Shown: one piece after another, positions 1 to 56,985 of the stretch | How the letters are laid out: each line of letters begins with the position of its first letter | Position numbering within the stretch: position 1 is the first letter of the stretch | Assembly (NCBI RefSeq): GCF_018476525.1 | Contig: NZ_JAHCST010000059.1 | Coordinates: forward strand, 1-56,985 | From: Acrocarpospora catenulata | GTDB taxonomy: Bacteria > Actinomycetota > Actinomycetes > Streptosporangiales > Streptosporangiaceae | Direction of reading: 5' to 3' | Length of the DNA stretch: 56,985 nt | The notes under the pieces: generated by a model | Seen by the model: the letters and a program-made list of their open reading frames with translations, nothing else | What the model was told of the DNA's origin: nothing | Database searches by the model: none | Program-made: the position numbers and the translations under genes

Positions 1-347
1 CGGAGGGGGCGGGTGGGCGGGAGGACCACGGCAACCAGGATCCCCCGGGTACCGCCTCCACACACGGATTGGCTGCCGAGGCAATCCCACCAGCCCATCC
101 GTTTGGCCCTTCGGGTCCGGGTCGGCTCCGCTGGGAGGGGCGGCTGCCGCGTGGCGCCGCGAATGATTGGCTGCCGAGGCAATCCCGCCCGCCCATTCGT
201 TTGGCCCTTCGGGTCCGGCCCCAGCTTCGCTGGGAGGTCGGTTGCCGTCCGGGCACGCCACTTTCGGTGCCGTTCGGCGCGCCACCTTCGGCCTTCGGGC
301 GGACCCGGGGCCGTTGGGATGGGGGCTGGTGCGTAGGGTCGGGGATC
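1..347. other. Upstream region with no supported gene
   Basis: There is no convincing gene here. Open frames run through the region but are rich in Arg, Pro and Gly and lack a credible start. The main structure is an imperfect tandem duplication, listed separately. I looked for a cobalamin riboswitch, expected for a cobalamin gene, and saw no B12-box-like element. The cobalamin operon may begin left of the window. Confidence 0.5.
67..247. repeat. Imperfect tandem duplication, ~83-bp units at 98-bp period
   Basis: Two units, about 67-149 and 165-247, both begin GATTGGCTGCCGAGGCAATC and continue through a CCCTTCGGGTCCGG block and a CGCTGGGAGG block with scattered substitutions. The period is 98 bp. 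It lies between the window edge and the CobC-like gene. No function is recognised. Confidence 0.8.
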
Positions 348-1382
348 GTGGATTTTGGGGATGTGGGTGGAGGGTTGCGGTTTCACGGGGATCGGGAGGT
401 GGGGCCGGGGTTGGTTGATCTTGCGGTTAATGTTCGGCAGGGGATGCCGCCTCGGTGGTTGGAAGCGGTTATCAGGGAGGCGTTGGGGGAGCTGGCGGCC
501 TACCCGGACGGGGAACGGGCGAGGGAGGTGGTGGCCGGGCGGCATGGGCGGGAGCCGGATGAGGTCCTGCTGACCGCGGGGGCTGCCGAGGCGTTTGTCC
601 TGATCGCCAGGGTGGTGCGGCCTCGCCGGGCGGTGGTGGTGCATCCGCAGTTCACCGAGCCGGAGGCGGCGCTACGTGCGGCCGGGCATCGGGTGGAGCA
701 AGTGATTCTGGGGGAGGGATTCACCCTCGATCCGGATCGGATCCCGGAGGACGCCGACCTGGTGATGGTAGGCAATCCGACAAATCCCACTTCGGTCCTG
801 CATCCGGCAAAGACTCTGGGAGAACTGGCGAGACCGGGACGGATCCTGGTGGTCGACGAGGCGTTCGCGGACTGCGTCCCAGGTGAGCCGGAGTCCCTGA
901 CATCGACCAGGCTGCCAGGGCTTGTAGTGATCCGCAGCCTCACCAAAACCTGGGGCCTGGCCGGGCTCAGAGTCGGCTACGTCCTCGCCGACCCCGCCTT
1001 CATCGCCGAACTGTCCGAAGCCCAGCCGTTATGGGCGGTCTCCACCCCCGCCCTCGCCGCCGCCGAAGCCTGCATGTCCCCCCAAGCCCTCGCCGAAACC
1101 GACCACTGGGCCCACGAACTCACCACCCACCGCACCCACCTGCTCGCCGGCCTCCACACCCTGGGCGCCCACGTCGTCCCCGACCCCCGAGCGTCCTTCC
1201 TCTGCGTACGCCTCCCGAACGTCCGCATCCCCCTCCGCGCCAAGGGTTTCGCGGTACGCCGCGGCGACACCTTCCCCGGCCTGAACGACGACTGGATCCG
1301 CGTAGCCGTACGAAACGAGGCCACCTCGGACGCGTTCCTCACCGCCCTGGCGGCGACAATGAACGAGACCCCCCACCCCTGA
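348..1382 (+). CDS. PLP-dependent aminotransferase, CobC / Rv2231c-like
   Basis: A 344-aa fold-type I PLP enzyme related to histidinol-phosphate aminotransferase and threonine-phosphate decarboxylase (CobC/CobD). Actinobacterial members of this branch sit in cobalamin clusters and are annotated as Rv2231c-like; threonine-phosphate decarboxylation would supply aminopropanol phosphate for the nucleotide loop. Visible are the NPTNPTS substrate/PLP loop (~residues 143-149), the VVDEAFAD aspartate region and SLTKTWGLAGLR, whose Lys (~200) should be the PLP Schiff-base lysine. I chose GTG 348 because homology begins there (DFGDVGGGLRFHGD) and a G-rich stretch precedes it; the frame is open further upstream but reads as low-complexity. 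cobT follows after 10 bp, suggesting one operon. The exact substrate is inferred. Confidence 0.85.
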   Translation: MDFGDVGGGLRFHGDREVGPGLVDLAVNVRQGMPPRWLEAVIREALGELAAYPDGERAREVVAGRHGREPDEVLLTAGAAEAFVLIARVVRPRRAVVVHPQFTEPEAALRAAGHRVEQVILGEGFTLDPDRIPEDADLVMVGNPTNPTSVLHPAKTLGELARPGRILVVDEAFADCVPGEPESLTSTRLPGLVVIRSLTKTWGLAGLRVGYVLADPAFIAELSEAQPLWAVSTPALAAAEACMSPQALAETDHWAHELTTHRTHLLAGLHTLGAHVVPDPRASFLCVRLPNVRIPLRAKGFAVRRGDTFPGLNDDWIRVAVRNEATSDAFLTALAATMNETPHP

Positions 1383-1392
1383 GGAGCGCCCA

Positions 1393-2499
1393 GTGCTGAA
1401 CGAGACGATCGCCGCCATCCACCCGGTGGACGAAACGGCGATGGCGGCAGCCCGAGCACACCAGGACCGGCTAACCAAACCCCGAGGCTCCCTGGGTGCC
1501 TTGGAAGACGTGGCCACCCGCCTCGCGGGCATCGCGGGCTTCTCCCCACCGCCCCTCCCACAACCGGTCGCCCTGGCGATCTTCGCGGCCGACCACGGCG
1601 TACACGCCCAGGGCGTCAGCCCGTGGCCCCAGGAAGTCACCGCCCAGATGGTCGCCAACTTCCTGTCCGGCGGCGCGGTCGCCAACGCCTTCGCCGCCCA
1701 GGCCGGCGCCTCCGTCACCGTCGTCGACGTCGGCGTGGCCACCGACCTCGACCCGCTCCTCACCCAGATCGACCGGGAATCCACCAGCACAGGAACCGGC
1801 ACGTCCAACCTGCTCGACCGCAGAACCGCCCCCGGCACCGCCGACCTCTCCCAGGGCCCCGCGATGACCGAAGCCCAGGCCATCACCGCCCTCACCACCG
1901 GCATCGAGGTCGCCAGAACCCTGATCGCCCAGGGCAGCCGCTGCCTGATCACCGGCGACATGGGCATCGCCAACACCACCGCCTCGGCCGCCCTCGTCTC
2001 CGCCTTCACCGGCCGTCCCCCCGCCGAGGTCACCGGCCGCGGCACGGGCATTGACGACCCCACCCTGCACCACAAGATCGACATCGTCCGCCAGGCCCTC
2101 CAGGCCAACGAGATCCACCCGGACGATGAGCCGCTGCGGATCCTGAGCGCGGTCGGCGGCTTCGAGCACGCGGCTATCGCCGGATTCATCCTCGGCGCCG
2201 CGGCGGAACGCGTACCGGTCGTCCTGGACGGCGTGATCGCCGGATCGGCGGCCCTGGCGGCGGCGGCGCTCGCGCCGGACGCCGTCGGCTACTGCGTCGC
2301 CGGGCACCGGTCGGCCGAACCCGGCCACACCGCCGCCCTCGACTTCCTCGGCCTCCGCCCGCTCGTGGACCTGGAACTCCGCCTCGGCGAGGGCAGCGGC
2401 GGCCTCCTGGCGTACCCGCTCGTGCTCGCTGCGGTTCGCGTCCTGCACGATGTCGCCACCTTCGACTCGGCCGGGGTCACCGACAAGGCGGGCGAATAG
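1393..2499 (+). CDS. cobT: Nicotinate-nucleotide--dimethylbenzimidazole phosphoribosyltransferase
   Basis: A 368-aa CobT, usual length about 350. It transfers phosphoribose from nicotinate mononucleotide to 5,6-dimethylbenzimidazole, giving alpha-ribazole phosphate for the lower ligand of cobalamin. Family marks are the N-terminal LTKPRGSLGALE, IFAADHGVHAQGVSPWP, the central GDMGIANTTASAAL, and LGEGSGG near the C terminus, whose Glu333 matches the general-base glutamate of CobT. The start is GTG 1393 with GAGGAG a few bases upstream, just after the aminotransferase stop, so the two are probably co-transcribed. Confidence 0.95.
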   Translation: MLNETIAAIHPVDETAMAAARAHQDRLTKPRGSLGALEDVATRLAGIAGFSPPPLPQPVALAIFAADHGVHAQGVSPWPQEVTAQMVANFLSGGAVANAFAAQAGASVTVVDVGVATDLDPLLTQIDRESTSTGTGTSNLLDRRTAPGTADLSQGPAMTEAQAITALTTGIEVARTLIAQGSRCLITGDMGIANTTASAALVSAFTGRPPAEVTGRGTGIDDPTLHHKIDIVRQALQANEIHPDDEPLRILSAVGGFEHAAIAGFILGAAAERVPVVLDGVIAGSAALAAAALAPDAVGYCVAGHRSAEPGHTAALDFLGLRPLVDLELRLGEGSGGLLAYPLVLAAVRVLHDVATFDSAGVTDKAGE

Positions 2500-2518
2500 T
2501 CCCGACATGATGGGGCCC

Positions 2519-3532
2519 ATGGCTAGGTATGGGGCGATGTATGGCCCGGACATCACATTTCTCGGCGTGGACCGGTGCGACCTGACCGACGCGGCGAGCC
2601 TCGCGGGCGCGGACGTCGTGATCGTCGGGGCGCCGTTCGACGGCGGGACGAGCAACCGCCCGGGCGCGCGGTTCGGGCCGCAGGCGTTGCGGCAGGCGTG
2701 CTACCTGGCCCACGACGGCTCACGGCCGAGCCTGGCACTGCGCGTGGACGGCTTGACGGACCTGCGCGTGCTCGACGCGGGCGACGTCGAGTGCTACTCG
2801 GGCGACCTGGAGAAGTCGATCGCCGACATCGAGGAAGCCGTCCACACGATCGCGGCCTCCGGCGCCATCCCGGTGATCCTTGGCGGTGACCACACGATCG
2901 CGCTCCCGGACGCCAGAGGAGTGGCCAGACACCACGGATTCGGCCGGGTCTCGATGATCCACTTCGACGCGCACGCCGACACCGGAGAGATCGAGTTCGG
3001 CCACCTGTACGGCCACGGCCAGCCCATGCGCCGCCTGATCGAGTCCGGCGCCATCCGCGGCGACCGCTTCCTCCAGCTCGGCCTGCGCGGCTACTGGCCA
3101 GGCCCCCAGATCCTCGACTGGATGGCCGGCCAGCGCATGCGATCGTACGAAATGACGGAGATCGTCACCCGCGGCCTCCCCGAATGCCTCACCGAGGCGT
3201 TCACGATCGCGATGGACGACTGCGACGGCGTCTTCCTCTCGGTGGACATCGACGTCTGCGACCCCGGTCACGCCCCGGGCACCGGAACCCCCGAGCCTGG
3301 CGGCCTCTCGGCCAGGGAACTCCTCGACGCGGTCCGCCGCATCTGCTACGAACTCCCGGTGGTCGGCCTGGAGGTCGTCGAGGTCGCCCCGCCGTACGAC
3401 CACGCCGACATCACCGCGTTCCTCGGCAACCGGGTCATCCTCGAAGCCCTCTCGGCCATCGCCCGCCGCCGCCAGGTGGCCGCCGGCGGAGAGCCCTGGG
3501 ACCCCCGCAAGCCCTTGCTCGACGGCCGATAA
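2519..3532 (+). CDS. speB: Agmatinase / ureohydrolase family
   Basis: A 337-aa member of the arginase/agmatinase superfamily of binuclear manganese hydrolases. Agmatinase splits agmatine to putrescine and urea; related enzymes act on guanidinobutyrate or other guanidino compounds. Metal-binding motifs are all present: GGDHTIALPD (~121), HFDAHAD (~148) and SVDIDVCDP (~242), followed by the PGTGTPEPGG loop. In-frame ATGs at 2507, 2510 and 2519 are possible; I prefer 2519 (MARYGAMYGPDITFLG), which has GGGG just upstream. It starts about 20 bp after cobT and may be read from the same transcript, although the pathways are unrelated. Substrate preference cannot be read from sequence. Confidence 0.85.
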   Translation: MARYGAMYGPDITFLGVDRCDLTDAASLAGADVVIVGAPFDGGTSNRPGARFGPQALRQACYLAHDGSRPSLALRVDGLTDLRVLDAGDVECYSGDLEKSIADIEEAVHTIAASGAIPVILGGDHTIALPDARGVARHHGFGRVSMIHFDAHADTGEIEFGHLYGHGQPMRRLIESGAIRGDRFLQLGLRGYWPGPQILDWMAGQRMRSYEMTEIVTRGLPECLTEAFTIAMDDCDGVFLSVDIDVCDPGHAPGTGTPEPGGLSARELLDAVRRICYELPVVGLEVVEVAPPYDHADITAFLGNRVILEALSAIARRRQVAAGGEPWDPRKPLLDGR

Positions 3533-3579
3533 GCGGCATCTCGTGGGTGCCGTCACAGGTCAGGCGGTAGGTTTTTCTC

Positions 3580-3632
3580 TTGACGAATGACGATATGACT
3601 AATTGAAGAACGAGACCCCTTGACGACTGACC
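3580..3632 (+). promoter_or_regulatory. Direct repeat TTGACGAMTGAC before the siroheme synthase gene
   Basis: TTGACGAATGAC (3580-3591) and TTGACGACTGAC (3620-3631) differ at one base and are spaced by 40 bp, close to four helical turns. Each begins with a -35-like TTGACG, so they could be promoter elements or operator half-sites. This is the only non-coding space before the siroheme synthase gene. Confidence 0.35.
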
Positions 3633-3659
3633 ATCCGCGTGCTGCCGCAATGAGGAGAA

Positions 3660-4892
3660 ATGGCGCCCTATCTGCTCGGACTCCAGCTTGACGGCCGGCG
3701 GGTGCTGGTCGTCGGCGGCGGGCGTGTCGCCCAGCGTCGAGTCCCCGCGCTCCTGGACGCGGGCGCCTCGATCACCCTGGTCTCGCCGAGCGTCACCCCC
3801 GCGCTGGACGATCTGATCGCGGACGGCCGGGTGGTCTGGATCCGCCGGCCGTACCAGCCGGGCGACTGCGACGGTGCCTGGCTGGTCCACGCCTGCACCA
3901 GTAACCGCGCGGCCAACGCGGCGATCGCCGCGGAGGCGGAGGACCGGCGCATCTGGTGCGTACGCGCCGACGACAAGGACGCCTCGGCGGCCTGGACCCC
4001 CGCCAGCGGCCGGGTCGGCGAGATCAGCATCGCGATCACCGCCGGTGGCGACCCCCGCCGCGCGGCGGGCGTACGCGACGCCGTGGTGAGCGCCCTCCGG
4101 GACGGTACGGTCGACGCCCGTCGTCACCGCACCAAACCGGTCGGGGTGGCCCTGGTCGGCGGCGGCCCCGGCGATCCCGGCCTGATCTCGGTACGTGGCC
4201 GCCAGTTGCTGGCCCAGGCGGACGTGGTGGTGGCCGACCGGCTGGCCCCGCGCGCCCTGCTGGACGAGCTGCCGGCCGACGTGGAGCTGATCGACGCGGC
4301 CAAGGTCCCGTACGGCCGGTTCCTGTCCCAGCAGCGGATCAACGAGCTGCTGGTCGAGCACGCCCGGGCGGGCAAGTTCGTGGTCCGCCTCAAAGGCGGC
4401 GATCCCTTCGTTTTCGGACGCGGCGGCGAGGAGATGATCGCCTGCGCCGAGGCCGGCATTCCGGTCACCGTGGTGCCCGGCATCACCAGCGCGGTGGCGG
4501 TTCCGGCCGCCGCCGGGGTTCCGGTCACCCATCGAGGCGTCAGCCAGGAGTTCCATGTGGTCTCCGTGCACGTGGCTCCTGGGCATCCCGACTCCACGGT
4601 TGACTGGAAGGGATTGGCGCGATCGGGGGGAACCCTGATACTTCTGATGGCGGTTGAACGGATCGCGGAGATCGCCGAAACCCTGCAAAGTGACGGACGT
4701 TCACCGGAAACTCCCGTAATGGTGGTACAGGACGGTACTCTTCCGACCCAGCGCGCTGTAACCGCCACGTTGTCCACCGTGGCAGAGCGAGTGACCGCCG
4801 CTGGGCTACGGCCCCCGGCGATCGTGATCATCGGGGACGTCGTCGGAGTCGGCCAGGAGATTGAGATGGTGCGAACGGAGCGGGTCCCGTGA
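3660..4892 (+). CDS. cysG: Siroheme synthase: precorrin-2 dehydrogenase + uroporphyrinogen-III C-methyltransferase
   Basis: A 410-aa two-domain enzyme. Residues ~1-150 form the NAD-binding precorrin-2 dehydrogenase/ferrochelatase domain (VLVVGGGRVAQRR). Residues ~160-400 form the SAM-dependent uroporphyrinogen-III methyltransferase (VGGGPGDPGLISVRG at ~167, GGDPFVFGRGGEE at ~246, then PGITSAVAVPAAAGVPVTHR). It would make precorrin-2 and siroheme, linking it to the cobalamin genes upstream and to sulfite/nitrite reductases. ATG 3660 has a strong GAGGAG. In the dehydrogenase domain the segment aligned with the TDDD of enteric CysG reads TSNR, so the expected catalytic Asp is not visible. The stop overlaps the next gene by 4 nt (GTGA). 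Confidence 0.92.
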   Translation: MAPYLLGLQLDGRRVLVVGGGRVAQRRVPALLDAGASITLVSPSVTPALDDLIADGRVVWIRRPYQPGDCDGAWLVHACTSNRAANAAIAAEAEDRRIWCVRADDKDASAAWTPASGRVGEISIAITAGGDPRRAAGVRDAVVSALRDGTVDARRHRTKPVGVALVGGGPGDPGLISVRGRQLLAQADVVVADRLAPRALLDELPADVELIDAAKVPYGRFLSQQRINELLVEHARAGKFVVRLKGGDPFVFGRGGEEMIACAEAGIPVTVVPGITSAVAVPAAAGVPVTHRGVSQEFHVVSVHVAPGHPDSTVDWKGLARSGGTLILLMAVERIAEIAETLQSDGRSPETPVMVVQDGTLPTQRAVTATLSTVAERVTAAGLRPPAIVIIGDVVGVGQEIEMVRTERVP

Positions 4893-6988
4893 AGTCGGCC
4901 GCCAACAAGAGTTCCGGGCCGGACCATGACGAGGGCGGCCCGAGTGATGCCACGCCCGAGGGCGCTTCCACCGGCGACGGCGAAACGCCCGAACCGGTGA
5001 TCAACCCGGCCGCGGTCTCGGCGGCCCGGGCGAAGACGCTGCCGGCGCAGGAGGGGAGGCGGCCGGAGAGCGCGTGGGCCCACCTCTCGGTGAGCGCGGC
5101 GGCGGACGAGGATCCCGGCCAGGCAGCGGACACCCCGGCGGACGACCACGACGACGACCCTGTCGCGCAGGACGCCACCGACGAGGATCAGACCGCCGCG
5201 ACAGACGAATCGGCCGACACCACCTCAGAAGCCGAGGAACCGGACAGCGAGCAGCCGGAGGACGCGGAACCGGAGGAGGCGCCCGCGCCCAAGGGTGGAG
5301 CGTTCACCGAGGAGAAACTCCCCGAGGCCGTCTCGTCGGCGTTGACCGACGCGCTCGCGCAGCTCAGGGAGGCCGTCACCGGCCTGCACTTCGGCCTGGA
5401 CATCCCGGGGGCCGACGAGGCCCGCAAGGCCCAGGCCGCCGTCCTCACCCAGATCGACGACTACGTCATCCCCCGGGTCCACATGAGCACCGCCCCCGCG
5501 CTGATCGTCGTCGCGGGCAGCACCGGAGCCGGCAAGTCCACCCTGGTCAACACGCTGGCCGCGCAGCGGGTCAGCGCCACCGGCGTGCGCCGCCCCACCA
5601 CCGGCACCCCCGTCCTGGCCTGCCACCCCGACGACGGCGACTGGTTCACCAAGGGCGACCTGCTCGGCGGCCTGACCCGGCTGGACCGCCCGCGCGAGGG
5701 CACCGGCCAGGACAGCATCGTGATCGCCCCCACCGAGCGCCTCCCCCAGGGCGTCGCCCTGCTCGACACCCCGGACATCGACTCGGTGGTCGAGGAGCAC
5801 CACCAGATCGCGCACCGCATGCTCGACGCCGCCGACCTGTGGGTGTTCGTGACCACCGCCGCCCGGTACGCCGACGCCCCCTCCTGGGGCCTGCTCCGCC
5901 TGGCCAAGGAGCGCAACGCCCGCCTGGTGATCGTGCTCTCCCGGGTCCCGGCCAAGTCGCGCGACGTCATCGTCAAGCACTTCGCCCGCATGCTCGACGA
6001 GTACGGCCTCGGCGAGGTCGAGCGTTTCATCATCAACGAGACCGAGGTGCGCGACGGCCGCCTCCCCGACGACCAGGTGACCGAGCTGCGCATGTGGCTG
6101 GCCGAGCTCTCGGTGGACGACCAGCGGCGTACCCAGGCCGTGCAGACGACCCTGAACGGCGTGCTCAACAGCTTCCGCAACCGCGTCCCCGCGCTCGCCC
6201 GGCACCTGGAGACCCAGGTCGCGCTCCGCGCCGACCTGCGCTCGGACGTGGACGCCGCCTTCATGGGCGCGCTGGCCGAGATCGACGAGGCCACCAGGAA
6301 CGGCTCGCTGCTCCGCGGCGAGGTGCTGGCCCGCTGGCAGGACTTCGCCGGCTCCGGCGACCTGATGCGCACGCTCCAGCTGCGCCGGGCGAGCAAGGCC
6401 GGGCAGCACGGTCCTGAGCGGCTGCGCGCGCTGAAGAGCGCGCTGCACACCGGCCTGGAGTCGGTGATCACCTCAGCCGCCCAGCGGGCCGCCGAGGACG
6501 TGGTCACCCGGTGGCGGCAGCGGGCGGGGGCCGGGGACCGGCTGGCCGCACTGCCCGGTTTAGGGCGGCCGAGCGAGGAGGCGGCCCGCCGCACCGCGCG
6601 CATGGTCACCTCCTGGCAGGATCACGTGACCGAACTGGTCAGGACCGAGGGCGTGACCAAACGCTCGGTCGCCAAGCTGGTCTCCTTCGACGTGCAGTCG
6701 CTGGCGTTGATCTTCACGGTCGGCCTGCTCGGGTACGGCACCACCGACGTCTCGGTCGGCTCCGGCAACAGCGCCCTGCCCCAGCGGCTGCTGCGCGGCC
6801 TGCTCGGCGCCGAGTCGCTCCGCAGCATCAGCGCCAAGGCCCGCAGCGACCTGCGGGCCAGGATCGGCCTGCTCTTCGACGACGAGACGCTCCGCTACGT
6901 GGACGCGCTGGACAGCGCCGGCATCCCCGACGAAGCGGCCGCCACCCGGCTCTACCAGGCCACCTACAACCTCGAGGTCGCCCGATGA
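4889..6988 (+). CDS. Dynamin-like large GTPase, first of a tandem pair
   Basis: A 699-aa GTPase. Residues ~1-130 are acidic, rich in Asp, Glu, Pro and Ala, and probably disordered. The GTPase domain has the P-loop GSTGAGKST (~210-218), a switch threonine in RRPTTGTP, and G3 DTPDID (~293). The C-terminal ~300 residues are helical, with a hydrophobic stretch near 600-620 (LALIFTVGLLGYG) that could be a membrane paddle. This architecture fits bacterial dynamin-like proteins, which in actinomycetes occur as adjacent pairs; a Streptomyces DynA/DynB pair acts in sporulation septation. Orthology is inferred. GTG 4889 overlaps the siroheme synthase stop, and the stop overlaps the next start as ATGA, so translation of all three is coupled. 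Confidence 0.8.
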   Translation: MKSAANKSSGPDHDEGGPSDATPEGASTGDGETPEPVINPAAVSAARAKTLPAQEGRRPESAWAHLSVSAAADEDPGQAADTPADDHDDDPVAQDATDEDQTAATDESADTTSEAEEPDSEQPEDAEPEEAPAPKGGAFTEEKLPEAVSSALTDALAQLREAVTGLHFGLDIPGADEARKAQAAVLTQIDDYVIPRVHMSTAPALIVVAGSTGAGKSTLVNTLAAQRVSATGVRRPTTGTPVLACHPDDGDWFTKGDLLGGLTRLDRPREGTGQDSIVIAPTERLPQGVALLDTPDIDSVVEEHHQIAHRMLDAADLWVFVTTAARYADAPSWGLLRLAKERNARLVIVLSRVPAKSRDVIVKHFARMLDEYGLGEVERFIINETEVRDGRLPDDQVTELRMWLAELSVDDQRRTQAVQTTLNGVLNSFRNRVPALARHLETQVALRADLRSDVDAAFMGALAEIDEATRNGSLLRGEVLARWQDFAGSGDLMRTLQLRRASKAGQHGPERLRALKSALHTGLESVITSAAQRAAEDVVTRWRQRAGAGDRLAALPGLGRPSEEAARRTARMVTSWQDHVTELVRTEGVTKRSVAKLVSFDVQSLALIFTVGLLGYGTTDVSVGSGNSALPQRLLRGLLGAESLRSISAKARSDLRARIGLLFDDETLRYVDALDSAGIPDEAAATRLYQATYNLEVAR

Positions 6989-8610
6989 CAATCAGCGCCG
7001 AACCCCGGCACGGCCTGGGCTCCCGGCTCGCCGCCCTGGCCCGGGTGGTGGATCTGGGCCAGGGCCGGGTCGACCCGGAGCTGCTCGACGAGTCCACCCA
7101 GCTGCTGCTGCGGGCCGGCAACCGGCTCAAACTCTCCCCGGACCACACCGTGGTGGCGCTGGCCGGCGGCACAGGCAGCGGCAAGTCCTCGCTGTTCAAC
7201 TCGGTCTCGGGTCTTGAGCTCTCGCCGACGGGGGTGCGCAGGCCGACCACCGCGCGCACCCACGCCTGCGTCTGGGGCCTGGAGGGCGCCGCGCCCCTGC
7301 TGGACTGGCTGCAGATCCAGTGGCGGCACCGGTTCGCCCGGGCCAGCGCGCTGGACAAGGGCGAGAGCCAGCTGCACGGCCTGATCCTGCTCGACCTGCC
7401 CGACCACGACTCCATCCGGGCCCTCACCGACACCGAGGCGGACCGGCTGATCACCGCCGCCGACCTGATCGTCTGGGTGCTCGACCCGCAGAAGTACGCC
7501 GACGCCGCCACCCACCGGCGGTACGTCACGGAGCTGGCCGGGCACGACGCGGTCACCGTCTTCGTGCTCAACCAGATCGACCGGCTCAGCCCGGAGGACC
7601 AGGCCATCTGCGTGGCCGACCTGGAGGAGTTGCTGGCCAGGGAGGGCGTGGCCAACCCGAAGGTGGTCGCCACCTCGGCCTCCACCGGAAAGGGCATCGA
7701 CAGCCTCAAGGCGGTGCTGGCCGAGTCGGTGAGCATGCGCCGCGCCGGGTACCTGCGCCTGGAGGCCGACCTGGACAAGCTCATGGTCCGGGTCGCCAAG
7801 GACATGCCGGAAATGCTCCGGGTGGAGCCCGCCGTGGACGGCGCCCGCCGCGCGGGCCTCACCGACGCCCTCTGCGACGCCGTCGGCGCCCCCGCCGTCG
7901 GCGAGGCCATCGAGAACGTGTACGGCGTGCGCTCGGTCGACTGGGTGGGCTGGCCCTACGCCCGCTGGGCGGCGGCGCTCGGCCGCGACCCGCTCAAGAA
8001 CCTGCGCCTGGGCGACGTCAAGGAGGACATCCGAGCCCTGGTCAGCGGCTCGGTCCAGGCCCAGCCCGCGGAGGTGGACAACGCCGTGCAGGCGCTGGCC
8101 GACGGCCTCTCCCAGGGCATGCCGGAGATCTGGCAGGACAGCCTGCGGGACGCGGCCAGGTCCCGCGCCGGCCAGCTGCCCACCGTGCTCACCGACGAGC
8201 TGGGCGAGATCGCGCCGCCGCTGGACCGGGTGCCCTTCTGGTGGTGGCTGGCCAAGATCTGGCAGTACCTGCTGGTCCTGCTCTTCGTGGCAGGCTTGGC
8301 CGCGTTCGGGGCCATCCTGGCGTACGGCGTGTTCGACGCGGGCGAGCCGCCGGTCAAGCTGCTGGGGGAGGTGTCGGTCCTGCCCTGGGTGGGGCTGATG
8401 ATGGCCAGCGTGCTGGGCCTCGGGCTGCTGACCGCGGTGGCCAGCAGGAACTTCATCGTGCTCGCGGCCGGGAAGGAGCGGGACCGGCTGGAGCGGGACA
8501 TGCGCCGCCGGGTCGCCACGGTGGCCCAGGAACTGGTCCTCGAGCCGGTGGAGCGGGAGCTGCAGCGCTACAACGACTACCACGAGGCGCTGAACACCGC
8601 CCGGTACTAG
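6985..8610 (+). CDS. Dynamin-like / YfjP-type GTPase with membrane anchor, second of the pair
   Basis: A 541-aa GTPase with P-loop GGTGSGKSSLF (~61-71), RRPTTARTH switch region, G3 DLPDHDS (~138) and a G4 candidate NQIDR. Two membrane spans lie near the C terminus, about 418-449 and 464-485, separated by a short acidic loop, and a basic coiled tail follows. The cytosolic GTPase is therefore held at the membrane by a hairpin. The frame is open upstream inside the previous gene, but ATG 6985 forms an ATGA overlap with its stop and gives the family-like N terminus, so I use it. With its partner it probably forms a heteromeric membrane-remodelling unit; the role is inferred from family and pairing. 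Confidence 0.82.
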   Translation: MTISAEPRHGLGSRLAALARVVDLGQGRVDPELLDESTQLLLRAGNRLKLSPDHTVVALAGGTGSGKSSLFNSVSGLELSPTGVRRPTTARTHACVWGLEGAAPLLDWLQIQWRHRFARASALDKGESQLHGLILLDLPDHDSIRALTDTEADRLITAADLIVWVLDPQKYADAATHRRYVTELAGHDAVTVFVLNQIDRLSPEDQAICVADLEELLAREGVANPKVVATSASTGKGIDSLKAVLAESVSMRRAGYLRLEADLDKLMVRVAKDMPEMLRVEPAVDGARRAGLTDALCDAVGAPAVGEAIENVYGVRSVDWVGWPYARWAAALGRDPLKNLRLGDVKEDIRALVSGSVQAQPAEVDNAVQALADGLSQGMPEIWQDSLRDAARSRAGQLPTVLTDELGEIAPPLDRVPFWWWLAKIWQYLLVLLFVAGLAAFGAILAYGVFDAGEPPVKLLGEVSVLPWVGLMMASVLGLGLLTAVASRNFIVLAAGKERDRLERDMRRRVATVAQELVLEPVERELQRYNDYHEALNTARY

Positions 8611-8616
8611 CCCGGC

Positions 8617-8632
8617 CTGTGGATATCCACAG
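8617..8632. promoter_or_regulatory. Perfect 16-bp palindrome CTGTGGATATCCACAG
   Basis: It lies 7 bp after the second dynamin-like gene and ~86 bp before the SSB paralogue. Each half contains TATCCACA, close to a DnaA box (TTATCCACA), arranged head to head. It could be a DnaA or other regulator site for the SSB gene. It has no T-tract, so a terminator is less likely. Confidence 0.45.
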
Positions 8633-8718
8633 AACGGCGTTCGGGGCCGCGCGGCGGGGTCGGCGCGCGGCACGGTGGCCTCCGGGTCCGGCGAGGGTCC
8701 GGACCGTGGAGGCTGATC

Positions 8719-9339
8719 ATGAGCGAGATCTACGTCACGTTGAGCGGGAACGTCACCGACGACCCCCGGCAGTTCACCTTCGGCGACGGTTCCCGGGCGA
8801 CCTCGATGCGGGTCGCGGTCAACCGGCGCTACCTGGACCGCCAGACCCAGACCTGGCAGGACGGTGAGACCACCTACTACACCGTGCGCTGCTACCGGGG
8901 CCTGGCCGACCACGTCGCCCAGTCGGTGCGGCGCGGCCACCCGGTGGTGGTCGCCGGGAAGTTGCGTATCAAGCAGTTCGAGCGGGACGGCGAGCAGCGC
9001 TTCTGGGCGGAGGTCGAGGCCACCTCGGTGGGGCACGACCTGAAGTGGGGGATCACCAGCTTCGAGCGGCCGGTGCGGGGAGCCACGGGCCCGGTTGCGG
9101 CGGCCAGGGATCTGCGGGCGATGGAGGACGCCACCCGGGAGTGGGAGCTGGCGGTGGGCGCGGGTTCGGGCGCGCTCCGGCTGCTGGACGGCGAGGTGGC
9201 CGAGCAGGAGACGGACGCCGACCGCGGGGACGCCGTCGGCGGGACAGGCCAGGCCGCGGGCGAGGGCGAGGGCCAGGGTCAAGGCCAAGGCGAGGAGGAC
9301 GCTCCGTGGCCCGGCGGGGCCCTGCCGTTGGCCGCCTGA
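8719..9339 (+). CDS. Single-stranded DNA-binding protein paralogue
   Basis: A 206-aa protein with an N-terminal OB fold (~residues 1-115: YVTLSGNVTDDPRQF, ATSMRVAVNRRY, VVVAGKLRIKQFERDGE) typical of the SSB family. The rest is low-complexity: acidic, then a Gly/Gln/Glu repeat (EGEGQGQGQGEE). It ends APWPGGALPLAA and lacks the acidic DDDIPF tip through which housekeeping SSB recruits partners, so it is more likely the second actinobacterial SSB than the replication SSB. ATG 8719 has GGAGG six bases upstream. Confidence 0.85.
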   Translation: MSEIYVTLSGNVTDDPRQFTFGDGSRATSMRVAVNRRYLDRQTQTWQDGETTYYTVRCYRGLADHVAQSVRRGHPVVVAGKLRIKQFERDGEQRFWAEVEATSVGHDLKWGITSFERPVRGATGPVAAARDLRAMEDATREWELAVGAGSGALRLLDGEVAEQETDADRGDAVGGTGQAAGEGEGQGQGQGEEDAPWPGGALPLAA

Positions 9340-9771
9340 CGCGGTGACGCCGCCGGTGCGCGGGTGTTCGAGGGGAGGGGGCATCGGCCGTGCGCGGGCC
9401 GGTGCCCTCCCGGGGGATTCGAGACGTGCCGCGAACCAGTGGCGTGAATGAGCTCAACACCAGTGGTTCGGAGCACTGTGGCTCGAACGCGGGCGGGTCC
9501 GGAGATCGGCCGATGGCGACGATCCGCGTCGCTGCAAGAGCACCAGATCAGGTCCAGGTAACGCCCCGCACCATGGCTGCTCCTTTCCCACACGGCCCGC
9601 CCGCGAAGGAGCGGTTCCCCACCAAAAACCGGCGGTCTGTGGCGAATCACCACAGAGCCGCCCCGAGGCCATCAGAACCGATGGCCACCTTGCCCAAGGT
9701 AGCGGTTCCCGTCGCACGTCGCACACTCCGCAACTATTGTGTTACACATCGTGAGACGCTGGAGTCAGCGG
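9340..9771. other. Non-coding gap with hairpins before the diguanylate cyclase gene
   Basis: No gene is supported. An imperfect hairpin at 9371-9410 (GAGGGGGCATCGGCC pairing with GGGCCGGTGCCCTC) could terminate the SSB transcript. A second small hairpin near 9630-9660 has TCTGTGG/CCACAGA arms. I compared the region by eye with GEMM c-di-GMP and ydaO c-di-AMP riboswitches, because a diguanylate cyclase follows, and saw neither core. Function of the remaining ~300 bp is unknown. Confidence 0.4.
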
Positions 9772-11085
9772 ATGGATGCGTTGGGGGACGGGATGGCGGC
9801 GCCCAGTCAGATCTCGGCCAAGCCACTCGGCGGGCTGCCCGGGCGGGGCGGCCGGTGGCCGCTGCTCGCGCAGCGGCGTCCGCTGGTGCTGTACCTGTGC
9901 GCGATCGTGGCGCTGGACCTGGCCGCGATCGGCTACTTCGCGGCGACCACCCGGTTCGCGCTGGACGACCTGGCCACCTTCGTGGCCCTGACCTGCTGCG
10001 GGGCGGTCTGCATCGAGGCCACCCGGCGGCTCGGCATGCCCGCGGGCGTCTCCCGCGACCTGCTCTCCGCCTGGTGGCTGCCGGCCGCGCTGCTGCTGCC
10101 GCCGGTCTACGCGCTGCTCGCCCCCGTGCCGTTGCAGATCCTGCTGCAACTGCGGGTCCGGGCCACGGTGGCCTACCGGAGGGTGTTCAGCGCGGCGGCC
10201 ATCGGGCTGGCGGCCGGGAGCGCCTCGGTGCTGTTCCACCTGCGGGTGGCCGGCCCGGGGGAGCTGGCGCGGGGCGCGGCGTTGCCGATCCTGACGGCGG
10301 TGGCCTGCGCGGCGCTGTTCACCGTGCTGAACACCGGGCTGATCGCGGTGGCGGCGCACACCGCCGACCCCGATACCCGCTGGCGGGACGTGCTCTGGGA
10401 TCGGGAGAGCCTGCTGCTGGACGCGGTGGAGCTCTGCCTGGGGGTCTCGGTGGCCATCCTGTGCGGGATCAACGTGGCCCTGCTGCTGCTGGCGCTGCCG
10501 CCCGTGGTGCTGCTCCAGCGCAGCCTGCTGCACGCCCAGCTCCAGGCGGCGGCCCGCACCGACCCGAAGACCGGCCTGCTCAACGCCGCCGCCTGGCAGC
10601 GCGAGGCGGACACCGAGATCGTCAGGGCCCGGCGCACCGGCGAGATGCTGGCCCTGCTCATCGTGGACATCGACCACTTCAAGCGGGTCAACGACACCTA
10701 CGGCCACCTGGTGGGCGACCAGGTGCTGATCGGGGTGGCCGCCACCCTCCGCAGCCAGCTGCGCGACTACGACGTGGTCGGCAGGTTCGGCGGCGAGGAG
10801 TTCGTGGTGCTGCTGCCCAGGGCCGACGTGGCCGAGGCCCGCCGGGTGGCGGAGCGGCTCAGGAGCCGGGTCGGGCGGATGGCGGTGCCCGCCGAGGACG
10901 CCATGATCACGGTGACCATCTCGGCCGGAGTGGCGATCATGAACATGCACGGGGAGGACCTGATCGAGCTGCTGGCCGCCGCCGACCTGGCGCTCTACCG
11001 GGCCAAGGAGCTCGGGCGGGACCGGATCTGCCTACCGGCCACCCGAAATCCACCGGCGGACGGGAAGCCCGGCGCGGGCCACTAA
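9772..11085 (+). CDS. Diguanylate cyclase, membrane-bound GGDEF protein
   Basis: A 437-aa protein. Residues ~30-250 contain several hydrophobic spans (LYLCAIVALDLAAIGYFAA and others), an uncharacterised membrane sensor module. The C-terminal ~170 residues are a GGDEF domain: RTDPKTGLLNAAAW, DIDHFKRVNDTYGH and the active-site FGGEEF at ~340. RDYD stands five residues before GGEEF, matching the RxxD inhibitory I-site, so product feedback is expected. There is no EAL domain. It should make c-di-GMP, which in actinomycetes controls development. I prefer ATG 9772 (GGAG seven bases upstream) to GTG 9739, which has no ribosome site; ATG 9793 is also possible. Confidence 0.88.
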   Translation: MDALGDGMAAPSQISAKPLGGLPGRGGRWPLLAQRRPLVLYLCAIVALDLAAIGYFAATTRFALDDLATFVALTCCGAVCIEATRRLGMPAGVSRDLLSAWWLPAALLLPPVYALLAPVPLQILLQLRVRATVAYRRVFSAAAIGLAAGSASVLFHLRVAGPGELARGAALPILTAVACAALFTVLNTGLIAVAAHTADPDTRWRDVLWDRESLLLDAVELCLGVSVAILCGINVALLLLALPPVVLLQRSLLHAQLQAAARTDPKTGLLNAAAWQREADTEIVRARRTGEMLALLIVDIDHFKRVNDTYGHLVGDQVLIGVAATLRSQLRDYDVVGRFGGEEFVVLLPRADVAEARRVAERLRSRVGRMAVPAEDAMITVTISAGVAIMNMHGEDLIELLAAADLALYRAKELGRDRICLPATRNPPADGKPGAGH

Positions 11086-11088
11086 GCT
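11083..11088 (+). promoter_or_regulatory. -10-like box TAAGCT of a leaderless ettA transcript
   Basis: TAAGCT overlaps the stop codon of the diguanylate cyclase gene and lies 7 nt before ATG 11096. No ribosome binding site precedes the ATG. This spacing fits a transcript starting at the ATG. Confidence 0.5.
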
Positions 11089-11095
11089 TTGTGCC

Positions 11096-12760
11096 ATGGC
11101 CGAGTACATCTACACGATGCGACGTGTGCGTAAGGCAGTCGGGGACAAGGTCATCCTTGACGACGTCACGCTCTCCTTCCTCCCCGGTGCGAAGATCGGC
11201 GTGCTCGGTCCCAACGGCACGGGCAAGTCGACGCTGCTCAAGATGATGGCGGGCATCGAGCCCACCTCCAACGGCGAGGCCCAGCTGATGCCCGGCTTCA
11301 CGGTCGGCATGCTCATGCAGGAGCCGCCGCTGAACGAGGAGAAGACCGTCCTCGGGAACGTGGAGGAGGGTGTCGCGGAGACCAAGGCGCTGCTCGATCG
11401 GTACAACGAGATCGTCGAGCTGATGGCCACCGACTACTCCGACGACCTGCTCAACGAGATGGGCAAGCTGCAGGACGAGATCGACCACCGCAACGCCTGG
11501 GAGCTGGACAGCCAGCTGGAGCAGGCGATGGACGCGCTGCGCTGCCCCCCCGCCGACTCCCCGGTGACCACCCTGTCCGGTGGCGAGCGCCGCCGGGTCG
11601 CGCTCTGCAAGCTGCTGCTGGAGCAGCCCGACCTGCTCCTGCTGGACGAGCCCACCAACCATCTGGACGCGGAGAGCGTGCAGTGGCTGGAGTCGCACCT
11701 GGAGAAGTATCCGGGAACCGTGCTGGCCGTCACCCACGACCGCTACTTCCTGGACAACGTGGCCGGCTGGATCCTGGAGCTCGACCGCGGGCGGTGCTTC
11801 CCGTACGAGGGGAACTACTCCACCTACCTGGAGGCCAAGGCGACCCGGCTGCGGGTCGAGGGGCAGAAGGACGCCAAGCGCAAGAAGCGCCTGGAGGAGG
11901 AGCTCCAGTGGGTGCGCTCCAACGCCCGGGCGCGCCAGACCAAGAGCCGGGCCCGTCTGCAGCGGTACGAGGAGATGGCCGCCGAGGCCGACAAGTTCCG
12001 CAAGCTCGACTTCGACGAGATCCAGATCCCGCCGGGCCCCCGCCTGGGCACCACCGTGATCCGGGCCGAGAACCTCACCAAGGGCTTCGAGGACCGGCTG
12101 TTGATGGACGATCTCAGTTTCGACCTGCCGCGTAACGGCATCGTCGGCGTGATCGGCCCCAACGGTGTGGGCAAGACCACCCTGTTCCGGATGATCACCG
12201 GTGGTGAGACCCCCGACAAGGGTGGCATCACCATCGGCGAGACCGTGAAGATCTCCTACGCGGACCAGAGCCGGGGCGGCATCGAGGCCACCAAGAACGT
12301 CTGGGAGGTGGTCTCCGACGGGCTCGACTTCATCAAGGTCGGGAACGTGGAGATGCCGTCCAGGGCGTACATCGCGGCCTTCGGGTTCAAGGGGCCCGAC
12401 CAGCAGAAGAAGGCCGGGGTGCTGTCCGGCGGCGAGCGGAACCGGCTGAACCTGGCGCTCACCCTCAAGCAGGGCGGAAACGTGCTCCTGCTGGACGAGC
12501 CGACCAACGACCTGGACACCGAGACGCTCTCCTCGCTGGAGAACGCGCTGCTCGACTTCCCCGGCTGCGCGGTCATCACCTCGCACGACCGGTGGTTCCT
12601 GGACCGGATCGCCACCCACATCCTCGCCTGGGAGGAAGGGTCGAACTGGTTCTGGTTCGAGGGCAACTTCGCCGACTACGAGAAGAACAAGATCGAGCGG
12701 CTGGGCGCCGACGCGGCCAGGCCGCACCGGGTCACCTACCGCAAGCTGACCCGCGAGTAG
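11096..12760 (+). CDS. ettA: Energy-dependent translational throttle protein EttA (ABC-F)
   Basis: A 554-aa soluble ABC-F ATPase with two nucleotide-binding domains and no membrane segment. Domain 1 has Walker A GPNGTGKST (~37), signature LSGGERRR (~160) and Walker B LLLLDEPTNHLD (~182). The linker (~240-310) is rich in Lys/Arg/Glu (KRKKRLEEELQWVR, ARQTKSRARLQRYEE), as in the P-site tRNA interaction motif. Domain 2 has GPNGVGKTT (~354), LSGGERNR (~442) and LLLDEPTNDLD. EttA binds the ribosomal E site and gates the first elongation step according to ATP/ADP. It is followed after 1 bp by a thioesterase gene. Confidence 0.95.
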   Translation: MAEYIYTMRRVRKAVGDKVILDDVTLSFLPGAKIGVLGPNGTGKSTLLKMMAGIEPTSNGEAQLMPGFTVGMLMQEPPLNEEKTVLGNVEEGVAETKALLDRYNEIVELMATDYSDDLLNEMGKLQDEIDHRNAWELDSQLEQAMDALRCPPADSPVTTLSGGERRRVALCKLLLEQPDLLLLDEPTNHLDAESVQWLESHLEKYPGTVLAVTHDRYFLDNVAGWILELDRGRCFPYEGNYSTYLEAKATRLRVEGQKDAKRKKRLEEELQWVRSNARARQTKSRARLQRYEEMAAEADKFRKLDFDEIQIPPGPRLGTTVIRAENLTKGFEDRLLMDDLSFDLPRNGIVGVIGPNGVGKTTLFRMITGGETPDKGGITIGETVKISYADQSRGGIEATKNVWEVVSDGLDFIKVGNVEMPSRAYIAAFGFKGPDQQKKAGVLSGGERNRLNLALTLKQGGNVLLLDEPTNDLDTETLSSLENALLDFPGCAVITSHDRWFLDRIATHILAWEEGSNWFWFEGNFADYEKNKIERLGADAARPHRVTYRKLTRE

Positions 12761-12761
12761 C

Positions 12762-13166
12762 GTGCCGGAACGCCATGTGTTCCCGCGGCAGATCCGGTTC
12801 GCCGACATCGATCAGCTCGGGCACGTCAACAACGTCCGCTTCTTCGATTATTTGGAAGACGCGCGGCTGGCCATGTTCTACCTGGACCCGATCCGGGCGG
12901 GCGGCCAGCCGCACCGCGGCCTCGTGGTGGCCCGTCACGAGATCGACTACCGCCACCCGCTGACCTTCCGCCCCGACCCCGTACGGGTCGAGACCTGGGT
13001 CACTTCGGCCAGCCCCGTGCGCTTCACCCTGGCCTACGAGATCCGCGACGACGACACCGTCTACGTCGAGGCCCGCTCGGTCATGGTCGCCTACGACACC
13101 GCGAACAGCCGCCCCCGCCGCCTCACCTCATCCGAACAGACCCACCTCGCCCGCTACACCCTCTAG
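12762..13166 (+). CDS. Acyl-CoA thioesterase, 4-hydroxybenzoyl-CoA thioesterase / FadM family
   Basis: A 134-aa single-hotdog-fold protein. The N-terminal FADIDQLGHVNNVRFFDYLE is the family signature; its Asp (in DIDQLGH) is the usual catalytic residue and HVNN starts the long hotdog helix. It probably hydrolyses acyl- or aryl-CoA thioesters, substrate unknown. GTG 12762 follows the ettA stop by one base with no separate ribosome site, so it is read with ettA. The pairing with EttA recurs in actinobacteria as far as I recall. Confidence 0.87.
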   Translation: MPERHVFPRQIRFADIDQLGHVNNVRFFDYLEDARLAMFYLDPIRAGGQPHRGLVVARHEIDYRHPLTFRPDPVRVETWVTSASPVRFTLAYEIRDDDTVYVEARSVMVAYDTANSRPRRLTSSEQTHLARYTL

Positions 13167-13176
13167 CGTGGCGGTC

Positions 13177-14010
13177 CTACGTCTCGTCGGGGTAGAGGCG
13201 GTCGAAGGCCTTGCCGGCGATGATCCACGCGGCTGTGCTGGTCAGCCACGGGTCGATGCCGGTCAGGGAGTTGGCGAACGCGGCCACATCCTGCATCGAC
13301 AGGACGAGGTTGGCGGTGGCCGCCCAGCCCATGGCGGCGATGGTCGCGCAGAAGATCCATCGCCGTTGACTCCGGGAGAGGGTGTGAACGTCTCCCGGTG
13401 GCACGACCGGCGCGACGAGGCGGTGGGAAAAGTTCTCCCGCAGTTCCAGAGGCGGCCAGACAGGGCGGCCGTCCCGCTGGTGCGGGAAGACGAAAGGCGT
13501 CTTCGGCACGGACATCTGGACGAGGAGACGCGAGAACGTGTTCCGGATGTCGGACAGCCAGTCGTGATCGGAGACAGACAGTCGGTCCAACCCTAAGAGA
13601 ACGACGACGACGCCCGGTCTGGGGATCCATAGGATCCTGCTGTCCAGGTTCGAAATGAAGGCACTGTCGAGTGCGATGGCCGCGGGGCTGCGGGCATAGG
13701 AGATGAAGAAATGGGGGCCAGAGGGGCGGTCTGGCGCAGCGACGACTGTCGAACCAGGAGGCTGAGGGGGAGGCATGAGGGGGCCCGTCATGGCCTCCGG
13801 AGGGCCGGGCCAGGCCGTGACGGTTGGCTGGAGCTGTCCGAACAACTCGCTCGCCAACCGGCTTTTCCCTGATGAGGTCGCGCCGAATAGGCCGATCCGA
13901 AGCGGCCCTTGCCCAGCAGCATCCGAGATGCTTCCGGTTGGCGGCAGAGGAGGATCACCGGCCCCCATCATGTCCAGCGGTAAGGGGGCTTCGTCGAGCA
14001 CCACTGTCAT
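13177..14010 (-). CDS. Unrecognised P-loop membrane protein
   Basis: A 277-aa protein I cannot assign to a family. After a Pro-rich N terminus, LRIGLFGATSSGKSRLASEL (~37-56) is a Walker A loop (GATSSGKS, 43-50). A second Pro-rich linker (~66-96) leads to HFFISYARSP (~100-109), then RPGVVVVLLGLD (~131-142), a hydrophobic strand ending in Asp that could be Walker B or a GTPase-type core strand. One transmembrane segment lies at ~217-240 (WIFCATIAAMGWAATANLVL) and a short domain follows. FISYAR resembles the start of TIR domains, but no other TIR feature follows. Base composition looks less GC-biased than its neighbours, and it interrupts an ettA-thioesterase-glbO block, suggesting acquisition. 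TAGCGT six bases before the ATG fits a leaderless transcript. Confidence 0.65.
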   Translation of the reverse strand: MTVVLDEAPLPLDMMGAGDPPLPPTGSISDAAGQGPLRIGLFGATSSGKSRLASELFGQLQPTVTAWPGPPEAMTGPLMPPPQPPGSTVVAAPDRPSGPHFFISYARSPAAIALDSAFISNLDSRILWIPRPGVVVVLLGLDRLSVSDHDWLSDIRNTFSRLLVQMSVPKTPFVFPHQRDGRPVWPPLELRENFSHRLVAPVVPPGDVHTLSRSQRRWIFCATIAAMGWAATANLVLSMQDVAAFANSLTGIDPWLTSTAAWIIAGKAFDRLYPDET

Positions 14011-14119
14011 GAATCGACGCTACCCTCTCGCCGCGTGCGTCGGAGGTGACTGTCAGCCGGCCGGCATCGCCACGTCGACGCGGAAGCCGTCCACGGCCCC
14101 GGCCCGCATCGCCCTCGCC

Positions 14120-14497
14120 TTAAGCGTTCATCAGGCTGTGCGCCGCGTACTCCAGGTAGCGCCAGAGCTTCTGCTCGTGGTCGGTGGGGAGTTCCAGGGA
14201 GTCCACCGCGTCGCGCATGTGCCGCAGCCAGGCGTCCCGCTCCGCCGTGCCGATGACGAACGGCGCGTGCCGCATGCGCAGCCGGGGGTGGCCGCGCTGC
14301 TGGCTGTAGGTGCCGGGGCCGCCCCAGTACTGGATGAGGAACAGCCGCAGCCGCTCCTCGGCACCGGTGAGGTCCTCCTCGGGATAGAGCGGGCGGAGCA
14401 GCGTGTCCTCGGCCACACCCTCGTAGAAGCGGTGGACGAGTCGCTTGAACGCCTCCTCGCCCCCGATGAGGTCGTAGAAACTCTCCTCGCTGGTCAC
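14120..14497 (-). CDS. glbO: Group II truncated haemoglobin (trHbO)
   Basis: A 125-aa globin of the truncated 2-on-2 type. It shows [22 protein letters not shown] (AB region with Tyr B10), [30 protein letters not shown] (proximal His F8 region) and AWLRHM, with the Trp G8 typical of groups II and III. GlbO proteins bind O2/NO at haem and are tied to respiration under low oxygen or NO detoxification. GTG 14497 has TAGGCT exactly six bases upstream and no ribosome site, so the mRNA is probably leaderless. Confidence 0.93.
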
Positions 14498-14634
14498 GTT
14501 TTCAGCCTAGGACAGCTACTCACCAGTAAAGGCGCGGGACCCGGGGGAGAATTCTCACCCCGGAAGTCATCTGGGCGGGATGAGAATCACTCCCCGGCTG
14601 GACAGCCGACCCGGATGGCCGGCCAGGACAGGGA

Positions 14635-15663
14635 TCAGGCGACGGTCAAGGTCGCGTAGCTGAGGTCGTTGTCGTCGAAGGCGCGCTTGACGCGGCGGCG
14701 GACTTCCCTGGACACGGCGAGGCGTTCGCCGGGCACGGTCTTCACGGTGATCCGGAAGATGATCGCCGTCTCGGAGATCTGCTCCATGCCGAAGACCTTC
14801 GGTTCCTCGACGATGACCTTGTCCCGGTACTCCTCGTCCTCCCAGAGCTCCGCGGTGATCTTCTTGAGCAGGTCCTGCACCCGGACCGCGTCCGCGCTGT
14901 AGGCCACGGGCACGTCCACGACCGCGCGTGACCAGCCCTGGGACTCGTTCCCCACCCGGGTGATGGTGCCGTTGCGGACGTACCACACCTTGCCGTCCGC
15001 GTCGCGGAGGCGGGTGATGCGGAGCGTGACCGCCTCCACGGTGCCCACCGCGACGCCCGTGTCGATCACGTCGCCGACCCCGTACTGGTCCTCCATCAGC
15101 ATGAACATGCCCGCGATGAAGTCCTTGACCAGTTCCTGCGCGCCGAAGCCGACGGCCACGCCGAGGATGCCGACGCTGGTCAGCAGCGGGGCGATCGGAA
15201 TGCCGAAATTGGTGGCGATGGTCAGGAACGCGGTGCCCAGGATGACCACCGAGGCGATGCTGCGCAGGACCGAGCCGAGGGTCTCCCCGCGCTGGCGGCG
15301 CCGCTCGGCCAGGATGGCCGCGGTCGCGTCCTCGGTGGGGGTGACCCGGCGCAGCCGCTCCGGCAGCACGCCCTCCCCGGCCCGCATGGCCAGGCGGGTG
15401 ATCAGCCGGTGTGCGATCTTCCGCAGGATCAGGGCGGCCGCCAGGATGAGCAGCGCGACGAGCACCACGTCCGCGACTCCGGCGACCAGCGGAATCCAGT
15501 CGGGATAGCTGGCCCGTTCCGGCAGTGTCGCGTTGAGCAGCGGGCAGATCAGCCCATCCCCTTCGGTGCACGCCCTGACCAGGTGTTCTCCCGCCTTGTT
15601 CAGTTGATCCTCGAACGAGGACGGGCTGGGAGTCGGGCTCGGGCTCGGGGTGAGCAGGAACAC
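14635..15663 (-). CDS. MscS-family mechanosensitive channel
   Basis: A 342-aa small-conductance mechanosensitive channel. A short Pro/Ser N terminus precedes a span at ~56-80 (VADVVLVALLILAAALIL). A second hydrophobic region (~130-165) leads into the pore helix: LTSVGILGVAVGFGAQELVKDFIAGMFML is the Gly/Ala-rich TM3 of MscS. The beta domain (DQYGVGDVIDTG, GTVEAVTLRITRLRD) and the cytoplasmic cage follow. It would release solutes during hypo-osmotic shock. GTG 15663 has a GGGGGATC stretch upstream. A TATACC box ~36 bases before the start is a possible -10. Confidence 0.92.
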   Translation of the reverse strand: MFLLTPSPSPTPSPSSFEDQLNKAGEHLVRACTEGDGLICPLLNATLPERASYPDWIPLVAGVADVVLVALLILAAALILRKIAHRLITRLAMRAGEGVLPERLRRVTPTEDATAAILAERRRQRGETLGSVLRSIASVVILGTAFLTIATNFGIPIAPLLTSVGILGVAVGFGAQELVKDFIAGMFMLMEDQYGVGDVIDTGVAVGTVEAVTLRITRLRDADGKVWYVRNGTITRVGNESQGWSRAVVDVPVAYSADAVRVQDLLKKITAELWEDEEYRDKVIVEEPKVFGMEQISETAIIFRITVKTVPGERLAVSREVRRRVKRAFDDNDLSYATLTVA

Positions 15664-16154
15664 GAGGTGGATCCCCCTCGGATCGGTTCATTCGGTATAG
15701 GACAGGTCAACGCAGGTCAACCTAACCCATATTGCCGAGCGAACCGGCCGCCGTCACATTCCGCCGGGGAGACGTGAACGCCTGACCTCGGGCCGCGGAG
15801 GGCGAGGCCGGACGTTCCCGTGACAGCGAGCAGGACCGCGACATGCACCCGGAAGCATATCGCGGCCGTTCTCCGAGAGGGGGATCCCCCCGATCGGCCA
15901 CCCGGCCCCGCCGGGAAGGCGGCGGGACCACATGGCGCCGGCCGGGTACGGTCCCGCGCCGGAGCCGTACCCGAGAATCTGTTGAGCCGTTTTACCGCTG
16001 GTTACCACTGGTTCTCGTGGGTGCGGAGCCGATGGGACGTCACAACGTTCCCCTGGGGGAACGTTCCGCACCGGACGTCCCACCGGCTCCGTGGAGCCGC
16101 GATGGTCGCGATGTGCCTAGGTGACTGCGCTTCACCCGGTCCATCGCCGATGTA
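15664..16154. other. 490-bp non-coding gap with several strong inverted repeats
   Basis: No gene is supported. Hairpins are GGGTACGG/CCGTACCC (15944-15951 with 15965-15972), a CCCGGC/CCGGG hairpin near 15900, the large nested structure at 16024-16091 and GGCTCC/GGAGCC (16085-16098). No known RNA family was recognised. Confidence 0.5.
16024..16091. repeat. 68-bp nested inverted repeat (cruciform or structured RNA)
   Basis: The outer arms, 16024-16041 and 16074-16091, are 18 bp and complementary except for one A/C mismatch. Inside is a second perfect inverted repeat, AACGTTCCCC (16044-16053) with GGGGAACGTT (16056-16065). It lies 64 bp after the end of the 86-aa minus-strand gene, so it could end that transcript, but no T-tract follows. 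Confidence 0.7.
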
Positions 16155-16415
16155 TCACTCGCCCACCGCGGCGAGTACGCGCGCGACCTTGGTCGCCGCA
16201 CCGGCCGGGTCGTCCGCCCGGTGCATGCGCTCCCCCCAGGACCACCAGTAGTCCGCCGCCTTACAGACGACGTTCTCGGTGAGACTGGTCGCGTTCGGGT
16301 TGATCACGCGAACGAAGGCACGGCCGGTCTGGCTGTGCACCACCCTCGCGTGTAGTCCCCGAGTGCCGAGCTCTGAAGCAAGACGCTCCAGATGCCCGAA
16401 ATCGTCCTCCCCCAC
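16155..16415 (-). CDS. Small conserved hypothetical protein divergent from the NsdA-like regulator
   Basis: An 86-aa protein with no named domain. Its core is GLHARVVHSQTGRAFVRVIN followed by NENVVC-like and WWSWGERMHRADDPAGAA stretches. I recall similar small actinomycete proteins (a beta-strand core ending in WWxW with a charged tail) beside XRE-type regulators, often as several paralogues per genome. The start is GTG 16415 with a very good GAAGGAGG seven bases upstream, so it is well translated. It is divergent from the regulator gene and may be co-regulated with it. Function is unknown. Confidence 0.75.
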   Translation of the reverse strand: MGEDDFGHLERLASELGTRGLHARVVHSQTGRAFVRVINPNATSLTENVVCKAADYWWSWGERMHRADDPAGAATKVARVLAAVGE

Positions 16416-16741
16416 CGTTCGTCCTCCTTCTTCGGGGCTTTTTCGGTGTTTTGCGGCTCAGCGTTTCGGTGCCGGTTGGCCCAAGATGACTTACTACGCC
16501 GCACGGGTCAACGAAGGGGAATGGCAGCACTGGATAGGGTTAACACCAAGTGGGTTGAAAGAAACAGCCCAGCGGTGGACGATCCTTAATCAGCACGTTC
16601 GACCGTGAGACCTGGCCAGGAAAACCTGGTCCATCATTTGTCTGGGCGCAGTGCGACCTTGGGGTTACGCTGAGTCAAGAGATGTGGACCGGTCGGGACA
16701 TGTGGGCGGCACGTACGGCCGGCCACGAGAGAGGGGCCGGT
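16416..16741. other. Divergent promoter region with a possible 40-aa ORF
   Basis: This separates the 86-aa gene from the NsdA-like regulator and is clearly more AT-rich than the surroundings, as expected for promoters. It contains one candidate micro-ORF, listed separately, and a small CCAGG-AAAA-CCTGG hairpin near 16616-16629. Confidence 0.5.
16486..16608 (+). CDS. Possible 40-aa small protein
   Basis: An ATG-started ORF of 40 residues, beginning MTYYAARVNEGEWQHW and ending TILNQHVRP. Its composition (four aromatic residues early, two Trp, balanced charges) looks protein-like rather than a GC-rich shadow. It has neither a clear ribosome site nor a TANNNT box, which lowers confidence. The same frame is open upstream, so it could also be the 3' remnant of a longer gene. 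No function is known. Confidence 0.3.
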   Translation: MTYYAARVNEGEWQHWIGLTPSGLKETAQRWTILNQHVRP

Positions 16742-18310
16742 ATGTCCGGCAGGCAACACAAGGAGACGGAGACCGCGCGGCGGGTCCGGGCCAAAGGCCT
16801 GGCGGCCGGGCGGAGTCTGGCGAGCATCGCCGAAGAGATCTTCGAGACATGCGCGCCGACATTCGGCACCACCCGGATCAAGGCCCATCGGCTCTCGAAC
16901 GGCATCGCGCTCGCCGACGTGATCGAGCAGGTGCGCGCCCTCTTCGAGCGTGACGGCAAGGCGATTCCCGGCATCGGGGAGACCCTGCTCTCGGCGTACG
17001 AGTCGGGGTTGAAGCGCCCAGGTCCCGAGTACCTCCACTACCTGTGCTGCGTCTACCGGGTCGAACCGGTCGCCCTCGGCTACGACGGGCCCTGCATCTG
17101 CGGTCATGGTCACCGTATGCCGGGCGTCGTCCGCGGCGGCGACCTGCAGGACGGAAGATCCGACACATCCCCTGTGGCGCGTGAGTTGCTCATCCTCTCG
17201 GACGACGGCGAATCGGCGGCCAGGGGCGAGGAGGACGAGAACGTGCTAAGGAGGACGCTGTTGAAGCTCCTCGCCGGCACCTCGGTGAGCCTGGACGGCC
17301 AGGTCCTGGGGGCGGTAGAGAACATCAGGCGGCGGATGGACGACACGATGGTGTCGGCGACCGTCTCACCCGCGATGCTCGATCAGTGGGAAGAGTCCAC
17401 GATCGGCTTCGGCCGCCAGTACATGAACACCCCGCCGCTCCGGCTCCTCTGTGACGTGCTGCTGGAGTTCGCCGCGGTGCGCAAGGCGATGGAGCGGCGC
17501 CAGCCGGTCGACCTCCAGGAGCGGCTCTGCCGGATGGCCGCCCAGCTCTCCGGGCTGTGCGGCATGATCATGATCGACCTCGGCGACCACCGGATGGCCC
17601 GGTCGTTCTTCCGCACCGGCCGGACCGCCGCCGACGAGACCGGCGACCGCGCGCTGCGGGCCTGGGTGGTGGCCAGGGAGGCGCTGGTGCCGCTCTACTA
17701 CGGCGACCCCAGAGAAGCGCTCACCCTCGCCAAGAAGAGCCGCGACATGGCCGGTCAGACGCCCTGCGCGGCCAAGACCATGGCGCCCGTGGTGGAGGCC
17801 AGGGCGCTGGCCATGCTGGCCGGCAGCAACGGGCAGAAGAAGGACGTGGTGGAGCAGGCCAAGCGGGCGCTGGCCCGGGCCCGCACCGCGTTCTCCCAGA
17901 TGGTGCCCTCCGAGCAGGAGGACACCGCGTTCGGCTACACCGAGCGGCAGCTCTACTTCTACCAGGGCGACGTGCTGGTCCGCCTCGGCGAGACGCTGGA
18001 GGCCGACGTGGTGCTGGAACAGGCGCTCGGGCAGTACGAGGGCGAGCCGCTGGACCAGACGCTGATCCGGCTGGACCTGGCGCAGTGCCGCCTCATCGAG
18101 GGCGACCCCGAGGAGGCCGTGACGCTGGCCGTCAACGCGCTGGAACTGATCGACAAGACCCACCGCACCGAGCTGGTGATCGGCAGGGTGAACGAGCTGA
18201 TCAACGGCGTGGTCGGCCGGCACGGCGAGATCAAGGGTCTGGACCGGCTGCGGACCGTCGCGCTGGAGCGCGCGCAGTTGGACATCGGCGACTTCGTGGG
18301 GGGCGCATGA
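16742..18310 (+). CDS. NsdA-like regulator: HTH-type N terminus plus TPR array
   Basis: A ~522-aa protein. The N-terminal ~110 residues form an XRE-like helix-turn-helix region (SLASIAEEIFETC, LADVIEQVRALFE, ETLLSAYESGLKRPGPEY) followed by a Cys/His cluster GPCICGHGH. The remainder is helical TPR-like repeats. From memory this architecture matches Streptomyces NsdA, a negative regulator of differentiation and antibiotic production. I use ATG 16742, preceded by GAGAGGGG; ATG 16682 is in frame but lies on a possible promoter (TACGCT just upstream). The stop overlaps the next ATG (ATGA), coupling it to a GNAT acetyltransferase. Confidence 0.8.
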   Translation: MSGRQHKETETARRVRAKGLAAGRSLASIAEEIFETCAPTFGTTRIKAHRLSNGIALADVIEQVRALFERDGKAIPGIGETLLSAYESGLKRPGPEYLHYLCCVYRVEPVALGYDGPCICGHGHRMPGVVRGGDLQDGRSDTSPVARELLILSDDGESAARGEEDENVLRRTLLKLLAGTSVSLDGQVLGAVENIRRRMDDTMVSATVSPAMLDQWEESTIGFGRQYMNTPPLRLLCDVLLEFAAVRKAMERRQPVDLQERLCRMAAQLSGLCGMIMIDLGDHRMARSFFRTGRTAADETGDRALRAWVVAREALVPLYYGDPREALTLAKKSRDMAGQTPCAAKTMAPVVEARALAMLAGSNGQKKDVVEQAKRALARARTAFSQMVPSEQEDTAFGYTERQLYFYQGDVLVRLGETLEADVVLEQALGQYEGEPLDQTLIRLDLAQCRLIEGDPEEAVTLAVNALELIDKTHRTELVIGRVNELINGVVGRHGEIKGLDRLRTVALERAQLDIGDFVGGA

Positions 18311-18810
18311 CCTTCCCGCTCCGCGTGCGGCGCTACCGCTGGTCCGACCTGGACCAGGTGTGGGCGCTACACCAGATCTGCCTGGCCCAGGTGGGCGTGT
18401 TACCGGGCGACGGCGTCTACTACGAGGACGACTTTCCCCGGATCAGTGAGGTCTATCTGGCCGACCGGGGAGAGTTCCTGGTCGGCGAGGTGCCCGGGCC
18501 CAGGATCGTCGCGATGGGCGGGCTACGCCGCCTGGACGACGAGACCGCCGAGATGTGCCGGCTCCGGGTGCATCCGGAGTACCAGCGCCGCGGCTACGGC
18601 TCCCAGATCGTGGAACAGCTGGAGAACCGCGCCCGCGAGCTGGGCTACAGCCTGCTCCGCGGGGACACCACCCTCCGCCAGGGCGCGGCGATCGAGCTCT
18701 ACCGCAAGTACGGCTGGCGCGAACTCAGCCGGGAGGTGTGCGGCGACACGGTCGTGCTCTACGGCGAAAAGTCACTAATCCCTGTGAATTCGGGTCAATT
18801 CATCAGGTAA
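18307..18810 (+). CDS. GNAT-family N-acetyltransferase
   Basis: A 167-aa acetyltransferase with the acetyl-CoA pyrophosphate loop in VHPEYQRRGYGSQIVEQLE (R/Q-x-x-G-x-G type) and the C-terminal IELYRKYGWRE block of the GNAT fold. Substrate is unknown. ATG 18307 overlaps the upstream stop by 4 nt, so it is translated with the NsdA-like regulator and may modify a partner in that pathway; this is inferred only from coupling. Confidence 0.85.
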   Translation: MTFPLRVRRYRWSDLDQVWALHQICLAQVGVLPGDGVYYEDDFPRISEVYLADRGEFLVGEVPGPRIVAMGGLRRLDDETAEMCRLRVHPEYQRRGYGSQIVEQLENRARELGYSLLRGDTTLRQGAAIELYRKYGWRELSREVCGDTVVLYGEKSLIPVNSGQFIR

Positions 18811-18986
18811 TTTCCGGGCCGGGCTCCGGCGTGGGACCGCTCATTTGTCCCCACGTATGAGATTTATACCTCTGCTGGGAAAGATATGTCGCGTTCCCCG
18901 CGAGCCCGGCCCTTCGCACGTCATTCACTCAGGAAACGCTCTCCCGAACGCTTCGGCGGTGGGACGGCACCGTCTGAAAGTTTCCC

Positions 18987-19424
18987 TCAGAGCAGATGGT
19001 CGAGGATGGCCAGCAGATTGGGCGGTTCGACCGGTTCGGGGAGCGCGGCCAGCTCCTCCCGGGTGTGCCAGGCGTGCCCCCGGTAGGTGCCGTTCTCCTC
19101 GGGCGTCAGCTCGGTGGAGGCCACATCCGGCGTGTGGTCGAAGCGGGCCAGGAAGAACGGCTCGGTCTTCACGTAGTGCACGCCCAGCCAGTGGTAGTCC
19201 CGTTCCACGGGAACCCACAGGTCAAGCACGCTCTCGCCGGGTAACCCCGTCTCCTCGCCGAGCTCCCGCCTGGCCGCCTCCAGGGGCGTCTCGCCGGGTT
19301 CGATGCCGCCGCCGGGGGGCTCCCAGAAGATCACGTCACTCACGTGATCGTGCCACCGGAGCAGGAGCACCCGCTCCTGAGCGTCCACGCAGAGCACCCG
19401 GGCCGCGGGTCGGGAATCAGCCAC
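18987..19424 (-). CDS. Nudix hydrolase
   Basis: A 145-aa Nudix protein. The Nudix box is complete: GGGIEPGETPLEAARRELGE continuing into ETGL, matching GX5EX7REUXEEXGU. These enzymes hydrolyse nucleoside diphosphates linked to another group; the substrate here is unknown. The Trp/His-rich strand after the box (DYHWLGVHYVKTE) differs from MutT. The start is GTG 19424 with GAGGGAAC immediately before. It is divergent from purU. Confidence 0.9.
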   Translation of the reverse strand: MADSRPAARVLCVDAQERVLLLRWHDHVSDVIFWEPPGGGIEPGETPLEAARRELGEETGLPGESVLDLWVPVERDYHWLGVHYVKTEPFFLARFDHTPDVASTELTPEENGTYRGHAWHTREELAALPEPVEPPNLLAILDHLL

Positions 19425-19473
19425 GTTCCCTCATCCTGCCATCCGCTGCCCGGCCGTCGGCCGGGATTGCGGA

Positions 19474-19479
19474 TATCAT
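19474..19479 (+). promoter_or_regulatory. -10-like TATCAT before purU
   Basis: TATCAT ends 36 bases before ATG 19516, leaving a short leader that carries AAGGA. The -35 region is not obvious. Confidence 0.35.
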
Positions 19480-19515
19480 GCTCAGCCGATGGAACCGCGC
19501 GCCCAAGGAACCCAG

Positions 19516-20364
19516 ATGAACCCCGAATATGTGCTGACTCTGTCCTGTCCCGACCGGCCCGGCGTGGTCGCGGCGGTCTCCGGGTTACTGGCACGGCTCG
19601 GGTGCAACATCACCGAGAGCCAGCAGTTCGGCGACCCGGAGGCGGAGCGGTTCTTCATGCGGGTGCAGTTCACCGGGGAGCAGCCGGCGGACCGGCTGCG
19701 GGAGGCGTTCGCCGCGCTCGCCCCCGACTTCGGGATGGAGCTCCAGCTATTCGAGCGGGCGGTCAAGCCCCGGGTGCTGGTGCTGGTGAGCAAGTTCGAC
19801 CACTGCCTGCACGACCTGCTCTACCGGGTGCGCTCCGGGCTGCTGGACATCGAGGTGGTGGCGGTCGCCTCCAACCATCCCGACCTGCGGCCGCTCACCC
19901 AGTCGTACGGGATCGACTACCACCACCTGCCGGTCACCGCGCAGACCAAGGCGCGGCAGGAGGCGGAGATCCTCACCCTGGTGGAGCACTACCGGGCCGA
20001 CCTGGTGGTGCTGGCGCGGTACATGCAGGTGCTCTCCGAGGACCTGTGCGGGAAGCTGGCCGGGCGGGTGATCAACATTCACCACTCGTTCCTGCCGTCG
20101 TTCAAGGGCGCCAAGCCGTACCACCAGGCGCACGCGCGCGGCGTGAAGCTGATCGGGGCCACCGCGCACTATGTCACCGCCGAGCTGGACGAGGGGCCGA
20201 TCATCGAGCAGGAGGTGGCCCGGGTGAACCACACCCACTCGGCCGAGGACCTGGTGCGGATCGGCAAGGACCTGGAGTGCCAGGCGCTGGCCCGGGCGGT
20301 CCGCTGGCACGCCGAGCACCGCATCCTGCTGGACGGCCACAAGACGGTGATCTTCCCCCGCTAG
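19516..20364 (+). CDS. purU: Formyltetrahydrofolate deformylase
   Basis: A 282-aa PurU (280 in E. coli). The N-terminal ACT domain (~1-80: YVLTLSCPDRPGVVAAVSGL) is followed by the formyltransferase-fold catalytic domain with INIHHSFLPSFKGAKPYHQA, where the HxSFLPxF segment holds the catalytic His, and then ATAHYVTAELDEGPII with the catalytic Asp. It hydrolyses 10-formyl-THF to formate and THF, balancing the one-carbon pool. I choose ATG 19516, which has AAGGA upstream and aligns with family starts, over ATG 19489. Confidence 0.94.
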   Translation: MNPEYVLTLSCPDRPGVVAAVSGLLARLGCNITESQQFGDPEAERFFMRVQFTGEQPADRLREAFAALAPDFGMELQLFERAVKPRVLVLVSKFDHCLHDLLYRVRSGLLDIEVVAVASNHPDLRPLTQSYGIDYHHLPVTAQTKARQEAEILTLVEHYRADLVVLARYMQVLSEDLCGKLAGRVINIHHSFLPSFKGAKPYHQAHARGVKLIGATAHYVTAELDEGPIIEQEVARVNHTHSAEDLVRIGKDLECQALARAVRWHAEHRILLDGHKTVIFPR

Positions 20365-20381
20365 CGGACCGGAGCGGGACC

Positions 20382-20418
20382 GGTCAGTGGCCGTGCCCCA
20401 AGGCGGCGGCCACCGACC
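20382..20418. terminator. Hairpin between convergent purU and prolyl oligopeptidase genes
   Basis: GGTCAGTGGCCG (20382-20393) pairs with CGGCCACCGACC (20407-20418) with one mismatch. It lies between two convergent stop codons and may terminate both. Confidence 0.55.
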
Positions 20419-20427
20419 AGTCCGGTG

Positions 20428-22491
20428 TCACTTCTTCAGGCCGGTGTGGGTGGCCAGGAAGGCCAGCTGGTCGGCCACCAGTGCCACGCTCTTGCTCACC
20501 GAACGCGCGCCGTGACCGGCCTCGGCCTCGTTCCTGAGCAGCACCGGGCGGTCGGAGGAGGTGGCGTGCTGGAGGGCGGCCGCCATCTTCCAGGCGTGCA
20601 GCGGGTGCACCCGGGTGTCGGAGGCGAACACGGTGAACAGGGTGGCCGGGTAGGCCACGCCCTCGGTGACCCGGTGGTAGGGGGAGTAGGACCAGAGCCA
20701 GCCGAACTCCTCGGGGATGTCGGCGGAGCCGTACTCGACGTTCCAGGTGGCGCCGAGGCCGAAGTGCTCGTAGCGGATCATGTCCAGCAGCGGCGCCGAG
20801 CAGACCACCGCCGCGTAGAGCTCGGGGCGCTGGGTGAGGGCGGTCCCCACCAGCAGGCCGCCGTTGGAGCCGCCCGAGATGGCCAGCTGGGCCGGGGTGG
20901 TGACCCCGGTGGCGATCAGGTGCTCGGCCGCCGCGTGCAGGTCGTCGAAGACGTTCTGCTTGTTGCCCAGCATGCCCGCCCGGTGCCACTGCTCGCCCTG
21001 CTCGCCGCCGCCGCGCAGCTGGGCGATGGCGTAAACGCCGCCCGCCTCCACCCAGGCCAGGATGGAGGCCGAGTAGCCGGGGGTCATCGAGATGCCGAAG
21101 CCGCCGTAGCCGTACAGCACGGTCGGGCGGGGGCCGGAACCGGTCGTGGGGGAGATCACCAGCATGTGCACCTCGGTGCCGTCTGCCGAGGGGTAGACCA
21201 CGTGCTCGGTGCGCACCTCGGGCACGGTCACCGAGCCGGGGGAGGCCGCCCAGAGCGTGGTCTCGCCGGTCCGGGCGTCGTAGCGCTGGATGGTCGGCGG
21301 GGTGACGTTGTCGGTGTAGCCGAACCAGGCCTCGTGGCCGCCATCTGGGCGCTCGGAGATGCCGCCGATGGTGCCCAGGCCGGGGGTGGGCACCGCGCCG
21401 ACCCGCTCGCCGGTGGTCAGCCGGTGCACCGAGATCTCGGAGATCGCGTGCCGCGTCCAGCCGACCAGCATGACCGGGTCGTCCAGGTCGTCGAGGATGG
21501 CGAAGTCGCTCAGCACCGCCTCGTCGTCCTCGGGGATCAGGTCCTGCCAGGTCTCGTACTGCGGCGTTTCCGGAGAGGTCACGCAGATCCGGGCGCGGGG
21601 GGCGTCGCGGTCGGTGAAGACGTAGAGCCGGCCGTCCCGGCCGAAGTGGAGGCCGGTCTGCGCGTCCACCCCCTCCTGCACGGTCACCAGCTCCGGCGCC
21701 TCGTGCGGGGAGGTCGCCAGGTCGGCGATCCACAGGTCGTTGCGGGGCGCCGTGCCACGGGAGGCCGAGATGGTCAGCCAGCGGCCGTCACGGGAGACCG
21801 ACACGCCGTAGTAGTTGGTCTTCTCCAGGCCCTCGCCGAAGACCAGCACGTCCTCCTCGACGGGTGCGCCCAGATCGTGCAGGTAGACCCGGCGGTGGTA
21901 CTGCTCCTCGCCCTCCGGGACCGCGTCGGGGGCCAGCCGGCGCACGTAGTAGTAGGCCTCGCCGCCGGGCAGCCACGCGATCGGGGAGTAGCGGCACCGG
22001 TCGATCGGGCCCTCCAGGATCTCTCCGGTCGCCACGTCCAGCACGTGCAGCAGCGACTCCTCGTCGCCGCCCACCGAGATCTGGTACGCCAGCCGCCGCC
22101 CCTCCTTGTCCGGCTGCCAGGTGTCCAGGGTGGTCAGTCCGGACGGATCCAGCGCCATCGAGTCGATCAGCACCCGCTCACCCTGCTCGTCGGCCACATA
22201 GAGCACCGCGTGCTCCTGCTCGGGCGTGCGGCGGGTAAAGAAATACCGGTCACCGCGCCAGGTGGGCGCCCCCACCGACCCCGACCTGAGCAGCGACGCC
22301 ACCCGGGCCCGGAACCCCTCCCGCCCGGCCAGTTCGGCCCGCTCGAAGAGCTCGCCCTGGGCCTCCAGCCACTCCTTCACCTCGGGGGACTCGGTATCCT
22401 CCAGCCAACGGTACGGATCCGGCACGGCCGTGCCGTGCAGGTCGTCGACGATGTCATCCCGGCGGGCCGGTGGGTACGCAGGTCGTGTCAT
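20428..22491 (-). CDS. Prolyl oligopeptidase, family S9A
   Basis: A 687-aa serine peptidase. The N-terminal PDPYRWLED signature and beta-propeller (~70-400) precede an alpha/beta-hydrolase domain. The nucleophile elbow is SGGSNGGLL (GxSxGG), preceded by the [15 protein letters not shown] oxyanion region; the catalytic Asp is probably in [14 protein letters not shown] and the His in EAGHGARS. No signal peptide is visible, so it is cytosolic and would cleave short proline-containing peptides. TAGAGT lies eight bases before the ATG without a ribosome site, so it may be leaderless. Confidence 0.93.
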
Positions 22492-22704
22492 GTCTCAGCA
22501 CTCTAGGGCAGCAGACCGACACTCCGGCAGCACGCTCACCCGCCGGGACGTGGAGTAAAAAGATGATCGCCGGGGCATAAAGCTGATCAGGCGATGTCAG
22601 TTGCCCAAGGTTATGGGGTGGCGGACAGGTCATCGCAAAGGCCACACTTTGGTTGAGGACGGTGCCGTGGTGACCATCCGCTGGACCGTCCGGCGGAGGT
22701 CTTC

Positions 22705-22803
22705 GTGAAGGAAACACCCGAGTCCCAACAGGTGGGGCCACAACGTAGGCGCACAGTCAACGCCTTCAGGCTGACCCACGGAAATGCCGTGGAGGCCGGC
22801 TGA
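22705..22803 (+). CDS. Possible 32-aa leader ORF coupled to the HNH gene
   Basis: A GTG-started ORF, beginning MKETPESQQVGPQRRR and ending GNAVEAG. It has an excellent GGAGG five bases upstream, and its TGA overlaps the HNH start as TGATG, so ribosomes finishing it could re-initiate on the HNH gene. It is hydrophilic and basic. A CCACGG/CCGTGG hairpin (22776-22792) at its end partly covers the HNH ribosome site, so translation of the leader could open it. It may be a regulatory leader rather than a functional peptide. Confidence 0.4.
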   Translation: MKETPESQQVGPQRRRTVNAFRLTHGNAVEAG

Positions 22804-23312
22804 TGCGCCAAGTCCTGCTACTCAACGCGACCTACGAGCCGCTCACGACACTCTCCATGCACCGGGCCATCATCCTGGTGCTCAGGGAGAAGGCGGACGT
22901 CGTGCACCGCGACGGCCGGGGGGCGGTGCTCCGCTCGGCGTCCCGCACGCTGGACGTGCCGTCGGTGATCCGGCTCAGACGCTACATCCGCATTCCGTAC
23001 CGGTCCCGGATCCCGCTGACGCGGGCGGCGCTCATGCGCCGGGACGACTTCCGCTGCGCGTACTGCGGGCAGCGGGCCGAGACCATTGATCATGTTATCC
23101 CCCGATCCAAAGGTGGCCCGCACACCTGGGAGAACTGCGTCGCCTCGTGTATGCCGTGCAATCACCGCAAGGCGGACAAGCTGCTGGAGGAGATCGGGTG
23201 GTCGCTCCGGGTAAGTCCGGCGGTGCCACGCGGTGCACATTGGCGGCTGATTGGTGCACAATTCGACGGTGATCCGCAGTGGGCTCCTTACCTAGCGGAG
23301 TCAGCTGCCTGA
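22803..23312 (+). CDS. HNH endonuclease family protein
   Basis: A 169-aa protein of the actinobacterial HNH group that starts with RQVLLLNATYEPL. The HNH core is at ~84-130: RCAYCGQRAETIDHVIPRS with CxxC and the DHVIPRSKGG catalytic strand, then ENCVASCMPCNHRKAD with the second Cys pair and the final H. It should be a zinc-stabilised beta-beta-alpha-metal nuclease, but its biological role is unknown; such proteins are widely conserved single genes in actinobacteria rather than part of restriction systems. GGAGG precedes ATG 22803. Confidence 0.88.
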   Translation: MRQVLLLNATYEPLTTLSMHRAIILVLREKADVVHRDGRGAVLRSASRTLDVPSVIRLRRYIRIPYRSRIPLTRAALMRRDDFRCAYCGQRAETIDHVIPRSKGGPHTWENCVASCMPCNHRKADKLLEEIGWSLRVSPAVPRGAHWRLIGAQFDGDPQWAPYLAESAA

Positions 23313-23343
23313 AACTCGCTGATCGGACGGGCACAATCGAATC

Positions 23344-24183
23344 ATGACGTGGACGCTCACCTCAGACGTGTCGGCCTACGGCGAAGCAGTCGAGTCCTGG
23401 CTGCTCCGTGACCCCGTCCGCAACACGGTGCTGGTCACCGTGTTGCGGTGGATTCGGAGCGGCCAGTACTCCGATCCCCTGATGGGCTGGTTCGTCGAGC
23501 ACGGTGAGGTGCGGGGGGCGATCTGCCACACCCCGCCGTACCCGCTGTTGATCTCCGCCGCCCCGGCGGCGGACGTGCAGAGCCTGGTCGGGCTGCTGGT
23601 CAACCGGGGGCGGGAGCTGACGGGGGTGAGCGGGCCGCTGGAGACCGCCGCCACGTTCGCCGCGGCCTGGTGGGAGCCGGAGAAGGATCGCAGGGCCGAG
23701 CGCCTCTACCGGCTCGCCACCCTGGTCACCCCCACCGACCCGTCCGGCCACCTCGCCCTGTACGGCCCTGGCCGGGCCAGGATCGTCACCCCTCCCGACC
23801 TGCCGGTGGCCGTGCAGTGGTTCCGCGCCTTCCAGAGCGAGGCCCACGTGGACCTGGCGGCCGATCCCGCGCCGGTCGTCTCCAGCCGCCTGAACCGCAA
23901 CGAGCTGGTCTGGTGGGAGGTCGGCGGGCGCCCGGTCTCGCTGGCCGGCGTCTCCACCCCCATCGCCGGCATGTCCCGCATCGGCCCGGTCTACACCCCA
24001 CCGGACTACCGCCGCCGGGGCTACGGCTCCGCCGTCACCTACGCGGCCACCCGCAAGGCTCTCGACGAGGGCGCCAGCGAGGTCCTGCTGTTCACCGACC
24101 TCGCCAACCCGACCTCGAACTCCATCTATCAGGCGATCGGCTACGTGCCAGTCGGCGACTACGCCAGCATCATGTTCAACTGA
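23344..24183 (+). CDS. GNAT-family N-acetyltransferase
   Basis: A 279-aa protein with the GNAT core in the C-terminal half: RIGPVYTPPDYRRRGYGSAV carries the R-x-x-G-x-G acetyl-CoA loop, then LFTDLANPTSNSIYQAIGYV. The N-terminal ~140 residues are a divergent GNAT-like half, as in actinobacterial double-domain proteins. Substrate unknown. There is no clear ribosome site; a CACAAT box six bases before the ATG is a weak leaderless signal. Confidence 0.85.
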   Translation: MTWTLTSDVSAYGEAVESWLLRDPVRNTVLVTVLRWIRSGQYSDPLMGWFVEHGEVRGAICHTPPYPLLISAAPAADVQSLVGLLVNRGRELTGVSGPLETAATFAAAWWEPEKDRRAERLYRLATLVTPTDPSGHLALYGPGRARIVTPPDLPVAVQWFRAFQSEAHVDLAADPAPVVSSRLNRNELVWWEVGGRPVSLAGVSTPIAGMSRIGPVYTPPDYRRRGYGSAVTYAATRKALDEGASEVLLFTDLANPTSNSIYQAIGYVPVGDYASIMFN

Positions 24184-24192
24184 CCTGAGATG

Positions 24193-24243
24193 CTGTGTCA
24201 TTTGCCGATCCTTCGGCTCGGCGGGCTTGGCCGCCGGGGAGCC
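24193..24243 (+). repeat. Copy A of a dispersed GC-rich hairpin element
   Basis: This 51-bp stretch matches the reverse complement of 42674-42725 at all but about four positions. The shared core includes CGGCGGGCTTGGCCGCCGGG. A small internal hairpin CCGA-N-TCGG is kept in both copies. This copy lies in the promoter of the FmdB-type gene; its TTGGCC (24227-24232) is 19 bp before the TATTAT -10 box and could serve as its -35. Confidence 0.75.
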
Positions 24244-24251
24244 GGGGCAAC

Positions 24252-24257
24252 TATTAT
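24252..24257 (+). promoter_or_regulatory. -10 box TATTAT of a leaderless FmdB-type gene
   Basis: TATTAT ends six bases before ATG 24264 with no ribosome site between, the classic leaderless arrangement. Confidence 0.6.
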
Positions 24258-24263
24258 GCGGGC

Positions 24264-24482
24264 ATGCCGCGTTACGATTACCGCTGCCGGGCCTGTGGGG
24301 CCACCTTCGAGTTGAATCGGCCGATGGCGGAGGCCAATGCGCCCGCCGCCTGCCCTGGTGGGCATGACGACACGGTGAAGCTGCTCTCCACGGTCGCCGT
24401 CACCGGCGGGGCGAGCGCCAGCGCCCCCCGCGCGTCCGGTGGGGGCGGCGGGGGTTGCTGCGGCGGAGGATGCTGCGGTTAG
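24264..24482 (+). CDS. FmdB/Zn-ribbon regulatory-type small protein
   Basis: A 72-aa protein. MPRYDYRCRACGATFELNRP is the FmdB-type zinc ribbon N terminus with its first CxxC; the second metal pair is not a clean CxxC (AACPGGHDD offers C and H). The C terminus is a flexible Ala/Ser/Gly linker ending in the Gly/Cys run GGGGGGCCGGGCCG, which might bind metal. Family members are called putative regulators, but their role is unknown. The frame is open to 24195, but the leaderless promoter supports ATG 24264. Its stop overlaps the convergent WYL gene by 4 bp. Confidence 0.8.
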   Translation: MPRYDYRCRACGATFELNRPMAEANAPAACPGGHDDTVKLLSTVAVTGGASASAPRASGGGGGGCCGGGCCG

Positions 24483-24961
24483 GCCGCTTTGCGGCGTTGG
24501 AAAGGTAAGTAGCGTTCGGCCAGGTGGGGGCGGGCCGGGAGGTCCGTGGGCTCGACCGAGACGATGCGGTCGAAGCGGAACGCCCGGATGCCACGGCGGA
24601 GGCGGCACCAGCCCGCCAGGTACCAGTGGCTCCGGTGCACCAGGCAGGTCACCGGCTCCACGTCACGGATGGTCAGGTGACCGGCCGCGTCCAGGTACTG
24701 GATCCGGACCACCTGCCGGGTGGTGATGGCGCCGGCCACCGCGCGGGCGCGGCGCGCCACGTCCGGCGGCAGCGGGGTGGTCAGCGTGGACAGGGTAGTG
24801 GCGATCACGTCGTCGTCGAGCTCGAGGTGCTCGAACACGTGCCGCAGGCCCCTGCGGGCCGTCACGGACTGGGGTCCCGTGCCCAGGTGGGCGAGGGAGA
24901 GCGCGAGGGCGGCGATTTCGGCGGTCGTCAGCGATCCGGTGTGCTTGATGACGTTGGCCAT
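24479..24961 (-). CDS. WYL-domain protein lacking the N-terminal HTH
   Basis: A 160-aa protein matching the C-terminal part of YafY/PafC-type regulators. The helical middle (LTTAEIAALALSLAHLG) leads into the WYL domain (~85-150), with VVRIQYLDAAGHLTIRDVEP and the SHWYLAGWCRLRRGIRAFRF core. Typical relatives are 230-330 aa and begin with a DeoR-like winged helix; none is present here. The upstream DNA carries TAAAAT seven bases before the ATG, a good leaderless promoter, so the short form looks genuine rather than mis-started. It may sense a ligand or nucleic acid, or act through another protein. Confidence 0.78.
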   Translation of the reverse strand: MANVIKHTGSLTTAEIAALALSLAHLGTGPQSVTARRGLRHVFEHLELDDDVIATTLSTLTTPLPPDVARRARAVAGAITTRQVVRIQYLDAAGHLTIRDVEPVTCLVHRSHWYLAGWCRLRRGIRAFRFDRIVSVEPTDLPARPHLAERYLPFQRRKAA

Positions 24962-25004
24962 GCCTCAAATTTTACCGCCGATGACTGACATTTTTCGAAC
25001 GCTT

Positions 25005-25034
25005 GATCCCCTGGGTGGGTCCACCCAGGGGATC
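25005..25034 (-). terminator. Perfect 14-bp hairpin after ilvD
   Basis: GATCCCCTGGGTGG (25005-25018) is exactly complementary to 25021-25034 with a 2-bp centre. It lies 11 bp after the ilvD stop and before the WYL promoter, so it is well placed as an ilvD terminator, although the following T-tract is poor. Confidence 0.7.
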
Positions 25035-25044
25035 ACACGTTGGT

Positions 25045-26883
25045 TCAGCGCGACAGCTGGGAGAGATCCCGGGAGGCTCCGGTAGAGGCCGACGTGGTGA
25101 GTGCGGCGTAGGCCTGGAGGGCGGCGGTGACCGGGCGGTTGCGGTCCTTCGGGCGGTAGCGGCCGAGGGAGGTCAGCAGGCGTTCGCGGCGGGCCGCCAA
25201 CTCGGTCTCGCTCACGCGGAGTTCGATCGAGCGGTTCGGGATGTCGATCTCGATGAGGTCGCCGTCCTCGACCAGCGCGATCGTGCCGCCCTCGGCCGCC
25301 TCGGGGGAGGCGTGGCCGATGGACAGGCCCGAGGTCCCGCCGGAGAACCGCCCGTCGGTGACCAGCGCGCACGCCTTGCCGAGGCCTTTGCCCTTCAGGA
25401 ACGAGGTCGGGTAGAGCATCTCCTGCATGCCGGGGCCGCCCTTGGGGCCCTCGTACCGGATGACCACCACGTCGCCCTCGCGGACCCGGTTGCCGAGGAT
25501 GCCCTCCACCGCGTCCTCCTGGGACTCGAAGACCACCGCGGGCCCGGAGAAGCGCCAGATGGACTCGTCCACCCCGGCCGTCTTCACGATGCAGCCCTCG
25601 ACCGCGATGTTCCCGTACAGCACGGCCAGGCCGCCGTCGCGGGTGTAGGCGTGCTCGAAGTCGCGCACGCAGCCGGTCTCCCGGTCCAGATCGAGCGAGT
25701 CCCACCGGGCGTCCTGCGAGTACGGCTTGACGGTCCGCACGTTCCCCGGCGCGGCGTGCCACAGCTCGGCCGACTCCGGCACGGCGTTCGGGGACTTCAC
25801 GTCCCAGGCGTTCAGCAGGTCGCCGATGGTGCCGCCGTTGACGGTGAGCGCGTCCCGGTGGATCAGCCCGGCCCTGGCGAGCTCGCCCAGGATGGCGGGG
25901 ATGCCGCCGGCCCGGTGCACGTCCTCGACGTGGTACTTGGCGGTGGCCGGGGCGACCTTGCACAGGCAGGGCACCCGGAGCGAGATCTCGTTGATCTCCT
26001 TGAGCCCGAAGTCCACCCCGGCTTCCCTGGCCGCGGCCAGGATGTGCAGGATCGTGTTGGTGGAGCCGCCCATCGCCACGTCCAGGGCCATCGCGTTCTC
26101 GAACGCGTCCTTGGTGGCGATGCTGAGGGGCAGCACGCTCTCGTCGTCGTGCTCGTAGTAGGCGCGGGTGATCTCCACCAGCCGCTTCCCCGCGTCCTGG
26201 AAGAGCTTCTTGCGGGCCCGGTGGGTGGCCAGGACGGTGCCGTTGCCGGGCAGCGCCAGGCCGATCGCCTCGGCCAGGCAGTTCATCGAGTTGGCGGTGA
26301 ACATGCCGCTGCACGAGCCGCAGGTCGGGCAGGCGTTCTCCTCCATCTCCAGCAGCTCGGCGTCGGAGACGCTGTCGTCGGCGGCGGCGATCATCGGGTC
26401 GATCAGGTCCAGCTTGCGGCCGGGAGTCTTGCCGGCCTCCATCGGGCCGCCGGAGACGAAGATCGTGGGGATGTTCAGCCGGAACGCGGCCAGCAGCATG
26501 CCCGGGGTGATCTTGTCGCAGTTGGAGACGCAGATCAGCGCGTCCGCGCAGTGCGCGTTCACCATGTACTCGACCGCGTCCGCGATCAGCTCACGGGACG
26601 GCAGCGAGTAGAGCATGCCGCCGTGGCCCATCGCGATGCCGTCGTCCACCGCGATCGTGTTGAACTCGCGGGGGATCGCGCCCGCCTCCCGGATCGCCCC
26701 GGCCACCACGTCGCCGACCTCGCGCAGGTGCACGTGGCCGGGGACGAACTGGGTGAAGCTGTTGGCGACCGCGATGATCGGCTTGCCGAGGTCGCTCCCG
26801 GCTACGCCCGTCGCCCGGAGCAGAGCCCGGGCCCCGGCCATGTTCCTGCCGTGTGTGACCGTACGAGACCTGAGGGCGGGCAT
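25045..26883 (-). CDS. ilvD: Dihydroxy-acid dehydratase
   Basis: A 612-aa IlvD, usual length ~615. It dehydrates 2,3-dihydroxy-isovalerate and -methylvalerate in valine, leucine and isoleucine synthesis, using an iron-sulfur cluster. Visible are [17 protein letters not shown] at the N terminus, [13 protein letters not shown] (cluster Cys and Mg site), [19 protein letters not shown] (second and third cluster cysteines) and [16 protein letters not shown] at the C terminus. I prefer ATG 26883 ([14 protein letters not shown]), which has GGGAG nine bases upstream, over ATG 26898, which has no ribosome site. Confidence 0.96.
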
Positions 26884-27018
26884 GGCCTGGGCTCCCATCG
26901 CAAGACGACGTTCGAGCTCCCCATGCTACGACCAACCGCCCGTCCGTTGAGACACGCGTCCCACAAAGCGGTACGGCTCATGCCGCGCGGGCGCGAGCCG
27001 TACCGACGAGGGAGAGGG

Positions 27019-27840
27019 TCAGTCCCCGTACCGGGCAGGGAGCACCCCCTGGGCCGCCTCGTAGATCGAGTCGATCTCGTCAGAGGTGAGGGACTTCTCC
27101 CGCTTGGTGATCCACTTGCGGACCAGGCTGCCGGAGAAGACGTCCACGTCCCGGATGTTGAGGATGCGCCAGGGGACGGCCGGGCCGTAGATCGCCAGGG
27201 ACGGCACCACGATGATCTCGCGGCCGAGTGCCTTGCTGATCAGTTCGCTGGCCTGGCTGGCCTCCCAGCGCGCCTCGTCCAGCCGGGGCTTCTGGTTGAA
27301 GGGCCCGTGGAAGAGCTTGCGGTGGTTCTGCACGCGGACCGGCAGCCGCCGGTCCCACTTCTCGGAGTCGACCGCGTACACCCCCGTGGGCCCGACCACC
27401 AGATGGTCGATCTGGGCGTCGCTGTTGGGGATGGCGCGGGCGTGCAGCGTTCGGTACCCGCCACGTTCCAGTTTCCTGAGCTGGGCTTCGGTGCGCCGCT
27501 CGGCCACCGAGGGCCGCCGCCAGGCCGGCACCGAGGAGGTGGTCCTGGCCCGGTAGACGGTGTGCGCGATGGCCGCCAGGATGGCGGCGGTGAGACCGAC
27601 GCGCCAGCTCATGAGCAGGATGCCGAAGACGACTCCGGCCACCAGCGCGATCAGGGCACGTTGCCGCAGGTGCTGGTACTTGGGCTGCCTGAGCAGACTT
27701 TGCAGGGATGCGCGCTCAACGGGCGCATACGTCGACGCGGGCTCCTCAGCTCGCGGCGTGGTTCGTTCACGATCACTCACCCAGATCGGTGACCCATCGT
27801 GACCCTCTTCGGGCGCTAGACCGGTATCCACGTCACTCAC
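27019..27840 (-). CDS. NERD-domain membrane protein
   Basis: A 273-aa protein. A polar N terminus (~1-60) precedes hydrophobic segments at ~63-95 (ALIALVAGVVFGILLM and LTAAILAAIAHTVY), forming a hairpin or two spans. The soluble part (~120-220) is a nuclease-related domain: YRTLHARAIPNSDAQIDHLV and GPTGVYAVDSEKW, with the IDHLVV-PxGVYAVDxK pattern. NERD proteins are presumed DNA-processing, but most are uncharacterised. GTG 27840 is the likely start. It is divergent from the amidase gene. Confidence 0.82.
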   Translation of the reverse strand: MSDVDTGLAPEEGHDGSPIWVSDRERTTPRAEEPASTYAPVERASLQSLLRQPKYQHLRQRALIALVAGVVFGILLMSWRVGLTAAILAAIAHTVYRARTTSSVPAWRRPSVAERRTEAQLRKLERGGYRTLHARAIPNSDAQIDHLVVGPTGVYAVDSEKWDRRLPVRVQNHRKLFHGPFNQKPRLDEARWEASQASELISKALGREIIVVPSLAIYGPAVPWRILNIRDVDVFSGSLVRKWITKREKSLTSDEIDSIYEAAQGVLPARYGD

Positions 27841-27975
27841 GGTAGTTGAATTGTCGAGACGTTGCCTAGTGTTGCCTGGTTCATACTTTTGTGGCCTGCT
27901 TCTGCTGATTTGCAGAGACCATTCGTGGGCACCATACCTAGATATCTCCGCGCCCGCCGCCTACCGTTCAGTAGC

Positions 27976-29388
27976 GTGACAAGTATTCACGACCTTACCG
28001 CGCTTGAGCTGGCGACTGCGGTACGTGACCGCGAACTGTCCCCTGTCGAGGTCACCGAACATTTTCTGGACCGTATCGACAGATACGGCGCGGCCGTGGG
28101 CGCGTACGTCACAGTGACCGCGGAAATGGCACTCGACCAGGCGCGGCGGCTGGAGCGGGAGGACCCGGCCGGGCGTGCGCTGTTCGGCGTGCCGATCCCG
28201 ATCAAGGACCTCAACCTGGTGAAAGGGGTGCCGATCTCGTTCGGCTCCGCCACCTACGAGGGTTTCGTGGCGCCGGTGGACGACAGCGTGGTGGAACGTC
28301 TGCGGGAGGCCGGCACCGTCATGCTGGGCAAGACCAGCACGCCGGAGTTCGGGCTGCCCTGCTACACCGAGACCTCGTTCGGCGAGCCCGCCCGCTCGCC
28401 GTGGGACCTGACCAGATCGGCGGGCGGGTCCAGCGGCGGCGCCGCGGCGGCTGTGGCGGCCGGGCTGGCCCCCGCCGCGCAAGGGAGCGACGGCGCGGGC
28501 TCGATCCGCATTCCCGCCTCCGCCTGCGGCCTGTACGGCATCAAGCCCAGCCGGGGCCGGATCTCCTTCGCGCCGATCATCCCCGACCTGGCCGGTCTGT
28601 CCACCAACGGCCCGATCACCCGGAACGTCGCCGACGCCGCCGCGCTGCTGGACGTGATGGCCCACCACAACTCCGGTGACCTGTACTGGGCGCCGCCGCC
28701 CGCGCTCGGCTCGTTCAGCGCGTACGTGGGACGGGACCCCGGGCGGCTGCGGATCGCCAGGTACATCGACCCCGTGGTGCCCACCGCCGAGGTGCACCCG
28801 GAGGTCCGGGCCGCCTACGAGAGCGCCTCGGCCGTGCTGGAGGCGCTCGGTCATGAGGTGATCGACATCCAGAGCCCGTTCGGGCCCGACATGGTGCCGG
28901 AGTTCGAGCGGCTCTGGTTCAGCTTCGCCTGCATGCACCCAGTGGCCGAGGAGATGGCGTCCAAGCTCCGGCCGCTCACCGCCTGGCTGCGGGAACGGGG
29001 GTTCGCCACCCCGGCGCCCGACTTCCTCAAGGCGCAGTCGGCGCTCCAGCTCGCCACGCGGTTCGCGCTGCTGGTCACCGACGAGTACGACGCGGTGCTC
29101 ACCCCCACGATCACCCAGCCGCCGGCGCCGGTGGGGTGGTTTGAGGACGTGGCGGATCCGCAGGACACCTTCACGCGGATGAAGGACTTCGCGCCGTTCG
29201 CGGCGTGCAGCAACGTCAGCGGGCAGCCCGCGGTCAACCTGCCGCTCTACTGGACGCCGGACGGGTTGCCGATCGGGGTCATGCTGGCGGGCCGGTTCGG
29301 CGACGAGGGCACCCTGATCTCGCTGTCGGCCCAGGTGGAAGCCTCGGTCGGCGGTTTCTGGGGCGACCGACGCCCAACTATGTGGTGA
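27976..29388 (+). CDS. Amidase, amidase-signature family
   Basis: A ~470-aa amidase with a complete Ser-cisSer-Lys triad: Lys in GVPIPIKDLNLVKG, cis-Ser in SAGGSSGGAAAAVAAG, and the nucleophile Ser in GSDGAGSIRIPASACG. It hydrolyses an unknown amide; it is not GatA by context, since no gatB/gatC is near. The frame is open to 27862, but MTSIHDLTALELATAVRD at GTG 27976 is the family-like start. A TACCGT box eight bases upstream may be its -10. Confidence 0.88.
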   Translation: MTSIHDLTALELATAVRDRELSPVEVTEHFLDRIDRYGAAVGAYVTVTAEMALDQARRLEREDPAGRALFGVPIPIKDLNLVKGVPISFGSATYEGFVAPVDDSVVERLREAGTVMLGKTSTPEFGLPCYTETSFGEPARSPWDLTRSAGGSSGGAAAAVAAGLAPAAQGSDGAGSIRIPASACGLYGIKPSRGRISFAPIIPDLAGLSTNGPITRNVADAAALLDVMAHHNSGDLYWAPPPALGSFSAYVGRDPGRLRIARYIDPVVPTAEVHPEVRAAYESASAVLEALGHEVIDIQSPFGPDMVPEFERLWFSFACMHPVAEEMASKLRPLTAWLRERGFATPAPDFLKAQSALQLATRFALLVTDEYDAVLTPTITQPPAPVGWFEDVADPQDTFTRMKDFAPFAACSNVSGQPAVNLPLYWTPDGLPIGVMLAGRFGDEGTLISLSAQVEASVGGFWGDRRPTMW

Positions 29389-29472
29389 TTTATGGCGAAA
29401 TATAAGGAAATAGGCGCTGTGGTGGGCTGGTAGAGCCTAGGAAAGGCCGTGCTCCCGGCGTACGTTCGATAC

Positions 29473-29766
29473 ATGAGCAGTGGGTCGGAAACTCTCGCAT
29501 TTCTCTTCGGGGTGGGTGGGGGGATTTTTCTGCTGATTACCCTGCTTGTGTTTGTGGTGGGGCACACCCGGCGGTTGCGCGCGCCCTCCGACGGGGTCGC
29601 GTGGATCGGCGGCCCAGCCGGCAGCGAGCACGGGGTCAGCCTGACCTCACTGGTCCTGACCAGCAGCAGGCCCGTGCGTAGCGCCCCGGTGAAGGTGGAC
29701 TGGCCCGCGCTCGCCCAGACGGCCGAACCGGGCCGCTACGTGGGTGGCGCCTCGGCGGGCTGGTAG
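29473..29766 (+). CDS. Small single-span membrane protein, hypothetical
   Basis: A 97-aa protein with one N-terminal transmembrane segment (~8-30, LAFLFGVGGGIFLLITLLVF) followed by HTRRLR as the positive-inside flank and a ~60-aa soluble tail. No domain was recognised. ATG 29473 is chosen because TACGTT lies exactly six bases before it (leaderless) and no ribosome site exists. A DUF5130-like gene follows in the same orientation after 66 bp. Confidence 0.65.
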   Translation: MSSGSETLAFLFGVGGGIFLLITLLVFVVGHTRRLRAPSDGVAWIGGPAGSEHGVSLTSLVLTSSRPVRSAPVKVDWPALAQTAEPGRYVGGASAGW

Positions 29767-29832
29767 CCCGCGGGTTGTAGCTCTGCGGGTCGGTAGCTCA
29801 AGGGCTGACGATGAGGCGGGGAAGGTGAGGAG

Positions 29833-30189
29833 ATGCGCACGCTGACCACACTCCAGGCCGATGACGTGCGGTCCGCCGTGGCCGCCGCCGACCGCCGCAC
29901 CGGCCTGCACTTCGCCGTGTACGCCGGCCCGGTGCAGGGCCCCCGGCGTCACTTCGCCGAACGCATGCACGCCGCCCTCGGCGCGGACGCCGCCGTCTCG
30001 GTGCTGATCCTGCTGGACACCGGCGCCCGGGCCATGGAGATCGTCACCGGCGAGGAGGCCAGGCGGCGAATCCCAGACCGCGACTGCCGCATGATCGCGA
30101 TGTCCATGGCCCACGCGTTCAGCAAGGGCGACCTGGTTGGCGGCCTGGTCGGCGGCATCGAGGCCCTGGCCGACCGCAGCATGGGCTGA
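29833..30189 (+). CDS. DUF5130 / TPM-like domain protein
   Basis: A 118-aa protein of the actinobacterial DUF5130 type, related to the TPM (TLP18.3-Psb32-MOLO) fold. It shows VRSAVAAADRRTGLHFAVYA, then VSVLILLDTGARAMEIVTGE and RDCRMIAMSMAHAFSKGDLV. Function is unknown. The start is preceded by a GGTGAGGAG run. The last codons (ADRSMG) resemble the 15-bp repeats that begin immediately after the stop. Confidence 0.75.
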   Translation: MRTLTTLQADDVRSAVAAADRRTGLHFAVYAGPVQGPRRHFAERMHAALGADAAVSVLILLDTGARAMEIVTGEEARRRIPDRDCRMIAMSMAHAFSKGDLVGGLVGGIEALADRSMG

Positions 30190-30278
30190 CCGGAGCACGG
30201 CCGGTCGAAGCACGGCCGGTCGAAGCACGGCCGGTCGAAGCACGGCCGGTCGAAGCACGGCCGACCGGAGCATGGTCG
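30189..30278. repeat. 15-bp tandem repeat array
   Basis: Four perfect copies of GTCGAAGCACGGCCG lie at 30204-30263, flanked by degenerate copies ACCGGAGCACGGCCG (30189-30203) and ACCGGAGCATGGTCG (30264-30278), with a weaker unit after that. The end of the upstream gene (ACCGCAGCATGGGCT, 30173-30187) is itself similar, so the array probably grew from the coding end. It fills the space between two convergent genes, and its GGCCG motifs can form short hairpins. Confidence 0.9.
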
Positions 30279-30303
30279 GCCGGCAGCATGGCCTGACCGG
30301 AGT

Positions 30304-31275
30304 TCAGGGCTTCAGCAGCGACACCACGTGCGCCGACACGTCTGCCAGCAGCTCCGCCGGGCGCAGTTCGGCCCCCGCGATCGCCGAGAACAGGCTCGGC
30401 AGCCCCGCCAGCGGAAACCCGTCCCGTCGCGTCACCTGGTGCCCCACCCCGTTCTTGTCCAGCGCCGCCCGGCTGCGCTGCCAGGCATCCAGCACCTCCT
30501 CCGGGGAGGGCACGCCGAATCCGTGGCCGACCGGGGCCGCGTGGCGGAGCCGTACCAGCGGGGTTTCGGCGAAGGTGAGCGCGGTGCGGCAGCGTTGGGC
30601 CAGGTTCTCCCGGCCCGGCACCCAGTCCATGGCCGGGCAGGGATTGCGGCACCGGCTCACGCAGGTGGCCAGGGCGCCCGCGACCTGGCTGTGCTGGCGG
30701 TCGAAGTAGGCGCGCCAGCCCGCGCTGGGCTCGATCGCCACCCGTAGGGTGCGTTCCGCCGCCGACTGCTCGGCGCGGGTGTGGTCGCAGTCCCGGTCGC
30801 CGAGCACCCCGAACCGGCTGCCGGGAGCGCGCAGCCCGTCCGGCCAGCGGGCCGGGTCCCCGGCGTGGCCGAGCGCCGTCTCGAAGGCCAGCAGCGGCAG
30901 GTACTCCGCCGCGATATGCAGCGCGGCCATCATCGCGCTCAGTTCCCGCTGCTCCCAGCGGACCTTGATCACCTCAAGGAGCAGCGCGTACGCCGGGCGG
31001 AGCGAGTCCAGCGCGCCGCGGGGCTGCTCCTTGGGGGTCTGCGGCATGTGGCAGGCCCGCGCCCGGCGGCGCAGGTCGGCCGGGATCGTCGGCACGTCCA
31101 GCTCGCTGGCGAAGTCCTCGGCGTCCAGGGTGAGCAGCCGCTGCCCGAACTCGCAGACGGCGGCGACCTGCGCGGCCCGCACCGGATTCCCCAGCACGGC
31201 GGGCGCCAGCGCCCCCACATCCCCGAAGGAGTACCGGCGGGCGAGAGCAACGAGCAGGTCCTGCGCCGACTGCAC
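30304..31275 (-). CDS. Conserved hypothetical protein
   Basis: A 323-aa soluble, mostly helical protein that I do not recognise. It has no signal peptide or transmembrane segment. It has a Cys-containing middle (ATCVSRCRNPCPAMDWVPG), where three closely spaced cysteines could bind metal, and an acidic-aromatic stretch before it (FGVLGDRDCDHTRAE). It ends 61 bp before the start side of pepN on the same strand, so the pair may be loosely linked, with pepN downstream-coded at 31337. Confidence 0.6.
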   Translation of the reverse strand: MQSAQDLLVALARRYSFGDVGALAPAVLGNPVRAAQVAAVCEFGQRLLTLDAEDFASELDVPTIPADLRRRARACHMPQTPKEQPRGALDSLRPAYALLLEVIKVRWEQRELSAMMAALHIAAEYLPLLAFETALGHAGDPARWPDGLRAPGSRFGVLGDRDCDHTRAEQSAAERTLRVAIEPSAGWRAYFDRQHSQVAGALATCVSRCRNPCPAMDWVPGRENLAQRCRTALTFAETPLVRLRHAAPVGHGFGVPSPEEVLDAWQRSRAALDKNGVGHQVTRRDGFPLAGLPSLFSAIAGAELRPAELLADVSAHVVSLLKP

Positions 31276-31336
31276 CTGATGGTTTCCTCACGTACGGCTT
31301 CCGGGCCCGGAAACGAGATCCCGGGCCCGGACTTTC

Positions 31337-33895
31337 TCAGGCGTCCTTGGCCCTGGCCCGCAGCGCCCGCTCGATGCCGTCGGCGCCCTCCAGCAGCAGC
31401 CGGCGCAGCGCGTGCGGCGGCTCGGAGGCGGCGATCAGCTCCCGGGTGCGCTCGACCGTGCCGGGGTCGATGAGCAGGAACGGGTAGCAGCCGACGGCGA
31501 AGTTCTGCGCGGTGTCGGAGGTCCAGGACTTCCAGATCTGGCCGACCTCCGCGAAGTACCGCTCCCCGTACGGCTCCAGCAGGTCCACGTGGTGGGAGTC
31601 CATGAAGCCGCCGATGGTGGCGCGGAGCACCGCGCCGCTCAGCGTGCCGCTGGTGATGGACGCCCACGCCTCGGCCTTGGCCTCCGGGGTGGGGATGGCC
31701 GCCTTGGCGGCGGCGGCCGAGCGCTCGCCGGTGGCGGTGGCGTCCCTGGCCAGTTCGGCCTCGATGTCGGCGGCGCCGAGCACCCCGCCGGAGACCAGCG
31801 CGTGGGTGAGCGTCCAGCGCAGGTCGGCGTCCACGGTCAGGCCCTCCGGCACGGCCTCGCCGGACAGGATGCCGGACAGGAAGGCCAGGTCCTCGGGGGA
31901 GGTGGCGACCGGCGCGAACGCGTTGAGGTAGGCCAGCTGGTGGTCGGAGCCGGGTTCGGCGGCCGCGACCAGACCGCGCAGCGTGTCGGCGAGGGTGGCC
32001 AGGCCGGTGGCCCGCCACTCGGACGCCGCGTACTGCTGGACGGCCAGGCGGGCCTGGCGGAGGACAGTCTGCAGCACGGTGATGTCGTCCACCGCGTCGA
32101 TGCCCGAGGTGACCAGGCGCACGTAGTCGCGGGTGGCCATCTCGCCGTCGCGGGTCATGTCCCAGGCCGCCGACCAGCAGAGCGCGCGCGGCAGCGACTC
32201 GGTGAACTCCACGATGCCGCCGTGCACCAGGGTGGCCAGCGAGCCCTCGTCCAGCCGGATCTTGGCGTAGGTGAGGTCGTCGTCGTTGACCAGCACCAGC
32301 TCGGGCCGGGCCTCGCCGATCAGCTCGGGCACCGCCGTGCGGGCGCCCACCACGTCCAGCTCGACCCGCTTGACCCGGGCCAGCTTGCCGTTCTGGCGCG
32401 CGTACAGCCCGATGGCGACGCGGTGCGAGCGCAGCGTCGGGTAGGCGGCGGGGGCCTCCTGGAGGACCTCGAAGGAGGTGAACCGCCCCTCGGCGTCCAC
32501 CTCGAAGGACGGGCGGAGGGTGTTGACCCAGGCGGTCTCCAGCCACTCCTTGGACCAGGACGACAGGTCCCGCCCGGAGGTCCGCTCCAGCGCGGCGAGC
32601 AGGTCCTTCAGCTCGGTGTTGCCCCAGGCGTGCTCGTTGAAGTAGTCGCGCACCCCGGCCAGGAAGTTGTCCAGGCCCACGTAGGCCACCAGCTGCTTGA
32701 GCACGCTGGCGCCCTTGGCGTAGGTGATGCCGTCGAAGTTGACCTCGACCGCCTGCATGTCCACGATGTCGGCGGCGATCGGGTGGGTGGAGGGCAGCTG
32801 GTCCTGCCGGTAGGCCCAGGACTTCTCCACGTTGGCGAAGGTGGTCCAGGCGCCCTGGCCCCACCGGGTGGCCTCGGCCTGGCAGAGCACCGACATGTAA
32901 GTGGCGAACGACTCGTTCAGCCACAGGTCGTCCCACCAGCGCATGGTGACCAGGTCGCCGAACCACATGTGGGCCATCTCGTGCAGGATGGTCTCGGCCC
33001 GCCGCTCGATGATGGCGTCGGTGACCCGGGACCGGAAGACGTAGTCCTCCAGGAAGGTCACGCAGCCCGCGTTCTCCATCGCGCCGGCGTTGAACTCGGG
33101 CACGAAGAGCTGGTCGTACTTACCGAACGGGTAGCGCAGGCCGAAGACGCGGTGGAAGAAGTCGAAGCCCTGCTTGGTGACCTCGAAGAGGTTCTCCGAG
33201 TCCAGGTGCTCGGCCAGCGACTGGCGCACGAACAGCCCGAGCGGGATGCCGTCGTGCTCGTCCCTGACCACCGCGTACGGCCCGGCGACCAGGGCGGTGA
33301 TGTAGGTGGAGAGCACCGGGGTGGGCGGGAAGTGCCAGCGCTTGGCGGCTTGGAGCGTGCCATGACGCCCGGCGTGCTCCGCCAGTTCCGCCACCGTGTC
33401 AGGCGCCGCGTTGGAGACCACCTGCCAGTCGGCGGGGGCCAGCACGCTCAGCTCGAAGGTGGCCTTCAGGTCGGGCTGGTCGAAGCAGGCGTACATCCGG
33501 TGCGCGTCGGCGGTCTCGAACTGGCTGTGCAGGTAGACCCGCTGGTCCACCGGGTCGACGAACCGGTGCAGGCCCTCGCCGGTGCGCATGTACGTCGCGT
33601 CGGCGTCCACCCGGAGCTCGTTCTGCTCGGCCAGGTTGGGCAGCGGGAAGCGGCCGCGCTCGTCGTCGTAGGAGCCGGGGTCGAGCGCCACGCCGTTCAG
33701 CACGACCTCCCGCACGTGCGCGCCGTGCAGGTCGATGAAGGTGTGGGCACCCGGTTGCGCACAGGTGAAGCGGGCGGTCGTGATGCTCTCGAACCGCTCC
33801 TCGCCCTCGGTCAGGTCGAGCTCCACCGCATACGACTGGACGGTCAGCAGCCGGGCGCGTTCCCGGGCCTCGTCACGGGTCAGATTGCCTGCCAC
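31337..33895 (-). CDS. pepN: Aminopeptidase N, family M1
   Basis: An 852-aa zinc metallopeptidase with GAMEN substrate motif (NAGAMENAGCV) and HEMAHMWFGDLVT zinc site (HExxH plus downstream Glu in LNESFATY). The ERAP1-like C-terminal helical domain follows from ~520. No signal peptide is present, so it is cytosolic; it trims N-terminal residues of peptides downstream of the proteasome/Clp systems. GTG 33895 has GAGGAG upstream. It is divergent from the DsbA-like nitroreductase gene, an arrangement also found in mycobacteria (Rv2467/Rv2466c, from memory). Confidence 0.96.
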   Translation of the reverse strand: MAGNLTRDEARERARLLTVQSYAVELDLTEGEERFESITTARFTCAQPGAHTFIDLHGAHVREVVLNGVALDPGSYDDERGRFPLPNLAEQNELRVDADATYMRTGEGLHRFVDPVDQRVYLHSQFETADAHRMYACFDQPDLKATFELSVLAPADWQVVSNAAPDTVAELAEHAGRHGTLQAAKRWHFPPTPVLSTYITALVAGPYAVVRDEHDGIPLGLFVRQSLAEHLDSENLFEVTKQGFDFFHRVFGLRYPFGKYDQLFVPEFNAGAMENAGCVTFLEDYVFRSRVTDAIIERRAETILHEMAHMWFGDLVTMRWWDDLWLNESFATYMSVLCQAEATRWGQGAWTTFANVEKSWAYRQDQLPSTHPIAADIVDMQAVEVNFDGITYAKGASVLKQLVAYVGLDNFLAGVRDYFNEHAWGNTELKDLLAALERTSGRDLSSWSKEWLETAWVNTLRPSFEVDAEGRFTSFEVLQEAPAAYPTLRSHRVAIGLYARQNGKLARVKRVELDVVGARTAVPELIGEARPELVLVNDDDLTYAKIRLDEGSLATLVHGGIVEFTESLPRALCWSAAWDMTRDGEMATRDYVRLVTSGIDAVDDITVLQTVLRQARLAVQQYAASEWRATGLATLADTLRGLVAAAEPGSDHQLAYLNAFAPVATSPEDLAFLSGILSGEAVPEGLTVDADLRWTLTHALVSGGVLGAADIEAELARDATATGERSAAAAKAAIPTPEAKAEAWASITSGTLSGAVLRATIGGFMDSHHVDLLEPYGERYFAEVGQIWKSWTSDTAQNFAVGCYPFLLIDPGTVERTRELIAASEPPHALRRLLLEGADGIERALRARAKDA

Positions 33896-34065
33896 ATCCG
33901 CTCCTCATCCAACACGACCCTCCCGCGTCATCGCGAAGGGACCCCTGAATCCTGCCACGACGCTCCGACAAAGCGGCAATCAAGATTTCCCCTACCTGGA
34001 ATGGGTAGAACTCTGACTTCGCTTGTCGATGGATGGAACCATATGCCAGTTGAGAGGCTTAACAA

Positions 34066-34686
34066 ATGTCAGAGCGCGAGTTGGTGGAATTCTTCTTCGA
34101 CCCCTTCTGCCCGTGGGCCTGGATGACCTCCCGGTGGATGGTGGAGGTCGAGCGGATCAGACCGGTCGACGTGCGCTGGCGGATCATGAGCTTGGCCGTC
34201 CTGAACGAGCACCGTGACCTGCCCGCTTCCTACCGGGAGCGCCTGCTGCACGCGATGGGGCCGGTCCGGGTGCTGGCCGCGGCCGCCGCCAAGTACGGCC
34301 AGGACGTGCTCGGCGAGCTGTACGCCCAGCTGGGAATCCGGCTGCACAACGGCGGCGAGATCCGACATCTCGGCCGTCTCCGGGACACTCTGGCCAAGTC
34401 GCTGGACGCCACCGGTCTGGACCGGCGCCTGGCCGACACCCTGGACTCCGAGGAGTACGACGAGGCGGTGCGCGCCTCCCACCAGGAGGGCATCGCCTTG
34501 GTCGGCGAGGACGTCGGCACCCCGATCATCTCGGTCGCCGGGACCGCGTTCTTCGGCCCGGTGGTCTCCCCGGCGCCCACCGGTGAGGCGGCCGGGCGGC
34601 TCTGGGACGGGGTGTTGTTGGTGGCCGGCACGGAGGGTTTCTTCGAGCTGAAGCGCACCCGTACCAGGGGCCCCAGCTTCGCATGA
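34066..34686 (+). CDS. DsbA-family oxidoreductase, mycothiol-dependent nitroreductase (Rv2466c) homologue with CPWA site
   Basis: A 206-aa thioredoxin-fold protein with inserted helical domain. The N-terminal FFFDPFCPWAWMTSRW lines up with the FDPLCPWCW active-site strand of Rv2466c as I recall it, and SLAVLNEHRD, GEDVGTPIIS (cis-Pro loop) and AFFGPV also match. Rv2466c-type enzymes use mycothiol to reduce nitro compounds and respond to oxidative stress. Here the second cysteine of CxxC is Ala, leaving only the nucleophilic Cys and a monothiol mechanism. ATG 34066 has GAGAGG upstream. Confidence 0.85.
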   Translation: MSERELVEFFFDPFCPWAWMTSRWMVEVERIRPVDVRWRIMSLAVLNEHRDLPASYRERLLHAMGPVRVLAAAAAKYGQDVLGELYAQLGIRLHNGGEIRHLGRLRDTLAKSLDATGLDRRLADTLDSEEYDEAVRASHQEGIALVGEDVGTPIISVAGTAFFGPVVSPAPTGEAAGRLWDGVLLVAGTEGFFELKRTRTRGPSFA

Positions 34687-34692
34687 TCGTTA

Positions 34693-34733
34693 GGGAGGGA
34701 GATATCCACCTGAGTGGTACTTCTCTCCCTCCC
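34693..34733 (+). terminator. Rho-independent-like hairpin after the DsbA-like gene
   Basis: GGGAGGGAGA (34693-34702) pairs perfectly with TCTCCCTCCC (34724-34733); CCAC/GTGG extends the structure inside around a CTGA loop. It starts 7 bp after the stop and is followed by a pyrimidine-rich stretch. Confidence 0.8.
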
Positions 34734-34994
34734 GGAATTCTCTTGTTCTCATCTGGATATTGCCTGTCCTTACTGGTCTTGGAAGACTTCGCCTCTCCGC
34801 GCCATTGGCCCGTACGCTGAGTTAGAACACCGTCACCGCCGGCTGCAGAACCGCGGCGGAAGCACCTATGCACGATCGGGTGCCGGCCTCTGCGCGGGAC
34901 CGCACCCGACCCACCCGAGCTGTCAGCGGATTTCCCCGAATTCGCCGATACCGGGCGCTCGCCAACCGTCAGTCCCCGCGCAAGGATGAGGTAC
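34734..34994. other. Leader region of the aldehyde dehydrogenase gene
   Basis: No gene is seen. The first part is AT-richer and promoter-like (TTGGCCCGTACGCT near 34807). Later, CCGCC/GGCGG arms around 34832-34857 could form a leader hairpin. No riboswitch family was recognised. Confidence 0.4.
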
Positions 34995-36398
<1,404 letters not shown>

Positions 36399-36418
36399 CC
36401 CCCGCGCTCAGGTGTGGC

Positions 36419-36907
36419 TCAGTGGGCCTGCTGCATGATCTTGCGGGCCGTCTCCCTGGGCAGCCGGTCCACGTAGAGCCTGCCCTCCAGGTGGTCGAAC
36501 TCGTGCTGGAAGCAGCGGGCCAGCATGCCGCGGGCGGTCACCTGCACCGGGCGGCCGAGCCGGTCGAAGCCGCGCACGGTGACCCCCGCCGCGCGCGGGG
36601 TCGGCGCGTAGAGCGGGCGGCCGGACTCCCGGGCGGGGACCGACAGGCAGCCCTCCTCCTCCACCACCTCGGCCGGGTCGTCGATCACCAGCTCGGGGTT
36701 GACGATGTGGCCCTGGCGGTTGCTGATGTCGTACACGAACAACCGCTTGCCGACGCCGATCTGGGGGCCGGCCAGGCCCACGCCGTCCGCCATGCGCATG
36801 GTCGCGAACATCTCGTCGATCAGGCGGCGCAGGTCGCGGTCGAAGGCGGTGACCGGCTCGGCCGGGGTGCGCAAGACCGGGTCGCCGAGGTAACGGATCT
36901 CGCGCAT
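36419..36907 (-). CDS. def: Peptide deformylase
   Basis: A 162-aa metal-dependent deformylase removing the formyl group from nascent N-terminal Met. All three motifs are present: GVGLAGPQIGV, EEGCLSVP and CFQHEFDHLEG, supplying Cys and two His metal ligands plus the catalytic Glu. GGAGAG precedes the ATG. It is divergent from rpiB with 71 bp between. Actinomycetes often have more than one def, so this could be a second copy. Confidence 0.95.
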   Translation of the reverse strand: MREIRYLGDPVLRTPAEPVTAFDRDLRRLIDEMFATMRMADGVGLAGPQIGVGKRLFVYDISNRQGHIVNPELVIDDPAEVVEEEGCLSVPARESGRPLYAPTPRAAGVTVRGFDRLGRPVQVTARGMLARCFQHEFDHLEGRLYVDRLPRETARKIMQQAH

Positions 36908-36978
36908 CGCGCTCTCTCCAGAAAGAGGTAAGGGGTCGCCGGGTGGGTTGGCACTTACTCTAGTGGACCTGCGAAACT

Positions 36979-37452
36979 GTGGCGGTGCGCGTCTACATCG
37001 GTGCCGACCATGCCGGCTACGAACTGAAGAACCACCTGGTCTCCTGGCTGAAGGACAACCAGTACGAGGTGGTCGACTGCGGTCCCGCGACCTATGACGC
37101 GGAGGACGACTACCCTCCGTTCGTGCTCCGCGCCGCCGCCGGGGTGGCGGAGGATCCCGGCAGCCTGGGCGTGGTGATCGGCGGCTCGGGCAACGGCGAG
37201 CAGATCGCCGCCAACAAGGTGCAGGGCATCCGGGCCGCGCTGGCCTGGAGCGAGGACACGGCCAAGCTCGCCCGGGAGCACAACGACGCCAACGTGATCA
37301 GCATCGGCGGGCGCATGCACTCGCTGGCGGAGTCCACCCGCTTCGTGGAGCTGTTCCTGACCACGCCGTTCTCGGGAGCCGAGCGGCACGCGCGGCGCAT
37401 CGCCATGCTGGCCGACTACGAGGCCACCGGGAAGCTACCCCCGCTGCCCTAG
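36979..37452 (+). CDS. rpiB: Ribose-5-phosphate isomerase B
   Basis: A 157-aa RpiB of the pentose phosphate pathway, interconverting ribose-5-P and ribulose-5-P. It has YIGADHAGYELKNHL at the N terminus and GGSGNGEQIAANKVQGIRAA in the middle. The base is Glu74 (SGNGEQ), as in mycobacterial-type RpiB, rather than the Cys of enteric enzymes. GTG 36979 is used; a second in-frame GTG lies six bases later. The 3' end overlaps a small convergent gene by 18 bp. Confidence 0.94.
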   Translation: MAVRVYIGADHAGYELKNHLVSWLKDNQYEVVDCGPATYDAEDDYPPFVLRAAAGVAEDPGSLGVVIGGSGNGEQIAANKVQGIRAALAWSEDTAKLAREHNDANVISIGGRMHSLAESTRFVELFLTTPFSGAERHARRIAMLADYEATGKLPPLP

Positions 37453-37593
37453 CTCCCGCCGGACCTCCTTACGGGGCGCCTCGTCCCGCAGGGGCCGCCG
37501 GTCGGCGGCCTCCTGCTGCTCCTTGCTCGGGCGCGAGACGTCCCGGGCGCGCATGGCGGTGATCGCGGTGATCTGTAAGCTCTGCAAAGCCAT
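37435..37593 (-). CDS. 52-aa small basic protein, hypothetical
   Basis: A short ORF beginning MALQSLQITAITAMRARDVS and containing RPSKEQQEAADRR then EAPRKEVRRELGQ. It is charged, predicted helical and strongly protein-like (SKEQQEAADRRPLRDEAP). TACAGT lies exactly six bases before the ATG with no ribosome site, fitting a leaderless transcript. It overlaps the end of rpiB by 18 bp on the opposite strand and is divergent-free, standing just after the Eis-type gene on the same strand. Function unknown. A shorter start at the Met in codon 14 (37554) is possible. Confidence 0.6.
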   Translation of the reverse strand: MALQSLQITAITAMRARDVSRPSKEQQEAADRRPLRDEAPRKEVRRELGQRG

Positions 37594-37629
37594 GCCCGTA
37601 CTGTACGTCGCCGGAAAGCCGGTACGTCG

Positions 37630-38859
37630 TCAGAAGACGAGGCCGCCCCAGGGTTTGGGGTCCCAGGACATGGCGGTGGAGAGCTCAAGCAGCGCGCCCG
37701 GCCGGTGCTCGGTCACGATCCCCGCGCTCTTGAAGGCCACCAGCGAGCGCCCGCCGAGATAGGCCGCGCCCAGCACCTGCACTGGCAGGGTCAGCTCGGC
37801 CGGGTCGTCGGTGCGCTCACAGCTGGCCTTGGCGGTGGTCAGGCGCCAGCGGCCCGCGTTCCACGGGCAGACCTCGTCCACGACCTCGATCACCAGGTCG
37901 GCCGGGGCCGCGTACGCGCGGGCGGTGAGGGCGGCGGGCACGTCCACCAGCCGGGCCCACATCTCGTCCAGGGTGCCCGCGTTGAGGTGGCGGGGCTCGG
38001 CCAGCAGGTGCATGATCGGGTCGTCCATGGGGCGGTTCCAGGCGTACACCTGGGAGCAGAGGTCCCGGTCCAGCACGCTCCGCCAGAGCAACGCGTACGC
38101 GGCCGGGTCCAGCGCGAACAACTCGATCAGCCGCAGTTCGCCGGCCGCCACGTCGTGGTCGGTGAAGTGGCGCTTGATCTTGAAGAGCGCGTAGCCGCGG
38201 ACCCCGTTGGCCTCGTCTTCGACCAGCATGCAGCGCAGCCGGCCGTCCTCGCCGCGGGAGGCTTCGTCGTCGGCGAGCACGCCGTCCCAGCGCTGCGGGG
38301 AACGGCTGTAGAGGCCGGGGCGGGTGGTCCGTACCACCTCGAAGACGTGCTCGAAGTCGGCGCGGGCCTGCGCGGGCAGCGGTGCGCGCAGCCGCAGTGA
38401 CGGGTCCACCGGCGCGTGCGGGACGAAGGCGGAGCCGAGCTTGGGGATGCGGAAGAACATGTTGTCGACCGCGCGGCCGTAGCCGAACCGTCCGTAGATG
38501 CCGGCCTCGGAGGCATAGAGCAGGGCCACGGCCTCGCCACGCGCCTTGATGTCGTGCAGCTGGCGGCGCATCAGCGCGTTGAGGATGCCGCGCCGCCGGT
38601 GCGAGGGAAGCACGCCCACCGCCGTGACGCCCGCCGTCGGGACCGCGATCCCGCCCGGCACGGTCAGATCGAAGCTGAAAATCGAGGTGCAGCCGACGAC
38701 CAAGTCGCCGTCGAAGGCCGCCAGGGTGCGGTCGAACTCGGTCACCGCCTTGAAGCGCGCGACTTGCGCCGCGTGGAATGAGGACCCGAAAGCCTCGTCC
38801 AGGACGGCGACGAACCCAGGCCACTCGGCCTCTGAGATGGGACGAAGGGGGAGATTCAT
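37630..38859 (-). CDS. Eis-type GNAT N-acetyltransferase
   Basis: A 409-aa protein of the enhanced-intracellular-survival (Eis) family: two tandem GNAT folds plus a C-terminal sterol-carrier-like domain. GVTAVGVLPSHRRRGILNAL is the acetyl-CoA loop, YGRFGYGRA and the mid-segment follow, and the chain ends GGLVF, whose terminal Phe carboxylate acts as catalytic base in characterised members. Eis enzymes acetylate many amines, including aminoglycosides at several positions. TACGGT six bases before the ATG and no ribosome site suggest a leaderless mRNA. Confidence 0.9.
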   Translation of the reverse strand: MNLPLRPISEAEWPGFVAVLDEAFGSSFHAAQVARFKAVTEFDRTLAAFDGDLVVGCTSIFSFDLTVPGGIAVPTAGVTAVGVLPSHRRRGILNALMRRQLHDIKARGEAVALLYASEAGIYGRFGYGRAVDNMFFRIPKLGSAFVPHAPVDPSLRLRAPLPAQARADFEHVFEVVRTTRPGLYSRSPQRWDGVLADDEASRGEDGRLRCMLVEDEANGVRGYALFKIKRHFTDHDVAAGELRLIELFALDPAAYALLWRSVLDRDLCSQVYAWNRPMDDPIMHLLAEPRHLNAGTLDEMWARLVDVPAALTARAYAAPADLVIEVVDEVCPWNAGRWRLTTAKASCERTDDPAELTLPVQVLGAAYLGGRSLVAFKSAGIVTEHRPGALLELSTAMSWDPKPWGGLVF

Positions 38860-38976
38860 CAGGCCACCGTAGGGCGGGGCAAAGAGGGACGGCCACCGAA
38901 TATCGGTGCTAAATGATCAAGGACTTGGTCAAGAGGCTGCCTTGCGGGAGTGTCGCCGGATACAGTCGAGTGCATC

Positions 38977-40089
38977 ATGAGTTCCCGTCCGGTGCCGCTC
39001 ATCCCTCCCCGGCTCCGCGCGATATTGGTGCGGGTACCTCTTTTGGTGCCCATCGTCCGGTTTGTGAGGAAGAGTTCGTCGAAAGATCGCCATCTTATGG
39101 TGGCCTTCGTCACGCTCACCCTGCTGATCGGGGTGCTCGGGGTGGAGGTCTCCACGCAGTGGTTCTCGCCGTCCCTGCTGATCCTGATCACGCTGCTCGG
39201 CGGCCTGCAGCTGCGCCTGCGCAGCCTGGCCGTGCTGCTCGGCGCGGTCGCCGCCGCGCTGATCTATCTGGCGGTCAACCTCGACGACCGGAACGTGGGG
39301 CCAGGGCTGCTGGTCACGGTGGGGTTCACCGCCGTGCTCGCCTGGCTGATGGCCCGCACCCGCGGTTCGCTGGGAGTGCAGGGTCTGCGCGGCGACGCCA
39401 TGCTCCTGGAGCTGCGCGACCGCCTGAAACGCCAGAGCGAGCTGCCCGCCCTGCCCAAGGACTGGGGCGCCAAGGTGGTGCTCAAGCAGGCCGGGGGCTC
39501 CTCCTTCGGCGGTGACTTCGTGGTGTCCATGCGGGAGGGCAACCGGGTCGAGCTCGCCGTGGTGGACGTGTCGGGGAAAGGCGTCGACGCGGGCACCCGG
39601 GCGCTGATGCTGTCCGGCACCTTCGGCGGGCTGCTCGGCTCGGTCTCCGACTTCCTGGGCGCCTGCAACGCCTACCTGCACCGGCAGCGCGAGGGCGAGG
39701 GCTTCGTCACCGCCGTGCACCTCAGCCTCGACCTGGCCACCGGCGGGTACGTGATCACCTCGGCCGGGCATCCGCCGGTGGTCAAGTTCGACGCCGGGAC
39801 CGGCACCTGGCGGGTGGCCGCGGCCAAGGGGGTCGTCCTCGGTGTGGTGCCCGACCTGCACTGCGAGCCGGACAGCGGGGTGCTCCGCAAGGGGGACGCG
39901 CTGATGCTCTTCACCGACGGGCTGATCGAGCAGCCGGGACGCGACATCGACGCCGGTCTGGACCGGCTGCTCGGGGAGGCGGAACGGCTGCTGCCCTCCG
40001 GGTTCGCGGGGGGCGCGCGGCAGCTGGTGACCTCCATGTCCTCGGGGCACAACGACGACTGCGCGCTGGTGCTGATCTGGCGTCCCTGA
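38977..40089 (+). CDS. Membrane-bound PP2C (SpoIIE-type) serine phosphatase
   Basis: A 370-aa protein. The N-terminal ~135 residues hold about four hydrophobic spans (LMVAFVTLTLLIGVLGV, LLILITLLGGLQL, LAVLLGAVAAALIYL, VTVGFTAVLAWLM). The catalytic domain (~165-368) has GGDFVVSM, VVDVSGKGVDAG (metal Asp and Gly), VITSAGHPPVV, DALMLFTDGLIEQ and NDDCALVLI, the five marks of PPM/SpoIIE phosphatases. It probably dephosphorylates anti-sigma-factor antagonists. ATG 38977 is used; a TACAGT -10 box ends ten bases upstream, giving a very short leader. Confidence 0.88.
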   Translation: MSSRPVPLIPPRLRAILVRVPLLVPIVRFVRKSSSKDRHLMVAFVTLTLLIGVLGVEVSTQWFSPSLLILITLLGGLQLRLRSLAVLLGAVAAALIYLAVNLDDRNVGPGLLVTVGFTAVLAWLMARTRGSLGVQGLRGDAMLLELRDRLKRQSELPALPKDWGAKVVLKQAGGSSFGGDFVVSMREGNRVELAVVDVSGKGVDAGTRALMLSGTFGGLLGSVSDFLGACNAYLHRQREGEGFVTAVHLSLDLATGGYVITSAGHPPVVKFDAGTGTWRVAAAKGVVLGVVPDLHCEPDSGVLRKGDALMLFTDGLIEQPGRDIDAGLDRLLGEAERLLPSGFAGGARQLVTSMSSGHNDDCALVLIWRP

Positions 40090-40110
40090 CGATCCGCACG
40101 GGGGATCGTC
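40088..40110. terminator. Bidirectional hairpin between phosphatase and response regulator genes
   Basis: GACGATCC (40088-40095) pairs with GGATCGTC (40103-40110) across a 7-nt loop, overlapping both convergent stop codons. Confidence 0.55.
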
Positions 40111-40727
40111 TACAACCAGCCGGCGTCCCCCGCGATGCGGACCGCGTCCACCCGGTTCCTGGCCCCGGTCTTGCACATGATCCGCGACAGGTGGTTGCGC
40201 ACCGTGCCCACCGACAGGAAGAGCTGGTCGGCGATCTCCTTCGACGGCGCGCCCTGCGCGGCGATCCGGAGCACGTCGAGTTCGCGCGGGGTCAACGGAT
40301 TGTCAGCGGTCTGTAACGCGGCGATGGCCAGCTCCGAGTCGACCGCCCTGCGCCCCGACACGATCCGCCGGATGCCCTCGGCCAGCTGCTCGGGGGCCAC
40401 CTGGATGCCCATGTAGCCGAGCGCCCTGACCGCGAACGCGCGGCGCACCTGACCCGGCGTGGGCTGGCCGGACAGGATCATCACCCGGCAGCGGGGGGCC
40501 CTCTCGTGCAGCCAGGCGGCGGCCGCGACGCCGTCGGTGATCCCGTCCCCGCCGGGCAGGTCCACGTCGATCACGGCCACGTCCGGCTTCAGCTCCGGCG
40601 CCGTCGCCACGATCTCCCCGGCGCTCGCCACCTCACCGGCCAGCTCGAAGTCGGGCTCCGCCCCCAGTGACACCACCAGGCCACGCCGGACCAGCGGCAG
40701 ATGTTCGGCCACCAGGATCCTGATCAA
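40110..40727 (-). CDS. Orphan NarL/LuxR-type response regulator with degenerate receiver
   Basis: A 205-aa protein with an N-terminal receiver (~1-118) and a C-terminal LuxR HTH (LTPRELDVLRIAAQGAPSKE, then VGTVRNHLSRI). The phospho-acceptor Asp is probably in VIDVDLPGGDG. However, the acidic pair after beta-1 is AEH rather than DD, and the switch region reads GYMGIQVAPEQL where GYLLKD is expected, so the conserved Lys is missing. Phosphorylation-independent control is possible. The start is TTG 40727 preceded by GAGGAGGGGG. There is no histidine kinase gene next to it. Confidence 0.85.
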   Translation of the reverse strand: MIRILVAEHLPLVRRGLVVSLGAEPDFELAGEVASAGEIVATAPELKPDVAVIDVDLPGGDGITDGVAAAAWLHERAPRCRVMILSGQPTPGQVRRAFAVRALGYMGIQVAPEQLAEGIRRIVSGRRAVDSELAIAALQTADNPLTPRELDVLRIAAQGAPSKEIADQLFLSVGTVRNHLSRIMCKTGARNRVDAVRIAGDAGWL

Positions 40728-40889
40728 AGAGGCCCCCTCCTCAGCACAGGGTGATCACCCCGATGCGGACTGTCAACGAAGTCTCCCGATTTGGCAAAGC
40801 CAGTGCAAGCTGATCACGGAAAGCGTGCTGGTTCCCGGTCGGCTACCCTCGAACCGGACGACACTTTCTCCGTACGGGGGTACGCGCCG

Positions 40890-42194
40890 ATGAGCTGGGT
40901 CTACCTGGCGGGGTTCCTGCTGCTGTTCGTGGGACTGCTGGTGTCGATCGCGCTGCACGAGATCGGCCACCTGGTCCCGGCCAAGCTCTTCAACGTCCGG
41001 GTCACCCAGTACATGGTCGGGTTCGGCGGCACGCTCTGGTCCCGGCGGCGCGGGGAGACCGAGTACGGGGTGAAGTACGTGCCGCTCGGCGGCTACGTCC
41101 GGATGATCGGCATGCTGCCGCCCCGGCCGTACGACGCGCCAGGCAAGCTGCGGAGCGTCTCCACCGGGCCCTGGCAGGGGTTGATCGACAACGCCCGCGC
41201 GGTGGCTTCGGAGGACATCCGCCCGGGGGACGAGGACCGGGTCTTCTACCGCAAACCGTGGTGGCAGAAGGTCATCATCATGGCCGGTGGGCCGTTCATG
41301 AACTTCGTGCTGGCGTTCCTGCTCTTCGCGGTGGTCATGATGGGCTTCGGGGTGATGGTCCAGAAGCCGGTGCTCAGTGAGGTGAGCAAGTGCGTGATCC
41401 CGGCGGCGGAGGCCGCCAAACGTGAGTGCCGGGCCGACGACCCGCCCAGCCCCGCCGCCAAGGCCGGGCTGCTGCCCCGGGACCGGTTGCTCTCCATCGA
41501 GGGCACGCCGGTCTCCACCTGGGAGGGGGCGCAGAAGCTGATCCGCTCGCACGGCGCCGGCCCGGCCGTGCTGGTGGTGGACCGGGGTGGCAAGGAGCTC
41601 ACGCTCAACGTCGACCTGATCGCGCAGGACAGGCCGGATCTGAACAATCCCGAGAAGATAGTGAAGAACGTCGGGTTCCTCGGGGTCTCCCCGACCGCGG
41701 TGCTGGAGCGGCAGGGGCCCGGTTACGTGATCGGCCAGATGTGGGAGATGACCTCGCGCACCGCCGTCGCCATGGTGGACATCCCCAGCAAGATGGTCGG
41801 CATCTGGAACGCCGCCTTCTCCGGTGAGAAGCGCGACCCCAACGGGCCGATCGGCGTGGTCGGGGCCGGGCGTATCGGCGGTGAGATCGCGGCCTCCTCG
41901 GCGCCGCTCGAAAGCAAGATCATCATCTTCATCCAACTGCTGGCCGGGCTCAACCTGGCCGTCGGGATGTTCAACCTGATCCCGCTGCTGCCCCTCGACG
42001 GCGGACATATCGCCGGCGGCCTCTGGGAGGGCGTCAAGCGCGCCTGGGCCAAGATCGCCCGCCGCCCCACCCCCGGCTACGTGGACGTGGCCAAGGCCCT
42101 CCCGATCACGTACGTGATGGCGATCCTGCTGCTCTTCATGGGCGGCCTGCTGATCTTCGCCGACATCGTGAACCCGGTCCGAATCAGCGGATGA
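40890..42194 (+). CDS. Site-2 intramembrane protease, Rip1/RseP family
   Basis: A 434-aa membrane zinc protease. HEIGH (HExxH, ~23-27) lies in the first span (LVSIALHEIGHLVPAKLF), a PDZ domain occupies ~185-260 (KAGLLPRDRLLSIEGTPVS), and the last metal ligand is in NLIPLLPLDGGH (~364-375), with a final span near the C terminus. It cleaves anti-sigma factors and other membrane proteins; M. tuberculosis Rip1 is the closest known model. The frame is open upstream, but ATG 40890 with GGGGG before it gives the family N terminus. In many actinobacteria the gene lies between dxr and ispG; here neither is adjacent. Confidence 0.92.
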   Translation: MSWVYLAGFLLLFVGLLVSIALHEIGHLVPAKLFNVRVTQYMVGFGGTLWSRRRGETEYGVKYVPLGGYVRMIGMLPPRPYDAPGKLRSVSTGPWQGLIDNARAVASEDIRPGDEDRVFYRKPWWQKVIIMAGGPFMNFVLAFLLFAVVMMGFGVMVQKPVLSEVSKCVIPAAEAAKRECRADDPPSPAAKAGLLPRDRLLSIEGTPVSTWEGAQKLIRSHGAGPAVLVVDRGGKELTLNVDLIAQDRPDLNNPEKIVKNVGFLGVSPTAVLERQGPGYVIGQMWEMTSRTAVAMVDIPSKMVGIWNAAFSGEKRDPNGPIGVVGAGRIGGEIAASSAPLESKIIIFIQLLAGLNLAVGMFNLIPLLPLDGGHIAGGLWEGVKRAWAKIARRPTPGYVDVAKALPITYVMAILLLFMGGLLIFADIVNPVRISG

Positions 42195-42223
42195 CGGGGG
42201 AGACCCCGGCTATCGTGCCAGGC

Positions 42224-42577
42224 ATGGAGCAGTTGGAACGCCTTCGCGCCCTGTGCCTGGCCCTCCCGGAAACCACCGAACGCATAAGCCACGGCGAACC
42301 CACCTGGTTCATCCGTGGCAAGAAGACCTTCGTCACCTTCGCCGACCACCACCACGACGACCGCCTGGGCTTCTGGTGCGCCGCCCCACCCGGCATCCAG
42401 GAACACCTCACCGAAACCGAACCCACCCGCTTCTTCCGCCCCCCATACGTGGGCCACCGCGGCTGGCTCGGCGTCTACCTCGACGTCCCCGTCGACTGGC
42501 AGGAAATCAACCACATCATCCGCGACGCCTACCGCCAGATCGCCCCCAAGACGCTGATCGCCCAACTAGAGGGGTAA
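42224..42577 (+). CDS. MmcQ/YjbR-family DNA-binding-like protein
   Basis: A 117-aa protein of the MmcQ/YjbR (CyaY-like fold) family, with LRALCLALPETTERISHGEP and TWFIRGKKTFVTFADHH at the N terminus and GWLGVYLDVPVDWQEINHII near the end. The name suggests DNA binding, but function is not established. I choose ATG 42224: TATCGT lies seven bases before it (leaderless pattern) and homology begins there. ATG 42191, which overlaps the protease stop as ATGA, would add eleven residues but has no ribosome site. Confidence 0.83.
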   Translation: MEQLERLRALCLALPETTERISHGEPTWFIRGKKTFVTFADHHHDDRLGFWCAAPPGIQEHLTETEPTRFFRPPYVGHRGWLGVYLDVPVDWQEINHIIRDAYRQIAPKTLIAQLEG

Positions 42578-42600
42578 TCATTCTCTCCGTCTCTGGTGTG

Positions 42601-42725
42601 GCTTGGCCGCGCCTGTGTCTGGACTGACGGAGCGGCGGGAGCGCAGCGACCAGAGCGGAGGAGGGAAGACACAGGCTCCCCGGCGGCCAAGCCCGCCGAT
42701 CCGGAGGATCGGCCAATGTCACAGG
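42601..42725. repeat. Copy B of the dispersed hairpin element, with long inverted repeat
   Basis: The reverse complement of 42674-42725 matches 24193-24243 almost completely. Here the element also forms a long inverted repeat: GCTTGGCCGCGCCTGTGTCT (42601-42620) pairs with 42667-42692, which has six extra bases (CGGGGA when read on the same strand). The loop is GC-rich (GGAGCGGCGGGAGCGCAGCG inside). It lies directly after the YjbR-type gene. Confidence 0.75.
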
Positions 42726-42728
42726 GGT

Positions 42729-42778
42729 GACCACGCGGGTGTGCGTCCGCGGGGGCTGGGAAACACACCCGCGTGGTC
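42729..42778. terminator. Perfect 15-bp hairpin between convergent genes
   Basis: GACCACGCGGGTGTG (42729-42743) is exactly complementary to CACACCCGCGTGGTC (42764-42778), with a 20-nt loop. It lies between the plus-strand YjbR-type gene and the minus-strand secreted protein gene and can serve both. Confidence 0.75.
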
Positions 42779-42798
42779 GGTGGGTGGGGCAGATGGCT

Positions 42799-43743
42799 CT
42801 AGAACATTGAGATGTGGACGTGGTCGTAGTGGTTCTGGGTGATGCTGCCCCGGTTGGACATGAAGCGCCAGCCTGAGCCGTGGTTGATGCGTTGTCTCCA
42901 GATGACGTATTTGACGCCGAGTTTGGTGCGGTTCTTCAGGGCCCAGTCGGCGAGGGCGTTGCCGAGGGCCACGTTGGCGGCGGAGGGCATGGTGCCGCCG
43001 GAGCTCATCATGAAGTCGCAGGCGCGGCCGAGCGGGTGCTCGCCCATGCTGTCGACCCGGAAGCAGCCGACCGTGTAGTGCAGGTTGAAGGCCTTCTTGA
43101 CCTCCTCGCGCATCAGCCGGGTGCGCGGGGTGATGTTGTCGCTGCCGGTGGGGAGCTGCGGCGCCCAGCCGCCGTTCTTCAGCTTGCCGGGGCCGATCGG
43201 GATGAGCTTGTCCAGCTTGTCCTTGATCTCGTCGATCAGCGCCTCGGCGTCCTTGCGCTGCTTGTCGATGTCTTCGGACTTGCGCTTGATGTCGGCGGTG
43301 AGCTTCTCGGCGGTCGCGGCGGCCCGACGCCGCTCGGTCTCCCGCTTGGCGTACTCGGCCATTTTGGCCGCACGCTCGGCCTGCAACTGCGCGACCAGTG
43401 GGTCGAGCTGCATGCCGGGCAGCAGCAGGGGGCTGTCCACGGTCGACTGGTAGTTCAGCCCGGCCAGCTCGGCGACCTGGCGCTGGGCCTCCACCGCGGC
43501 GACCTCGGCCTTGTCCAGTCGTTCCTGGGCGCCTTTCTCCGCCGTCTGCGCCTTCGCGAAGTCCTCCCGAGCGGCGTGGTACTTGGCGATCAGCCCGTCG
43601 ACCTTCTTCTCCAGGCTGCTGAGCTGCTTGCGCAGTTCGCCCTCGGTGGGCTTGGGGGCCGCGGTGGCAGCGGGTTCCAGGATCAGGACGGCGGCCAGTA
43701 TGCCGACCAGAACCAGGGCATGACGGTAGAACGTGGGGGGCAG
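42799..43743 (-). CDS. Secreted coiled-coil cell-wall protein with M15-like C-terminal domain; probable CTG start
   Basis: About 314 aa if started at CTG 43743. The N terminus would be a signal peptide (FYRHALVLVGILAAVLILEP then AATAA-APKP). A long coiled coil follows (~35-165: GELRKQLSSLEKKVDGLIAK, then TAEKLTADIKRKSEDIDKQR). The C-terminal ~115 residues resemble the ARB_07466-type domain and carry zinc-peptidase-like residues: EHPLGRACDFM (H-x6-D) and YDHVHI (HxH), as in M15 D,D-peptidases. No ATG, GTG or TTG exists in frame between the upstream stop (~43774) and GTG 43494; that GTG would discard the signal and half the coiled coil. GGAGAGGAG stands seven bases before CTG 43743. A c-di-AMP riboswitch precedes it. 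Confidence 0.75.
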   Translation of the reverse strand: MPPTFYRHALVLVGILAAVLILEPAATAAPKPTEGELRKQLSSLEKKVDGLIAKYHAAREDFAKAQTAEKGAQERLDKAEVAAVEAQRQVAELAGLNYQSTVDSPLLLPGMQLDPLVAQLQAERAAKMAEYAKRETERRRAAATAEKLTADIKRKSEDIDKQRKDAEALIDEIKDKLDKLIPIGPGKLKNGGWAPQLPTGSDNITPRTRLMREEVKKAFNLHYTVGCFRVDSMGEHPLGRACDFMMSSGGTMPSAANVALGNALADWALKNRTKLGVKYVIWRQRINHGSGWRFMSNRGSITQNHYDHVHISMF

Positions 43744-43750
43744 CTGCCCG

Positions 43751-43759
43751 CTCCTCTCC
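43751..43759 (-). promoter_or_regulatory. Strong ribosome binding site GGAGAGGAG for the CTG start
   Basis: On the minus strand GGAGAGGAG is followed by CGGGCAG and then CTG, an ideal 7-nt spacing. The start codon sits inside a perfect 12-bp palindrome GGGCAGCTGCCC (43738-43749), which could form part of the riboswitch output. Confidence 0.65.
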
Positions 43760-43762
43760 GCG

Positions 43763-43900
43763 AGCCGACCGGGTTAGCTGACGGGTTCGGGCGGGGAGGT
43801 GCCCTGGCGCTCTCGCGCGTTCACCCCAGGTACTTGGGTCCCCGGTTCCCGGGCGATGCACCCGGGATTAGGCGTACCGGATGAGACGCCTGATCTCTGG
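43763..43900 (-). ncRNA. ydaO/yuaA-type c-di-AMP riboswitch
   Basis: Read on the minus strand, the leader contains GAACCGGGGACCCAAGTACC, then TGGGGTGAAC, then a GC-rich hairpin with GCGCCAGGGCAC, then CCCGAACCCGTCAGCTAACC followed by CGGTCGGC. This order is the hallmark of ydaO c-di-AMP riboswitches (GGGGACCCA, TTGGGGTGAA, CCGAAxCCGTCAGCTAACC), which in actinomycetes precede cell-wall hydrolase genes such as rpf. c-di-AMP binding usually turns expression off. The 5' boundary is approximate; a TACTAT -10-like box at 43931-43936 would start the transcript just before it. The target is the secreted coiled-coil protein. Confidence 0.88.
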
Positions 43901-43983
43901 AGAGACCGTGTGAATCAGCCGGTGCGATGGATAGTAGTGGCAAAGGGGTTGCCCTGCCACCCAAAGTCGCGACCAAGTAGAGA

Positions 43984-45060
43984 TCAATCCGTGATCTGTC
44001 TCCCCGGCTTTCCCCATCCGCGGAGCAGTTCGGCCGCCTCTTCCGGTCGTACGTCGTTGACGAAGGCCCCCATCCCGGACTCCGACCCCGCCAGGTACTT
44101 CAGCTTCCCCGGCGCCCGCCGGATGCTGAACAGCTGCAGGTGCAGGTATCCGAGCTCGCGCCGGGCCCGTACCGGCGCCTGGTGCCAGGCCGCCACGTAC
44201 GGCATGACCACCCCGAAGACCCCGTCCAGCCGCCAGAGCACATCGGTGTAGACGGCCCCGAACGCGGCGCGCTCCTCGGTGTTCAGCGCGGCCAGGTCGG
44301 GCACCTGGCGGTGCGGGTAGAGGTGCACCTCGAACGGGTAGCGGGCGGCGGCCGGCACGAAGGCCGTCCAGTGCTCGTTGGCGGCGACCACGCGGGGGCC
44401 CGCCCGTTCGGCCGCCAGGACGTCCGCGAACAGGTTGCCCCCGTACCGCTCGGCGTTGTCCAGGATCTGCCGGGTCCGGGGGGTCACGTACGGATAGGCG
44501 TAGATCTGCCCGTGCGGATGGGGCAGCGTGATGCCGATCTCGGCCCCCCGGTTCTCGAAGCAGAACACCTGCTCCACCCCCGGCAGCGCCGACAGCTCCG
44601 CCGTACGGTCCGCCCAGGCCTCCATCACCAGCTCGACCTGCTCGGGGGAGAGGGCGGCGAAGGAGGACTGGTGGTCGGCGGTGAAGCAGACCACCTCACA
44701 CCGGCCGATGCCGGGCCGTACCTCGCTGAGGCCGCCCACCTGCTCCCGCGTGTCCGGGCCCACGTAGCTGAAGGAGGGGAAGCGGTTCTCGAAGACCACC
44801 ACGTCGTACCAGGAGGGGATCTCCGAGCCGGGATGGGCGGGGCAGAGCGGGCACTCCTCGGCGGACGGCAGGTGGGTGCGGGTCTGCCGGTGACCGGCGA
44901 TGGCCACCCACTCGTCCATCAGCGGGTCGTAGCGCAGTTCGGAGGAGGGGGGCCGCGGGGGCAGGTCGCGCTCGTCGCGGGCGCTCCGGTCGGCCGCGTC
45001 GGAGCGGTCGAAGTAGAACAGCTCCCGGCCGTCGGCCAGGTGGATCATGGTCTTCTTCAC
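43984..45060 (-). CDS. galT: Galactose-1-phosphate uridylyltransferase
   Basis: A 358-aa GalT of the Leloir pathway, exchanging UMP between UDP-glucose and galactose-1-phosphate. It has the zinc-site CPLCPAHPG, VVFENRFPSF, and the active-site GITLPHPHGQIYAYPY with the HPHGQ nucleophilic His. GTG 45060 overlaps the upstream regulator stop (GTGA) and has GAGAGGAT upstream; ATG 45048 is an alternative. No galK or galE is in the window, so the pathway is completed elsewhere or beyond this operon. The frame stays open through the regulator gene, which is a shadow. Confidence 0.94.
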   Translation of the reverse strand: MKKTMIHLADGRELFYFDRSDAADRSARDERDLPPRPPSSELRYDPLMDEWVAIAGHRQTRTHLPSAEECPLCPAHPGSEIPSWYDVVVFENRFPSFSYVGPDTREQVGGLSEVRPGIGRCEVVCFTADHQSSFAALSPEQVELVMEAWADRTAELSALPGVEQVFCFENRGAEIGITLPHPHGQIYAYPYVTPRTRQILDNAERYGGNLFADVLAAERAGPRVVAANEHWTAFVPAAARYPFEVHLYPHRQVPDLAALNTEERAAFGAVYTDVLWRLDGVFGVVMPYVAAWHQAPVRARRELGYLHLQLFSIRRAPGKLKYLAGSESGMGAFVNDVRPEEAAELLRGWGKPGRQITD

Positions 45061-45845
45061 CGGGGGAGATCCTCTCCGCCCGCTACCACGACCTCGCCCA
45101 CGTACTCGGCCAGCTCCGCCCTGGCCGCCACCGGCAGGCCCGCGTCGGTGACCACCACGTGCGCCTGTTCCAGCCGGGCGATGGTGCTGATGCCGATGGT
45201 GCCCCACTTGGTGTGGTCGGCCACCACCACCAGCCGCTGCGCGGCGGCCACCAGCGCCCGGTCGGTCTCGGCCTCCAGCAGGTTGGGCGTGGTGAAACCG
45301 GCCCTGGGGCTCATGCCGTGCACGCCCAGCAGCAGCACGTCCACGTTGAGGGAGTGGACGGCGGCCACCGCGACCGGGCCGACCAGCGCGTCGGACGGTG
45401 TCCGTACCCCGCCGACCAGGATGACCGTCTGGTCGGGGCGGCCGGAGCGGTGGAAGACCTCGGCCACCGGCAGCGAGTTGGTGATCACCGTCAGCTCGGG
45501 CACGTCGGCCAGGTGGTGGGCGAGGGTCCAGGTGGTGGTCCCCGCCGAGAGGGCGACCGAGCCGCCGGGGCGGACCAGGGCGGCCGCGTGCCGGGCGATG
45601 GCCTCCTTCTCGGCCTGCTGGCGCACGGACTTGGCGGCGAACCCCGGTTCGTCGGCCGAGCCGGGCCCGGGCACGGTGGCGCCGCCGTGCACCTTCTCCA
45701 GCAGCCCCCGGTCGGCCAGCGCCTCCAGGTCCCTGCGGATCGTCATGTCCGACACGCCGAGGTCCCTGACCAGGTCGGCCACCCGCACCCCACCGGTCCT
45801 GCGGACCCGTTCCAGGATCGCCTGCTGCCGTTGCTGGGCCAGCAT
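45057..45845 (-). CDS. DeoR-family transcriptional regulator of the galT operon
   Basis: A 262-aa DeoR/GlpR repressor. The N-terminal winged HTH (QQAILERVRRTGGVRVADLV, then LGVSDMTIRRDLEALADRGL with EKVHGGA) is classical. The C-terminal sugar-phosphate-binding domain includes VALSAGTTTWTLAHHL and VADHTKWG. It is translationally coupled to galT, so it probably senses a galactose-related sugar phosphate and controls this operon. ATG 45845 has AAGGAG five bases upstream; GTG 45848 is too close to it. Operator-like repeats lie immediately upstream. Confidence 0.92.
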   Translation of the reverse strand: MLAQQRQQAILERVRRTGGVRVADLVRDLGVSDMTIRRDLEALADRGLLEKVHGGATVPGPGSADEPGFAAKSVRQQAEKEAIARHAAALVRPGGSVALSAGTTTWTLAHHLADVPELTVITNSLPVAEVFHRSGRPDQTVILVGGVRTPSDALVGPVAVAAVHSLNVDVLLLGVHGMSPRAGFTTPNLLEAETDRALVAAAQRLVVVADHTKWGTIGISTIARLEQAHVVVTDAGLPVAARAELAEYVGEVVVAGGEDLPR

Positions 45846-45855
45846 CACCGCTCCT

Positions 45856-45898
45856 TATCAACAGATTTCAACAAATTATTGCATAGCGAATGTTGAAA
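45856..45898 (-). promoter_or_regulatory. Operator-like TTTCAACA repeats before the DeoR-galT operon
   Basis: TTTCAACA (45866-45873) and TGTTGAAA (45891-45898) form a perfect inverted repeat, and a third variant TATCAACA lies at 45856-45863, ten bases from the second in direct orientation. The AT-rich spacer (AATAATTTG on the minus strand) suits a promoter. This fits autoregulation by the DeoR-type protein. Confidence 0.65.
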
Positions 45899-45974
45899 CG
45901 TGATGACCAGGAGGCCTTGTGAGGGTACGGCAGACGGGAGACAGTGAGGGAACGACCGAAGGGACGGACGCCAC

Positions 45975-46052
45975 ATGGCCAAACGTCAGCGCAAGTCGAA
46001 GGCACGCAAGAAGAAGAAGGCCAACCACGGCAAGCGGCCCACCGGCCGGTGA
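45975..46052 (+). CDS. Ribosomal micro-protein bL37 (25 aa)
   Basis: A 25-aa ORF beginning MAKRQRKSKARKKKK and ending ANHGKRPTGR. The start MAKR-x-RK and the end KANHGKRP match bL37, the tiny protein found in mycobacterial 50S subunits, as I recall its sequence. It has 12 Lys/Arg residues and would bind rRNA. It is too short for normal ORF calling. It stands alone between the DeoR operon (divergent) and a convergent TIGR03086 gene. The ribosome site is weak (GAAGGGACGG farther upstream). Confidence 0.8.
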   Translation: MAKRQRKSKARKKKKANHGKRPTGR

Positions 46053-46098
46053 CCCCAGCCGCCGAGTCAGCGGCCGGGTCAGCCGTGGGTTGGTTGAG

Positions 46099-46671
46099 TC
46101 AGCCGCTGCGGCGGCCCCAGGCGGCCAGTAAACGCGTCTGCGCGTCGGCCTCGGCGGGCACGTCCGCGTGTTCTCCTATCACGCCCGACTGCCGGTAGCT
46201 CTCCTCGGCGCCCGCGAACCAGCTCGCGCAGGCGTCCACCAGCTCGGGGTCGAGGCGGTCGACGACGCCGATGGCCTGGGACAGGTCCCAGGTGTGGATG
46301 AGCGCGTCGGCGAACAGCTCGGTGAGGTACTCCTCGCCAGGCACGTCGCCGAAGGACAGGTGCACCGTCCGAGTGAGCGCGCCCTCGGCGAAGGCGGCCT
46401 GCACCGCCTCGTGCGCGGCCGTGTCGAACGCCTTGATCGGATCGTCGCCGAGCAGGTCGCCGTCGAAGGCGTCCCCGACCTCCGCGACGGTACGGCCGGC
46501 GAGCAGTTCTGGCGCCCACAGGCTCTCGTTCACCAAGTGGTTGACCAGCGCGCGGACGTCCCAGTCCACGCAGGGGGTCACCAGCCCCCACTGGTCGGCC
46601 CGGACCAGGTGCACGCGCCGACCGAAGGCATCCAGCGCCCGGCGGTAGGCATCACGGATATCGATGGTCAC
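46099..46671 (-). CDS. TIGR03086-family metal-binding protein (DinB/maleylpyruvate isomerase-like)
   Basis: A 190-aa four-helix-bundle protein of the DinB/MDMPI group. TPCVDWDVRALVNHLVNESL contains the first metal His, and LIHTWDLSQAIG the second HxWD block typical of TIGR03086. Members may be mycothiol-dependent enzymes, substrate unknown. The start is GTG 46671; TAACGT lies exactly six bases upstream and no ribosome site is present, suggesting a leaderless mRNA. Confidence 0.85.
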   Translation of the reverse strand: MTIDIRDAYRRALDAFGRRVHLVRADQWGLVTPCVDWDVRALVNHLVNESLWAPELLAGRTVAEVGDAFDGDLLGDDPIKAFDTAAHEAVQAAFAEGALTRTVHLSFGDVPGEEYLTELFADALIHTWDLSQAIGVVDRLDPELVDACASWFAGAEESYRQSGVIGEHADVPAEADAQTRLLAAWGRRSG

Positions 46672-46920
46672 CTCTCGACGTTAACCCGACCGGAGCGGTC
46701 CCGTCATCCGGAGCCGGGCCCGGCGCACCGCCGTACCCTCGGCAAACTCCATTCCCCCCGCGTTTCCTTCATCGCGAAACACCCCCCAGCTTCAGATGAA
46801 TCGGCAATTAACCAGCAAAGGAAATATATCGCCATTCATTTTTCCCCCAGAAACAATGAGAAATGGCGATTTATCATCTTATGGTGGGATTGATCGTTCG
46901 ACTGGTTCGGGAGGTAACTC
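46672..46920. other. AT-rich divergent promoter region with inverted repeat
   Basis: This gap is much more AT-rich than the genome. ATCGCCATT (46828-46836) and AATGGCGAT (46862-46870) form a perfect 9-bp inverted repeat separated by a T-rich spacer, a plausible operator. TATCAT just after it could be a -10 box for the membrane protein gene. Confidence 0.45.
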
Positions 46921-47355
46921 GTGACCACCGCCTCGCCCGGACGGATGCCGTCCACGACCCACGAACGTGTGCCGTCCCCACCGCCCACCTCGAACTGGCT
47001 GGGGTTCGCCGGGATCATCGGCATCACGGTCGGCGTCTTCAACATCATCGGCGGCTTCGTGGCGCTCTTCCGGAGCAGCTACTTCCTGGTCGGCACCGAA
47101 CGCATCCTGGTCTTCAACTTCTTCGCCTGGGGCGTGATCTGGCTGGTCATCGGCGTCATCCAGGTGGTCACCGGGTTCGGCATCATCGCCGGGAAGACGT
47201 GGGCCCGCGCGGTGGGCATCATCATGGCCCTGCTGGCCATGCTCGGGCAGTTCGCGTTCATGGCGGCCTACCCGGTCTGGTCGATCGTCGACATCGTGTT
47301 CTGCCTGTTCATCATCTACGCCCTGGTGGTCCCACCGCGCGGATCCGTCGCCTGA
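46921..47355 (+). CDS. DUF7144-type small membrane protein
   Basis: A 144-aa protein with a polar Pro/Ser N terminus and four membrane spans: ~27-50 (GFAGIIGITVGVFNIIGGFV), ~64-90 (ILVFNFFAWGVIWLVIGVIQ), ~95-112 (WARAVGIIMALLAMLGQFAF) and ~118-138 (SIVDIVFCLFIIYALVV). This four-helix arrangement is the DUF7144 family, widespread in actinobacteria and often in several copies; function is unknown. GTG 46921 has a strong GGGAGG. The frame is open further upstream, but no better start exists. Confidence 0.85.
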   Translation: MTTASPGRMPSTTHERVPSPPPTSNWLGFAGIIGITVGVFNIIGGFVALFRSSYFLVGTERILVFNFFAWGVIWLVIGVIQVVTGFGIIAGKTWARAVGIIMALLAMLGQFAFMAAYPVWSIVDIVFCLFIIYALVVPPRGSVA

Positions 47356-47358
47356 CGG

Positions 47359-49095
47359 TCAGGGCAGCCGCAGCTCCACCCAGACGATCTTTCCCGACGG
47401 GGTCGGGCGGGTGCCCCACCGGTAGGTGAGGCGCTTGATCAGCTGGAGCCCGCGCCCGGTGTCGTCCTCCGAACTCGGCGTGCGCACCGCGGGCGCGGTG
47501 GGCGAACCGTCCGAGACCTCGCAGACCAGGGTGCGCCCCCGCCCGCGCAGCAGCCGCAGCTCGATCGGCGGCCAGCCGTGCTTGAGCGCGTTGGTCACCA
47601 GCTCGCTGACGATCAGCTCGGTGGTGTCGATCACCCCGCTCAGCCCCCAGGAGGCCAGGGTGGCCCGGACGAACCGGCGCGCGTGACCGACGAACCGGGG
47701 GTCGGACGGCAGCGCGCAGGAGGCGATCTCGTCCGGCGCCAGGTCGTGCACCCGGGCCAGCAGCAGCGCGATGTCGTCCCGCTCGTGCCCGGGCCGCTGG
47801 CTGTTGATGGTGAGGTCGCACATCTCCTCAAGGTCCTGGGCGGGGCCGGAGAGCAGGCGGCGGAGCGCGGTGATGCCCTCGTCGATGTCCCTGGCGCGGC
47901 TCTCCACCAGGCCGTCGGTGTAGAGGGCCAGGATGCTCCCGGCCGGCAGGGTGAGCTCCACCATCTCCAGCGGCTCGTTCCCGATGCCCAGCGGCAGGCA
48001 GGCCGGCAGCTCGATGACCTCGGTGGACCCGTCGCTGTGGATCAGCACCGGCGGCACGTGCCCGGCCCTGGCGATCGCGCAGGACCTGGTCACCGGGTCG
48101 TACGTCGCGTACACGCAGGTGGCGATCTGGGTCGGGTCCAGGTCCTGGCTCATCCGGCTGAGCCGGAAGAGCAGCTCGTCCGGGGGCAGGTCGAGACCGG
48201 CCAGCGTGCGCGCGGCCGTGCGCAGCTGTCCCATGGTGGCGGCGGCCCTGGTGCCGTGCCCCATCACGTCGCCGACCACCAGCGCGGCCCGGCAGCCCGG
48301 CAGCGGGATCACGTCGAACCAGTCGCCGCCGACGCCCATCAGGTCGCTGGCCGGCAGGTACCGGGTGGCGATGTCCATGCCCAGCGGCTGGTGCAGGTCG
48401 GCGGGGAGCAGGCTGCTCTGCAGGGTGAGCGCGGTGCGCCGCTCCCTGGCGTACAGCCGGGCGTTGTCGATGCAGACGGCGGTGCGCGCGGCCAGCTCCT
48501 CGGCCACCGCGACGTCCTGCTCCTCGAACGGCTGGGTGCCCGGGCGGCGGGTGAAGATCGCGCAGCCGAGCACCCGGCCCCGGGCGCGCAGCGGCACCGC
48601 CAGGAACGAGCCACCGGCCAGCAGCTTGGCGACCAGCTCGTGGTTGAGGCTGGCGCCGATCAGCCGGGCGGTCTCCTCGTCCAGCTCCGGATACATGATC
48701 GTCTTGCTGGTGGCCATGCACTGGGCCTGCGGCAGGCCGGCCGGGTAGACGGTCACCTCGCCGAGGGGGAACGCCTCCACCCAGTCGTCGGCGCTCTCCT
48801 CGGCCACCGCCAGCGCCACCCGCCGGACCAGCGCGGTGCCGTCAGTGGGGCGGGATGGGAACTCGCCGTCGATGACCAGCCGGTCCTGGACCATGATCGC
48901 TGCGGTGTCGGCGAACCGGGGCACCGTGACGTCCATCAGTTCCCGGCTGGTTTCGGCCAGATCCAGTGTGGTCCCGATTCGGCGGCTGGCCTCGTTCAGG
49001 AACGCCAGCCGTACCCGCGCGGAACTGGCGCTCCGGCGCCGCCATTCGGCCCGGTCCCCGGGGACGGGGTCCTTGATCACGCTGTTCCGGTTCAT
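47359..49095 (-). CDS. GAF - PP2C/SpoIIE phosphatase - HATPase regulator
   Basis: A 578-aa cytosolic protein. Residues ~30-205 are a GAF sensor; ~225-430 a SpoIIE phosphatase (SDLMGVGGDWFDVIPLPG, VVGDVMGHGTRAAATMGQL, LALYTDGLVESR, ERDDIALLLAR); ~450-578 an anti-sigma-type HATPase (ELIVSELVTNALKHGWPPI with the N-box, VSDGSPTAP, DDTGRGLQLIKRL). It carries both the phosphatase that activates an anti-sigma antagonist and the kinase that inactivates it, so it may control a SigB/SigF-like factor by itself. GGAGAG precedes ATG 49095; a TAATTA box lies upstream. Confidence 0.9.
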   Translation of the reverse strand: MNRNSVIKDPVPGDRAEWRRRSASSARVRLAFLNEASRRIGTTLDLAETSRELMDVTVPRFADTAAIMVQDRLVIDGEFPSRPTDGTALVRRVALAVAEESADDWVEAFPLGEVTVYPAGLPQAQCMATSKTIMYPELDEETARLIGASLNHELVAKLLAGGSFLAVPLRARGRVLGCAIFTRRPGTQPFEEQDVAVAEELAARTAVCIDNARLYARERRTALTLQSSLLPADLHQPLGMDIATRYLPASDLMGVGGDWFDVIPLPGCRAALVVGDVMGHGTRAAATMGQLRTAARTLAGLDLPPDELLFRLSRMSQDLDPTQIATCVYATYDPVTRSCAIARAGHVPPVLIHSDGSTEVIELPACLPLGIGNEPLEMVELTLPAGSILALYTDGLVESRARDIDEGITALRRLLSGPAQDLEEMCDLTINSQRPGHERDDIALLLARVHDLAPDEIASCALPSDPRFVGHARRFVRATLASWGLSGVIDTTELIVSELVTNALKHGWPPIELRLLRGRGRTLVCEVSDGSPTAPAVRTPSSEDDTGRGLQLIKRLTYRWGTRPTPSGKIVWVELRLP

Positions 49096-49270
49096 CTCTC
49101 CGAATGGTAATTAGGAGCTCCGGGCCATTTCAGCATTTTTCCCAGACTGTACTGCCCCAGAGCTCATATCCGTATTTGCTAGGCCGTGGCGGGCGGTCGC
49201 CCATGGCCCCTGGTGGGAACATACCCAGTCCGTCCGGGTATGGCAGACGTGGTGCGGCACGCGGGCGCGC

Positions 49271-49978
49271 TCAATGCGAGCCGCCTTCCGCCGCCAGCGA
49301 CTGGTATTCGATGATGTCGTCCGGCGTGATCAGGCCGTCCTGGATGGCCCGGGCCAGCAGCGTGGTCTTGGTGGGGGCGGCCCGGCCGGTGCTGGCGTAC
49401 TTGATCCGGGCCCGCTCGATGTACTGCTTCACGGTGGCCTCCGAGATGCCCATCCGGGTGGCCACCGACTGCTTGTTCATGCCCTGGAACCACAGCAGCA
49501 GCGCCTCCCGCTCCCGGGCGGACAACATCGGCCGGGTGGTCCGGGCGTCGGCCACCACCAGCGCGCCCGCCATGGTGGGCGTGACGTAGGGCCGGTCCCC
49601 GGCGGCGGCCAGGATGGTGTCCAGGCAGTGGTCGGCGGTCTCGTTCTTGCTGATGAACGTGACCGCCCCCGCCTTCAGCACGGTCAGGATGGTCTCCTCG
49701 TCCTCGTGCACCGAGTAGACGACCACCCGCCGCCCCTGCGCGGCCAGCTCAGGGATGCGGCCGATCATCAGCACGCCGTTCAGCTCCAGGTCGAGCAGGA
49801 GTACGTCGGCGTCGGCCCCCGCGCCCGCCAGCACCGCCTCCAGCGTGTTCCCGCTGGCGACGATCTCCACGCGCTGGTGGGGGTCCTGGGCCACCCAGGA
49901 ACGCATGCCCTCGATCACCACCGGCAGATCCTCCACCACGGCCAGCGTCACGGGCCGGTCCAGCAGCTCTCGATCCAC
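49271..49978 (-). CDS. LuxR-type response regulator of the kinase/pseudokinase operon
   Basis: A 235-aa response regulator. The receiver has the acidic pair in LAVVEDLPVV, acceptor Asp in VLLLDLELNG, and the switch Lys in VTFISKNETADH, so it looks functional. The C-terminal LuxR HTH is in LSAREREALLLWFQGMNKQS and GISEATVKQYIERARIKYAS. GTG 49978 has AAGGAGG six bases upstream. It overlaps the pseudokinase gene by 31 bp and is the last gene of the operon. Confidence 0.9.
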   Translation of the reverse strand: MDRELLDRPVTLAVVEDLPVVIEGMRSWVAQDPHQRVEIVASGNTLEAVLAGAGADADVLLLDLELNGVLMIGRIPELAAQGRRVVVYSVHEDEETILTVLKAGAVTFISKNETADHCLDTILAAAGDRPYVTPTMAGALVVADARTTRPMLSAREREALLLWFQGMNKQSVATRMGISEATVKQYIERARIKYASTGRAAPTKTTLLARAIQDGLITPDDIIEYQSLAAEGGSH

Positions 49979-51066
49979 AGCAGTCCTCCTTCCGTCTTCG
50001 GGGCGACCTGCGTGGCCACGGTCACGCCATCGGCCACGGGCACGGCGAACGCCTCGGCGTCCGACAGCACGCTGATGATCACTTGGTTCGCGGTGGCGAC
50101 CAATGTAACGCGCGCCTGCGTCCTGGCCCGCGCCATCGCCTCCAGCGGGGCCTCGATCACCGCCCGCCGGATCTCCAGCGGGAGCGGGGGAACCGCGCCC
50201 ACGGTGAGCAGGTTGACCACCACCCCCCGGCGCTCGATGTCGAAGGCGCAGGCGCGCAGGGTGTGCAGCAGGGGGTTCGGGGTGTCGTCGGTCTCCGCGA
50301 TCAGCCGCCGCAACCGGGCGGCGCCGACCGCGCAGGCATGCCGTACCGCGGGGTCGGCCGGGTCGGCGCCGGCGGCCAGCTGGGTGAGTACGGCGGCGGC
50401 CGCCTGCCGGGCCTGGGCGTACCGGCGGAGCCGGTCGGCGTGCACCTGCTCGGCGGCCTGCTGCGCCGCCTCGGCCCTGGCCAGGATGCGGGAGCTGTCG
50501 GCCGCCCAGCGGGCGGCCAGGTCGAAGCCGTGCGCGCCCGCGCTGCCCCCGGCCTGCAACGTGATGCTGCCGACCAGGACCACCAGGAACTTGCTGATCG
50601 AGGTCCGGTCCAGGGCGTCGGCGGCGGCCATCCCGGCCAGCATCACCACCGCGTTCCCGGCGAAGAACACCCCGAGATCCACCGGCCAGCTCCGGCGCGG
50701 CCAGAACAGGATGATGGCCAGCCAGCCCACCGACCCCCAGGCCCAGTTGGCCGGGGACAGCACGTCCTCCGGGCGGCAGGCCACGATCACCGCCGCGTCC
50801 AGCGCGAGCACCGCAGCCGCCAGCGGCCACGGGCCCAGCGGCAGCCGCCGCGCGGGGTTCAGCAGGGCCGGCGAGGCGGCCACCCCGATCAGCGTGTAGA
50901 GCAGCCAGGCGGCCAGGGCCAGCCACGGCCACCGGTAGGCGGACCAGCCCAGCACCATGACCGGCAGGTCGTAGCCCAGGTGCCAGGCGGCCACGACGGT
51001 GACCGCCGCGCGGGTGCTGCCCACCGAGTACCGCTGGGCGACCAGGACCTCGGTGTCGGCGGTCAC
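49948..51066 (-). CDS. Membrane pseudokinase: degenerate sensor-kinase paralogue
   Basis: A 372-aa protein. About five hydrophobic spans fill ~20-180 (WLALAAWLLYTLIGVAA, LAAAVLALDAAVIVA and others). The cytoplasmic half follows the layout of a NarL-type kinase, but key residues are gone: the segment aligned with RMHGSFLATL of its partner reads RQAAAAVLTQ, so the phospho-accepting His is lost, and the N-box-like segment reads EAPLEAMARARTQARVTL without the Asn or a DxGxG. I use GTG 51066, which overlaps the kinase stop as GTGA; GTG 51075 is also possible. It probably modulates the kinase by hetero-dimerisation. Confidence 0.75.
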   Translation of the reverse strand: MTADTEVLVAQRYSVGSTRAAVTVVAAWHLGYDLPVMVLGWSAYRWPWLALAAWLLYTLIGVAASPALLNPARRLPLGPWPLAAAVLALDAAVIVACRPEDVLSPANWAWGSVGWLAIILFWPRRSWPVDLGVFFAGNAVVMLAGMAAADALDRTSISKFLVVLVGSITLQAGGSAGAHGFDLAARWAADSSRILARAEAAQQAAEQVHADRLRRYAQARQAAAAVLTQLAAGADPADPAVRHACAVGAARLRRLIAETDDTPNPLLHTLRACAFDIERRGVVVNLLTVGAVPPLPLEIRRAVIEAPLEAMARARTQARVTLVATANQVIISVLSDAEAFAVPVADGVTVATQVAPKTEGGLLWIESCWTGP

Positions 51067-52220
51067 GGCGACCACCGCAGGGCGATCCGGGTGCCGTCCG
51101 CGCCGGAGGCCACCGTGGCCGTGCCGCCCACCGCCGCCAGGCGGTCCACGATCGAGACGCGCAGGCCGTACCGGTGGTCGGGGACGGCGGCGTGGTCGAA
51201 ACCGACGCCGCGGTCGACCACCTCGACCCAGACCCCGCCCTCGGCGTCGCTCAGCCGTACCTCGGCGGAGTCGGTTCCGGCGTGCCGGTGCACGTTGGCC
51301 AGCGCCTCGGCGACCGCCTCGGCGAACGCCTCCGCCACCCGCCAGGGCACGGTGACGGGCGCGAGTCGCCGGGCCACTGTCAGCTGGGCCCGGTCGATCA
51401 CGGCCCGCACCCGTTCGTCCAGCGCCACCAGCTCGGCCTCCGGTTCGGTGGACTGGGCGATCCGTTCGAGTTCGGCCAGGTGCGCGGTGGCGGTCGTGCG
51501 GAGCATCGGCGTGCTGGCCGGGATGCCGCCCGCGCCGACCACCATCAGCGTGGCCAGGAAGCTGCCGTGCATCCGGCTGTTCTGGGCGCGCTCGTCGGTG
51601 CGTCGCTCCTGCTCCACGGTGGCCCGCCGCTCGAAGTCGCGCAGCTGGGCCAGCAGGATGTCGGCCTTGGCCGAGGCGTTGCGGAGCAGCCCGCCCAGCG
51701 CCGCGGTCGCCACCACCTGGACGACGTTGATCACCGCCCCGGTCAGGCCGTCGTCCGCCGCGCCCGCACTCTGCGCCCCCACCAGGTGGGCTACCGTGAC
51801 CACCAGTCCGCCCAGTACGGCGGCCGGCGGCGGCCAGGCCAGGCTGATCGCGACAATGGTCATGGTCACCAGGCCGGCCACCCAGCTGCTGCCCCCGGCC
51901 AGCACCGCGCCGGCCACCACCTGGCCCTGCGCCAGGCACAGCCCCGAGACCAGCAGGATCTCCCCGCTGATCAGCCAGACGGTCAGCCCGTGCCGCCAGG
52001 CCGTCAGCGAGAACACGGTCGTCCAGGCCAGGACCGCCCCCACCACCGGCAGCAGCCAGGCGGGGGTGACCGGCGGTCCGATGCTCAGCAGGCCCGCCAC
52101 GCTCGAGACCACGCCGATGACGCCCCGCATGACGGCGGCACACCGCGCGGTCACCCGGTTCAGCGCGGCCCGCGCGGGGGCGCGGCTGGTGGAGCCGAGC
52201 AACCGAACACCGTGTGCCAT
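51063..52220 (-). CDS. Membrane histidine kinase, NarL-partner type
   Basis: A 385-aa kinase. The N-terminal ~180 residues have several hydrophobic spans (GVIGVVSSVAGLLSIG, WLLPVVGAVLAWTTVF, LISGEILLVSGLCL and others). The dimerisation helix contains RMHGSFLATL, where His is followed by Gly rather than the common Asp. The ATPase domain has N-box EALANVHRHAG, G1 VVDRGVGFD and GLRVSIVDRL. It is first in an operon of three overlapping genes; the other two are a degenerate paralogue and a LuxR-type regulator. The start has only a weak GAG upstream. Confidence 0.85.
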   Translation of the reverse strand: MAHGVRLLGSTSRAPARAALNRVTARCAAVMRGVIGVVSSVAGLLSIGPPVTPAWLLPVVGAVLAWTTVFSLTAWRHGLTVWLISGEILLVSGLCLAQGQVVAGAVLAGGSSWVAGLVTMTIVAISLAWPPPAAVLGGLVVTVAHLVGAQSAGAADDGLTGAVINVVQVVATAALGGLLRNASAKADILLAQLRDFERRATVEQERRTDERAQNSRMHGSFLATLMVVGAGGIPASTPMLRTTATAHLAELERIAQSTEPEAELVALDERVRAVIDRAQLTVARRLAPVTVPWRVAEAFAEAVAEALANVHRHAGTDSAEVRLSDAEGGVWVEVVDRGVGFDHAAVPDHRYGLRVSIVDRLAAVGGTATVASGADGTRIALRWSP

Positions 52221-52473
52221 CAGAGGATCACTCGCCGACGTCCCGACAGTTAAGCGCCGTCCGAGTGTAAGGCCTTAACGCGTTGTATCTGACGGTTTGA
52301 CGGCAAACGCCGGGGTGCGGTGTCAGCTGAAGAACCGTCATCGCAGATCAGCCCGGTATCTCATGTAATAACAGGCAAGGCCGCTCGCGCGGTCGCCGAT
52401 TCACGCAGGCGCGACATCACGTACCGCGAGGGGGGCAGGTCCCGCGGTCCGCGCCCGCGAGGGAGGGACCGGC
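52221..52473. other. Divergent region between kinase operon and small ORF
   Basis: No gene seen. It contains TAAGGCCTTA, a perfect 10-bp palindrome near 52269-52278, between GTTAAG and CTTAAC half-sites, possibly an operator for the kinase operon. Confidence 0.35.
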
Positions 52474-52713
52474 ATGCACCTCACTGAGAGCGACATCCGT
52501 GCGACCATCGTCTCCGCGCGCGTCACCGATCCCGGCATCGCCGTGCAGTTCGACAACAAGGTCGACCAGGGCGACCTCGGCGGGCTGACCAACCTGATCA
52601 ACAGCATCGTCCGCGTCTTCCTCGGCACCACCCGCGACGTCGACCAGGAAACCATCTCCCGGATCGCCCGCTCCTACCTCCTTGAGGTCAGCGGCAGCCG
52701 AGCTCATCGGTAA
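52474..52713 (+). CDS. 79-aa conserved hypothetical protein
   Basis: A small, soluble alpha/beta protein (SDIRATIVSARVTDPGIAVQ, then GDLGGLTNLINSIVRVFLG). The helical layout and length recall acyl carrier proteins, but no DSL-type serine for phosphopantetheine is present. GAGGGAGGG before the ATG shows it is well translated. Its end overlaps the convergent SDR gene by 10 bp. Function is unknown. Confidence 0.65.
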   Translation: MHLTESDIRATIVSARVTDPGIAVQFDNKVDQGDLGGLTNLINSIVRVFLGTTRDVDQETISRIARSYLLEVSGSRAHR

Positions 52714-53603
52714 CCGGTGACGTCGGCCTCCTTCCCGGCGTCCTGTACCTCCACCAGGTACCGCCAGGCGTCGGGCCGGCTGCCGTCCACGTCGGTGAAC
52801 CCGTAGACCTGGGCGAGCCCGCCGCTGGACAGCGAGTGCCCGTTCCAGCGGCTCACCTCCGGGTCACCGGCCAGGGCCGCGACCGCGCGCCCGACGTAGG
52901 CCGGGGACTCGGAGATGGCGAAGTGCGGCTGCGCGCGTAGCGCGTCCCGCCAGTTGGCCTCGGTGACGCCGAAGTGGTCCAGCATCAGCTCCGAGCGCAG
53001 CCAGCCGGGGGTGAGTGCCACCGCCGTGCCGCCGTGCGGCGCCAGCTCCTTGCTCTGCGCGAAGGCCATTCGCAGCACCGAGCTCTTGGCCAGGTCGTAG
53101 AAGAAGGAGATCCGGTAGTTGGCGGCGTTGTACTCGGCCGTGCCGTCGGTCATCTCGACCACCAGGCCGCCCGGGTTCCTGATCAGCAGCGGCAGCGCGA
53201 AATGGCTGGTGACGATGTGCGTGTCGACGGCCAGTCTGAGGATCCGCAGGCCCTTGTCCAGCGAGTGCTCCCAGAGCTTCTCGTCCCAGCTGAAAAGCTG
53301 CTCCCCGCCCCAGATGTTGTTGACCAGGACGTCCAGCCGTCCCTGCTCGGCGTCGATCCGCTCGACCAGGCTCCGTACCTGGTCAGGCTCCAGGTGGTCG
53401 ACCTGGACCGGTATCCCCCGGCCACCCGCCGCGTCGACCAGTTCGGCGGTCTCCTCGATGGTCTCCGGCCGATCGATCTCCGACCGCCGCTCCCGGGTAC
53501 TCCGCCCGGTCACGTACACGGTCGCCCCGATCGCCCCCAGCTCGACCGCGACCCCCCGCCCGGCCCCGCGGGTGGCCCCCGCCACCAATGCGATCTTGGT
53601 CAT
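52704..53603 (-). CDS. SDR-family oxidoreductase
   Basis: A 299-aa short-chain dehydrogenase. The cofactor loop GATRGAGRGVAVELG replaces the usual TGxxxGxG variant; NNIWGG occupies the NNAG position, and YDLAKSS gives the catalytic YxxxK. Downstream, TPGWLRSELMLDHFGVTE matches actinobacterial SDRs of unknown substrate. ATG 53603 overlaps the upstream GNAT stop (ATGA), so the two are translated together. Confidence 0.87.
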   Translation of the reverse strand: MTKIALVAGATRGAGRGVAVELGAIGATVYVTGRSTRERRSEIDRPETIEETAELVDAAGGRGIPVQVDHLEPDQVRSLVERIDAEQGRLDVLVNNIWGGEQLFSWDEKLWEHSLDKGLRILRLAVDTHIVTSHFALPLLIRNPGGLVVEMTDGTAEYNAANYRISFFYDLAKSSVLRMAFAQSKELAPHGGTAVALTPGWLRSELMLDHFGVTEANWRDALRAQPHFAISESPAYVGRAVAALAGDPEVSRWNGHSLSSGGLAQVYGFTDVDGSRPDAWRYLVEVQDAGKEADVTGYR

Positions 53604-54091
53604 CGGTTCGCCACCCGCTTGGTGTAACGGTGGCAGGGCACGCTGATCGGCCCATCGTCCGTCCGCGCCGGATAGTCGAACGGGCCCTCGTCGATCCAGC
53701 CGTTCCGCTCGTAGAACCGCCGCGCCCGCCCGTTCCCGGCCACCACGGCAAGCCATGCCCGCTCATGCCTGGCCGCCGCGACCAGCCGCTCGGCTTCGGC
53801 GATCAAGGTATTGGCCACATCACCCCCACGATGCCGGCGGTCGCAGTACACCTGCTCGACCTCATCCCCGGCCACCATCACGAACCCGGCCACAGCCCCA
53901 CCAACCACGGCGACCGTGGTGTCGGCCACCCGGTCGCCCGCCCGCACCGCGAACGACTCCGCCGTCCGCACCGCCACCAGTGCATCGGGCACGTGCGTCA
54001 GATGACCGTCCCGCCACCCTTCACGCCAGATGGTCGCGACCGCGCCCACGTCCGCATCCCGTCCGGGACGCACCTCCACAGCCTCACCCAT
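53600..54091 (-). CDS. GNAT-family N-acetyltransferase
   Basis: A 163-aa acetyltransferase. VEQVYCDRRHRGGDVANTLI is the acetyl-CoA-binding loop (R-x-x-G-x-A form, slightly atypical), and ARRFYERNGWIDEG the C-terminal GNAT block. Substrate unknown. Coupled to the SDR gene by a 4-nt overlap. Confidence 0.85.
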   Translation of the reverse strand: MGEAVEVRPGRDADVGAVATIWREGWRDGHLTHVPDALVAVRTAESFAVRAGDRVADTTVAVVGGAVAGFVMVAGDEVEQVYCDRRHRGGDVANTLIAEAERLVAAARHERAWLAVVAGNGRARRFYERNGWIDEGPFDYPARTDDGPISVPCHRYTKRVANR

Positions 54092-54178
54092 GGCGTCACT
54101 CTGTCAGACCCGACCGACAATCAGAGTCCGGAGCAGACCTAGGCCCTTCGCCCGATGCCGTCGTGGTTCTGTTCTTCC

Positions 54179-54184
54179 TAGGGT
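54179..54184 (+). promoter_or_regulatory. -10-like TAGGGT of a leaderless patatin gene
   Basis: TAGGGT ends seven bases before ATG 54192; no ribosome site lies between. Confidence 0.45.
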
Positions 54185-54191
54185 CTGAGCC

Positions 54192-55019
54192 ATGGCTTTT
54201 CAGTCCTTGACGGCGGGGAACGCCGTCGTCCTGGGTCCTGGCGGCCCGGTCGGTACGGCATGGCTGGCCGGACTGGCGGCTGGACTGCGCCATGCCGGGA
54301 TGGACCTGGGCGCAGCCGACGTGATCGTGGGCACTTCGGCGGGCGCGATCGTGGGGGCGATCCTGGCCCGCGGGGGAGAGCTCGACCGCCTCGCCACGCT
54401 GCCCGCGCCCACCGGACCCCAGCGCGTACGGACGGATCCGGCCAGACTCGCCGAGGTGTTCGCGACACTCGGCGACCCCGGCCTCACGCGAGCCGAGGCC
54501 CTGCGCCGGATCGCCCCGCTCGCGGTCACCGCGGCGACCGGCGACGAGGAGGCCGCCATCGCCCGGATGCGCTTTCTCATCGGCGGAGACGAATGGCCGG
54601 ACCAGCCACTGCTGATCCCGTCAGTGAACCTGGAGACCGGCGAGCCGACGATCTGGGACCGCCACGGCGCCGCCTCCCTCCCTCAGGCCGTGGCCGCGAG
54701 CATCGCCTTCCCCACGACCGCTCCCCCCATCACCATCGCCGGCCACCGCTACATCGACGGCGCCCTGCGATCCGGAACCAACATGGACCTGGCGGCCGAC
54801 GCGGCGGTACTGATCGTCGCCGAGCCGATGGCACGCGGCCCCGAGACACCCGAAGTCTCAGCGGCGAATCGAGTGATCGTTCGACTGGTTCCAGACGCCG
54901 AGGCGCTCAAGGCGTTCGGCCCGGACATCACCGACCCGGCCGCCTGGACCCCCGCATACCGGTCCGGCCTCAGGCAGGCTCCAGACGCCGCCCACCAGGT
55001 CAGAACAGCCACCAGTTGA
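54192..55019 (+). CDS. Patatin-like phospholipase
   Basis: A 275-aa patatin-family lipid acyl hydrolase. The nucleophile is in VIVGTSAGAIVG (GxSxG) and the catalytic Asp in HRYIDGALRSGTN (DG motif). The oxyanion loop reads LGPGGPVGTAWLAGL; the second Gly of the usual GGGG is Pro. No signal peptide, so probably cytosolic or released otherwise. It would cleave ester-linked acyl groups of unknown lipids. Confidence 0.88.
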   Translation: MAFQSLTAGNAVVLGPGGPVGTAWLAGLAAGLRHAGMDLGAADVIVGTSAGAIVGAILARGGELDRLATLPAPTGPQRVRTDPARLAEVFATLGDPGLTRAEALRRIAPLAVTAATGDEEAAIARMRFLIGGDEWPDQPLLIPSVNLETGEPTIWDRHGAASLPQAVAASIAFPTTAPPITIAGHRYIDGALRSGTNMDLAADAAVLIVAEPMARGPETPEVSAANRVIVRLVPDAEALKAFGPDITDPAAWTPAYRSGLRQAPDAAHQVRTATS

Positions 55020-55144
55020 CGGGAGGTCCGCGCTCGCCATGGGCCTGGTGTGCGGTGTGTGTGAAGATTCCGCGCACTTCGTTGATCACGTTTGTCGTAC
55101 GGCGCTAGCGTTCGTCTTCCGATCACGCGGAGGCGGGAGAAACC

Positions 55145-55762
55145 ATGATCATGGAACTGGTGCTCACGGGCGCGCTGGCGGTGGGCGCGCCGGTGGCCCC
55201 GCTGACCAAGGCGGAGATGAAGCGGGCCCTGCTGACCGAGAAGGATCTCGGCAAGGGCGTGTTCGTCTTGAAGACGGACCTGGATGGGGCGTTCCTGTCC
55301 GCGTTCAGGGTGGACGAGGCGCGCTGCATGGACGCGCTGAAATCGTACGACGGCGTGTTCGGCGGCAGGCGGCCCTCGGCCTGGTTCGTCGGCAAGGTCA
55401 ACGGGTTACAGCAGGTGTTCACGGGTGGTCCGGCGACGATCAGGCAGCTCAAGACCGCCGCGTCGAAGGTCACCGTCTCCTGTGACGGGCAGGTGGGTTT
55501 CCGACGGCAGAGCGAGTTCAAAAAGAAGAAGGTCCCCAACCTGGGCGACACCACCTATGCCTTCGAGGTGACCTTCGACACCGCTCGGTATCCCGGGGCC
55601 GATACGAACACCTATGTGTCGGAGTTCGTCGTCGTCGCCTACAAGAGCTCGGTCATCGTCTACCAGGGCCTGACCGACACCAGGTCAACGTGGCCGACAA
55701 CGGTGAAGAACGCCAAGAAGGCCGTCGCCAAGGTCAAGCGGGTGTACACCCAGCGCGGCTGA
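55145..55762 (+). CDS. Hypothetical exported protein
   Basis: A 205-aa protein. The N terminus (IMELVLTGALAVGAPVAPL) is a short, weak hydrophobic stretch that may be a signal peptide, but there is no lipobox Cys. Two Cys (EARCMDALKSY and VTVSCDGQVG) could form a disulfide, as in exported actinobacterial sensor-domain-like proteins. The C terminus is very basic. GGAGGCGGGAG precedes ATG 55145; ATG 55151 is also possible. Function unknown. Confidence 0.65.
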   Translation: MIMELVLTGALAVGAPVAPLTKAEMKRALLTEKDLGKGVFVLKTDLDGAFLSAFRVDEARCMDALKSYDGVFGGRRPSAWFVGKVNGLQQVFTGGPATIRQLKTAASKVTVSCDGQVGFRRQSEFKKKKVPNLGDTTYAFEVTFDTARYPGADTNTYVSEFVVVAYKSSVIVYQGLTDTRSTWPTTVKNAKKAVAKVKRVYTQRG

Positions 55763-55782
55763 CCAGCGAAGCCCCCCGCTGG
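55763..55782. terminator. Small hairpin after the exported protein gene
   Basis: CCAGCG (55763-55768) pairs with CGCTGG (55777-55782) around a C-rich loop, between convergent genes; CCCGTC/GACGGG lies further on. Confidence 0.4.
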
Positions 55783-55831
55783 AACAACGACCTTGAGACT
55801 CCCGTCCTGACGGGTACGCAACGGGCACAGC

Positions 55832-56161
55832 TCACTCAGGCGTCGAATCGGACTGACTGCCATCGTCGAACCACGACGGGGCAGTGAGGATGTCCGCCAC
55901 TTCCGCTACCGGGATCTTCGCAACCAGGACGATTACCCTTGCCGGGTCGTATGGGGTCCTCCCTTCGACGACCATCTGCGACTGCTCCTCTGGGGTGGCG
56001 TCAACGAGAATGCTGAAGAGCAGGTCTCCGTCGGCTTCGCTGTAGCAGTCGGCCGCAAGCTCGATGACTGAGCCTGAGTGCAAAGTGACAAGCCAACGGC
56101 TCGGAACACCAGCAACGAAGTTCACGATGATGGAGACTACTGCGCCAGGACAATCAGGCAC
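55832..56161 (-). CDS. Hypothetical protein, ~109 aa
   Basis: An acidic soluble protein (strands NFVAGVPSRWLVTLHSGSVI and ELAADCYSEADGDLLFSILV, then IVLVAKIPVAEVADIL). No family was recognised. GTG 56161 is the longest start but has no good ribosome site; the in-frame GTG about 12 codons later (MNFVAGVPSRW) is possible. Its codon use is less GC-rich than the neighbours. Confidence 0.55.
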   Translation of the reverse strand: MPDCPGAVVSIIVNFVAGVPSRWLVTLHSGSVIELAADCYSEADGDLLFSILVDATPEEQSQMVVEGRTPYDPARVIVLVAKIPVAEVADILTAPSWFDDGSQSDSTPE

Positions 56162-56253
56162 ACGCCCCGCGGCGGTACCCGATGCGCGCGGCCCGGCTCC
56201 TGGCCCGCCCCCGTTTGCCTCACGGTAACGGCCATGCGTGTGACCATGGCGTC

Positions 56254-56439
56254 ATGATGGATCGGTCGTCATGGGATGCCTGGGCTACTTCGCTGAATGA
56301 GCGAGACCAACTGGCGGCGTTCGCCTTGTGGGAGCAGCTTCGGCAGTTGGGGGCCTCGGATCCCGCCGAGTGGGTCCGCGCTGAGATCAGTGAAAATGAG
56401 GCTCAGGTAGCGCGTTATCGCCTGCTTCGAGGGCTGTAG
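56254..56439 (+). CDS. Small hypothetical protein, ~61 aa
   Basis: A short, helical, Trp-containing protein (SSWDAWATSLNERDQLAAFA, then EWVRAEISENEAQVARYRLL). It looks natural in composition, and I recall similar small actinobacterial proteins of unknown role. ATG 56254 or 56257 is the start; no clear ribosome site is seen. Confidence 0.5.
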   Translation: MMDRSSWDAWATSLNERDQLAAFALWEQLRQLGASDPAEWVRAEISENEAQVARYRLLRGL

Positions 56440-56668
56440 GCGGCTGAGATCAACTCGTGGCGGGACAAAGGGTGATCCGAGGTCTTCACGAAAGCCTGCT
56501 GAGCATGGATCCGAGCGGGACGCGATGGTGCCCCAGGCTAACGATCGACCAAGGGTCGTGACGAGGTGATCGCCAGGGCCCTGGGAGTCACCTACCGGCA
56601 GGCCCTGAACACACATGATCAAAGCGGCAGCGGGCACGAAAGATCAATGAATACAGATGAAGATCACG

Positions 56669-56702
56669 AAGGCCAGGCATCCATAGTGGATGACCTGGCC
56701 TT
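56669..56702 (-). terminator. Hairpin after tRNA-Gly
   Basis: AAGGCCAGG (56669-56677) pairs with CCTGGCCTT (56694-56702), and CATCCA/TGGATG extends the stem around TAG. On the minus strand it begins 11 bases after the tRNA-Gly 3' end. Confidence 0.65.
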
Positions 56703-56712
56703 TCGTTTGGAG

Positions 56713-56783
56713 AGCGGACGACGGGAATCGAACCCGCGTAGCCAGTTTGGAAGACTGGGGCTCTACCATTGAGCTACGTCCGC
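56713..56783 (-). tRNA. tRNA-Gly (TCC)
   Basis: 71 nt. Acceptor stem GCGGACG/CGTCCGC; D-arm AGCTCAATGGTAGAGC; anticodon stem CCAGT/ACTGG around CTTCCAA with anticodon TCC; T-arm GCGGGTTCGATTCCCGT. The discriminator is T, usual for glycine; the CCA end is not encoded. It reads GGA (and wobble) glycine codons. Confidence 0.95.
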
Positions 56784-56870
56784 GCGAGCCGGGTGGTATC
56801 TGGTCTAGACTTCATCCGGTCGTAGAGCGTAAGCGTACCGGAGATCTGGGGGCTCCCGCGCATCGACTGA

Positions 56871-56944
56871 CGGGGTGTGGCGCAGTTTGGTAGCGCACCT
56901 GCTTTGGGAGCAGGGGGCCGCAGGTTCAAATCCTGTCACCCCGA
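56871..56944 (+). tRNA. tRNA-Pro (TGG)
   Basis: 74 nt. Acceptor CGGGGTG/CACCCCG with discriminator A; D-arm GCGCAGTTTGGTAGCGC; anticodon stem CCTGC/GCAGG around TTTGGGA with anticodon TGG; T-arm CGCAGGTTCAAATCCTGTC. CCA is not encoded. It is divergent from tRNA-Gly. Confidence 0.96.
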
Positions 56945-56959
56945 CGTGGCTTGGTTGGC

Positions 56960-56985
56960 CCACTTGCCGTGGCTGCGGCAAGTGG
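56960..56985 (+). terminator. Hairpin after tRNA-Pro at the window edge
   Basis: CCACTTGCCG (56960-56969) pairs perfectly with CGGCAAGTGG (56976-56985), 15 bases after the tRNA. The window ends here, so a T-tract cannot be checked. Confidence 0.6.

Follow-up and report, generated by a model that had tools for sequence, protein, structure and literature searches.

The window, i.e., the whole analyzed stretch of 56,985 nt, is contig C137 of the Acrocarpospora genome G000, and the genus group of this genome has four other members. On its minus strand lies a c-di-AMP (ydaO/yuaA) riboswitch aptamer (43749..43884), followed by a gene that ends with the stop codon TAG (42799..42801) and whose predicted product combines a signal peptide, a coiled coil, and a peptidase domain. 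The upstream neighbors (43984-45861, minus strand) resemble galT (uridylyltransferase) and a DeoR-type regulator, as judged by eye from their translations, and tRNA genes are localized at the window end (56713-56783, minus; 56871-56944, plus). The ydaO leader described in the initial annotation was recovered by an Infernal-type check with cmscan: the RF00379 match at 43884-43749 reaches 82.6 bits (E 9.7e-18), the gathering score being 38, and its alignment covers model positions 1-134, i.e., the full length. The minimum free energy fold of the leader contained no visible aptamer and was left unused. As stated in PMC9960051, most actinobacterial ydaO switches stand before cell-wall genes, a rule that the initial annotation gave for actinomycete cell-wall hydrolases.

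The reading frame behind the aptamer lacks an ordinary start codon at its beginning. No ATG, GTG, or TTG occurs in this frame between an upstream TAA, located inside the aptamer, and GTG 43494, and the signal peptide is therefore readable only from the CTG at 43743-43741 (feature 43741..43743, minus strand), from which the frame extends over 314 codons to the TAG. This CTG follows at a distance of 7 nt the stretch GGAGAGGAG (43751..43759, minus strand), composed of GGAG, a possible pseudoknot strand, and the Shine-Dalgarno core AGGAG (43755-43751); by inspection, no other near-cognate codon of the frame is suitably spaced from the Shine-Dalgarno core to act as the start. Codons 1-29 (43657..43743, minus strand) encode the putative signal peptide, ending with RHALVLVGILAAVLILEPAATAA, the predicted boundary of which was deduced from the sequence and from the hydrophobic stretch before APKP in an alignment of 38 homologs. 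Both the frame devoid of canonical starts and the spacing between the Shine-Dalgarno stretch and the CTG thus agree with the initial annotation, and the gene appears, judging from its sequence, to begin at the CTG. A sequencing error at 43741-43743 is unlikely, because the same codon is present in the four other genomes of the genus.

In the full-length AlphaFold2 model, the signal peptide is followed by two long helices that form a coiled coil (residues 34-102 and 115-179; 43207..43644, minus strand) and then by the C-terminal domain. Comparison of the structures shows that a long coiled coil is also present in peptidoglycan hydrolases of the RipA / Cg1735 type (6ewy, 9hmx, 8auc), which are secreted enzymes. 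Since the coiled coils filled the structure comparison of the whole protein, the peptidase domain (residues 203-314; 42802..43137, minus strand) was modeled alone (pLDDT 88.9). Foldseek assigned this domain to the VldE structure 9fln (E 3.1e-9, TM 0.69 over the query, rmsd 2.2), the next non-VldE match having an E of 0.7, and phmmer assigned the protein to 9flh (E 1e-15), a code for which no paper was found in the literature searched. VldE (Spr1875) is an L,D-endopeptidase of Streptococcus pneumoniae with the zinc ligands H301, D308, and H375 and the catalytic His and Arg residues R294, H370, and H373 (PMC11667670; 9flh-9fln). Their counterparts in the window protein, H236, D243, H310, R229, H305, and H308, are invariant in 38 sequences, and so are the H-x6-D (H236, D243) and HxH (H308, H310) patterns that had been noticed in the C-terminal domain in the initial annotation; by homology, H236, D243, and H310 are predicted to bind zinc. 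The two proteins share the C-terminal fold, the H, D, H zinc ligands, the arginine, and the extra histidine and aspartate of the Lzz loop, but differ in three respects (PMC11667670): the window protein has a coiled coil where VldE has an N-terminal wall-binding module, Gln303 aligns with the VldE residue Glu368 of the zinc-reservoir state, and a c-di-AMP riboswitch is found in place of VicRK control. The designation of the protein as M15-like has to be restricted to fold and active site, which resemble those of M15 enzymes through VldE, since no M15 profile was present among 14 Pfam matches at E<=10 in a search whose filters drop most weak matches; likewise, no NCBIfam model scored above its cut-off for the window protein. 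The product is probably a secreted coiled-coil L,D-endopeptidase related to VldE, and by analogy with that enzyme it is predicted to cleave stem peptides at L-Ala/D-Glu.

For comparative analysis of the start, 341 genomes of the family were searched, and a homolog at E<=1e-60 was found in 141 of them. The analysis of start regions covered 139 loci in 138 of these genomes (G333 gave two loci), whereas G126, G240, and locus L158 of G241, which had no tblastn frame, were left out and loci L160-L175 lie outside the analyzed set. In ten genus codes, including Acrocarpospora, Herbidospora, Planotetraspora, Microbispora, Microtetraspora, Sphaerisporangium, and Sphaerimonospora, each of the 51 loci carries CTG at the position homologous to that of the window, where it follows GGAGAGGAG or a sequence much like it at a near-fixed distance; this grouping was defined after an inspection of start regions that covered genus code g4 in part, the script then querying the ten genera for CTG only, and the related loci count as one change rather than 51 events. 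Every position of GGAGAGGAG is kept in at least 49 of the 51 loci at the common spacing. The remaining loci have GTG (81), TTG (3), ATG (2), or CTG (2, both in genus code g88). The latter two VldE-like orthologs, L155 and L159, have no RF00379 match and may start at the CTG or at a downstream GTG. One CTG-type locus, L115 of G253, contains an in-frame ATG 18 nt upstream of the CTG, where an ATG start is possible. Thus, the CTG start put forward in the initial annotation gains comparative support and is best regarded as probable on that ground.

In many GTG-type loci, the start lies about three codons upstream of the homologous position, with VAA, and an alignment of nine loci revealed an 8-nt indel, TGCGTGGC, which holds the GTG of L108 and L018 and is missing from the CTG type. 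An unrooted tree, from which the start columns were excluded, was computed for 38 of these loci, 22 of them CTG-type (representing eight of the ten genus codes) and 16 GTG-type. It contains one branch that parts CTG from GTG rows (support 94/91, not starred). Sphaerisporangium is represented by a single row, L014, which adjoins the GTG rows; because of this placement and the lack of a root, both loss and gain of the GTG are possible. The two start types are separated on this tree by one change, in either direction.

These data bear on the shorter gene model, in which translation begins at GTG 43494 and yields a 231-residue protein with no signal peptide, the upstream stretch being untranslated. 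It is the only form that an ORF finder with ATG, GTG, and TTG starts reports in the window frame. However, the 83 codons upstream of GTG 43494 align as protein in 38 homologs, where they form the signal peptide and the first coiled-coil helix, and the GTG-type relatives likewise start upstream, directly behind the same Shine-Dalgarno stretch. Homologs that start at the position of GTG 43494 and lack the signal peptide were looked for, with a negative outcome, and we consider that the alignment and the upstream starts of the relatives rule this start out for practical purposes. A frameshift after initiation at one of the out-of-frame leader triplets, ATG or GTG (within AGATGGAG or GAGTGGG), or else a start at some other near-cognate codon, is somewhat less remote, given that such triplets occur near the Shine-Dalgarno stretch in many relatives, but it too is highly improbable. 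The leader triplets vary among relatives, the window having GCGGAGAGGAGCGGG, most Herbidospora CAAGGAG, and three Microbispora CGTGGAG, which speaks against a frameshift, and by inspection no other near-cognate codon occurs 5-12 nt from the Shine-Dalgarno stretch in the window frame.

The CTG start itself was compared with the codon usage around it. CTG constitutes 50.5% of leucine codons elsewhere in the same gene parts, and at five other conserved leucine columns it is found in 15, 23, 39, 44, and 32 of the 51 loci, mostly replaced by CTC otherwise. Variation after the CTG is concentrated in third codon positions (67 variable sites vs. 42 and 37 at the other two) in the six genus codes counted, Sphaerisporangium (g31) having dropped out of this count, whereas Acrocarpospora alone shows no such preference (8, 9, 8). 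Six of the 51 loci, the window included, have no canonical codon from the CTG to the mature N-terminus. The other 45 loci do have one, first encountered at codon 4 (3 loci), codons 9-12 (30 loci), or codons 16-21 (12 loci), and in 15 of the 51 loci a canonical codon occurs in the open frame upstream; both observations count against a CTG start. The upstream open frame is shorter than 15 codons in 5 of the 51 loci and hence is not kept. The G of the CTG could also be held by the surrounding hairpin (see below) rather than by initiation.

A second gene with a similar start was found in the same genome. G000 (10.29 Mb) contains four RF00379 matches; two of them precede genes that start at ATG (D,D-carboxypeptidase-like and CHAP-like), the third belongs to the window gene, and the fourth precedes an NlpC/P60-like gene, these functions being named by eye from the translations. 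The signal peptide of the NlpC/P60-like gene begins without ATG, GTG, or TTG, only AGGAGCAATC-CTG being available, and this CTG (L003:1672-1674 = G000:C161:32619-32621, outside the window) is its apparent start. Homologs at E<=1e-40 were detected in 25 of 100 relatives (27 loci). All 21 loci with a recognizable aptamer end and the same arrangement (L176-L196, from 17 genus codes) have CTG, a paralog (L201) carries TTG in this position, and five loci had no anchor. Some of these 17 genus codes start the VldE-like gene at GTG. A sequence pattern with the first base of the codon left free matched in 84 of the 341 genomes, all 84 with CTG; these matches were counted whatever gene stands behind them, and the window's genus was missed. 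In two of these genomes (G279 and G293), a GTG is additionally present in frame, two codons before the CTG. With a looser pattern, applied to 394 genomes of the class, 16 matched, all from the same family, G000 included, and all with CTG. In 20 of the 21 loci, the CTG is immediately preceded by AUC or AUU as a conceivable alternative start; the resulting 2-nt spacing and the GTT found in L191 argue against this, though not finally, and the NlpC/P60-like gene appears to start at the CTG. Two loci of other genera, L199 and L198, have no RF00379 match and still show GGA followed by CTG before a similar N-terminus; CTG use may be independent of the riboswitch. A survey of ydaO-associated genes covered 73 loci, including 17 without an anchor, 4 without a readable frame, and 2 with a doubtful frame (L204 and L229). 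Among the 50 readable genes, 36 start with ATG, GTG, or TTG and 14 with CTG, namely 5 VldE-like and 9 NlpC/P60-like genes.

The start codon of the window gene is embedded in GGGCAGCTGCCC, a perfect 12-bp palindrome at 43749-43738, that can form a GGGC-AGCT-GCCC hairpin (43738..43749, minus strand; the 18-mer folds at -7.0 kcal/mol). The palindrome reported in the initial annotation is thus real but peculiar to the window species, which has one extra A in the hairpin loop: most relatives carry GGGC-N-CTG-CCC, an 11-nt motif in which the four outer bases of either side can pair with each other, or variants of it, so that the palindrome was discarded as a conserved element. The start 18-mers of the CTG-type loci fold at -7.0 kcal/mol on average (n=51) vs. 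-1.67 for the other loci (n=88), the background windows and the shuffles averaging -2.76 and -3.8 kcal/mol, respectively. Energies of -4 kcal/mol or better are reached by 50 of the 51 CTG-type 18-mers vs. 29% of same-gene background windows, and also by 43% of shuffled start 18-mers; since G+C-rich sequence favors such folds, these energies constitute support for the hairpin, not proof. The two genes differ in geometry. The CTG of the VldE-like genes is in and beside the loop, whereas that of the NlpC/P60-like genes can pair directly with the Shine-Dalgarno sequence (AGGA-tetraloop-UCCU or UUCU in L176-L196) across a tetraloop of the GNRA (20/21) or UUCG (1/21) type.

The initial annotation had suggested that the palindrome couples access to the start codon with the riboswitch, i.e., that the start-codon hairpin is the output device of the aptamer. 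The excess of stable folds over background windows and the pairing of the Shine-Dalgarno sequence with the start in the NlpC/P60-like genes would suit such a role, yet we regard it as doubtful. A large share of shuffled 18-mers fold as well, the UUCG variant forms no stable fold alone in ViennaRNA, and most readable ydaO genes have a canonical start. Moreover, the hairpin, the CTG, and the Shine-Dalgarno stretch are retained in three loci, L113 (G119) and L140 (G112), both Microbispora, and L133 (G348), where no RF00379 match at the gathering score was found, although L101 gave one in the same run. The aptamer before the VldE-like gene is lost or broken in these loci, hence the riboswitch is not required for the persistence of hairpin and CTG, and coupling of the start hairpin to the riboswitch is not supported.

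A simpler coupling, pairing of an aptamer loop with the ribosome-binding site, was proposed earlier for the nlpC gene of C. glutamicum (PMC9960051). Its leader belongs to the same RF00379 aptamer family and, as in the window, precedes a cell-wall peptidase gene; it is described as having no canonical terminator, with translation as the affected step and OFF control proposed to operate through a CTCC-GGAG(RBS) pseudoknot. The window system differs from it in that the enzyme belongs to a different family and the start is CTG, with a hairpin holding the start codon; term searches in PMC9960051 did not return the start codon of C. glutamicum nlpC. In the window, CTCC in the last aptamer stem-loop (43795..43798, minus strand) can pair with GGAG 43759-43756, as seen by eye, this pairing comprising 4 bp only. 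Among 128 distinct leaders, selected for conformity to a strict motif with the others dropped, 104 show a loop-tail match of at least 5 bp, against about 67 expected after swapping of tails. Binding of c-di-AMP and control of the window gene by the aptamer are predicted.

We consider it likely that the window gene encodes a secreted cell-wall endopeptidase, that c-di-AMP keeps its synthesis low, and that its translation starts at the CTG. At high c-di-AMP, the CTCC in the last loop of the folded aptamer would pair with the GGAG beside the Shine-Dalgarno core and block the ribosome. At low c-di-AMP, the Shine-Dalgarno site would be free, the small start-codon hairpin would be melted, and translation would start at CUG with formyl-methionine. 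The protein would then be exported and its signal peptide cut near residue 29, the coiled coil presumably positioning the VldE-like zinc L,D-endopeptidase on peptidoglycan. The OFF direction and the translational level of control are predicted in analogy to C. glutamicum nlpC, and a weak start might keep a dangerous autolysin at a low level.

To our knowledge, CTG is very rare as a bacterial start codon. In literature that was mainly open access, no paper dealing with CTG starts downstream of ydaO switches was found; each single part of the arrangement is already known, and the new point is the conserved CTG. Published examples of bacterial CUG initiation resemble the present genes in combining CUG with a good Shine-Dalgarno sequence, but describe CUG as a very poor start: in an unbiased selection in M. 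smegmatis, CTG accounted for 0.03% at the leadered position and was not enriched (PMC4633059), and CUG complexes were less stable in E. coli (PMC11497404), whereas here CTG is kept across genera in two natural genes. These experiments leave some room for the explanation that the CTG genes are barely expressed start-codon losses, their conservation reflecting the protein and not the use of CTG, as does the separation of CTG and GTG types by one tree change plus the indel holding the GTG. We nevertheless judge this explanation very unlikely. The protein, the Shine-Dalgarno sequence, the spacing, and the CTG are all kept in ten genus codes, the third-position bias runs up to the CTG, and the NlpC/P60-like gene has the same CTG in 17 genus codes, including some in which the VldE-like gene starts at GTG. 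Initiation at CUG is accordingly the reading that we prefer for both genes, on comparative grounds, all counts being drawn from related species.

A broader proposal, which we offer tentatively and hold less probable than its opposite, is that in cell-wall hydrolase genes of Streptosporangiaceae CTG is a conserved regulatory device, a deliberately weak start set in a small hairpin behind a c-di-AMP riboswitch, with the hairpin kept where the riboswitch is lost and with CUG initiation far better than in mycobacteria. In practical terms, an ORF search restricted to ATG, GTG, and TTG shortens the window gene, and the signal peptides of some secreted proteins may be missing from their annotation. 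The CTG and GTG orthologs, with and without the riboswitch, make up a clean reporter set, and two unrelated riboswitch-controlled hydrolase genes in which CTG is conserved over many genera would provide a natural test of bacterial CUG initiation.
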